NCBI GenBank assembly: GCA_035544955.1
Contig: DASZZN010000003.1
Location: forward strand, 1-33,684
Source of the DNA: Candidatus Dormiibacterota bacterium
Lineage (GTDB): Bacteria > Chloroflexota > Dormibacteria > CF-121
Reading direction: 5' to 3'
Length of the DNA: 33,684 nucleotides
Made by a program: the position numbers and the translations under genes. Within the stretch, counting starts at the first letter, position 1; every line of letters starts with the position of its first letter. The notes beneath the pieces are model-generated. The model ran no database searches. It saw only the letters and a list, made by a program, of their open reading frames with translations, and was not told where the DNA came from. Shown piece by piece: positions 1 through 33,684 of this stretch.

Positions 1-549
1 GTACTGGCGGTGCGTGACGTCCTCGAATGCCGCCCTGGCCGTCGCGCCGTAGTCGATGGCGCCATGGTGGTAGAAGTTGCGGTCCTCCGCGGCCAGGGTG
101 GCGGCGGGGGCCCACTTGCCCATCGCGCCCAGGCGTACGTCGTGGTAGTACTGGCCCTGCTGGTTCACCTGCTGGATCTCACGGCCTTTCCGGTCGTAGA
201 TCACGATGGAGCGGGCGAAGGCGGCTTGCTGGCCCGGGTCCGGGAGGTCCTTGAGCGTCAGGAGGACGTAGCCGACCAGACCCGAGATGAGCAGCGCCAG
301 GGCACCCGCCAGCCAGGGAAACCATCGCCTGAAGCGGCTTACGGGCTGGCGGCCGCCAGAACCTGGTGGCCTACCCCCGGGTGGCTTCCCGCCGCCTCGC
401 GGCTTCTGGCCGGGTGGCGGTTGTGGAGGGGGCCTGTAGCCGTACTGCGGACCTGGTGAGGAACCGCCGCCAGTGGCCCTGTAGCCGGGGCTCGGGGGCT
501 CGTACGCCGAGGCCCGGGGGGTCCGGCGCGGATTGCGGCTCTGGCTCAT
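1..549 (-). CDS. Class A penicillin-binding protein, N-terminal part (runs off left edge)
   Basis: Peptidoglycan glycosyltransferase/transpeptidase of the class A PBP family, acting at the outer face of the cytoplasmic membrane. Only the first 183 residues are in the window. A long Pro/Gly/Arg-rich cytoplasmic tail (residues 1-75) is followed by one membrane segment at about 77-98. The start of the glycosyltransferase domain follows, with the family motif EDRNFYHHGAIDYGA from residue 155; the Glu of the ED pair is the catalytic residue in this family. Start: ATG at 549-547 with a GGAGG ribosome site at 559-555, spacing 5. The transpeptidase domain lies beyond the edge. The low-complexity tail resembles PBPs of high-GC Gram-positive-like lineages. 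Family assignment is secure; the exact paralogue (PBP1A-like or other) is not. Confidence 0.93.
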   Translation of the reverse strand, partial: MSQSRNPRRTPRASAYEPPSPGYRATGGGSSPGPQYGYRPPPQPPPGQKPRGGGKPPGGRPPGSGGRQPVSRFRRWFPWLAGALALLISGLVGYVLLTLKDLPDPGQQAAFARSIVIYDRKGREIQQVNQQGQYYHDVRLGAMGKWAPAATLAAEDRNFYHHGAIDYGATARAAFEDVTHRQY

Positions 550-711
550 ATGAGCCTCCGCAGAGGGATATCCGGAAGGGGTACCAAGAGGGATAGTGAT
601 AGCAGAGTTAACAAACCAGCCGCATGATGCAACGCGGCATGAAGAGGGGGAGTTACGCGAGGCGCCTCCGCGCCGATCCAGGTTCGGCAGCCTGTAAACT
701 TCTGAGCCGTC

Positions 712-790
712 GGTCCCGTGGTGCAGTCTGGCCAAGCACGCGGCCCTGTCAAGGCCGAGATCGCCGGTTCGAATCCGGTCGGGACCGCCA
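712..790 (+). tRNA. tRNA-Asp (GTC)
   Basis: A full cloverleaf can be folded by eye. The acceptor is GGTCCCG (712-718) with CGGGACC (780-786), the D arm is GTGC/GCAC, and the anticodon stem is CGGCC/GGCCG with loop CTGTCAA. The anticodon GTC is at 748-750 and the T loop is TTCGAAT. The discriminator is G787, followed by an encoded CCA at 788-790. Confidence 0.96.
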
Positions 791-811
791 AATCTTCGCA
801 TCGAAGCTACC

Positions 812-900
812 GGAGAGGTGGCCGAGCCCGGTTGAAGGCGACGGTCTCGAAAACCGTTATAGGGGCAACCCTATCGTGGGTTCGAATCCCACCCTCTCCG
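812..900 (+). tRNA. tRNA-Ser (CGA)
   Basis: Class II tRNA with a long variable arm. The acceptor is GGAGAGG (812-818) with CCTCTCC (893-899). The anticodon stem is ACGGT/ACCGT with loop CTCGAAA and anticodon CGA at 848-850 (reads UCG). The variable-arm hairpin is around TAGGGGCAACCCTA and the T loop is TTCGAAT. The discriminator G900 is followed by CTG, so CCA is not encoded, unlike the neighbouring tRNA-Asp 22 bases upstream. The two genes probably share a transcript. Confidence 0.95.
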
Positions 901-1096
901 CTGGGCCTCGTATTCGGAATCGGCCCTCTTGGACCGTTGATAGCACGTCACCCATTCGTGCCATCAACGCCCTCATGTGCCATATCTGTGCCACGGGTCC
1001 CGAGAAGCCTTCGCAGTCGCTCCGTAGCACCTCGGCGAACGCCCGTTCGCCCCGCTGAATGGCATGAGGGCGCGCATGTATGCCCGACCGCGACGG

Positions 1097-1798
1097 CTAG
1101 TCAGCGCCGACCACCGTGAAGTCCTGGTTGACGAAGACGTGGTGCGGCCAGTTGACGCCGATGTAGTGGACCTCGTACTCGCCGTTGCTCAGCTTCACAA
1201 CACGGTCGACGACGCCGCCCGGGTAGGCGGCCAGCGCAGCTTCCGTCGCTCTATTCGCGGTCGTTCCGCTGACGATCGTCCCCGACCCCTGACGGTAGTT
1301 TGGCGGGATCTGACCGACCTGCTTAGACGCGGTCGGTGCCCCGCGCTGGAAGGGGATCGCCCCTGCCGCCGAGGATGTCGCAGATCCGCCGTCGCCAGTT
1401 GGTTGCACGATGACCTGCGTGGCCGTGATGGTCACTCCGTTGGTCGTCCCAAGTACGAGGACGGGTTCGCCTGTTGTAATGGCACTCGCCGAGGTCGAGT
1501 TCGTCCCCTTCTGGTATGTCGTAGAGGACGCCTCCTCGACGGTCACCTTCACACCCGCTGATGTCGACATCGTGAAGCTCGACGTGGACACGCTGGCAAC
1601 CGTGCCTGATGCTCCCCCTGAGGCCGGTCCAGACCGAGCGTTGGATCCCCCGCCGGCGGATCCTGAGGGCTGAGTCGTCGAGCTTGAAGAAGTGGAACTT
1701 GAGGAGGAAGCCGCTGCTGTTCCACAGGCCGCCAGGATTGCTGTTGCTGCAAGTAAGAGAAAAGAAGTTCTTAATGACAGTGACGTTCGTATCGACAT
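1097..1798 (-). CDS. Lipoprotein with DUF5666-like domain and PepSY-like C-terminus
   Basis: Secreted lipoprotein of unknown function, 233 aa. The N-terminus has a basic start, a hydrophobic core and a lipobox LAAC with Cys25 as lipidation site. A Ser/Thr/Gly-rich linker (about 28-62) follows, typical of surface lipoproteins. Residues about 63-115 (beginning GTVASVSTSSFTMST) look like the small beta-barrel repeat of DUF5666-type proteins. The C-terminal 50 residues (AAYPGGVVDRVVKLSNGEYEVH and on to FVNQDFTVVG) have the A-x-YPG-x-V...G-x-YEVH pattern of PepSY-like modules. It stands alone, converging with nothing on the left and divergent from the gene at 2026. Coding on this strand is clear from the signal peptide; domain names are from pattern memory. 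Confidence 0.85.
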   Translation of the reverse strand: MSIRTSLSLRTSFLLLAATAILAACGTAAASSSSSTSSSSTTQPSGSAGGGSNARSGPASGGASGTVASVSTSSFTMSTSAGVKVTVEEASSTTYQKGTNSTSASAITTGEPVLVLGTTNGVTITATQVIVQPTGDGGSATSSAAGAIPFQRGAPTASKQVGQIPPNYRQGSGTIVSGTTANRATEAALAAYPGGVVDRVVKLSNGEYEVHYIGVNWPHHVFVNQDFTVVGAD

Positions 1799-2025
1799 TT
1801 TTCTTTAGGTCCTTTGTGTCGTTGTTAGTGACCTAATGGTCTGCCTGCGAAGCTTGCGGTATCGTGACACGGTTCTAAGAAGGTCTTAAGACTTTGATGG
1901 ATCAGGACTGGCCCAGCAAGAGCAGGGATGATGTGATGCGACGCGTTAGAGCGCCGGCTGATGAAGCGCGTCAAGGCTTGACCGGTAGAGCGTTACGCTT
2001 CGAGCGCTGGAGACGTTGCTCTGAT

Positions 2026-2889
2026 ATGCCGAGGTGGTTGGTTGCGCTGATGCTGCTTACAGCCTGTGGGCCGGGTACTGCCCAACCACTTCCTTCACTT
2101 TCGCCGCCCAGCCCGCCGACGGCAGCGCTCGCGGCGTGGAAAGACTTCCCTGCCACCGCCAACCCGCGTCCGATCATCGTGTTCGACCGTACCCTCGAGC
2201 ACATCGGTCCGGCCGGCTTCACGACCGAACCCGACCGCAAGCTCGACTGGGGCTGCAACAAGTTCGTTCTCGCGCCCGGCGTCACGCTGCCAGCGACGGC
2301 GCCTGGCAGCGCGACTGCCGCTGGGGTCTCGTATCGGGCGCTCGGAGCGGTGGAAGCCTATTCAGAGCTCATTGCGGCGCGCGCCGGGTTTGCCTCCCAG
2401 GCATCTCAATGCACGACGGCTCGACCGTTTTTGATCAAGGACGTGCGTTGGCAGGTCGCCGGCTTTCCGAGTGACCGCGGGACGATGCCGATGTCCGCAT
2501 GGCTCTTCGACATCAGCGAGATCGACGCCTACCTCGGGTACTCGGCTCTCGAACCGTCGGCTTTCTGGGGAAATCGAGTCAGCCCCGAGGGCATGGCGGG
2601 TGGCCGCATCAGTGCCGACGGGTTGACCCTCACGCTAGGTACCACCGGTGGCCCCGATACCCCGGGGCCGTGCGGCGAAGATCTCGCGGCCTCGGCCGCA
2701 GAATCCGAAACGGCGGTTGCGGTTGCCATCGCGAGCCGTTTTCACACCCTGCCGGCGGGCGGGGGGTGCACGCTCGAAGGGCACTTCCGAACAGTGACCG
2801 TGCGCCTGTCGAGGCCGCTTGGAGGCCGCGTGCTGGTCGATGCGAAAGGAGACGCCAGCGCCGTCTGTATCGAAGGGACAGCCTGTTAG
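2026..2889 (+). CDS. Putative secreted lipoprotein of unknown function
   Basis: 287-aa protein that I cannot assign to a family. From ATG 2026 the product begins MPRWLVALMLLTACGPGTAQ, a short lipoprotein signal with lipobox LTAC and Cys14. Upstream in-frame ATGs (for example 1894) would place 44 polar residues before the signal peptide, so 2026 is preferred; a GGAGA lies 12 bases upstream. The linker is rich in Pro/Ser. The mature part has six cysteines, including a final -C pair (AVCIEGTAC), which suggests disulfides outside the membrane. It lies divergent to the lipoprotein at 1097-1798. Just beyond its stop begins recombinase debris. Confidence 0.8.
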   Translation: MPRWLVALMLLTACGPGTAQPLPSLSPPSPPTAALAAWKDFPATANPRPIIVFDRTLEHIGPAGFTTEPDRKLDWGCNKFVLAPGVTLPATAPGSATAAGVSYRALGAVEAYSELIAARAGFASQASQCTTARPFLIKDVRWQVAGFPSDRGTMPMSAWLFDISEIDAYLGYSALEPSAFWGNRVSPEGMAGGRISADGLTLTLGTTGGPDTPGPCGEDLAASAAESETAVAVAIASRFHTLPAGGGCTLEGHFRTVTVRLSRPLGGRVLVDAKGDASAVCIEGTAC

Positions 2890-2939
2890 GCGATGGGACG
2901 CGCAACCCGCTGCGGCTAGCCCATTCTTATCCCGACCGG

Positions 2940-3215
2940 TCGTGATGACGTCGCCGCTGGGCTGGCGATTCTGTCGAGCCTCGAGATGTTTGGGACCGGT
3001 GCGGAACGGCGGAACGGCGGCCAGAATTCGCAGAGCTGCTGTTCTCCGGCGTGACCGTCGACCAATACTCTCGGACCCGGGCCTCGGCTCTTAATAATCC
3101 TTTTAAGCGGCTATTTGAATTCGCCCAGCCCGGTTCGAAACTTGTTCTGGATGGCGACCCCGAGCGGACTCAGGGGCGCAAATACCACCGGTCCTCGTCA
3201 AATACGTTTGATGCT
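2940..3215 (+). pseudogene. Serine recombinase 3'-end remnant
   Basis: About 270 bases are closely similar to the last part of the serine recombinase gene at 23712-25342 (compare with 25055-25325). The shared blocks include the codons for LAILSSLE, for VTVDQYSRTR and for the tail EFAQPGSKLVLDGDPERT. Small insertions and deletions around 2985-3040 break the reading frame, and nothing of the catalytic domain is present, so this is a dead fragment. It ends with copy A of the dispersed 3'-end repeat. The fragment is either a leftover of a former element of the same family or a recombination scar. Confidence 0.85.
3154..3212 (+). repeat. Dispersed recombinase-tail repeat, copy A
   Basis: Copy of a ~58-bp sequence also found at 4907-4965, 14771-14827 and 25266-25323. 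It starts with GCGACCCCGAGCGGACTC, a small hairpin (here one arm is imperfect: CTCAGGGG), then GCGCAAATACCACCGGT, and ends CAAATACGTTTGAT. In this copy it is still joined to recombinase sequence on its left. Confidence 0.88.
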
Positions 3216-3262
3216 GGGCGGTCTCACTCGGGAAGCTAGAGATCTTGAAAGCTGTTCAGTTT

Positions 3263-3440
3263 TTAGGTCCTTGGAGCAGTTGCTGAGCTGACGCCTAGCT
3301 CCCTGGCGAGGTCTTCGATGACGAGCGCCTGGCCGGACCTCGAAATTTGGTCCTCGCTTCGCCGAGGCCGAGCGCGATCCCTTTGCTGAGACCCGGCTTG
3401 CCCCGGTAACGACAGCAACTTTCCCGCTCAGACTCCCCAC
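3263..3440 (-). pseudogene. Short-chain dehydrogenase reduced to its two ends
   Basis: Read on the minus strand from GTG 3440, the product starts VGSLSGKVAVVTGASR, the Rossmann TGxxxGxG cofactor loop of an SDR. After one missing base near 3391-3395 it continues GLSKGIALGLGEA in another frame. Homology then stops abruptly near 3345-3360. The next stretch reads RSGQALVIEDLARELGVSS and ends at a stop at 3265-3263. This resembles the C-terminus of DHRS1-like SDRs (about 270-300 aa). The middle ~220 codons are gone. No function is possible. N-terminal identification is firm; the C-terminal match is from family memory and less certain. Confidence 0.68.
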
Positions 3441-3560
3441 GCTCCTATTCTCAAGCCGATGTCGCTGCTGAGAAATCTCCGATCTGAAGGTTAATAGGTC
3501 TCGCGCCCTCCGGTATCCGCCAGTCTCCATGCTTAGAGCACGGAGAACACGTGATACTGA

Positions 3561-3590
3561 ACGACCCCACTCGGACAAGTTTTCGAACTG
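3561..3590 (+). repeat. Short repeat shared with the recombinase remnant at 17392-17421
   Basis: About 27 of 30 bases match 17392-17421 (ACGACCCCA, two or three variable bases, then CGGACAAGTTT and CGAACT). At 17 kb this sequence lies at the end of a recombinase remnant. Here it lies between the SDR remnant and the yceI-like gene, with no recombinase beside it. It may be another scar of element excision or insertion. Confidence 0.55.
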
Positions 3591-3615
3591 CATCCGTCAT
3601 CCACCATGCGGACCA

Positions 3616-4237
3616 TCATGCAACCTCCACCTCTGCCGGACTCGCCGCGCGCGACTTTCGTAAATACTGCCGAACCGCCTCGACCCCTACCGTCAGCTTT
3701 ATCTCATTGCCGACGAGCAACCCCCCGGCCTTGAGCGGCATGTTCCACGTGAGTCCAAACTCCTCGCGGTCGACGGTGGCCGTCACCATTGCGCCGATCT
3801 TCTGGTTGCCCCACGGATCCGTGGCTCCGCCGTCGAACTCGATGGTCCACCCCGATGGGCCGCGTCACGTCACGGATGGTGAGCAGGCCGGCGCCGCGCC
3901 ACCGGCCATGTGCGACGTGGTGCACATCGCTGCTCTTGAAACGGATGGTCGGGTACCGTCCCACGTCAAACCAATCAGCGCCCCGCAGATGATCGTCGCG
4001 ATCCTTGAATCCCGATTCGACGCTGGCGGCGTCGATCTCCAGTTCGGCGTACGACTGTTCGGGGGTTTCCGCGACGTGGATCCGCCCGGAGAACCGCTGA
4101 AAGGTGCCGCGAATCCGGCTCACCATCAAGTGGCGGCCCTCAAAGCTGACGATTGTGTGTCCTGGGTCGAACTCCCAGATGCCCACCGCCGGCACTAACC
4201 TGCTGTCGATAACGCGGGTCGGGCTTGGTTCCGTCAT
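3616..4237 (-). pseudogene. YceI-family lipid-binding protein gene with a one-base frameshift
   Basis: YceI proteins are lipocalin-like beta-barrels that bind isoprenoid-type lipids. Reading from ATG 4237 (GGAG 10-13 bases upstream; an ATG at 4246 sits directly on that site and is less likely), the product has the family signature WEFDPGHTIVSFEGRHLM, then AELEIDAASVESG, RDDHLRGADWFDV and LTIRDVTRPI. At a run of four C (3850-3853) one base too many shifts the frame. The next frame continues perfectly with GWTIEFDGGATDPWGN through LTVGVEAVRQYLRKS to a stop at 3618-3616. Total restored length is about 207 aa, normal for the family; no signal peptide is seen. It is divergent from the MarR gene and probably controlled by it. 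Either a recent pseudogene or a homopolymer sequencing error. Confidence 0.88.
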
Positions 4238-4255
4238 GTTGATCATCTCCAATAG

Positions 4256-4311
4256 TTGCAATTTGCAAATAAGCTCCCTCAGTCTAGGCAAAGATCGTTG
4301 CGAATTGCAAC
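4256..4311. promoter_or_regulatory. Pair of TTGCAA-type palindromic operators between yceI and marR
   Basis: Two similar inverted repeats lie in the divergent gap: TTGCAATTTGCAA at 4256-4268 and GTTGCGAATTGCAAC at 4297-4311. Their centres are about 42 bases apart, about four helical turns. AT-rich palindromes of this kind are typical MarR-family sites, and the neighbour is a MarR gene. The second copy lies 21 bases before the marR start, so autoregulation is likely. The promoter elements themselves are not clear; the stretch TGATACGAT at 4316-4324 could be a -10. Confidence 0.75.
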
Positions 4312-4331
4312 TTTCTGATACGATTTGGCCA

Positions 4332-4817
4332 GTGGCCAATCGGCTGTCCACCCCGGAAGTTGCGGTCTGGCGCACGTTCCTAACCGCCCAGGCCAGAGCC
4401 GTCGCTCGGATCGAATCCGACCTCCAGCAGCGCGGCCTCATCCCGCTGGAGTGGTATGACCTGTTGGTGGCGGTCCAATTGGCGCCCGCCCACCGGCTAC
4501 GGATGATGGATGTGGCCGAGAGGCTGCTCTTGACACGCAGCAACTCGACACGTTTGGTCGACCGGCTCGAGTCGGCGGGCTTGATCGAGCGCAAACGGCT
4601 GGACGGCGATCGTCGAGGAATGGCCGCCGTGCTCACGCCGGCCGGTCGCGACGCGATCCGGCGGGCATGGCCCGTCTACGCCCAGGGCATCACGCGCTAC
4701 TTTATTTCGCACCTGTCGACTGTGGAACGTCGCATCGTGGCTGCCGCGCTCGTCAAAGTGGCCGAGCAACCCGGGCCAGTGCGACCCCCCTCCCGTCGAC
4801 GCAAACCGAAGTCCTGA
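4332..4817 (+). CDS. MarR-family transcriptional regulator
   Basis: 161-aa winged-helix DNA-binding protein, usually a dimeric repressor released by a small ligand. The helix-turn-helix and wing are at about residues 56-103: MMDVAERLLLTRSNSTRLVD, then RLESAGLIERKRLDGDRRG and the wing with VLTPAGRDA. Flanking helices (N-terminal EVAVWRTFLTAQARAVARIE and the C-terminal helix) give the dimer interface. The start GTG 4332 is chosen because upstream codons lie inside the operator region and would not give family-like sequence. The tail is basic (RPPSRRRKPKS). Divergent to the yceI-like gene with two shared operators; MarR-YceI pairs are common in high-GC bacteria. The ligand is unknown. Confidence 0.93.
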   Translation: MANRLSTPEVAVWRTFLTAQARAVARIESDLQQRGLIPLEWYDLLVAVQLAPAHRLRMMDVAERLLLTRSNSTRLVDRLESAGLIERKRLDGDRRGMAAVLTPAGRDAIRRAWPVYAQGITRYFISHLSTVERRIVAAALVKVAEQPGPVRPPSRRRKPKS

Positions 4818-5180
4818 CGGCCGACTATTTGCCGGCTCTGCGGGCCAAGAATGACGGCCAGGCAGATCCTGTCCACCAGCTGGGATCCAGCTACGTCTTA
4901 AGTCTGGCGACCCCGAGCGGATTCGGGGGCGCAAATGCCACCGGTCCTTCTCAAATACGTTTGATGTAGCGAGCCTCTAGCGAAAAGGCCAGCCAAATGC
5001 GCCACGGGTGGTTGTAAAGTCGTGAGCCGCGGCATTCGCAATACACTCGCTCAGCAACGCCAGCTTTTCCCCGGAAGGGCGGTCGCTTGACGAGTTGGGG
5101 CGGGTAATCCCTCATCGCGCACGAAGGCGAAATGGCCGGTCCCATCTACGGGGAAAATCTTGGGCTAGCCACAACATCAG
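4818..5180. other. Intergenic stretch with repeat copy B
   Basis: No credible gene is seen. It holds copy B of the dispersed repeat (4907-4965), here with no recombinase sequence to its left. Shortly after it lies GCGCCACGGG (4998-5007), which resembles the core of the 26-bp repeat found near 26 kb. Confidence 0.6.
4907..4965 (+). repeat. Dispersed recombinase-tail repeat, copy B (orphan)
   Basis: Begins GCGACCCCGAGCGGATTC and ends CAAATACGTTTGAT. The hairpin arms are CCCCGAG and TTCGGGG, with a G-T pair instead of C-G. Unlike copies A and D, the bases to the left are not recombinase sequence, apart from a few shared bases (CTGGCGAC). Confidence 0.85.
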
Positions 5181-5588
5181 TCAGGGGCAGGCACCAGCCA
5201 TCGAGGTCTTTACAACGGTCCCAAAGGCCTTGTGGTCGTACTTCAGGTCGAGGCAGCCGAGGCGCGTTCCCGAGTTGCTTACGACCAACCAGTAATTGTC
5301 GACGTTTTCGTCCGAGGTGTTGGCCATGGTCGAACCCCAAGGGCCCAACTGTAGCTCTTCATGAAACGTGGAGCACGTCGGGTCGCATTGCTTTAGCGTG
5401 ATTGTCACGCTCGAGTCGTTGTAGAGTCGGACCGCGAATGTGCGGGTGGTTGGATCGACTCCATTGTCATGTAGACGGCTGAACCAACCAGTCCGCACGA
5501 GCTCCAGCGTCACAGCGCCAACTAAGAGCAGCCCAGCCACGGCCGCTGCTGCGTACAACAACCTCCTAGTAGACGCCCGAGTGCCCAT
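5181..5588 (-). CDS. Small membrane-anchored extracytoplasmic protein, unknown family
   Basis: 135 aa. The N-terminus has Arg residues (TRASTRRLL) followed by a hydrophobic segment at about residues 9-29 (LLYAAAAVAGLLLVGAVTLE), so it is anchored with the rest outside. The outside part is rich in beta-type residues and has four cysteines, two in CDPTC and two nearer the end (LGCLDL and AGAC), probably disulfide-bonded. The pattern (NDSSVTITLKQCDPTC, then a serine-rich strand region) resembles small secreted beta-sandwich proteins, but I cannot name a family. Similar overall architecture to the protein at 26061-26492. Single gene, no clear partner. Confidence 0.78.
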   Translation of the reverse strand: MGTRASTRRLLYAAAAVAGLLLVGAVTLELVRTGWFSRLHDNGVDPTTRTFAVRLYNDSSVTITLKQCDPTCSTFHEELQLGPWGSTMANTSDENVDNYWLVVSNSGTRLGCLDLKYDHKAFGTVVKTSMAGACP

Positions 5589-5781
5589 AATTCAGGTGTC
5601 CATATCGCTAACTTACGCGTCAATGAGTTCCTTGCAACAAGTTGCCCATGGGGCTGCAGAGTCCCCTTCCCGGCAGCATTGTCAGGCGCGGAAGGGTGGT
5701 TTCGCGGCCAGTCCTGAGCGGGTTGCACCATGTGGATGCTCGGGGCGCTTGAGTTGGATGGAGTTTTGCCGCCCTTCACCC

Positions 5782-5803
5782 GCAGACGGCCGCGGCCGTC
5801 TGC
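5782..5803. terminator. 22-base perfect palindrome after the lipoprotein gene
   Basis: The sequence GCAGACGGCCG and its exact complement meet without a loop base, so any RNA hairpin must open two to four central bases. It begins 2 bases beyond the stop of the minus-strand gene at 5805-6950. No T-run follows on either strand, so it is either a weak intrinsic terminator or a dyad binding site. Confidence 0.5.
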
Positions 5804-5804
5804 T

Positions 5805-6950
5805 TCAGGGGATCTGCGTGGTGTCGAGCAGGCGCAGCACGCGGAACTCGCGGTCCTTGGAGTCCGGCCTGGTGTAGTCTTCCCAGACCAGGGTCGAGCC
5901 CCGCAGATAGGCACCGGTGAATCCCGTGGCCGGGCGAAGGCGAACGAGCTGCTTGCGTTTGAGGTCGAAGGCCCAGACGCCTGCCCAGTCGTCCCAGACA
6001 GCGAGACGATCGTTGATCGCCGGGAACTGGAGATACCCGGGCGTGCTGTCGGTCACGTCCATCAGGAGCCGATCCTTCTGGCTCAGGATGTCGATCAGGT
6101 GAATCGTCTTGTTCCCCGCTGTCGTATAGATCAGGGTCGTCCCGGCGAGCGCGTAGTACTCCGTGCTCCGGACCGCGCCGACGGGGTGGTGGGCATGCGT
6201 GCGGAGATCCATCGCGGTCAGCTCGACGTAGCCTCCAGGGATCGGTCCGAGGTGCTGGCCGTAGACCACGTAGGGCCAGGAGATGACGGGGTGGAAGCAA
6301 TCGGTGGCCAGGGTCTGGACCGGCTGGCCGCCGGACAGTGGCGCCAGGAAGCAGTCCAGGTGGTCACCAATCGCAGCCCGGGCCACACCGGCGGACCAGA
6401 CGACCATGTCGCCGTCCAGTCGCAGTTCGATGCTGGGAGTCGGGACCGGACGCCCATCAACCGCGGCGGCCCGGGCCACAGTGCGGGTCTGGCCGGTGCG
6501 CCGGTCCTGAGCGTACAGGGCCCAGCCGTCAAGCGTGGGGCGGGGCGAAGCCTCGGCCCAAACCAGCCAGCGCTCGCTGGCATCGCCTGACAGTATGAGC
6601 GAGTCGGGCGAGGAAATGGTCGCGACCTTCAGCAGTTCGTGGGTCGCGGGCTTGAGGAGCGCCACTTCGCCAATGGGCTCCGTTGCCGATCCGGGCGGCA
6701 TGGGCTTGAAGGTGAAGCCGAAAAGCGCGCCACCCGGCGCCGCCTCGACCTCGACGAACATCATCCCGCCCGGGAGATGCAAATCCGCGGTGGTGATACG
6801 CGCCTGGGGCCAGGCGGTGGCGGGGCTGGCGATGCCGCCGGCGGACGGCGAGCCGGACGGCGATGCGCCGCCGGGCGGCTGTCCGAAGCCACCCGGCGCG
6901 CAGCCGGTCAACGCGAGAACGAGAACGAGCCGGAGGAACAATTCCCTCAT
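5805..6950 (-). CDS. Lipoprotein with WD40-like/TolB-type beta-propeller
   Basis: 381-aa surface lipoprotein of unknown role. From ATG 6950 the product begins MRELFLRLVLVLALTGCAPG, with lipobox LTGC and Cys17, then a Pro/Gly/Ser linker. The rest is a run of similar ~45-residue units with patterns such as SGDASERWLVWAEAS, LDGDMVVWSAG, SWPYVVYGQHLG, LAGTTLIYTTAGN and INDRLAVWDDWAG. These are the strand pairs of a beta-propeller as in TolB-like or WD40-like proteins: six or seven blades, with W/VW/VY in place of an Asp-box. A longer start (ATG 6970) adds a few residues and is less fitting for a signal peptide. Divergent from the reductase gene at 7015. Confidence 0.85.
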   Translation of the reverse strand: MRELFLRLVLVLALTGCAPGGFGQPPGGASPSGSPSAGGIASPATAWPQARITTADLHLPGGMMFVEVEAAPGGALFGFTFKPMPPGSATEPIGEVALLKPATHELLKVATISSPDSLILSGDASERWLVWAEASPRPTLDGWALYAQDRRTGQTRTVARAAAVDGRPVPTPSIELRLDGDMVVWSAGVARAAIGDHLDCFLAPLSGGQPVQTLATDCFHPVISWPYVVYGQHLGPIPGGYVELTAMDLRTHAHHPVGAVRSTEYYALAGTTLIYTTAGNKTIHLIDILSQKDRLLMDVTDSTPGYLQFPAINDRLAVWDDWAGVWAFDLKRKQLVRLRPATGFTGAYLRGSTLVWEDYTRPDSKDREFRVLRLLDTTQIP

Positions 6951-7014
6951 AGGGAATGAGTATGAATACATACGATCGCGTTCCAGCGCGACATGCCAAG
7001 GTAGGAGCGGGGCC

Positions 7015-7620
7015 ATGGGACGAACCGTGTACTGGATGAACGTATCGATCGATGGCTTCATCGAGGCTGTCGCAGGTGAACACGTCACCGAGGTCCCTGC
7101 CTGGGCACGGATCGACGAACGGCTGTACGAGAGCTTCAACCAGCAGCTCGGCGACCTGGCGTTGCTGGTCGAGGGGCGCGTCATTTACGAGATGATGGAG
7201 GCCGCGTGGCCACAAGCCGGGAACGACGAATCGCTCCCCGGATACATGCGGGAATTCGGGCGCATCTGGACCACGATGCCGAAAGCGATCGTTTCGCGCA
7301 CGCGCACGAGCGCCGACCACAACACGGTCGTCATCGGCGGCGACGACGTCATCGAGCAGCTTGCAGCGATCCGAGCCGACACTGAAGGCACGATCGGCGT
7401 CGGTGGTGCCACGCTCGCGACGGCCCTCCTTCACGCTGGACTGCTCGACGAACTGCTGCTCTACGTGCATCCCGCCGTACTCGGCTCGGGCCGACCGCTG
7501 TTCGACGATCTCGTCGACCCGCTGCTGTGCGACCTGATCGAGTCAGTTTTCAGATCCTCGGGCCGGCCGACGCTGCGGCAAACGATCGCTCTCATCCGCT
7601 CCGTGCCGGTCTGCGTTGAT
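7015..7620 (+). CDS. Dihydrofolate reductase/RibD C-terminal-like protein lacking its own stop
   Basis: NADPH-dependent reductase family related to DHFR and the RibD reductase domain (YyaP/YwjB type). Start ATG 7015 with AGGAG at 7003-7007. Features in order: MGRTVYWMNVSIDGFIE (strand 1 with the SxDG motif), WARIDERLYESFNQQ, LLVEGRVIYEMM (cofactor loop region), KAIVSRT, TIGVGGATLATALL (GGxxL nucleotide loop), LLLYVHPAVLGSGRPLF and the last strand FRSSGRPTLR. Family homology ends near 7590 at a normal ~190 aa. However, no in-frame stop follows until 8307, so the open frame would read antisense right through the DUF4389 gene. The end given here is my estimate of the domain end (a stop exists in the +2 frame at 7617). 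A lost stop or small indel is likely. Confidence 0.75.
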
Positions 7621-7638
7621 GCGCTGGCAATGGCCATC

Positions 7639-8253
7639 TCAGCTCAGCCGGAACGGCGGGTATTGATCGGTGACCAGGGCGAAGGCGTAGGCATTCACCC
7701 GGTTGGTCCAGCGCAGCACGCCGACGACGAAATTGAAGAGGCCGTGAGGATATCGACCCGTGAAGAGAATCGCGAACCAGGCGACCGCGACAGCAACCAG
7801 CGACGCGATCCACAGGAAGAAGAGCACGACGTAGTGTGGGATGGCGAGCAGCCACTTGACCAGCGGGAGCCAGCGGTTCAGTTGCCGAGCGTCAGGGTAG
7901 GCGAAGTCGAGATGCACGGATTGCTCCTCATCGGTCGAGGGATAGCGGTCGTCCAGCAGCGCCAGGTACGCCGTCACCCGATTCGAAAAGCGAAGCACAT
8001 TGAGGTTCCAGTCGAACCACCAACGCGGGTACTTTTGCCGGAACACGATCATCAGCACGAGCGGCACGAACAGGATGCCGGCAGCCAGGGTGACGTCACC
8101 CATATGGTCGCTGCCTTGGGAGAGCGCGGTGGTCAGGGCGCTGAGCACGATGACGATCGGGATCGCAGCGAAGATACGGAAGCCGGTCGACACGCGATTG
8201 AGCGGTCGGGTCGGAAAGTCGACGTCGAACTGAACCGGATAGGTCGTTACCAT
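7639..8253 (-). CDS. DUF4389 membrane protein
   Basis: 204 aa, DUF4389 family, function unknown. Begins MVTTYPVQFDVDFPTRPLNR, the typical start of the family. Hydrophobic segments lie at about 24-45, 56-72 (GILFVPLVLMIVF), 130-150 (LLAIPHYVVLFFLWIASLVA) and 153-165. The conserved motifs RQKYPRWWFDWNLNVLRFSNRV and FTGRYPHGLFNFVVGVLRWTNRV repeat the same R-x-YP...N-x-x-x-x-x-R-x-x-N/R-V pattern, so the protein contains two related halves. A good ribosome site (AGGAGG) lies inside the end of the preceding gene, which it overlaps: ATG 8253 lies within the last codons of that gene. A truncated second copy is at 8829-9075. Confidence 0.93.
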   Translation of the reverse strand: MVTTYPVQFDVDFPTRPLNRVSTGFRIFAAIPIVIVLSALTTALSQGSDHMGDVTLAAGILFVPLVLMIVFRQKYPRWWFDWNLNVLRFSNRVTAYLALLDDRYPSTDEEQSVHLDFAYPDARQLNRWLPLVKWLLAIPHYVVLFFLWIASLVAVAVAWFAILFTGRYPHGLFNFVVGVLRWTNRVNAYAFALVTDQYPPFRLS

Positions 8254-8474
8254 GCCTTGTCCTCCTTGGACGTTTCGATCGTTGACGCCAGGCTGATGAC
8301 TTCGTGACCGCGGATCGCCTCGAGAAAGGGTTGGAAGCTGCCGTAGACCAGGCAGCGCAGAATTTCCTGGTCCACCTCCACCGCACTGACCCCGGACGCG
8401 CGCGCGACCTGGGTTACCGGGGGGTGTCCAACGAAACGAACCTCGACCCGTTGAATCATGAACTCGTCCGTCAT
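8247..8474 (-). CDS. Small protein of unknown function, first gene of DUF4389 operon
   Basis: 75 aa, no recognised family. Sequence begins MTDEFMIQRVEVRFVGHPPV; the middle (VARASGVSAVEVDQEILRCL) resembles a helix-turn-helix-like stretch but is too short to claim. Its stop overlaps the start of the DUF4389 gene by 7 bases, so the two are translationally coupled. Its own ATG (8474) lies only about 10 bases past a YTAG -10 element, so the mRNA may be leaderless. This gene is absent from the damaged second copy of the locus, where the same promoter motif leads straight into DUF4389. Confidence 0.75.
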   Translation of the reverse strand: MTDEFMIQRVEVRFVGHPPVTQVARASGVSAVEVDQEILRCLVYGSFQPFLEAIRGHEVISLASTIETSKEDKAW

Positions 8475-8483
8475 GTCCTCAGG

Positions 8484-8524
8484 CTAGTCAGCCCGGCGGG
8501 CGAGGAAATCCGTGGAATTACCGA
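8484..8524 (-). promoter_or_regulatory. Shared LuxR-locus promoter, site 1 (DUF4389 operon)
   Basis: On the minus strand: TCGGTAATTCCACGGATT (8524-8507), then CTAG at 8487-8484 within the hexamer TAGCCT. The distance from the first base of GATT to the last base of CTAG is 27. Nearly identical arrangements lie at 9114-9154 and 11519-11560. The conserved block covers the position of a -35 box and just upstream, as expected for an activator site. Confidence 0.8.
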
Positions 8525-8587
8525 AAAGGCCAAAAGCGATCGGGATCGGCCGGGTAACTGGCCGCCGTAGTAATTTCTTGGTAAACG

Positions 8588-8828
8588 ATGGCGAGGTCCA
8601 GCCGCCGGCCGGGCAACCTGCCCGCTGAAACAACCAGCTTCGTGGGGCGGCGGCGTGAGCTGACCGAGCTCAGACAGAAGCTCACCCAAGCGCGCCTGAT
8701 CAGCCTTGTCGGCCCCGGAGGCGTCGGTAAGACCCGGCTCGCGATTCGAGCCGCGCCAGACCTGAATCGCGCGTTTCGCGATGGCGGGTGGCTGGTCGAG
8801 CTGGCCGACATTCGGGATCAAACGCTGG
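8588..8828 (+). pseudogene. Truncated N-terminus of a second LuxR-family ATPase regulator
   Basis: From ATG 8588 the product is a close paralogue of the first ~80 residues of the intact regulator at 9158: [20 protein letters not shown], then the Walker A loop [16 protein letters not shown] and [15 protein letters not shown]. Homology ends at about 8828, where the sequence passes directly into the truncated 3' side of a DUF4389 gene on the other strand. The frame stays open to 8938 with meaningless sequence. No Walker B, no helical repeat region and no HTH remain, so it cannot act as a regulator. A short dyad GCTGGT-C-ACCAGC (8824-8836) marks the junction. Confidence 0.9.
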
Positions 8829-9075
8829 TCACCAGCGCGGATACTTGCCTCGGAATAGCAGCATCAGGACCAGCGGCAGGAAGAGGAGACCGACCGGGCT
8901 GGCGATCGTGGTCGTGGTCCCCTGGTCGCCACCATTGAACGTATAGCTCGAAACCACCCCCCCCGCCCAGGATCAGGATCGGGATTGCCGCCAGGATGCG
9001 AAGCCCGGTCGTCAGGCGGTCGAGCGGGCGAGCCGGAAAATCGACGTGGAATTGCTCTGGATAGGTTGTCGTCAA
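8829..9075 (-). pseudogene. Truncated and frameshifted DUF4389 gene
   Basis: Paralogue of the DUF4389 gene at 7639-8253. It starts with TTG (9075) where the intact copy has ATG: MTTTYPEQFHVDFPARPLDR against MVTTYPVQFDVDFPTRPLNR. A run of eight C on the + strand (8957-8964) shifts the frame. In the restored frame the product continues with [18 protein letters not shown] and [19 protein letters not shown], then a stop at 8831-8829. Homology ends exactly after KYPRW. The missing half and the missing body of the LuxR copy show that one deletion fused two neighbouring genes tail to tail. Confidence 0.88.
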
Positions 9076-9113
9076 CGGATTACCTGCCTTGATTCATTGG
9101 TGATAAACCCAAT

Positions 9114-9154
9114 CTAGGCAGGCAGCGGCCGGCCGAAATCGGTGAAATTACGGA
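9114..9154 (-). promoter_or_regulatory. Shared LuxR-locus promoter, site 2
   Basis: On the minus strand: TCCGTAATTTCACCGATT (9154-9137), then CTAG at 9117-9114. The 27-base spacing is the same as at sites 1 and 3. It points toward the truncated DUF4389 gene, and its upstream edge is only 3 bases from the ATG of the intact regulator (9158). A bound regulator would therefore also cover its own start region. Confidence 0.78.
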
Positions 9155-9157
9155 TAG

Positions 9158-11479
9158 ATGGCCAGGCCCGTACGCCGGCTGGGCAACCTCCCAGCCGAAA
9201 CCACCAGCTTCATCGGCCGCAAAGCCGATCTCAGCGAGCTCCGCAAGAAGCTCGGCGAGGCGCGGCTAGTCACCGTGGTCGGCCCGGGCGGCGTGGGCAA
9301 GAGCCGGTTCGCGATCCGGGGCGCCAACGAGCTCTCCCGCGGCTTTTCAGACGGCGTCTGGTGGGTCGAGCTCGCCGAACTTCGCGACGCGCGGCTCGTG
9401 CCCAATGCGGTAATGGGAGCCCTCGACTTGCGCGACCAGGCGGCTACCGCACCCCTCGAGCTCCTCCTTGTTCACCTACGGGGCAAGAAGCTGTTGCTGG
9501 TGCTGGACAACTGCGAGCACCTCCTCCCACCGGCCGCGTCGCTGGTCGAGCACATCCTCAGCGCCGCGCCGGGCGTACGCGTGATCGCCACCAGCCGCGA
9601 GCCACTCTCCATCCCAGGTGAGCATCTCATGCCACTCTCCCCTCTCGAACTGCCATCAGCCCCGAGTGAGCCCCTGGACCAACTCCGCCAGAACGAAGCC
9701 GTGATGCTGTTCATCGAGCGCGCGGTGGCCGCGCGCGGCGAATTCGAACTCTCGCCGACCAATCAGGCTGCCGTCGTCGAACTGTGCCGGCGGCTCGATG
9801 GACTTCCGCTTGCCATCGAGCTGGCCGCGGTTCGGACTCGAGCTCTGGGCGTTGCCCAGATCGTCGAGCGTTTGACCGACCGATTCGCGCTGTTGACCGG
9901 AGGAACCCGGGCGGCGCTGCCGCGCCATCAGACGCTTGAAACCACCATCGAGTGGAGCCACGACCTGTTGAATCCGTCCGAACGCGCCATCTTCCGCCGC
10001 CTTTGCGTTTTCGCGGGGCGCTTCACGCTCCCAGACGTCGAGGCGGTTGCCTCATCCACCGATTTGCCGGCCAGGCGCGTGCTCGACCTGCTGTCGGGAC
10101 TCGTCGATCGCTCGCTCGTCGGCAAAGAGGAAATCAAGGACATAGCCTGCTACCGCCTCCACGAAACGATCCGGGAATATGCGCGCCTCAAGCTTCGGGA
10201 CGCGGGTGAAGAGGAAGCGGTCGAGGACCGCCTGGTGGAACACTACCGCGGTATCGGCTTGCGAGCCATGCCCGACGCGCGTTTTCATCTCCTTGAACGC
10301 CTGTCGTGGTTGGAGCTGGAGATCGACAACATTCGAGCGGTACTGCGGCGGTGCGTGGAACGCGCCGACTTCACTCGCGGCATCGACATCACACAGGGCG
10401 CCGCCTGGTACTGGATCACGCACGCCACCACCGAAGGGCTGCGCTGGCTCGAGGAGCTGTTGCCGCACGGACGCGGAAGCCCGCAGGCGGCCGGCTGGGC
10501 CTACTTCCTGCGCGGATTTCTGTCGCTCCTGAAAGCGGACGCGGCAAAGGCGCGCACTGGACTCCTCGAGGCGGCATCGTACGCGCGCGATGCCGGACAG
10601 CCCGCCTTGCTTTCCCAGGCGCTTGCCATGGCCGCCGTGACCGAGATGATGACCTGGGATCTTCAAGCGGCGCGGCGCGTGCTCGAGGAAGCGCACGCCG
10701 TCCGTACGGACCTCGACGACGTCGCGGTCAAGGTCGGCTTATTCCAGGCCAGGTCGCTTATCGGGCTTATGCGTGGTGATCTCGACGAGGTTCGAGCCGC
10801 CTCTTCCGCCGGAGTCGAATTGAGCCGTGAAGCCAATGACCTCTACGCGCTCCAGATGATGCTCACCAACCTCGGCCTGGCGGCATTCCTCTCGGCCGAC
10901 CTCGACCAGGCGAAGCCGCGTTTTATCGAGGCCATGGGCGTTGCTCGAAAGCTGGACGATCGCGTGGCGCTCTATTACGTGCTCACGATGTTGGGCTGCC
11001 ACGCCGCGTCCTCCGGACAGCATCGCCTGGCGGCTCAGTTGATCGGCGCTGCCGACAGCGTCAGGATCACCGCCGGCGCCAATCCGCTTCCGATTCTTCC
11101 GCCCTTGATTGCCGAGGCAGAGCAAACCGCCATCGCCGCGCTCGGGAAGGCCAAGTTCGACGCCGAGATGGAGAAAGGCCGGCGATTGACCCGCCAGGCC
11201 GCGATCGCCCTTGCGCTGGACGAACGCCAGCAGGGTTCTCCGCCCAGTTCTGCACTGAATCGCAGTCCGGACGGCTTGCTGGGGAAGCGCGAGGCGGAGG
11301 TCGCTCAGCTTGTCGGTGAGGGATTGAGCAACAAACAGATTGGCGCCAGGCTGTTCATCTCCGAGCGCACGGTCGACAGCCACGTGCGCAGCATTCTGAA
11401 CAAGCTGGGCGTCAACTCGCGCGCCCAGATCGCCCGCTGGGTCGAAGCACATGGTTCAGAGCGCACCCTCCCAGGCTAG
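9158..11479 (+). CDS. Large LuxR-family ATPase transcriptional regulator (NB-ARC/AAA + TPR-like + HTH)
   Basis: 773-aa cytoplasmic signal-dependent activator. Order of parts: [11 protein letters not shown] entry motif; Walker A GPGGVGKS at residues 42-49; Walker B LLLVLDNCEHLL at about 112-123; ATSREPL sensor loop; GLPLAIELAA (the GLPL motif of STAND ATPases) near 225; winged-helix part with LETTIEWSHDLLNPSERAIF; then a long helical, TPR-like sensor region to about residue 690. The C-terminal LuxR-type HTH begins LGKREAEVAQLVGEGLSNKQ and includes SERTVDSHVRSILNKLGV. STAND regulators of this kind usually bind a ligand through the repeat region, oligomerise with ATP and activate a few nearby genes. 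The ATG at 9158 gives the same N-terminus as the truncated copy at 8588. The flanking promoters share one motif and are the probable targets. Confidence 0.95.
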   Translation: MARPVRRLGNLPAETTSFIGRKADLSELRKKLGEARLVTVVGPGGVGKSRFAIRGANELSRGFSDGVWWVELAELRDARLVPNAVMGALDLRDQAATAPLELLLVHLRGKKLLLVLDNCEHLLPPAASLVEHILSAAPGVRVIATSREPLSIPGEHLMPLSPLELPSAPSEPLDQLRQNEAVMLFIERAVAARGEFELSPTNQAAVVELCRRLDGLPLAIELAAVRTRALGVAQIVERLTDRFALLTGGTRAALPRHQTLETTIEWSHDLLNPSERAIFRRLCVFAGRFTLPDVEAVASSTDLPARRVLDLLSGLVDRSLVGKEEIKDIACYRLHETIREYARLKLRDAGEEEAVEDRLVEHYRGIGLRAMPDARFHLLERLSWLELEIDNIRAVLRRCVERADFTRGIDITQGAAWYWITHATTEGLRWLEELLPHGRGSPQAAGWAYFLRGFLSLLKADAAKARTGLLEAASYARDAGQPALLSQALAMAAVTEMMTWDLQAARRVLEEAHAVRTDLDDVAVKVGLFQARSLIGLMRGDLDEVRAASSAGVELSREANDLYALQMMLTNLGLAAFLSADLDQAKPRFIEAMGVARKLDDRVALYYVLTMLGCHAASSGQHRLAAQLIGAADSVRITAGANPLPILPPLIAEAEQTAIAALGKAKFDAEMEKGRRLTRQAAIALALDERQQGSPPSSALNRSPDGLLGKREAEVAQLVGEGLSNKQIGARLFISERTVDSHVRSILNKLGVNSRAQIARWVEAHGSERTLPG

Positions 11480-11518
11480 CGGCGAGGGCAGCCCGCCCTT
11501 ACCTCCTGAGGCGCTTTT

Positions 11519-11560
11519 CGGTAATTCCACCGATTCCCGCGCCCGGGATAGTTCTTAGCC
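11519..11560 (+). promoter_or_regulatory. Shared LuxR-locus promoter, site 3 (MMPL-RDD operon)
   Basis: TCGGTAATTCCACCGATT (11518-11535) contains the inverted repeat TCGGT-N6-ACCGA. It is followed by TTAG at 11555-11558 inside TAGCCT, with the same 27-base spacing as sites 1 and 2. The transcript would start near 11567, about 55 bases before the MMPL start. Confidence 0.82.
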
Positions 11561-11624
11561 TGAAGTCAAACGGGTTACGCGCCTAACCAGAGCGCGTAAC
11601 CAAAGAATCCGAAGAGGTGTGGGC

Positions 11625-13823
11625 ATGGTAAGCAGCGTCCTCGCGTCCGTGACCGATCGAATTACAACCAGGCGTGGGGCCTGGATTGTCATGGCAGCCT
11701 GGGCGGTCGCGGCGATTGTCCTCACCGCTCTGGCGCAGAAGTATCCTGCGCCTCCCCCCGGCTTCGCGTTCGCCCTGCCGGCGTCAGCTGAGGCACGCCA
11801 GGCAGACGCCGTGATCGCCAGGGATTTTCCAAACAGCAATGGAGTGGCGGCCACGATCGTGCTCCATCGAGCCGGAGGGCTTAGCCCAGCGGATCGGACC
11901 GAGGCACTATCGATCGCCGCCTGGTTGCGATCGCCGTCCGCCCCGAACAACCTTGCGGGTGTCATCGACCCGTTTTCAGCACCCGGACCGAAAGCTGCCG
12001 GATTGATATCCAAGGATGGATCGACCCTCGTGATTCAGGCGTCGATCAGGAACCGCGGCGGAAACAGCCTTTCGGATGGGGTGGCGGCCATTCGCCAGCA
12101 CGTCGGGACTGGTTCCGACGGATTGGAGATTCGCGTCACCGGCCCGGCGGGAATCCAGGCTGACCTGACCCTGCTGACGAGCAAAATTCTCGGCAGCATC
12201 TTGCTGGGCACCCTGCTGCTGGTGCTGGTGATCCTCGGCATCGTCTACCGCGCGCCGCTGTTGGCGCTGCTTCCAGTGGTTGCCGTCGCGTGGGCGTACA
12301 TCGTGGCGAGTTCACTATTGACCATCGGGCAACACCTCACGGGCGCTCCGATCAATGGCGAGGCCACCGCCTTGGTTCCCATCCTTCTGTTCGGTGCCGG
12401 AACCGATTACACGCTATTTATACTCTCGCGCTACCGCCCGACCCTCACCCGAGAGCGGGACGCCGCATCCGCGATGCGTCAAGCATTACGGGTTGTCGCG
12501 GAGCCTGTTCTGGCCAGCGGCGGTGTCGTCTTCCTCGGCACGCTCACCCTCACCCTCGCGGCCAATCCCGTGAATCATGATGTCGGCGTCGCCCTCGCCA
12601 CCAGCATTGCCTGTGTCCTTTTGGCGGGGCTCACGCTCATCCCTGCAGTGCTGACGATCTTCGGCCGCGTTGTCTTCTGGCCCGCCATACCGCGGCTGGG
12701 ACATCCGGAGCAAGCCCGTGTCCGTCTCTGGGCCGATGTGGGCAGCTTTGTGGCACGACATCCGTTGGCGGCAACCATTCTGCCGGTCGTGTTTCTGCTG
12801 GCGCTGGCGACCGGAGTCTTGCAGTACCAACCTCGATTCGCCGCCCTTGATGCCTATCTGCGGCCGAGCGAGTCGCTGCAGGGCGATGCCATGCTCAAGC
12901 GGGCTTTTGGCCCCGGCTCTCTGGCGCCGACCAATGTGGTTGTGACGTCGCCGCAATCGGGCTCGACGGCGGCAGCGGCGGTGCAGCAGGCGCTGACGGC
13001 ATCGCCGGGAGTCGCGTCCGTTACTTCAGCCGGTCTTTCGCGAGACGGCCGGGTCGTGCTTCTCGCCGTGCAGCTTCGTGGTGACCCGTACGCGCCTGCG
13101 GCGATCGATCTGGTTCCCCAACTCCGTTCGACGGCACGACATGCCATCGCAGCGACTGGTGCAGGTCAGGTTCTCATCGGCGGAGAGACGGCCACCTCAT
13201 ATGACAACCTCGTGATCTCCGCCGCGGACACGCGGACGGTGGTGGCGCTGGTCCTCGTCCTGGTGTCCGTTGTTCTGGGTCTCTTCCTGCGGTCGATTCT
13301 GGCGCCGGTCTATCTGCTGCTAATCAACGGCCTGACCTTCGCGGCCGCGCTCGGGTTGGTGCTCTACATCAACCGCTCCGTCCTGAACAGTGCGACTGCG
13401 AGCGTCCAACTGCCGCTGTATACGTTCGTGTTCATGTCGGCTCTGGGCGCGGATTACAACATCTTCCTCTTGAGTCGCGTCCGGGAAGAGGTCCGATCCT
13501 ACCGGCTCCCGGAGGCGATCCGGCGCTCGGTCTCGAGTACCGGCGGCGTGATTACTAGTGCGGGGATCATCCTGGCCGGAACCTTTTGTGTGCTAACGAC
13601 CGTCCCGGTTCGCGACGGCGTAGAAACCGGCCTCGCGGTGGCGCTCGGCATCTTGCTCGACACCTTCATCGTCCGTTCGCTGCTGGTTCCGGGGATCACG
13701 ATGCTCATCGGACGCCATGCCTGGTGGCCGAGCAAACTCCCTATGCCCGACGAGCTTGGGGACGACGGCCCTGCGTTGAACAGAGGTCAGACTGTACTCG
13801 CGCCAAGACTGGAGGGGGCTTAA
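11625..13823 (+). CDS. MMPL-family (RND-like) membrane transporter
   Basis: 732-aa polytopic membrane protein. MMPL proteins use the proton gradient to export lipids or drugs. Layout: TM1 at about 22-40 (GAWIVMAAWAVAAIVLTALA), an extracytoplasmic domain to about 190, then five TM segments starting ILGSILLGTLLLVLVILGIVY. The intracellular-loop motif GAGTDYTLFILSRYR follows in the first half, and the same arrangement in the second half has GADYNIFLLSRVREE. The Asp-Tyr pairs in these motifs are the proton-relay positions of the family. ATG 11625 has GAAGAGG at spacing 7; a GTG at 11619 is too close to it. First gene of an operon with the RDD protein (2-base gap) behind shared promoter site 3. 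Confidence 0.95.
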   Translation: MVSSVLASVTDRITTRRGAWIVMAAWAVAAIVLTALAQKYPAPPPGFAFALPASAEARQADAVIARDFPNSNGVAATIVLHRAGGLSPADRTEALSIAAWLRSPSAPNNLAGVIDPFSAPGPKAAGLISKDGSTLVIQASIRNRGGNSLSDGVAAIRQHVGTGSDGLEIRVTGPAGIQADLTLLTSKILGSILLGTLLLVLVILGIVYRAPLLALLPVVAVAWAYIVASSLLTIGQHLTGAPINGEATALVPILLFGAGTDYTLFILSRYRPTLTRERDAASAMRQALRVVAEPVLASGGVVFLGTLTLTLAANPVNHDVGVALATSIACVLLAGLTLIPAVLTIFGRVVFWPAIPRLGHPEQARVRLWADVGSFVARHPLAATILPVVFLLALATGVLQYQPRFAALDAYLRPSESLQGDAMLKRAFGPGSLAPTNVVVTSPQSGSTAAAAVQQALTASPGVASVTSAGLSRDGRVVLLAVQLRGDPYAPAAIDLVPQLRSTARHAIAATGAGQVLIGGETATSYDNLVISAADTRTVVALVLVLVSVVLGLFLRSILAPVYLLLINGLTFAAALGLVLYINRSVLNSATASVQLPLYTFVFMSALGADYNIFLLSRVREEVRSYRLPEAIRRSVSSTGGVITSAGIILAGTFCVLTTVPVRDGVETGLAVALGILLDTFIVRSLLVPGITMLIGRHAWWPSKLPMPDELGDDGPALNRGQTVLAPRLEGA

Positions 13824-13825
13824 CG

Positions 13826-14278
13826 ATGTCCATGCAATCGGGCCCCATGCAACAGCCGGTTTCAGCTGGCGCATCGCTCGTCAATGCACCGAAGGCAGGC
13901 TTCTGGATCCGGTTCGTCGCGATCCTCATCGACGGCGTCATTCTCTTGGTCGTCAACCTGGTCGTCAGCGCGGTTCTCAATAGGTCTACGGATCTGGGCA
14001 ACCTGTTCCGGCTGGTTCTCGGCATCGCCTACTTCAGCTATTTCTGGTCCAACAGCAGCCCCTGGCGGGGCCAGACGGTTGGTATGAAGCTGCTGAACCT
14101 GCGGGTCGTCCGCACCGATGGTAGTGACCTCACCATCCTCCAGGGGTTCATCCGCTATGTCGGCCTGCTGATTTCCTGCCTCGCCATCTTGATCGGCGTC
14201 ATCTGGGTGGCATTCGACCCCAACAAGCAGGGTTGGCACGACAAGATCGCCAGCACCTACGTCGTCAAGACCGCCTAA
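13826..14278 (+). CDS. RDD-family membrane protein
   Basis: 150 aa. The RDD family is named for conserved Arg-Asp-Asp residues. Here the Arg is in FWIRFVAILIDGVILLV with one Asp in the same segment, and the last Asp lies in the C-terminal DKIASTYVV part (GWHDKIA is the usual family ending). Three membrane segments are at about 28-50, 60-78 and 112-132. A polar, Gln-rich tail precedes the first. Strong ribosome site GGAGGGGG at 13811-13818; start ATG 13826 follows the MMPL stop by 2 bases. The role of RDD proteins is largely open; some act in ion or compatible-solute exchange. Here it probably works with the MMPL protein in the same stress or envelope response. Confidence 0.93.
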   Translation: MSMQSGPMQQPVSAGASLVNAPKAGFWIRFVAILIDGVILLVVNLVVSAVLNRSTDLGNLFRLVLGIAYFSYFWSNSSPWRGQTVGMKLLNLRVVRTDGSDLTILQGFIRYVGLLISCLAILIGVIWVAFDPNKQGWHDKIASTYVVKTA

Positions 14279-15006
14279 AGCGCCTGCTCGAAGTCCGCGA
14301 CCAGATCGTCGACGTGCTCAATCCCGACCGAGCGTCGGACTAACCGCGTCGCTGATCCCGGTCCGCGCTCGCTCGTCGGGCGTCAGCCTGCGGTGTGAGC
14401 TCGAGGCGGGTCCGAGGACGGTGTCGCGATTCAGGCATACGCGGAAGTCGTCTGCGCTTTCTGGGCCGCTCACCGAAGAGCAACGTCCGCAAAAGGCAGC
14501 GTAGGTGGCACATCCAGCCACGATCAAGCGAGCAGCAATCTACATCAGGAAGTCACAGGTCGATAAAGAGGTGCGCCATTAGGTTGTCGTGGGTTCGAGT
14601 GGTATAGAGCCGCGACCACTGTGCACAGCTGTTCATCATCGGTTGCGAGGGTCACCCAACCTGTCTTTCTCGGGCCGGCATAACCAGTGGCCTCCGAGAA
14701 AATGTGTACATCTTGACCCGATTAGTCAAGTAGCCACCACCGCGAAAACGAATACGAAAATTGAGGTCAAGCGACCCCGAGCGGACTCGGGGGCGCAAAT
14801 ACCACCGGTGCTTCGCAAATACGCTTGCGGCTCCGCGTCGCTCGGCAGTTAGTCTGTGGGTTTCGTGGACAAGATTCCGAAGCGCGAACGAGACCGAGTC
14901 AGGCGAGACCTGCTCGACTACTGTCACCGGGTGCGCTGGCGATGGTCAGGTTGATCGAGACTTTGGAAGGCCTGGCCACCGGCCTCGATCGAAGGATCTG
15001 CCGGAC
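14279..15006. other. Gene-free stretch with orphan repeat and a tRNA-T-arm-like fragment
   Basis: No convincing gene on either strand. It contains repeat copy C (14771-14827). Near 14581-14598 the sequence AGGTTGTCGTGGGTTCGAG looks like the variable loop and T arm of a tRNA without its partner strands. Together these suggest remains of past insertions. Nothing else is recognised. Confidence 0.5.
14771..14827 (+). repeat. Dispersed recombinase-tail repeat, copy C (orphan)
   Basis: Begins GCGACCCCGAGCGGACTCGG with a perfect CCCCGAG/CTCGGGG hairpin, then GCGCAAATACCACCGGT. It ends CGCAAATACGCTTG, with T-to-G and T-to-C differences from the other copies, and lacks the final AT. No recombinase sequence flanks it. 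Confidence 0.83.
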
Positions 15007-16968
15007 TCAGCAGTGGATGCGGCTCAACGGAATCGAGCGCGGGGCGCCTTCCAGTGCCGAACCGGCGTTGGGATCGATCCACCATAGGCTGCCGCCGATC
15101 GGCATCGGGCTAACCACGTCCACATCATGGGCAACGCCCGAAAGAGGGACCGTGCACCAGCTCCGGGCACCAGCCGCGAGCAGATACCACGTCGGCCCAG
15201 CGATCAGGAGCCGACCGTCGGGAAGCATCTCCAGCGTTCCCGGCGTGTTGTCCTTGGTCAGCTCGGCACCGTTGATCGGTGGCAGCGCGTATCGCAGCCA
15301 GGTATGGCCGTCGAGCGTGACCCTCAGCGCGTAGGGACTCAGGGGATCGACCATAACCACGCCATCGTCTGCCAGGCCGATGAGCTGCGCGGTCGCGCAC
15401 GCGCTCAGAAAATCCGGCCAGCCCAATGCCATCCACGAGCGCCCACTATCGCGGGACATCAAGGTTGATTGCAATCCGTCATGGGCGCTACAGCCCCGAT
15501 GCGGCAGGGCGCCAAGGGCAAGGCACGGGCCACGGCCAGGGCATGGCAGCGTCGCGCCATGCCAGCTGCGCCCGCCATCGGTTGTTTGCTCGACCGTAAA
15601 GTCGGCCGGACCTGGAGCGACGTCGAAGAGCGTGTAATAGAGCGGCTCGACCGAGGTTGCCGAAGCGCGGAACCCGCCGAACCATTGCATGTCATAGTCC
15701 GCCGGGAATGGCGCCGGCTGCCAGCTCACGCCACTGTCACGACTGACATACGCGACCGACCCGGCGTTGAAGCCCGATGTCACGAAGCTGGCGTAGATCG
15801 TCGCCGGAAAGCGGCTGTCAAGCGCGACCGAGTTGCAGATCAGGTCGGGGTCGAGCGTATTCGGCAATGGATAGTCGGTTGCCGCCGAGGCCTGCTCAAG
15901 GCCTGCATCGGAAATGGTGGTCCAGCTGCTACCACCATCGCGCGTGATGTGAATGCTGCCCGCGCCGCAGTAGGCGAACCGCCGGGGATCGCTCGGGTCG
16001 ACGCCAATCGGGTCCATCCCGGTACGCTGGATGGAAACAGGGTGTAGCGCGGGAAGCGTCGCCCAGTCGGGCGAGCGCGTAATCGAGAAGCGCATCGATG
16101 TCAGCATGTCCGCCGGAGGCGTCGCAATGTTGCCCGAGGCCTTGAGAATCTGCGACATCTCGGGTTCGAACCCGATCTCGACGAAGCCGCTGCCGCCGAT
16201 CCCGGTCAGGGGCGCCCAACCTTCGATGCTCACCAGGCTTCCAGGAGGGCCCAGCATTGGCGTGGCCTGCAAACGGGCGCAACTCGGCGACGCGGCGCAG
16301 GGCGATGGGCGCTGCGCGGAGAGGTCGAAGAAGGCTTGCAGGCGCGCGGTCGCACAGGCCCCCTTGCGGTCGAGGTACAACGGTAGACAGGGAACGATGA
16401 CCGCGTAGCGGCCAGACTGCAATGAGCTGATGGTTTTCCCACGGAACCATGGAGCTGCCGGAACTGTGAAGCTGCCGTCAAAGCGTCCCGCTTCCGATTT
16501 GGACCACGTGATGGCGATCGAGCCCTGCAACGCGTCACAGCTTGCCCAGCAGATGTTCGCAGCGTCGGGCTTCCCCACCACCGCTGGCCAAGGCCCGACG
16601 TGGCCACTGACCTTGACCTCGGTCCCGGGCGGGCCTGACGCTGGAGTCAGCGTCAGCCAGTCGCCCGCGCGCGCGGCTTGTCGTGAATCCCAGTTTGGCC
16701 ACGGCTCGAGTCGGATCGCCGAAATCACGGCGTTGCTGGGGCCGAGGGGTACCTGAATACAGGCAACGAAGCGGCCATCGGCCGCCTGCGAAGCCACAGT
16801 GCCGCTGCCCACCGGCCCCGGCTGACGGCAGGCGCCGGACGGGCTGGCCGAAGGGTTCGGCGTCGTTCGCGTCCCGAGACTCGACAGATGGCCGGCGGCG
16901 ATGATCAGGGCACTGGCCACCGTGGCGAGCAAGACCCCGCCTCCCAGCAAGGTTTTTCGGTTTTTCAT
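15007..16968 (-). CDS. Exported Asp-box (BNR/sialidase-like) repeat protein
   Basis: 653 aa. From ATG 16968 the product begins MKNRKTLLGGGVLLATVASA, a signal peptide or N-terminal anchor, followed by a Ser/Thr/Pro linker. Residues about 100-300 are cysteine-bearing and resemble an Ig-like or hydrophobic beta domain (TPASGPPGTEVKVSGHVG). The C-terminal half is a beta-propeller with Asp-box motifs S/T-x-D-x-G-x-x-W: ITRDGGSSWTTIS, VSRDSGVSWQPAP, QTTDGGRSWHGAT and MSRDSGRSWMAL. Such repeats occur in sialidases and in photosystem II assembly-type and other surface proteins; no sialidase catalytic Arg triad or RIP motif is apparent, so no enzyme activity is claimed. A longer frame extends to 17151 but lacks a signal peptide at its start. 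Overlaps no other gene. Confidence 0.87.
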   Translation of the reverse strand: MKNRKTLLGGGVLLATVASALIIAAGHLSSLGTRTTPNPSASPSGACRQPGPVGSGTVASQAADGRFVACIQVPLGPSNAVISAIRLEPWPNWDSRQAARAGDWLTLTPASGPPGTEVKVSGHVGPWPAVVGKPDAANICWASCDALQGSIAITWSKSEAGRFDGSFTVPAAPWFRGKTISSLQSGRYAVIVPCLPLYLDRKGACATARLQAFFDLSAQRPSPCAASPSCARLQATPMLGPPGSLVSIEGWAPLTGIGGSGFVEIGFEPEMSQILKASGNIATPPADMLTSMRFSITRSPDWATLPALHPVSIQRTGMDPIGVDPSDPRRFAYCGAGSIHITRDGGSSWTTISDAGLEQASAATDYPLPNTLDPDLICNSVALDSRFPATIYASFVTSGFNAGSVAYVSRDSGVSWQPAPFPADYDMQWFGGFRASATSVEPLYYTLFDVAPGPADFTVEQTTDGGRSWHGATLPCPGRGPCLALGALPHRGCSAHDGLQSTLMSRDSGRSWMALGWPDFLSACATAQLIGLADDGVVMVDPLSPYALRVTLDGHTWLRYALPPINGAELTKDNTPGTLEMLPDGRLLIAGPTWYLLAAGARSWCTVPLSGVAHDVDVVSPMPIGGSLWWIDPNAGSALEGAPRSIPLSRIHC

Positions 16969-17040
16969 GGCTGGAGCAGATCTATAACGGAGTGGTCGCC
17001 CGAACTTTCTCAGGCCGCATGCTTCACGAGACCACGCCTG

Positions 17041-17421
17041 AGTACTTGGCCAGGCGGCCAGGCCAAGTTCGCGCCGGGAGCTGGCCCTGCGCAGGCAGCG
17101 CACCTTGGAGATGTACCGGGACGGGCTCTGCGACAAAGCGTTCCGAGACAAGTCTCTTGCGGATATTTCTGAAGAGGATGGACGGTGGGACTATGCGACG
17201 TCAACCCCCGGCATGTCGCCTCTCCAGGCGCTCGAACTCGTTCGTGGCTTCGCGGCCGCTGTCCAGGAGTCGAGCCCGGCAGCTCAACGGGAGGTCGTCG
17301 AGCGGGTATTCACGCGAATCGCCGTCCAAGATGACCAAGTTGTCGACGTGGACATATACCCGGTATACGCCGAGGCTTTCAGGTGGTATTTACGACCCCA
17401 ACCGGACAAGTTTCGAACTCG
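17041..17421 (+). pseudogene. Second serine-recombinase C-terminal remnant
   Basis: The frame reads SSRRELALRRQRTLEMYRDG, then DKAFRDKSLADISEED, ALELVRGFAAAVQESSPAAQ and REVVERVFTRIAVQDDQVVD. This is the coiled-coil and C-terminal part of a large serine recombinase, of a different subfamily from the one at 23712. Upstream the frame is closed by a stop near 17033, so the catalytic domain is missing. The stretch at 17381-17400 (AGGTGGTATTTACGACCCCA) resembles the dispersed repeat read in the opposite direction. The frame stays open to 17695 but beyond about 17420 the product is not recombinase-like. Confidence 0.75.
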
Positions 17422-17672
17422 CGCGGAATACAAACGCAGAGCTTTGGCTTATCGCCGGACGAGCAGCGAACGCTTGACGGACGCTCGGCGGACGGTCGGC
17501 GGACGCCTGTCGCACGCCCAACGAACGGCCTTTTTCACCAAAGCGACGCTCACCCTGCTGCCGCGCCCAGCCCGGGTCAGGCTATGGCAGAGTCGCGGCC
17601 TGCCGCGATTGAGATGCGTGACGGCCTCGGCAGAGCAACAGTCCGGCGACGCGGTACGTTCGCATCGCCCGT

Positions 17673-18086
17673 CTAAGGAAAGTCAGCAGCTGTAAGCCCG
17701 CTGGCGTGGCCTGGTGGCCATTGCACCAACTCAATCCGATATCCGTCGGGGTCTGTGATCCATGAGGTTTGGGCTCCGTCGGGTCCACCGGGGAGCTCGA
17801 TTGGGCCGGCCCTTAGCCCAGCGTGCGATAACGCCTCTATGGTGAGCGTGAGGCTGTCGACTTGAATTGGGAGGTGACTGAACCCCGTGCCGATATCCAC
17901 GGGGCCATCGGCCGGCCGGTGCACCAGCTCGAGCGTAACTCTCTCCTCACGGGGGAACTTGAGCATGGTCAGGCTTGAGCCGTCCCCGATGTCAACGCGT
18001 CCTACCTGCTCATACCCGAGTGCGGTGTAGAAGTCCAGCGATGCCGATAGGTCGGTGACGCGGTACGCCGGGTGGAGAGTCCTCAT
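17673..18086 (-). CDS. Glyoxalase/lactoylglutathione lyase family protein
   Basis: 137 aa, VOC superfamily (vicinal oxygen chelate), metal-dependent lyase or related enzyme of the cytoplasm. Start ATG 18086 gives MRTLHPAYRVTDLSASLDFY, the usual first strand and helix. The four metal-ligand positions of glyoxalase I are all present: His5 (LHPAYRV), Glu (TLELVH, about residue 55), His (GFSHLPIQV, about 71) and Glu in the last strand (DPDGYRIELVQW, about 122). The typical PGGPDG and ITDPDGY segments are also present. A longer upstream frame to 18275 adds unrelated residues. No operon partner. The substrate may be methylglyoxal-glutathione or another thiol adduct. Confidence 0.9.
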   Translation of the reverse strand: MRTLHPAYRVTDLSASLDFYTALGYEQVGRVDIGDGSSLTMLKFPREERVTLELVHRPADGPVDIGTGFSHLPIQVDSLTLTIEALSHAGLRAGPIELPGGPDGAQTSWITDPDGYRIELVQWPPGHASGLTAADFP

Positions 18087-18374
18087 GCCACTCAGTATCC
18101 CGTTCTGACTGGGGCTGCGATGCGAGGTCAGGTACTTGGGAAAGCGGGAGACGAGAGTTTCCCAAGCGAGTCCACGCCCAGAAATCGTATTCAGATCACC
18201 TACCAGCTGGCGGCATCGACCATCCTTCCTCCGGCCGCCAAGGGTGGTGCTCGCGGCCGCCCCCACGCGCATCATGGAACCAGCGAGCTATAGCTGAACC
18301 ATTAGCGAGAGACGGGACTCGGACCGGCGACCACGCTTACGAAGTCTTGAGGGGTCTGGTCGCGGTGCTGTCAC

Positions 18375-18830
18375 AACATTAAGGATGCGGATGGCCACGC
18401 CACGACGGGTGCGGGCGCTCACAAAGTCATACGACCAGGTGTGATTGGGCGCCGTCGCCGGCCGGTTCCACGACGCATTCTCGGCGGCGCCCCAGGCTTT
18501 CTTCCCCGATGCTTTGCTTCGCTGGGGCGGCACGCGATGGCCCTCCAAGCGCCACAGTCGCGCAATGCGCTTGCGGTTGACCCGCCAGCCAGCTCGCTGC
18601 AGCAGCGTGCAGACCATCCGATAGCCATACCGCGGATGCGCGGCCGCTTGCTCGTTCATCGCGGCCACGAGCTTCATCTCCTCCTGGGGCACCAATGGCA
18701 CATAGCGCTGCGTCGACCGATGTTGGCCCACCACTTTGCATGCCCGACGCTCGGAGACCTTGTGACCGCTTCACCAGATAGACCACCGCGTCCCTCCGTC
18801 GCGCCGGGCTCAGAATTTCCCCCGTTGCAG
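18375..18830 (-). pseudogene. IS3-family transposase OrfB, frameshifted and truncated
   Basis: The DDE integrase frame starts in ILSPARRRDAVVYLVKRSQ. One extra base near 18757-18760 shifts it to VSERRACKVVGQHRSTQRYV. It continues through the conserved HPRYGYRMVCTLLQRAGW and RKRIARLWRLEG (HTH_21-type region) to WSYDFVSARTRRG, where the first catalytic Asp of the DDE triad lies. Sequence homology ends after RILNVV near 18375, so the second Asp and the Glu are absent. The remaining open frame to 18288 is unrelated. Non-functional. Confidence 0.88.
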
Positions 18831-19088
18831 ATCCCGCAGCATCGAGATGTCGAGCGCCTGCTCGGCAACGATCCGCTTGAGACGCGAGTTCTCCTGTTCG
18901 AGCAACAGCAGCCGTTTGGCTTCGTCTTCCTTGAGCGCCCCGTAGCGGATGCGCCATCGGTAGAAGGTCTGGTCGGTAATCCCCACCTTCTTCGCCGCCA
19001 TGGGGATCGTCATCCCCTGGCCGGTAAGCTTCTCGACCTCTCGCAACTTGGCAATGATCTGCTCCACCGAGTGCCTCGTGGCGGGCAT
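18810..19088 (-). CDS. IS3-family transposase OrfA
   Basis: 92 aa, the DNA-binding first frame of an IS3-family transposase. It has a helix-turn-helix of the HTH_Tnp_1 type (HSVEQIIAKLREVEKLTGQG, then MAAKKVGITDQTFYRWRIRYG) followed by a leucine-zipper-like helix (KRLLLLEQENSRLKRIVAEQ) used for dimerisation. Length is normal for orfA and it looks intact. In intact IS3 elements a -1 ribosomal frameshift joins it to orfB; here orfB is damaged, so this protein could at most act as a free inhibitor or be silent. Confidence 0.92.
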   Translation of the reverse strand: MPATRHSVEQIIAKLREVEKLTGQGMTIPMAAKKVGITDQTFYRWRIRYGALKEDEAKRLLLLEQENSRLKRIVAEQALDISMLRDLQRGKF

Positions 19089-19223
19089 GCAACACCTCCA
19101 TCAGCCCTGACATTTTCGCTCGCTACAACATTGAAAATGGACCAGTTTTAGGGGGGCCGGACAGTAACGACTGTGCAGAGCGTTTACCCAGGCGTCGCCG
19201 CAGCAGCGGCAGCCTTCGCTACC

Positions 19224-19823
19224 TTACGAAGATGGGGTCCTCTTATACACAGCATCAGCGAGCTTGCCATTTTCTGTTTCAGTCAAGTTGCCATCTTCGC
19301 ACCCGAAGATGTAGGCGCCCTTCTGCCAGTTCAAGCCAAACTCGTTCCCAGCCAGCGGGCCGGAATGAAATTCCGCCGAATTGGCTCCGTAGCCTGTGGC
19401 TACACCTTCCTTTGTGTAGGGACCCGTAATAGTGCTGCCGACGATGACGTTTGCGCGATACACTTGGGCAGCTGAGGTAGCGTCGCGGAATCTAATGACG
19501 AACGCTTGGACGATCCGCAACGGCGGTCGTGTGACTGCGCCGCCCGAGCAAAAGACTGGATCAGCAGCGTAGTTCACAATTGAAAACTCGATAGCTCCAC
19601 CCTTCCTAGCGGCGGCTTCGCCAGCGGGCGTGTAAAGGTGCATATAGGCCGGAACTGAAGGGCACGGTTGAAGATCGCCCGGGACGTCCGACTGCCTTAT
19701 GTTCAAACTCGCAGCCGCGGGCGGCTTTGGCGTGGATCCGCAGCCGACCAGAATTATCGGAACAACGATCGCCACCAACGGTGCCCTGACTCTTCGGAAT
19801 GCTCTCGCAGCAATCATTTGCAT
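19224..19823 (-). CDS. Lipoprotein overlapping the end of the RHS gene (candidate immunity or partner protein)
   Basis: 199 aa, unknown family. Signal peptide with basic start (AARAFRRVRAP), hydrophobic core and lipobox LVGC, Cys28. The mature part has four further cysteines (CPSVP, FCSGG, FGCEDG) and mixed alpha/beta pattern. Two start codons are possible: ATG 19823 or ATG 19817. The second forms an ATGA overlap with the stop of the RHS gene, so the two genes are translationally coupled. In polymorphic-toxin loci the gene directly after an RHS toxin commonly encodes its immunity protein, and membrane lipoprotein immunities exist, so this is a reasonable hypothesis but only from position. Confidence 0.8.
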   Translation of the reverse strand: MQMIAARAFRRVRAPLVAIVVPIILVGCGSTPKPPAAASLNIRQSDVPGDLQPCPSVPAYMHLYTPAGEAAARKGGAIEFSIVNYAADPVFCSGGAVTRPPLRIVQAFVIRFRDATSAAQVYRANVIVGSTITGPYTKEGVATGYGANSAEFHSGPLAGNEFGLNWQKGAYIFGCEDGNLTETENGKLADAVYKRTPSS

Positions 19824-22260
19824 CCAGGAGGCTGCCCGCCAGCAGCCGCCGCAGAGTCACCTCCTGGGAGGGCCGCGCTTGCCTGCTCTAGCCAGGACTT
19901 GAGCTTTGCAGGCCCAATCTTGTCCTGATAATTTGAATCCTTCGTCTTCAGTATGTTGACAGCGTCGCTTGCGCTCACGTTCAGACGCAGCGCCAAGTAG
20001 GCTGTGATTTCTAGAGTCGTCTGGGTTTGGACATTCCAGTAAATTGTTCCCGCCGCGGGCTCGTCTGAAATTCCCCAGATGCTCTGGTTCAAGGCGTAAC
20101 GCCGGTCAACGAGATCCTGCTCACCCGGATACGGAAGGGCATTCTCATTTCTCGTAATCCGTTCGTTCAGTTGGCAGAGGCACGAAAAGCCGGATAGTCC
20201 GGCCGGATCAACGTTGTTGGTTGGAGAGTCATAGGCGTATCCGTACGGCTCCCGCGTCCTAATGGCACGATCGCGGCTAAGAAACTGGCCGGTGCTTGGA
20301 TCGTAATATCGAGCCCGGAGGTAGTAAGAGTTGGACTCGGCATCAAGATATTGTCCGGCAAAGTCAAAAGGATTCAAGATTGTGCCGCTGCTGGACTTTA
20401 ACTTGCCGTATGCGTCGAAGGTATAGGTCGCCTGGTTCGCCCCGATAGCATCGGTTACCAATCGGGTGCTCCCCAGCTGATCGTGATGGAGCCACACCGC
20501 GATTGATGCGTTGATCTGCTCCAACGGTAAGCCGCCCGGGCCGTACAGGTAGGCTATTGATCCGTCCTTGATTAGCAGCGGCAGACTCCCCACCATATTC
20601 CATAAGAACTGGCTCGTTGTCCCAGAAACCGTTTTGCTCATCCGAAGGCCGTCCCCGTTGTAAGCATAGGTCGCAGTTTGGCCGTAAGCGGTCAAGCGGT
20701 TGGCTTGATCGTATGACAGGTTGGTCGCACCTCCGGTCGGCGGCGTGACTCTCGTCCGATTGCCACGGGTGTCGTATATATAGCTGGTGGAGCCAGTTGG
20801 CGGCGAGGCGCAGGATCCGCTAATGGCAGCCGTCCAGCAGATCTGGTCGGCGACATTAAAGACTTGCTGAGTGCTGCCCATCTGGGTCAGGTTGTCGCCA
20901 GCATCATAGGCATAAGCCGTCGCTGCCGGTGGGGCAGCGAGCAGGCCGTAGCGTTTGCGGCGCCGGCGTAGCAGACTTGGTTAGTCGTCGTGTACTGGTA
21001 GCTGCCGCTGGTAGAGGGGGCCGAGGAGTCGGAGGTCAGTTGATTAACGCTGTCGCGCGAGTACGCGGCCGAGAATAACGTCGTGCTGCCTCTCACGTCG
21101 GCGACAGCCATAAGCCGGTCGGCAGCATCGAAGCTGTACGTATCGACGACGCCAACCCCAGCCGGCAGGGTCTCGGTCGTAAGGTTGGAGTTGGCGTCGT
21201 AGGCGAACGTTGTCGTGTTGCTCAGCCAGTCCTGAACCGAGGTGAAGCGGCCCGCATCGTCATAAGCACGGGTGACGTTAAGGCTGCCCGGATAGGTGAT
21301 CGTGGTTGGCAGGCCGCGGAGGTTGTACGCGTACTGAACCTGAGCCGCATTGCCATTCGTGTAACTGGTCAGCCGATGGAGGCTATCCCAGACCCAGGAC
21401 GAGGTACCAGTTCCGTCCACCATGGCCGTTCGCTGACCATCGGCATCATAGGTGATGTTGCTGACGTTCGGCGTCGCCCCGTCGCTGTAGGTAATGGTTT
21501 TGAGTTCGTTCGCCACGTCGTAGGTAAATGTTGTGCAGCCGGTCTTCGGGGTGGCGGCGCAGTTGCCGCCGGGGTCTTGCTGACTCAGCCGGTTGCCGGC
21601 GCCATCGTACGAGTATGACGTCGCGTTCCCTAGTGCGTCCGTGGTCGAGGTGACCCGGGCCAGCGCATCATACGCGTACGTGACGATGGCACTGGCTTTG
21701 CCGTCTTTCTGATCAAGGACTGTCCCGTCCGGGTTGTAATCAGTCAACAGGGTCGTGGCGTCAGCGCGGGTTACGACTGTCAGCTCGTTGTCCTTGTCGT
21801 AGGTGTAACTGGTCGCGTGATTGTTGGCATCGGTGACCTTCGTAGCATTACGATCACCGTCATATTGGTAAGCGGTCTGATGGCTCAGTGGGTCGGTGGC
21901 GGTGAGCCTATCACCGAAGGGGTTGTAAGCGTAGCTTGTCGTGTACTGGCTTTGACAGCCGCAGCCCGCGACGTTTCCCTTTGGCGAGACTGTCGAGGTC
22001 ATCCGGCCCAAGGTGTCGTAGCCGTATGTGGTCGCGTTGCCAAGGGTATCAATGACCTTGATACGGTCCCCATACTGGTCGTAGGCGTACTGCCAAACTT
22101 TGCCGTCAGCGTCCGTCATCGACGTCATGTCCCCGGCCTTATTGGGGTCGTAAGTGTAGGTGACGGTCGCCGTTTGGCTGGTGCCCGTTAACGGCCGAGT
22201 GGTCGAGGCCAGGTTGCCACGCCCGTCGTAGGTGTTCGTGGTCGTGACGTTGAGGGGATC
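19814..22260 (-). pseudogene. YD-repeat (RHS) protein, 5'-truncated and frameshifted, with variable C-terminal domain
   Basis: Large surface or secreted repeat protein. Over 30 YD-type repeats of the form G-x-x-x-x-x-x-Y-x-Y-D are seen, for example QYAYDQYGDRIKVIDTLGN and YTYDKDNELTVVTRADAT. They run from the junction at 22260 to the RHS core end (LRARYYDPSTGQFLSRD, then YGYAYDSPTNNVDPAG). After the DPAG boundary come about 125 residues of a unique domain (FSCLCQLNERITRNENALPY to LKSWLEQASAALPGG), which in this family is usually the toxin tip; I do not recognise it. One base is missing near 20929-20935 (a C-run), splitting the gene into two frames. The 5' part, including any signal peptide, is lost at a sharp junction with the amidoligase gene. 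Confidence 0.88.
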
Positions 22261-23114
22261 CGAACCAGACGTTCGGCATCGAAATCGAGTTCGATGGGGC
22301 GAACCCCAACGCCGTAGCCCGCGCGTTGCATGAAGCCGGCTTAGCCTCGAGCGCACATCAGGAGCCGTATCACTCGAGCAGTCGCGTTCCAGGCAAGTGG
22401 ACGGTCGAGCACGACGCGACCGTCGCGGGCGAGCTGGTCAGTCCGATTCTGCAGGACACGCCGGAGACCTGGGCGCAGCTCGAACGTGTGTGTCAGATCC
22501 TGCAGGCACAGGGAGCGCGCGCGAGCGGCCGGACCGGTGGCCATGTCCACGTCGGGGTCGACTCCGCAGGGATGGACCACGACGTCAACAAGTTCCGCCG
22601 CGTCGCCCGAATGTGCGCCTGGGCCGAGGATTTGCTCTATCGCCTGGCGGCCGCGACGGGACGGCGAGGACGCAGCCACCGCGGCAGCACTAACGGCTAT
22701 CGCTGGTGCGGCCCCATGGGCTCGGGACAGTTTGAGGAGGTGCAAGGCCTCAGCGACCTGGCCAACCGGGTCGGCAGCAGTCACTCGGTCGGTCTGAACT
22801 TCGGCAACATCCTCGAACGCAACCGGACCATCGAGTACCGCTACTTCGACTCGAGCCTGGATCCCGCTCGCTTGCAGGCGAACATCAAGCTGGCCTGCTG
22901 GGTGACGAAGCGCGCGTCCGAGCTCCCGGATAACGCGATCCCCCGGGAACGTACGCCTCTCGGGAGTCATGGGAGCCCCCGCGATCCCGACGATGGCGAT
23001 CGGCTCCTGCGACGCTTCGCCGACCTCATCTTTGTTCGCCCCAAGGACAAGCTCAAGCTGTATTGGGTCTATCAGCGCTCGGCCTGGCAGCGGACGCGAG
23101 CGAGGGCCGCCTGA
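22257..23114 (+). CDS. Putative amidoligase (GS-like fold COOH-NH2 ligase), 5'-truncated
   Basis: Member of the Amidoligase_2 family, ATP-dependent ligases with a glutamine-synthetase-like fold predicted to form amide or peptide bonds. The frame opens at the junction and reads DPNQTFGIEIEFDGANPNA, the family's first strand with metal-binding Glu residues. It continues with WTVEHDATVAGELVSPILQD, GGHVHVGVDSAGMDHD (His/metal-binding strand), NRTIEYRYFDSSLDP and the C-terminal helices. Only the start codon and a few residues appear to be missing: a stop lies just upstream at 22251, and the first in-frame start (TTG 22326) would remove the EIEF strand. The stop TGA overlaps the ATG of the next gene. 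Known amidoligases occur in phages, plasmids and small modification operons. Confidence 0.85.
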   Translation, partial: DPNQTFGIEIEFDGANPNAVARALHEAGLASSAHQEPYHSSSRVPGKWTVEHDATVAGELVSPILQDTPETWAQLERVCQILQAQGARASGRTGGHVHVGVDSAGMDHDVNKFRRVARMCAWAEDLLYRLAAATGRRGRSHRGSTNGYRWCGPMGSGQFEEVQGLSDLANRVGSSHSVGLNFGNILERNRTIEYRYFDSSLDPARLQANIKLACWVTKRASELPDNAIPRERTPLGSHGSPRDPDDGDRLLRRFADLIFVRPKDKLKLYWVYQRSAWQRTRARAA

Positions 23115-23455
23115 TGTATCGGCCGGTCCATCCGGGAGATCCGCAGGAATTGCCCATGCGAATGCTTTTCCATCCAGTCGGCAACGGTGTCTATCTCAGC
23201 GCGTGCGAGGCCGACAGCATGCGCGGGCTGGTTGCCGCCCTCCTCGACAATCCTGCCTACGAAGCCGCTGCGCCGCAATCCCGGCTTGTGGAACGCCTTC
23301 GGATCGCGAACGACATCACGCTGCTCGCCGAGCTCGAAGGCCGGCCGCTGCTTATCTCAGATCGCGAAGGACCGGACACCATCGTGATCGTGTCCGACCA
23401 CACGTTCATTCGCTCACTGAACCAGGCTGGGTTCGTTTCTTTGACGCAGGCCTGA
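23114..23455 (+). CDS. Small protein coupled to the amidoligase, possibly frameshifted
   Basis: 113 aa as read, no recognised family. It starts at ATG 23114, sharing bases with the amidoligase stop, so translation is coupled. The sequence (MLFHPVGNGVYLSACEADSM, then ERLRIANDITLLAELEGRPL and DTIVIVSDHTFIRSL) is a regular alpha/beta pattern. The frame ends at 23455, but from about 23415 a second frame reads SLTEPGWVRFFDAGLTAITD and FRQWMRTLDEDSLARFERFL with coding-like composition to a stop at 23640. One extra or missing base at 23411-23430 would join both into a protein of about 175 aa. So the true gene may be 23114-23640. Function unknown; probably substrate or partner for the ligase. Confidence 0.65.
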   Translation: MYRPVHPGDPQELPMRMLFHPVGNGVYLSACEADSMRGLVAALLDNPAYEAAAPQSRLVERLRIANDITLLAELEGRPLLISDREGPDTIVIVSDHTFIRSLNQAGFVSLTQA

Positions 23456-23711
23456 CCGCTATCACGGATCCTCAACGCTTCGACTTCCGGCAATGGATGC
23501 GCACGCTCGACGAGGATAGCCTGGCACGATTCGAGAGGTTCCTCGACCTTGCGGCTGAGGCGACGGTCTTGAGCGACCGCTCCGCTGGCCAAGATGCCGC
23601 TTTAAGGAAGAGCGCTCGCGGCCGGTCTCAAAATAGCTGACCAACCGGTCCTGTCATCGCCTTCGGCCAAAGATACTTGCCTTCGTTTGGCATCGTAGTT
23701 AGGATGCCGGC

Positions 23712-25342
23712 ATGAGAATCGTACGCGCGAAACAGTTACCCGAAATTGCCGTCAAATTTCTGCGGATGAGCGATGCTCCGACACAGTCGCCCGAGAACTC
23801 TCTCGAAGGTCAGGACTGGGGCATCGACGAAGGGATCATCAGAAACCCCAGCCATGCATTGTTCGGCATTAACGTCATCCATACGTTCCGCCTCCTCCAC
23901 GCGTCACATCGCGGATTGAAAGGCGTCGAGGTTTTTGACGAGATGATCCGCTGGGCTCGCGCCGGACGGTTCAAGTACATCCTTGTCGACAAGTACGACC
24001 GCTTCGGCCGCAACCTCCGCGAAGCGGTCACCGTCGAGGATGAATTGAACGAAGCGGGCGTCTACATCGTCTCCGCCAAAGAGCAGTTCGATCAGCGACA
24101 GCCAGCGGGATGGCTCGCTAAGACGCTGATGCAGATGCTGGCCGACTTCTATAGCCGGAACCTCGCCACCGAGACTCGAAAAGGGATGCGGGCAAAGCTC
24201 GAACGCGGCGAGTGGCCATGGGCGGCTCCGCTGGGCTACAGACATCCGAGCCGGCGCACTGAGCGAGGACGCGCGGTCAGCATCCTTGAGGAAGATCCGG
24301 TCACTGGACCCCGCGTCCGGTGGGCATGGCAGGAATTCGCAACCGGGAAGTATACGTTGGACCAATGGATGGATACCTGGAATGCCCAGGAAGTCATTAA
24401 TCCTATCGGGAAGCGTCTCGTGAGGTCCCAGTGGCATGGCCTCTTCCGAAATCGGTCTACGTCGGAAAAATGCTCACTCGGCTCTTTCCAGGCGAAGAGT
24501 TCGAAGGCCACGAGGAAATGCCGCGACTTGTCAGCCCGGGAACCTTTGACCGGGTACAAGAGCTCCTTGACATCCGCAGCAGCCATAAGAAACAACACCA
24601 TGTCAACGACTACCCGCTCGTCAAGATTCTCTGGAGTCAGGAGGGTGGCTGTGGTTTCCACGGGGAGACTCAGCCTAAGAAGAAAGCCTCCTATTACCGG
24701 ACAAAGGCCAAGGTTGATGGGCGGAAGATCTATCTGGGCCAGAAAGGGGTCGAGAGCGAGTTCAGCAGGTTGTTGGCGCGAATCCAGATCCGTCCTGAGA
24801 TGGCGGATGGATGTAGGGCGGAACTGCTGGCCCGGCTCAAGGAGCGCGTTCCTGGGCAGCGCCAGCTTGAGGCGGACAAGCTCGAGAAGCAGGTGCATCG
24901 CCTTGAGGAAAAGGCGAGAACGCTGATCCGTCTGCACACAAACGGCGATATCTCGTACGACGAGTTCAGGGGCGAACGGTCACTGAACGAGGCCGCCCAG
25001 AGGGAGCTTCGGGAGCGGCTGAGCCATGCCAGCGCGGGCTTCGAGAAAGAGGCGCACGACGTCACCACCGGGCTGGCGATTTTGTCGAGCCTCGAGGTCA
25101 TCTGGGACCGGTGCGCGACGGCGGAACGGCGGCGAGAATTCGCAGAACTCCTGTTCTCCCGCGTGACCGTCGACCAATACTCTCGGACCCGGGATTGGGC
25201 TCTTAATAATCCTTTTCAGCGGCTTTTTGAATTCGCCCAGCCCGGTTCGAAACTTGTTCTGGATGGCGACCCCGAGCGGACTCGGGGCGCAAATACCATC
25301 GGTTCTCCTCAAATACGTTTGATATATCCGCACACCAAATAA
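23712..25342 (+). pseudogene. Large serine recombinase with a one-base frameshift
   Basis: Site-specific recombinase of the large serine family. Resolvase domain: VKFLRMSDAPTQSPENS with likely nucleophile Ser20, then YILVDKYDRFGRNLREAV (the DR-x-x-R motif, about residues 93-105) and MQMLADFYSRNLATETRKGM. It is followed by the Recombinase domain (GEWPWAAPLGYRHPS, QEFATGKYTLDQWMDTWN, SQWHGLFRN). Near 24450-24455 one base is missing; in the next frame PVYVGKMLTRLFPGEEFEGH continues. Then come a beta-ribbon or zinc-ribbon-like part (GGCGFHGETQPKKKASYY), a coiled coil (QLEADKLEKQVHRLEEKART) and the C-terminus. Restored length is about 543 aa, normal for the family. ATG 23712 starts the product MRIVRAKQLPE. 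The last codons coincide with repeat copy D. Confidence 0.92.
25266..25323 (+). repeat. Dispersed recombinase-tail repeat, copy D (in recombinase gene)
   Basis: This copy forms the final codons of the recombinase gene: GCGACCCCGAGCGGACTCGG, then GCGCAAATACCATCGGT, ending CAAATACGTTTGAT. The hairpin is CCCCGAG/CTCGGGG. The gene continues only 19 bases past it. Confidence 0.9.
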
Positions 25343-25504
25343 ACCGTTTAAGCGATACGCACCACCAGCCGAGTCCGTTCGAATCCGCCACGGGCTCCTC
25401 CGCAGCAGTCTGCTCTTAACGGTGACCGGGCTTGGCATTGTTCCGCCCCTGGCCAGCAGGGCTACTCCCTAAAGTCGGAAAGTTATCCTCTCTGTAGGTG
25501 AGCG

Positions 25505-25897
25505 GTGGGCCTGCTCGATCCTAAGCGTCAAGTCGAACTCGATGAGCTGCTGACCGCCCTTGCAGCGGCCGGATCGTCGCCTGACGATCCCGTCGTGATG
25601 TACCTCCGTGAGATTGCGTCCGTTGAAGCGCTGCCACGCGAGACGGAAGCCGACCTGCTCGCCGCCATCCGGCGCGGTGACGAAGCTGCACACTACCGGT
25701 TGACCGAGCTCAACCTCTGGGAAGTCGTCCGCATGGCGCAGCAATTTATTGGCCGTGGAGTGTCATTTCTCGATCTCGTGCAGGAGGGCAACCTTGGCTT
25801 GATTCGAGCAGTCTCCGAAGTCCCTTTAGAGCAGGAATCGTTCGGCGAGAAACGTGATGCGCGCGTCCGCGAGGCGATCGAGGGGGCCTTCGGTTGA
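25505..25897 (+). CDS. Free-standing, truncated sigma-70-like protein
   Basis: 130 aa. Residues about 27-60 (DDPVVMYLREIASVEALPRE and following) match sigma region 1.2. Residues about 55-102 (ADLLAAIRRGDEAAHYRLTE, then MAQQFIGRGVSFLDLVQEGN and LGLIRAV) match regions 2.1-2.2, which contact the beta' clamp. After LIRAV a true sigma factor would continue into region 2.3-2.4 (-10 melting and recognition) and regions 3-4; none of this is present, and the last 27 residues are unrelated. Start GTG 25505 with AGGTGA just upstream. It could be a shortened sigma pseudogene or a small RNA-polymerase-binding protein that occupies the clamp without reading promoters. No neighbour helps decide. Confidence 0.8.
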   Translation: MGLLDPKRQVELDELLTALAAAGSSPDDPVVMYLREIASVEALPRETEADLLAAIRRGDEAAHYRLTELNLWEVVRMAQQFIGRGVSFLDLVQEGNLGLIRAVSEVPLEQESFGEKRDARVREAIEGAFG

Positions 25898-25980
25898 ACT
25901 TCTCTTGCCTCCGTTGCGGGCGCTTCAGGCTCTTTCATTAGTGGCCGGCGCGAGACCTCGGCCTCGGATCGAATCGGGAT

Positions 25981-26006
25981 GTTCGATTAGTGTCCGCCAC
26001 GGGCTA
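25981..26006 (+). repeat. 26-bp direct repeat, left copy
   Basis: Begins GTTCGATTAGTGTCCGCC and ends ACGGGCTA; exactly identical to 26570-26595. A shorter, imperfect relative (GTTCGAATCCGCCACGGGCT) lies at 25377-25396 just after the recombinase gene. Confidence 0.92.
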
Positions 26007-26060
26007 TGACCGTAATTTGCCTGCATCGCCCGCTCCTCACAAGGGAAGAGCTTGCCTCGC

Positions 26061-26492
26061 CTAAATCCGTGTGAAGTCGTAAGTCCACGTGCAATCGGTT
26101 ACCGGCTCTGGTGTGGCCATAGTGAGACCATCGCCGAAATAGACGTTGGTATATACCTTGTACTGCTGCCCTGGGATGTCGCCCGTGACTCCAGTCGGCG
26201 AGTCGCGGTTGTTTATGTAGAAGTCCAGCTTGTACCATTCCACTCCATCTGCCCCCGCCAGTTGTAGTCGGATTGCACAGCCGCCCACTCCTTCCTCGAC
26301 CGTGACACGGTAGCGACCGGCCGGAAGGTATCCAAGGTCAGCAGTGGTCCCTCGTCCGTGGAGAACAATCGTGTTGCCACGATGCTCGATTCGCGTTCCG
26401 GGGCCTTTCCCCAGATTAGTGAGAGCGAGCACACTCCCAACCACGATGCATAGCAGGATTGCCCCAACCGCACCCGCCTTCCATAGCTTCAT
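26061..26492 (-). CDS. Small membrane-anchored protein bracketed by direct repeats
   Basis: 143 aa from ATG 26492: MKLWKAGAVGAILLCIVVGS, an N-terminal anchor or uncleaved signal, then an extracytoplasmic beta-rich part (NTIVLHGRGTTADLGYLPAG, RYRVTVEEGVGGCAIRLQLA) with two cysteines (GGCAIR and TDCTWTYD). A longer frame starts at 26558 but adds a Pro/Arg-rich lead that does not suit a signal. The pattern GRYRVTVEEG...CAIRLQL resembles small secreted beta-sandwich domains; I cannot name the family. Its overall build is like the protein at 5181-5588. The gene sits between two identical 26-bp repeats and may have been brought in as a unit. Confidence 0.78.
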   Translation of the reverse strand: MKLWKAGAVGAILLCIVVGSVLALTNLGKGPGTRIEHRGNTIVLHGRGTTADLGYLPAGRYRVTVEEGVGGCAIRLQLAGADGVEWYKLDFYINNRDSPTGVTGDIPGQQYKVYTNVYFGDGLTMATPEPVTDCTWTYDFTRI

Positions 26493-26569
26493 TGCGTGCT
26501 TCTTCTTCGTGGCTGGTGGCCACACTCGAAGAACGCATCCGCTCAGCGGTTCCGGCACCTACTCCTAGC

Positions 26570-26595
26570 GTTCGATTAGTGTCCGCCACGGGCTA
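26570..26595 (+). repeat. 26-bp direct repeat, right copy
   Basis: Identical to 25981-26006, same orientation, 589 bases apart. Together the copies enclose the small gene at 26061-26492. Confidence 0.92.
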
Positions 26596-27020
26596 AAACC
26601 CCACTTCTGTCCTTACGACTAACGTCGCGAGTTCCTTAACGGCAACTCGATGGATGGATTCGATTGGTGCACTCGGCTGAGCCGGTGGCGCGACGTGATC
26701 CGCGTGAGGTCTCAACTCGACGGTACCGCTCCTCGAGGCCACAACTCCTTCTCATCGTCTGAGAGATGGGTGGCTACCGGATTCCATGACCGGCATGCGC
26801 CTCGACGAAACGCTGCCGGCATTCCGCGCCAAGTAAACGGCGGTCAGCGATCGCCGGATGCCTCGATCGTTGCCCGCTCTCGTCTGCTTCGCCACCAGCC
26901 CGTCACAGACCGCTCATACGCTGGTCCCAGATGCTGGCTCAGTTGCGCAGACTTGTCAGCCACCGGTTGGCACTCGACGTTGGCATCGGCATCGCTCTTG
27001 CCGTGCCCGTTGTGCCGTGC
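26596..27020. other. Intergenic stretch without recognisable content
   Basis: One frame (26650-27030) stays open for 126 codons, but its product is Arg/Ser/Cys-rich with no family resemblance and no ribosome site, so I do not call it a gene. No repeat or RNA was recognised. Confidence 0.5.
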
Positions 27021-28415
27021 TCATCTATAGCCCGGCCGACTGGCGATCCGTGCGCGTGCATACCGCACTAAGACAATGAGCAGGAAGAATAACGCGCTAA
27101 CGACGAGATACGGCGTGGTGCGAGCGGAGTTGAGCGGGTTTTCTGCCTGTTGCAACGGCGCCGCTGCTGCCGGAAGAGCCGATGTCCCGCCGGGGTCGAA
27201 GAGGACGCTCTCGTTAGAGAGCATCACCAGCACTCTCCCGGTCGAGAGGCGAACGGCCTCGATCCCGAATGCCGAACTAGCGCTAATCACGCTCGGGCCC
27301 GCGTTCCAGCGGTCTACGGTCGGGTCGTAAAACTCGGCAACCAGCGGGCTGGTCGGCGTAGCCGACGGCCCTCGGAGGAGGAGCAGCACTCGCCCGTCAT
27401 TGAGCAGGACGGCGGACGCTGCGCCATTCGTCGCGATGGGTGGTGCCGTTGACAGCCTTGACCAGGAATCAGACACCGGATCGTAAAGCTCCCCGCTTGT
27501 GAGCGAGGAGAAAATACCTGGTGTTGCATTGGCCGGTAGGCGCACACCACCAATCACGAGTACCTTGCCATTGGCCAGTCGCGTAGCGATGGCCGAGGAG
27601 CGACTCTCAAGCAGTGGATGGGCTTTCGACCAAGTCCCCGTGCCAGGGTCGTAGAGCCAGCTATCGACCACTGATCCCCTATTCGCCACATAGCCTCCGG
27701 CGAGCAGGACTTTGCCGGACTCGAGGAGGGTGGCCGTAAACTGCTCGATCGGCTCGGGGAGACTAAAGGGCTGCTTCCAACTCCTCGTGGTCGGGTCGAA
27801 TATCTCAGCTGTGGCGAGCGGCGGTGGTGCCTCTCCGATGGTTAGCGCGCTTCCCCCATAGCCTCCGAGGACGAGGACGCGCCCATCGGCAAGAAGGAGC
27901 GCGGTATGACCTTCGCGAGGGACGGACATGTGACCGGCGGAGACCCACTTCCCGCTCGGCAGGTAAAGGATTGCACTATCGGTACCGCCCCCGGTCAATG
28001 AATTCGGGCCCTCGTACCCGCCTGTAAACAGAACGGATCCGTCGCGAAGCGTCGTCGCCGTCTGCTGGGCGCCGGGCGCGGGCATTCGCGCTACAGCCGT
28101 CCAGGTGTTCGTGACGGGGTCGTAGCGGTCGGTGCCGGCAGACGGTTTCCCGTTGGCGAAGTAACCTCCGGTCGCCAGCGCGGCGCCATCCGCAAGGGCA
28201 ACAAGTGTTGCGCCATCACGACTCGAGGCGGTGTCAACAGGAGCTCCCCACCTGGCCAGTGCGGATGACGGACTCGAGCTGCCTCCTAGCGCCGTACCAG
28301 TGCCTGAAGGCGCGGGCTGGACCGAACTACCACTAGGTTCGGCCGCCTCGGCCGCGAGACTGGCCAGGCTCAGGATCGCCGCTGCGACCAGTCCGAGCGA
28401 AGCGATCCGTCTCAC
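27021..28415 (-). CDS. Membrane-anchored kelch-repeat protein, third gene of ABC permease operon
   Basis: 464 aa. N-terminal signal (MRRIASLGLVAAAILSLASL) and a C-terminal membrane segment (PYLVVSALFFLLIVLVRYAR) followed by a basic tail, so the propeller is displayed outside and anchored at its end. Six kelch units of about 50 residues follow the pattern ...TATTLRDGSVLFTGGY...YLPSGKW, TALLLADGRVLVLGGYGG...FDPTTRSW, ATLLESGKVLLAGGYV...YDPGTGTW and IATRLANGKVLVIGGVR...YDPVSDSW, each with the GG pair and the later W. The start is GTG 28415, forming GTGA with the stop of the OppC-like gene, so expression is coupled. A kelch propeller with an ABC permease pair suggests a surface-bound binding or sensing part, but this is inference. 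Confidence 0.9.
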   Translation of the reverse strand: MRRIASLGLVAAAILSLASLAAEAAEPSGSSVQPAPSGTGTALGGSSSPSSALARWGAPVDTASSRDGATLVALADGAALATGGYFANGKPSAGTDRYDPVTNTWTAVARMPAPGAQQTATTLRDGSVLFTGGYEGPNSLTGGGTDSAILYLPSGKWVSAGHMSVPREGHTALLLADGRVLVLGGYGGSALTIGEAPPPLATAEIFDPTTRSWKQPFSLPEPIEQFTATLLESGKVLLAGGYVANRGSVVDSWLYDPGTGTWSKAHPLLESRSSAIATRLANGKVLVIGGVRLPANATPGIFSSLTSGELYDPVSDSWSRLSTAPPIATNGAASAVLLNDGRVLLLLRGPSATPTSPLVAEFYDPTVDRWNAGPSVISASSAFGIEAVRLSTGRVLVMLSNESVLFDPGGTSALPAAAAPLQQAENPLNSARTTPYLVVSALFFLLIVLVRYARARIASRPGYR

Positions 28416-29365
28416 GCCACTCGTACCGCTGATCGGGAACGCAGCGCGAGGCCAATCAGCTCGAACGAGAGGGCCATCAACGCGATAGCCACGGCCGGCA
28501 CGATGGCCGGTAGGAACTCGCCGTGCAAGATATAGCGCCGCGCGTCCGCCACCAGTTGTCCAAGCTCCGGACGTACCAGCAGGTGGACGATGTTGTTATT
28601 CGGCTGAGACGTGGTGACCACAGGGCCAAGGTAGACCTGCAAGTAGCCCAGCTCGGCCAACAGGACCAGAACCGCGCTCGCCTGGAAAGGAATCTCCACG
28701 GTGAGTGCCGGCCGCAAGTGCGGCATCACATGGAGGCGGAAAAAAGTCAGAGCGGGCGTCCCAAGCGCCTTGGCCCCTATGGCGAAGGGCTGGGCGCGCA
28801 CGTATGAAACGCGCTCGGCGACCACCTCAGCAACATCGCGCCAGCCGATGACGGACAAGCCAACCACGAAGGCGAAGAGCTTTCCTCTGGAGGACAGATT
28901 GTGAACCACGATGATGGCCAGTGCCAGGTAGGGAAATCCGACAACCCAGCGACCCATTCCCCGGCTGATCGTTCGCACCAGCGTACTGCCCATGCTCATG
29001 GCGATGCCGGCAACAAACCCAACAAACAATCGAGCCACCACGACGATCGCCACCAATTGAAGGGACGGCAAGGCTCCGTGCGCGATGAGCGCGAGCAGGT
29101 CGCGACCTCCCTCATCAGAACCCAGGAGGTAGAAATGCGTACCCCCGGGTTGGGCATTGAAGTCGAAGACGTTGAGGGTTGTGAGCGCGGGAAAGGGAGC
29201 GAGTTTCACGGTGGTGGTCCCACTCACCACGCCGCCGGCCCAGACCGTAGTTGCCCATTTGACGGGTATGAGCAGCCCCCCAACCAGAAGACCGACGAGC
29301 GCAATGAGGAGGATAATTGCGCCAAGAGTCAGCAGCGCCTTCGGCAATCGAGCCAGTGGCTTCAC
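28412..29365 (-). CDS. ABC transporter permease, OppC/DppC type
   Basis: 317-aa inner-membrane permease of the peptide/nickel (PepT) family. N-terminal TM (ALLTLGAIILLIALVGLLVG), a periplasmic loop with HFYLLGSDEGGRDLLALIAH (the G-T/S-D-x-x-G-R-D motif typical of OppC), then five TM segments. The EAA-type cytoplasmic loop, which docks on the ATPase, reads IGAKALGTPALTFFRLHVMP. Start GTG 29365, overlapping the stop of the OppB-like gene (GTGA). Frames continuing upstream to 30304 are shadow sequence. No ATPase or substrate-binding gene is present in the window on this operon. Confidence 0.92.
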   Translation of the reverse strand: MKPLARLPKALLTLGAIILLIALVGLLVGGLLIPVKWATTVWAGGVVSGTTTVKLAPFPALTTLNVFDFNAQPGGTHFYLLGSDEGGRDLLALIAHGALPSLQLVAIVVVARLFVGFVAGIAMSMGSTLVRTISRGMGRWVVGFPYLALAIIVVHNLSSRGKLFAFVVGLSVIGWRDVAEVVAERVSYVRAQPFAIGAKALGTPALTFFRLHVMPHLRPALTVEIPFQASAVLVLLAELGYLQVYLGPVVTTSQPNNNIVHLLVRPELGQLVADARRYILHGEFLPAIVPAVAIALMALSFELIGLALRSRSAVRVA

Positions 29366-30291
29366 GCTTTCTCCAGCTGCAGGTCTCGAAGGCGCGGGTC
29401 GAGTCGGGTCTGTAGCATTCCCACCGCTGCCTCGATAAGGACCAAGACAACGGCCATGGCCACGACGAGCGCAATGGCGAGCTGGGGTTGCGGCTGCGGC
29501 GGGTTGTCGCCGTAGCCCACGCCAAGGGACAGCACCAGCAGTTGGCCGAACCCCGGATAGGCAAAGAAGAACTCGACGAGTGGGAGCGAGCCGATCATGA
29601 GTCGGAACGAACTCAGCCAGCCGGTGGCGATGGTTGCGGCGGCCGGCCGAAAGATGTGCCGCGCCGCGATTCTCCCCCAGGGCAGACCGCGGGCGCGCGC
29701 GGCGCGAACGTGGTCGGCGGTTTCCTCCAGATCGAGCGTTACCCGGGCCTGGCGGAAGATGTAGGCCGCCGGGCGGATACCCAACACGACGGAGGCCCAC
29801 AGAACCTGCAGTGCTGACACCGTTCCGTAGGCTCCGCCGACTGGCGTCCCAGTGGCGCTGTAGATGAGGAATTGAACCTCCTGCACGACCGCGGCAATCA
29901 GAAACGTCGGCGCCACCCAGAGAACGGTGACCAAGGGAATCACCGCCAGTAAACGTCGACTCCTGCTCGCGGTGATGAGGAAGGCAGCTCCCAGCCCGCT
30001 GCAGGTCGCCCAGACGACGGTCGTCGCCAGGAGCGCCAAGCTCCGCAGAGAGGCCGAGACAGCCGTTTGGGCGATATTCCCCGCGTCGGGCGCCGGTCCG
30101 GATGTCGGAGGCCCAGGCTCCGCTGGGGCACCGCTCACGAGCCACCAGCTGACGAGTAGAATCCCGCTGACCTGAAAGGCCAGCACGGCCAGGAAACGGA
30201 CTCGCGGCCAGATACGCTCGGAGCCCGAGAACACAGCAGGGAGGGCTAGGCTCACCGTAAGTGCAATTAGGCTCAGGTTCAGCCAGATCAT
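29362..30291 (-). CDS. ABC transporter permease, OppB/DppB type
   Basis: 309-aa polytopic permease, partner of the OppC-like protein. Hydrophobic segments lie at about 1-18, 33-51, 90-113 and 120-145, and several follow. The EAA loop reads VRAARARGLPWGRIAARHIF, next to RPAAATIATGWLSSFRLMIG and the family pattern LPLVEFFFAYPGFGQLLVLS (usually V-E-x-x-F-x-x-P-G-x-G). Start ATG 30291. First gene of the three-gene operon on this strand; each overlap is 4 bases. Slightly divergent at the N-terminus compared with standard OppB (an extra TM pair), so the substrate is not predictable. Confidence 0.9.
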   Translation of the reverse strand: MIWLNLSLIALTVSLALPAVFSGSERIWPRVRFLAVLAFQVSGILLVSWWLVSGAPAEPGPPTSGPAPDAGNIAQTAVSASLRSLALLATTVVWATCSGLGAAFLITASRSRRLLAVIPLVTVLWVAPTFLIAAVVQEVQFLIYSATGTPVGGAYGTVSALQVLWASVVLGIRPAAYIFRQARVTLDLEETADHVRAARARGLPWGRIAARHIFRPAAATIATGWLSSFRLMIGSLPLVEFFFAYPGFGQLLVLSLGVGYGDNPPQPQPQLAIALVVAMAVVLVLIEAAVGMLQTRLDPRLRDLQLEKA

Positions 30292-30598
30292 GTGTCGCCG
30301 CCAAGATTATCCCGGCCGACTATTGGGAAGTTGTTAGTCGGAACCCGTGATTGCCCCACGGCTGATGGTCTACCGATGAATGCAAAGGGCAGCGATTGGT
30401 TTCAGAGAGCGGGAGACGAGTGTCGTGCTCACGCAAGGCCACGAATGGTCTGGCATCCCGACTTGTTCTGACGACGTAGGCCTTGCTCGGACTCGCGTTC
30501 GAACCCGCGCGGGAACCACTTGGCGACCCTGGTCGCTGCTTGCGCGGCGTCCCAATGCGCGATGCCACTTGACGGGTAGGGGTTTCGAGGCTGAGCCT
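30292..30598. other. Intergenic stretch between the ABC operon and a membrane-protein gene
   Basis: Upstream region of the permease operon and downstream region of the gene at 30599-31012. Short open frames exist but none has family-like sequence or a ribosome site. No clear promoter was recognised. Confidence 0.45.
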
Positions 30599-31012
30599 TT
30601 AGTGCCAGCCGATGCGAAGCAGAGGCGGCAGATACAAACCGATCACGCCGAGAATGGCAACTGCCCCGGTCGCGGTCCATCCGACGATCTTCAGCGTGCG
30701 CGACGGTGCCGGGTGCCTGGACAACAAGAACGCAGTGACACCAGCCGCTGCTGCTCCACCGCTAAGCCTGGGCGCGAACGAGAAGATCAAACCACACACG
30801 AGAATGACACCGACCGCCGAGACCTTGCTCCGGAGTGACCAATTCTTGGTGAAGAACATGGCAACAACGCCGAGGGGCCAGAGTATTGCTGACAGGGATA
30901 CAACTGCCAGGTCCGCACGACTCGCGCGTTGATTCGTGCTGAACGGCTGCGTCGCAGGCTTGATCTGCTCCACGGGACTCTCTGGAACACGTAACGCACC
31001 GGGTCGCACCAT
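30599..31012 (-). CDS. Small polytopic membrane protein, unknown family
   Basis: 137 aa from ATG 31012. After a polar lead of about 33 residues come hydrophobic stretches ADLAVVSLSAILWPLGVVAM, SKVSAVGVILVCGLIFSFAP, GGAAAAGVTAFLL and IVGWTATGAVAILGVIGLYL, so three to four membrane segments. The layout (polar Pro/Gln-containing lead, then segments ending WPLGVVAMFF) resembles DUF4190-like small membrane proteins, but I cannot confirm this. Divergent from the membrane protein at 31138. Confidence 0.75.
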   Translation of the reverse strand: MVRPGALRVPESPVEQIKPATQPFSTNQRASRADLAVVSLSAILWPLGVVAMFFTKNWSLRSKVSAVGVILVCGLIFSFAPRLSGGAAAAGVTAFLLSRHPAPSRTLKIVGWTATGAVAILGVIGLYLPPLLRIGWH

Positions 31013-31137
31013 CCTTCAGGGTCGGTCGTACTCAACCAGATCACAGGGAAACGGTCGACACCCGTTTGGCAAGCCCCAACAGAAGTGTCAGGTTATCCGC
31101 GTCATATCGAAGTGCGAGTCAGCAAGGGTCCCCGACG

Positions 31138-32103
31138 GTGAGCGATCTCGTCCACCGAACGCCCTGGCCTAGGCGCTTGTGGGTGCCGGCTCGAATCCGC
31201 TTTGCGACGAGCCTCACCCCGGATGAGATCGTCGCCCGACTTGCTGATCAGAGCCAAGGCTACACCGCCCCTCGTGACGGGAACCTAAGCAAGATCGGCT
31301 ATCGAATCGAAGTCACTCCACGGGGTTTCAAGCTTTTCAAGGTCGCTGGGAGGTTTCTTGGCAACCCACCCCGGACGATCGCGGTTCTCGATGCAACTAC
31401 TTCGCAGACAGGTGCGGGCACGGTTATCAACGGCGAGGCGCGACTGCCGTACCCGTACTTGACCATGTTCTGCGTCTTCTGGCTTGCTACGATCGGCAGC
31501 TCCCTCTTCCCTGACAAAGGAATGTTCGTTGCCGCGCTGATTCTCTGGGGAGGGTTCGGGTCACTGTTCACGCTGGCACAGCGCGTGGACGCTGGCCGAA
31601 GCGTTTCCACGTTTGCAAGCCGGTTAGAGATCGCCCTGGGAGCACCGTTGGCGACTTCACTCCCCGACGTGGAAATTCCTACTGCACCTAACCTCCCGCC
31701 ACAATTTGTCCGTCCGCCACTCTTCAGCTCTCGCCTTGAGGCCGGGATCTTCCTCGCCGGGCTCACAGCTTTCTGGGGCGGCTTCCTAATCCTGGGTCTG
31801 ATGCAGGCGACAATGGACGGACACTCAGCTCACCACGGGCCGACGGGCCCCGGGGAAGTCGCCGTATTTGTGCTGATCTTGGTGGGCGGTCTCCTCGCAA
31901 CTATTGCACAGCGGGGCCTGCTGGTGCGCATGACTCAGACGACCATCCCCACGGCCGGAACGATGATGCGGATGATTATGCCGGGTACGCTCAGCGGTGC
32001 AGCTCGTAAACTCGGCTTGAATGGGCCGGTGGTGGCAGGGATTCTTTATCTCGTCCTTGTCCTGGGCATCGTCACCTTCTTGAGCTCACTTACGGTTCGC
32101 TGA
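31138..32103 (+). CDS. Membrane protein with cytoplasmic N-terminal domain, unknown family
   Basis: 321 aa from GTG 31138; an ATG frame from 31066 adds 24 residues with no clear function. The first ~110 residues form a soluble domain (RIRFATSLTPDEIVARLADQ, IGYRIEVTPRGFKLFKVAGR, FLGNPPRTIAVLDATTSQTG), a beta-strand pattern of the kind seen in small domains that precede membrane pairs. Then two TM segments close together (LTMFCVFWLATIGSSLF and MFVAALILWGGFGSLFTLA), a middle soluble part with FASRLEIALGAPL, and a second membrane half (GIFLAGLTAFWGGFLILGLM, EVAVFVLILVGGLLATIAQR, and a last TM near the end). I do not recognise the family. Single gene. Confidence 0.75.
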   Translation: MSDLVHRTPWPRRLWVPARIRFATSLTPDEIVARLADQSQGYTAPRDGNLSKIGYRIEVTPRGFKLFKVAGRFLGNPPRTIAVLDATTSQTGAGTVINGEARLPYPYLTMFCVFWLATIGSSLFPDKGMFVAALILWGGFGSLFTLAQRVDAGRSVSTFASRLEIALGAPLATSLPDVEIPTAPNLPPQFVRPPLFSSRLEAGIFLAGLTAFWGGFLILGLMQATMDGHSAHHGPTGPGEVAVFVLILVGGLLATIAQRGLLVRMTQTTIPTAGTMMRMIMPGTLSGAARKLGLNGPVVAGILYLVLVLGIVTFLSSLTVR

Positions 32104-32550
32104 ACCAACTCCGTACGCATTCGCGGCCTGAGCGGCTTCCCCACCGTCTGCGGATTAACTCACAACTGACTCCAATCAGCTGAGCCACGACGGGGGCCGT
32201 CCCGCTGTTTACAAATCAGCCAGCAATTGAATTCAGCAGTGATTTTCGCTTTCCATGTATTCATAACGCGTCCATTGACTGGTGTTAAGTCCTTCGGGTT
32301 GGCTACAGAATTGGCTACAGTAAATAGCCGAACGGCCGTGGATCGTCAGCGAATGTTCGGGCGACAGTGCAATGGTGAGCCGGCGTGCTTTGCCGAGCGC
32401 GCTTTCCTGCAACGGAGTCTGGCCTGCCCGCGAATTTATGGTAGGAATGTTGTGGCTCTTCAACTGAGGCCGATTTTGGAGAATGTCTGCGCGCTTAACC
32501 CGCTGCGATCCTAGCGCCTACCGGCATCTGAACATAAGTCAATCGCGGTG
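32104..32550. other. Gene-free stretch with tRNA-like and arm-site-like sequences
   Basis: Read on the minus strand, 32220-32150 contains GCTGATTTGTAAACAGC, which looks like a tRNA-Thr anticodon arm, and GTGGCTCAGCTGATTGGAGT, which looks like a D arm. They are in the wrong order and without a T arm or acceptor, so this is not a tRNA gene. At 32299-32320 the decamer TTGGCTACAG occurs twice with AA between, followed by TAAATAGCC. Such short tandem repeats next to tRNA-like sequence are typical of tyrosine-integrase attachment regions. No integrase gene is in the window. Confidence 0.4.
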
Positions 32551-32926
32551 TCACCCCCCGCCCGTGTCTGGTGAACCGCGGCGGTTCTGATACTCGGCCA
32601 GAAGAACGACTGCCAGGCCGACAAGACCAGGTATCTGCACCAGACGAAGCCAAGCTTGGAAAGCCAAGAGCCTGCGCACTCGAGTGCCATTCGAGCGCCT
32701 GCTCGACCAGAAAAATGCCGAAGAGCAGCGAGCCGGCTCCGCCGATGCGGACAAAGGCAACCCTCGAGTCGGATCCGCCCAACCGCATCCGAACCCTTCT
32801 ACCCGTCACTACCTCAAAGATTCCGGCCGCGATCAGCGCGGCACCGCAGAGCCCTACGACGATATAGGCAAGAGGCGAGGATGTAATCGCCGCAGCGTAG
32901 GCTGGCTGTACTGGTGGGAAGAGCAT
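32551..32926 (-). pseudogene. Small membrane protein gene with a one-base frameshift
   Basis: From ATG 32926 (GGAG 9 bases upstream) the product reads MLFPPVQPAYAAAITSSPLA, then YIVVGLCGAALIAAGIFEVV, VRIGGAGSLLFGIFLVEQAL and EWHSSAQALGF. One extra base near 32656-32662 shifts the frame. The next frame continues QAWLRLVQIPGLVGLAVVLL and AEYQNRRGSPDTGGG to a stop at 32553-32551. The restored protein is about 124 aa with three membrane segments and belongs to no family I recognise. Decay or sequencing error. Confidence 0.68.
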
Positions 32927-33282
32927 CAGAACCAACTCCGCATTACGAGCCGCGGGAAATTGTTGCGGTCGAGCCGCTGGCAAAACCGCGAACTTACAAG
33001 GCGAGCCTGAGCCGCGAGCCGCGGCAGCCACAAACCGAGGGTCCGCACTGAGATAGGCCAGACCTTCGAGTTCACGGCTCCTACGGCCCAGCAAAGCCGA
33101 GCCGGTCCACAGGCACTCATACGCCGCCTCAGATGCACTAACAACAATCCCAATCTATGGTAGTGACCGGAGACGTTATTCAGATCCTCATGCTTGCTCG
33201 AGTTGGCCAGCCGGCTGCCCGCGAAGCCATTCCGGGCAGCCCGCATCACGGATCGGACTTCCATCTGCGGTTCCACCCGTTT

Positions 33283-33311
33283 TTGACAAATCCGGCGTTT
33301 TGTGCTAGCCT
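33283..33311 (+). promoter_or_regulatory. Strong sigma-70-type promoter
   Basis: TTGACA (33283-33288), a 17-base spacer, and TAGCCT (33306-33311). This is a perfect -35 box and a -10 of the form also found in the LuxR-locus promoters at 8.5 and 11.5 kb. It drives the gene at 33494 through a leader of about 175 bases. Confidence 0.85.
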
Positions 33312-33317
33312 ATACAC

Positions 33318-33493
33318 TATTTTGTTGTGCATAGCAAGAACAGCCCGAAGGAGAGGCAGGCGTATGAGGTAAGGCCAGCGGAGGCGAGACCCGGATACCG
33401 GGGAGCCAATCGCCCTCGCTTTCCAGCATCCCCATGCGGGCCGACTGAGCCAGACAAACTGGGACGCCCGCAATCTCAAGGAGGCCTTCCTCG
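33318..33493 (+). promoter_or_regulatory. Structured 5' leader with a two-codon upstream reading frame
   Basis: Visible structure: CCCGG-ATA-CCGGG (33390-33402) inside a GCGAG/CTCGC pairing (33384-33388 with 33415-33419). A second stem GCGGGC/GCCCGC (33436-33441 with 33466-33471) encloses CCAG-ACAAA-CTGG. A strong ribosome site GAAGGAGAGG (33347-33356) precedes ATG AGG TAA (33364-33372), a start, one rare Arg codon and a stop. The main gene's site AAGGAGG (33478-33484) can fold onto CCTTCCTC just after it. This looks like a regulatory leader; no known riboswitch class is recognised. Confidence 0.55.
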
Positions 33494-33684
33494 ATGTCGC
33501 CCAGCCGAGCGGCGTTTCTATCCGAGTTCGAGCGACTTCTTCCCTCGCCAGGCTTGAGGGAGTGGCTAGACACGATCCGACGACAACATCCTTGCTTATC
33601 CGGTGTCAGAGACCCGGTTGCCCTCCGTCAGTTTCTCCATACGCGCGACAAGGACCCTCGAAAGCCCGAGATCTGGCGAGCCCT
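33494..33684 (+). CDS. Protein of unknown function, N-terminal part (runs off right edge)
   Basis: First 63 codons of a gene continuing past the window. ATG 33494 with AAGGAGG at 33478-33484, spacing 9. The product begins MSPSRAAFLSEFERLLPSPG and continues LREWLDTIRRQHPCLSGVRD, then HTRDKDPRKPEIWRAL. It is helical and charged, without signal peptide or membrane segment. The ending PEIWRAL resembles the start of the helical core in some sigma-like or regulator proteins, but too little is present to name a family. It is driven by the promoter at 33283 and a long structured leader, so it is likely a regulated cytoplasmic protein. Confidence 0.75.
   Translation, partial: MSPSRAAFLSEFERLLPSPGLREWLDTIRRQHPCLSGVRDPVALRQFLHTRDKDPRKPEIWRA

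Follow-up and report, generated by a model that had tools for sequence, protein, structure and literature searches.

Two questions are raised by this locus: whether an amidoligase gene, the small gene behind it and a serine recombinase form a working mobile unit for making amide bonds, and what the small gene does. Annotations of PF12224-type amidoligases are widespread in mobile elements, and an earlier note had proposed such a module here, with the small gene as a translationally coupled partner of the ligase. We analysed the window, that is, the whole stretch of 33,684 nucleotides from a Candidatus Dormiibacterota genome, and compared it with related loci. The following features of the window are considered.

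20887 to 22256, minus strand: broken Rhs-repeat gene (PF05593, E = 2e-50), its 5' part replaced by antisense ligase sequence; a remnant outside the module.
22254 to 22258, no strand: junction (GGATCC) of two truncated genes, the minus-strand Rhs gene on the left and the amidoligase gene on the right, placed by the onset of homology at 22254.
22257 to 23114, plus strand: Amidoligase_2 gene, 5'-truncated (PF12224, E = 1e-20; alignment with the 428-residue copies on contig C14 and on L059).
23114 to 23455, plus strand: partner gene, 113 residues, acidic (pI 5.0), full length in comparison with its relatives.
23712 to 25342, plus strand: serine recombinase gene, frameshifted near 24440 (Resolvase, E = 5e-17; phrog_95 integrase, E = 3e-27).

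The window ligase scores 75.1 bits against the PF12224 profile (curated cut-off, 22), and the metal-site strands on which its assignment had been based, EIEF, GGHVHVG and RTIEYRYFD, are all present; EIE, HVH and EYR are conserved in the ligase alignment. No match to the ligase was found among PDB sequences. The catalytic domain is complete from its first strand (EIEF), but the gene has lost its start codon and about 142 N-terminal residues. At the DNA level, homology begins exactly at 22254 against L059, the IMG/VR contig that carries the closest relative of the window pair (88% identity; L numbers denote the fetched ligase loci), against the paralogue on contig C14 of the same genome (79%) and against L018 (74%). 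Within the ligase frame of the window, the EIEF strand has no start codon ahead of it, in-frame stops lie just upstream, and the first in-frame start is a TTG at 22326, 3' of that strand. The window copy therefore cannot make a complete catalytic domain, and with its N-terminus lost at 22254 it is not a translatable full-length Amidoligase_2 gene.

At the junction, the ligase remnant and the minus-strand Rhs gene are joined head-to-head, and the Rhs gene is broken at the same joint. The bases GATCC are common to both sides and, as L059 shows, belong to the original sequence of the ligase side, which fits microhomology or chimeric ligation. A second copy of a missing half elsewhere in the genome would be a sign of mis-assembly; none was found, neither of the Rhs half (the Rhs gene is single copy) nor of the ATP-grasp gene and ligase N-terminus missing from the window copy. 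Collectively, the window copy is a truncated remnant of a conserved two-gene unit and is probably dead.

The partner gene itself is intact. Its ATG (23114–23116) shares one base with the ligase stop codon (23112–23114), so that the two genes meet in a TGATG overlap at 23114, as had been described. The earlier note had also extended the gene through a second frame to 23640. This extension was rejected; homology stops near 23446–23455, the relatives end there, and nothing homologous follows, so the second frame is not part of the gene. The encoded protein is 62% identical to the C14 partner and 75% identical to the L059 partner. It matches no Pfam or NCBIfam family and its relatives match no PHROG family, in agreement with the claim that it has no known family. 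An AlphaFold2 model of the window partner reached a pLDDT of 92.9, and this model had no match in the PDB or BFVD at E ≤ 0.001; by sequence, the partner showed no homology to solved structures, and no enzyme-like fold was found. The model thus suggests a new fold.

To place the pair among its relatives, 42 loci from genomes and three from viral contigs were retrieved with the ligase alignment, and partners were sought with iterated HMMs. In 34 of the 42 genome loci the ligase is followed by a partner homologue, a conservation far above chance. The eight loci lacking it comprise three at contig ends (L021, L026 and L046), three in which the ligase belongs to a giant protein (L050, L054 and L058), and L053 and L057, which carry an unrelated small conserved gene in the partner slot. 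For L026, a partner is present at the far end of a contig of the same genome, an arrangement that a single circular molecule would explain. The reverse sweep for partners lacking a ligase covered 110 Dormibacteria-class, 291 Clostridia-class and 250 Nonomuraea-order genomes. Ten partner places were found in seven of the 110 genomes of the window's class, most of them beside a ligase; in two cases the contig opens with the final residues of a ligase and the partner follows, and in one (G075) the neighbour is an ATP-grasp gene, close to the end of the contig, and no ligase can be seen. Both places in the Clostridia-class genomes and all of those in the Nonomuraea-order genomes adjoin a ligase. 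The pairing thus withstood the two findings that had been named as fatal to it, a partner not conserved beside other amidoligases and partner homologues occurring without the ligase: in all the genomes swept, no clear orphan partner was seen.

The spacing and evolution of the two genes point the same way. In 43 of 67 distances, redundant loci included, the gap between ligase and partner is −4 to +60 nt (overlaps of −1 or −4, or gaps under 60), and, as far as gene spacing indicates, the genes are mostly translationally coupled. Both are under purifying selection, with dN/dS of about 0.05 for the ligase and 0.2–0.35 for the partner, whose dN divergence is about three to seven times faster; the partners are uniformly acidic (pI 4.7–5.3). 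Between the Dormibacterota/Clostridia partners and the actinobacterial partners the profile link is weak (hhalign probability 20%, E = 1e-3), and both groups show the same order of motifs in a common alignment; their homology is likely. Moreover, the ligase and partner trees agree: both recover the three groups, and in both the toxin-type copies form a single clade (support 0.999 and 0.72). From this agreement, the two genes seem to have travelled together. Collectively, the two genes have stayed together over great divergence, and the pair is a conserved unit.

The pair in turn makes up a minor portion of a conserved gene block that also includes ParB, DUF4417, TraG, relaxase and often ATP-grasp and that is carried by conjugative or integrative elements in three bacterial groups. 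An intact locus on contig C14 of the same Dormibacterota genome encodes, in order, a ParB-like protein, DUF4417, a RimK-like ATP-grasp protein, the amidoligase (428 residues), the partner (118 residues), an excisionase-type HTH protein and a tyrosine integrase. An element core of TraG-like and replication-relaxation genes, ParB, DUF4417, one or more ligases and the partner was found in Streptomyces, Kutzneria, Acidimicrobiia, Nitriliruptorales and Dormibacterota. Clostridia and related Firmicutes have a shorter form (DUF4417, ligase, partner), preceded in L022 and L023 by ParA and ParB, and the Streptomyces-type loci have additional GGCT and class II amidotransferase genes and two or three ligases to one partner. 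Among the 42 genome loci, 22 have DUF4417 upstream of the ligase, often with ParB before it; in Dormibacterota and Actinobacteria, most loci with DUF4417 have ParB close upstream. ParB is absent from the window. No tRNA att sites were found near the pairs, and PADLOC models matched none of the ParB, DUF4417, ATP-grasp, ligase and partner proteins of L059. A tblastn search with the C14 partner against phage and plasmid collections returned nothing, and the partner as phage or plasmid cargo was set aside on that search; despite this empty result, divergent partner homologues are present on Streptomyces and Nonomuraea plasmids. A reading as polyvalent proteins was also rejected, the polyvalent-protein paper making no mention of amidoligases.

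Of the 17 non-actinobacterial pairs, 8 are followed within about 1.2 kb by an integrase or recombinase gene, of the serine type in the window, L019, L022, L023, L037 and L041 and of the tyrosine type at C14 and L018. The proposed co-mobility with recombinases is thus supported, with an association that is real and an enzyme type that is exchangeable; the serine recombinase is a neighbour of the pair and is not specific to it. The large serine recombinase reported downstream in the window is there as a Resolvase/phrog_95 match from 23712, but its gene is not intact, being split by the frameshift over two frames (23712–24926 and 24431–25342). That the window itself is a working amide-ligase module moved by its own serine recombinase could draw on the serine recombinase genes, on either strand, 3' of the pair in L019, L022, L023, L037 and L041. 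It is nevertheless extremely improbable, given a ligase stripped of its start codon and N-terminus, a frameshifted recombinase, a broken Rhs gene at the junction and the absence of ATP-grasp, DUF4417 and ParB from the window. Of the mobile module, then, the nearness of such pairs to integrases and recombinases holds for pairs elsewhere, and the window offers a truncated remnant beside a frameshifted recombinase.

The ligase also occurs in a setting of another kind. In eight Nonomuraea or Actinomadura loci it is the last domain of long toxin-like proteins, with ORFs of up to 2107 residues, whose N-termini, where readable, show homology to WXG100_2 proteins. Directly 3' of these ligase-tipped genes of Nonomuraea and relatives lies the partner gene, in the position of an immunity gene, and DUF4417 is absent from the toxin-type copies. 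In these bacteria, the ligase was recruited to toxin-like proteins of the T7SS type and its partner came with it. These copies resemble polymorphic toxin/immunity pairs of the WXG100_2 T7SS type in their C-terminal ligase tip and in having the partner as the next gene. In contrast, the ligases of the window, C14 and the plasmids stand alone in element cores without trafficking domains; the combination of an N-terminal trafficking domain and a C-terminal toxin tip is absent from the window, C14 and the element loci, and only the Nonomuraea-type proteins have or resemble it.

The earlier note had left the partner as substrate, adaptor or inhibitor. Members of the amidoligase family are expected to use ATP to form an amide between a carboxylate and an amine. 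The ligase would accordingly activate a carboxylate with ATP and attach it to an amino group of a target belonging to the cell or carried by the element, and the partner would be its dedicated control at the protein level; in the most likely case it would bind the ligase stoichiometrically, as an inhibitor or immunity protein, and hold it inactive inside the producer until the element or toxin comes into action elsewhere. We favour this putative role as a dedicated inhibitor or immunity protein at a little under even confidence, inferring it from the partner's place in the immunity slot behind the ligase tips of the eight toxin-type loci, its acidity, its faster evolution and the exchange of another small gene into that slot in L053 and L057, as expected if immunity proteins are swapped. 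The lack of an enzyme-like fold, the intact C14 paralogue, the frequent pairing with short gaps and the congruent trees are in keeping with it. Several observations weigh against inhibition. Immunity genes are often present as orphans, whereas the sweeps yielded no clear orphan partner; conservation of the partner exceeds that usual for immunity proteins; two or three ligases share one partner in the Streptomyces-type elements; the element loci have no toxin trafficking domains; and their neighbours look biosynthetic (ATP-grasp, class II amidotransferase, gamma-glutamylcyclotransferase), which suggests a pathway, not a toxin. The link between the Dormibacterota/Clostridia and actinobacterial partner groups is also weak in sequence.

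Some of the same observations suit the main rival, an obligate subunit or specificity factor that folds or stabilises the ligase or directs it to its substrate, the pair being one enzyme. Nearly strict co-occurrence without a clear orphan, translational coupling, purifying selection on both genes and one partner common to up to three ligases of an operon would all be expected of such a subunit, and we regard it as a genuine if doubtful candidate. Against it, the ligases of phage Kovu, of L050, L054 and L058 and of L053 and L057 lack a partner, so their fold is independent of it, and the place behind C-terminal toxin-type domains is an immunity position. The partner as a substrate or tag of the ligase, comparable to Pup or to a graspetide peptide, has in its favour a small, acidic product whose gene adjoins that of the ligase. 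It is nonetheless disfavoured and very unlikely, because the partner is modelled as a well-folded globular protein, its C-termini vary in sequence and length, and no acceptor Lys, Glu or Gln is conserved, only R61, S101 and L102 being near-invariant. Inhibitor and subunit are thus the readings that remain of those first listed.

A further reading concerns the block as a whole, and it starts from DUF4417. In the predicted structure of this protein (pTM 0.81), helices intervene between eight strands, and a Cys-rich N-terminus is of low confidence; the best 50 matches of the model in the PDB are all tRNA-guanine transglycosylase, or TGT (E = 3e-6, prob 1.00, TM about 0.5). TGT is heavily over-represented in the PDB. 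Comparison of the DUF4417 and TGT profiles was not significant (hhalign E = 0.07–0.18, probability below 1%; DHDPS as control), and DUF4417 matched no PDB sequence. Since the redundancy of TGT inflates the match list and the profile comparisons are not significant, the resemblance is a fold-level lead. The position of the TGT nucleophile is Asn-like in several DUF4417 proteins, according to a non-significant alignment.

On this lead, the block could be a nucleic-acid modification system of conjugative elements, in which ParB would guide, DUF4417 would perform a transglycosylase-like base exchange, the amidoligase (with ATP-grasp) would amidate or extend a carboxylated base, and the partner would regulate the ligase. 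Precedents exist on both sides of the proposed chemistry. In the Dpd system, DpdA is a TGT and DpdB a ParB protein (PMC12839542), which parallels ParB beside the predicted TGT-like barrel here, and CmoY, which has ParB-domain neighbours, uses ATP to build an amide on a carboxyl handle of phage DNA (PMC12783734). The recurrence of DUF4417 upstream of the ligase adds to these parallels. In contrast to those systems, neither TGT nor DpdA was matched in sequence, DpdC and CmoX were not seen, no genes for 7-deazaguanine were noticed among the loci read, and the ligase here has a GS-like, not an asparagine-synthetase-like, fold; the TGT redundancy, the Asn-like nucleophile position and the toxin-type copies that do without DUF4417 also count against it. 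Nucleic-acid modification may be the role of the ligase, a serious but unproven option that we consider unlikely on the present comparisons. Less likely still is the full combination, in which ParB, DUF4417 with a divergent transglycosylase fold and the ATP-grasp/GS-like amidoligase would form an undescribed DNA or RNA hypermodification pathway in conjugative-element cores of Actinobacteria, Dormibacterota and Clostridia, and the partner would be a new-fold ligase inhibitor co-opted for immunity once the ligase became the tip of a secreted toxin.

Compared with known families, the ligase resembles Amidoligase_2 (PF12224, phrog_2443) in its match above the cut-off, in its EIE, HVH and EYR motifs, and in the GGCT and class II amidotransferase neighbours seen in Streptomyces elements and phage Kovu. 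It differs in the constant small partner downstream, in the TraG-relaxase-ParB-DUF4417 core upstream in many loci and, for the window copy, in being truncated. Fusions of ParB-CTPase and DUF4417 have been described in phages and are enriched in prophages (PMC12704722); the same two domains are associated here, but as separate adjoining genes followed by the amidoligase and partner, and that paper mentions no amidoligase or ligase. A passage of PMC11318856 cites Iyer et al. 2009 on predicted COOH-NH2 ligases. No description of the ParB-DUF4417-amidoligase-partner block was found in the open-access literature searched, a search that did not extend to Iyer et al. 2009.

Collectively, the conserved, coupled partner is a stronger case than was first claimed, and the picture of the window as a functioning module does not hold. 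A dedicated partner with a suggested new fold, shared across phyla, in element cores and behind toxin tips, would offer a handle on how amidoligases are controlled, and the resemblance of DUF4417 to TGT provides a testable guess at what amidoligases may target.

In the window, the broken Rhs gene adjoins the remains of an IS3-type transposase, a call based on a translation judged by eye. Its orfA looks intact, and orfB is a fragment. To the right of the recombinase lies a short frame, which is apparently a sigma-factor fragment, as well as an unassigned 165-aa minus-strand frame flanked by the two copies of a direct repeat.

18288-19113: IS3-type transposase remains
25505-25897: short frame with similarity to sigma-70 region 1.2/2
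25981-26011 and 26570-26600: direct repeat (31 nt, 94%), copies 589 nt apart

Among the other ligase loci fetched, L018 carries the ligase, a DNA methyltransferase, an AAA-type ATPase, and the partner in one operon-like run. An AAA-type ATPase of this kind also occurs in locus L017, where it is located upstream of ParB. On contig C14, which bears the intact locus, the integrase of the element is adjoined by a methylase frame.

L018:1002-3651: DNA methyltransferase and AAA-type ATPase, between ligase and partner
L009:7886-9841 (contig C14): single 651-aa frame, cytosine-5 DNA methylase with an N-terminal HhH-GPD DNA-repair glycosylase domain

Additionally, Amidoligase_2 forms the C-terminal end of long WXG100_2-type toxin-like proteins in loci L039, L040, L043, L044, L047, L048, L051-L053, and L057. 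The immunity position, directly behind the toxin-like protein, is occupied in L053 and L057 by another small conserved gene. Finally, a frame of approximately 6880 residues (L054:2-20653), open over the entire fragment, carries the amidoligase domain twice, together with a Scabin-like ADP-ribosyltransferase domain.
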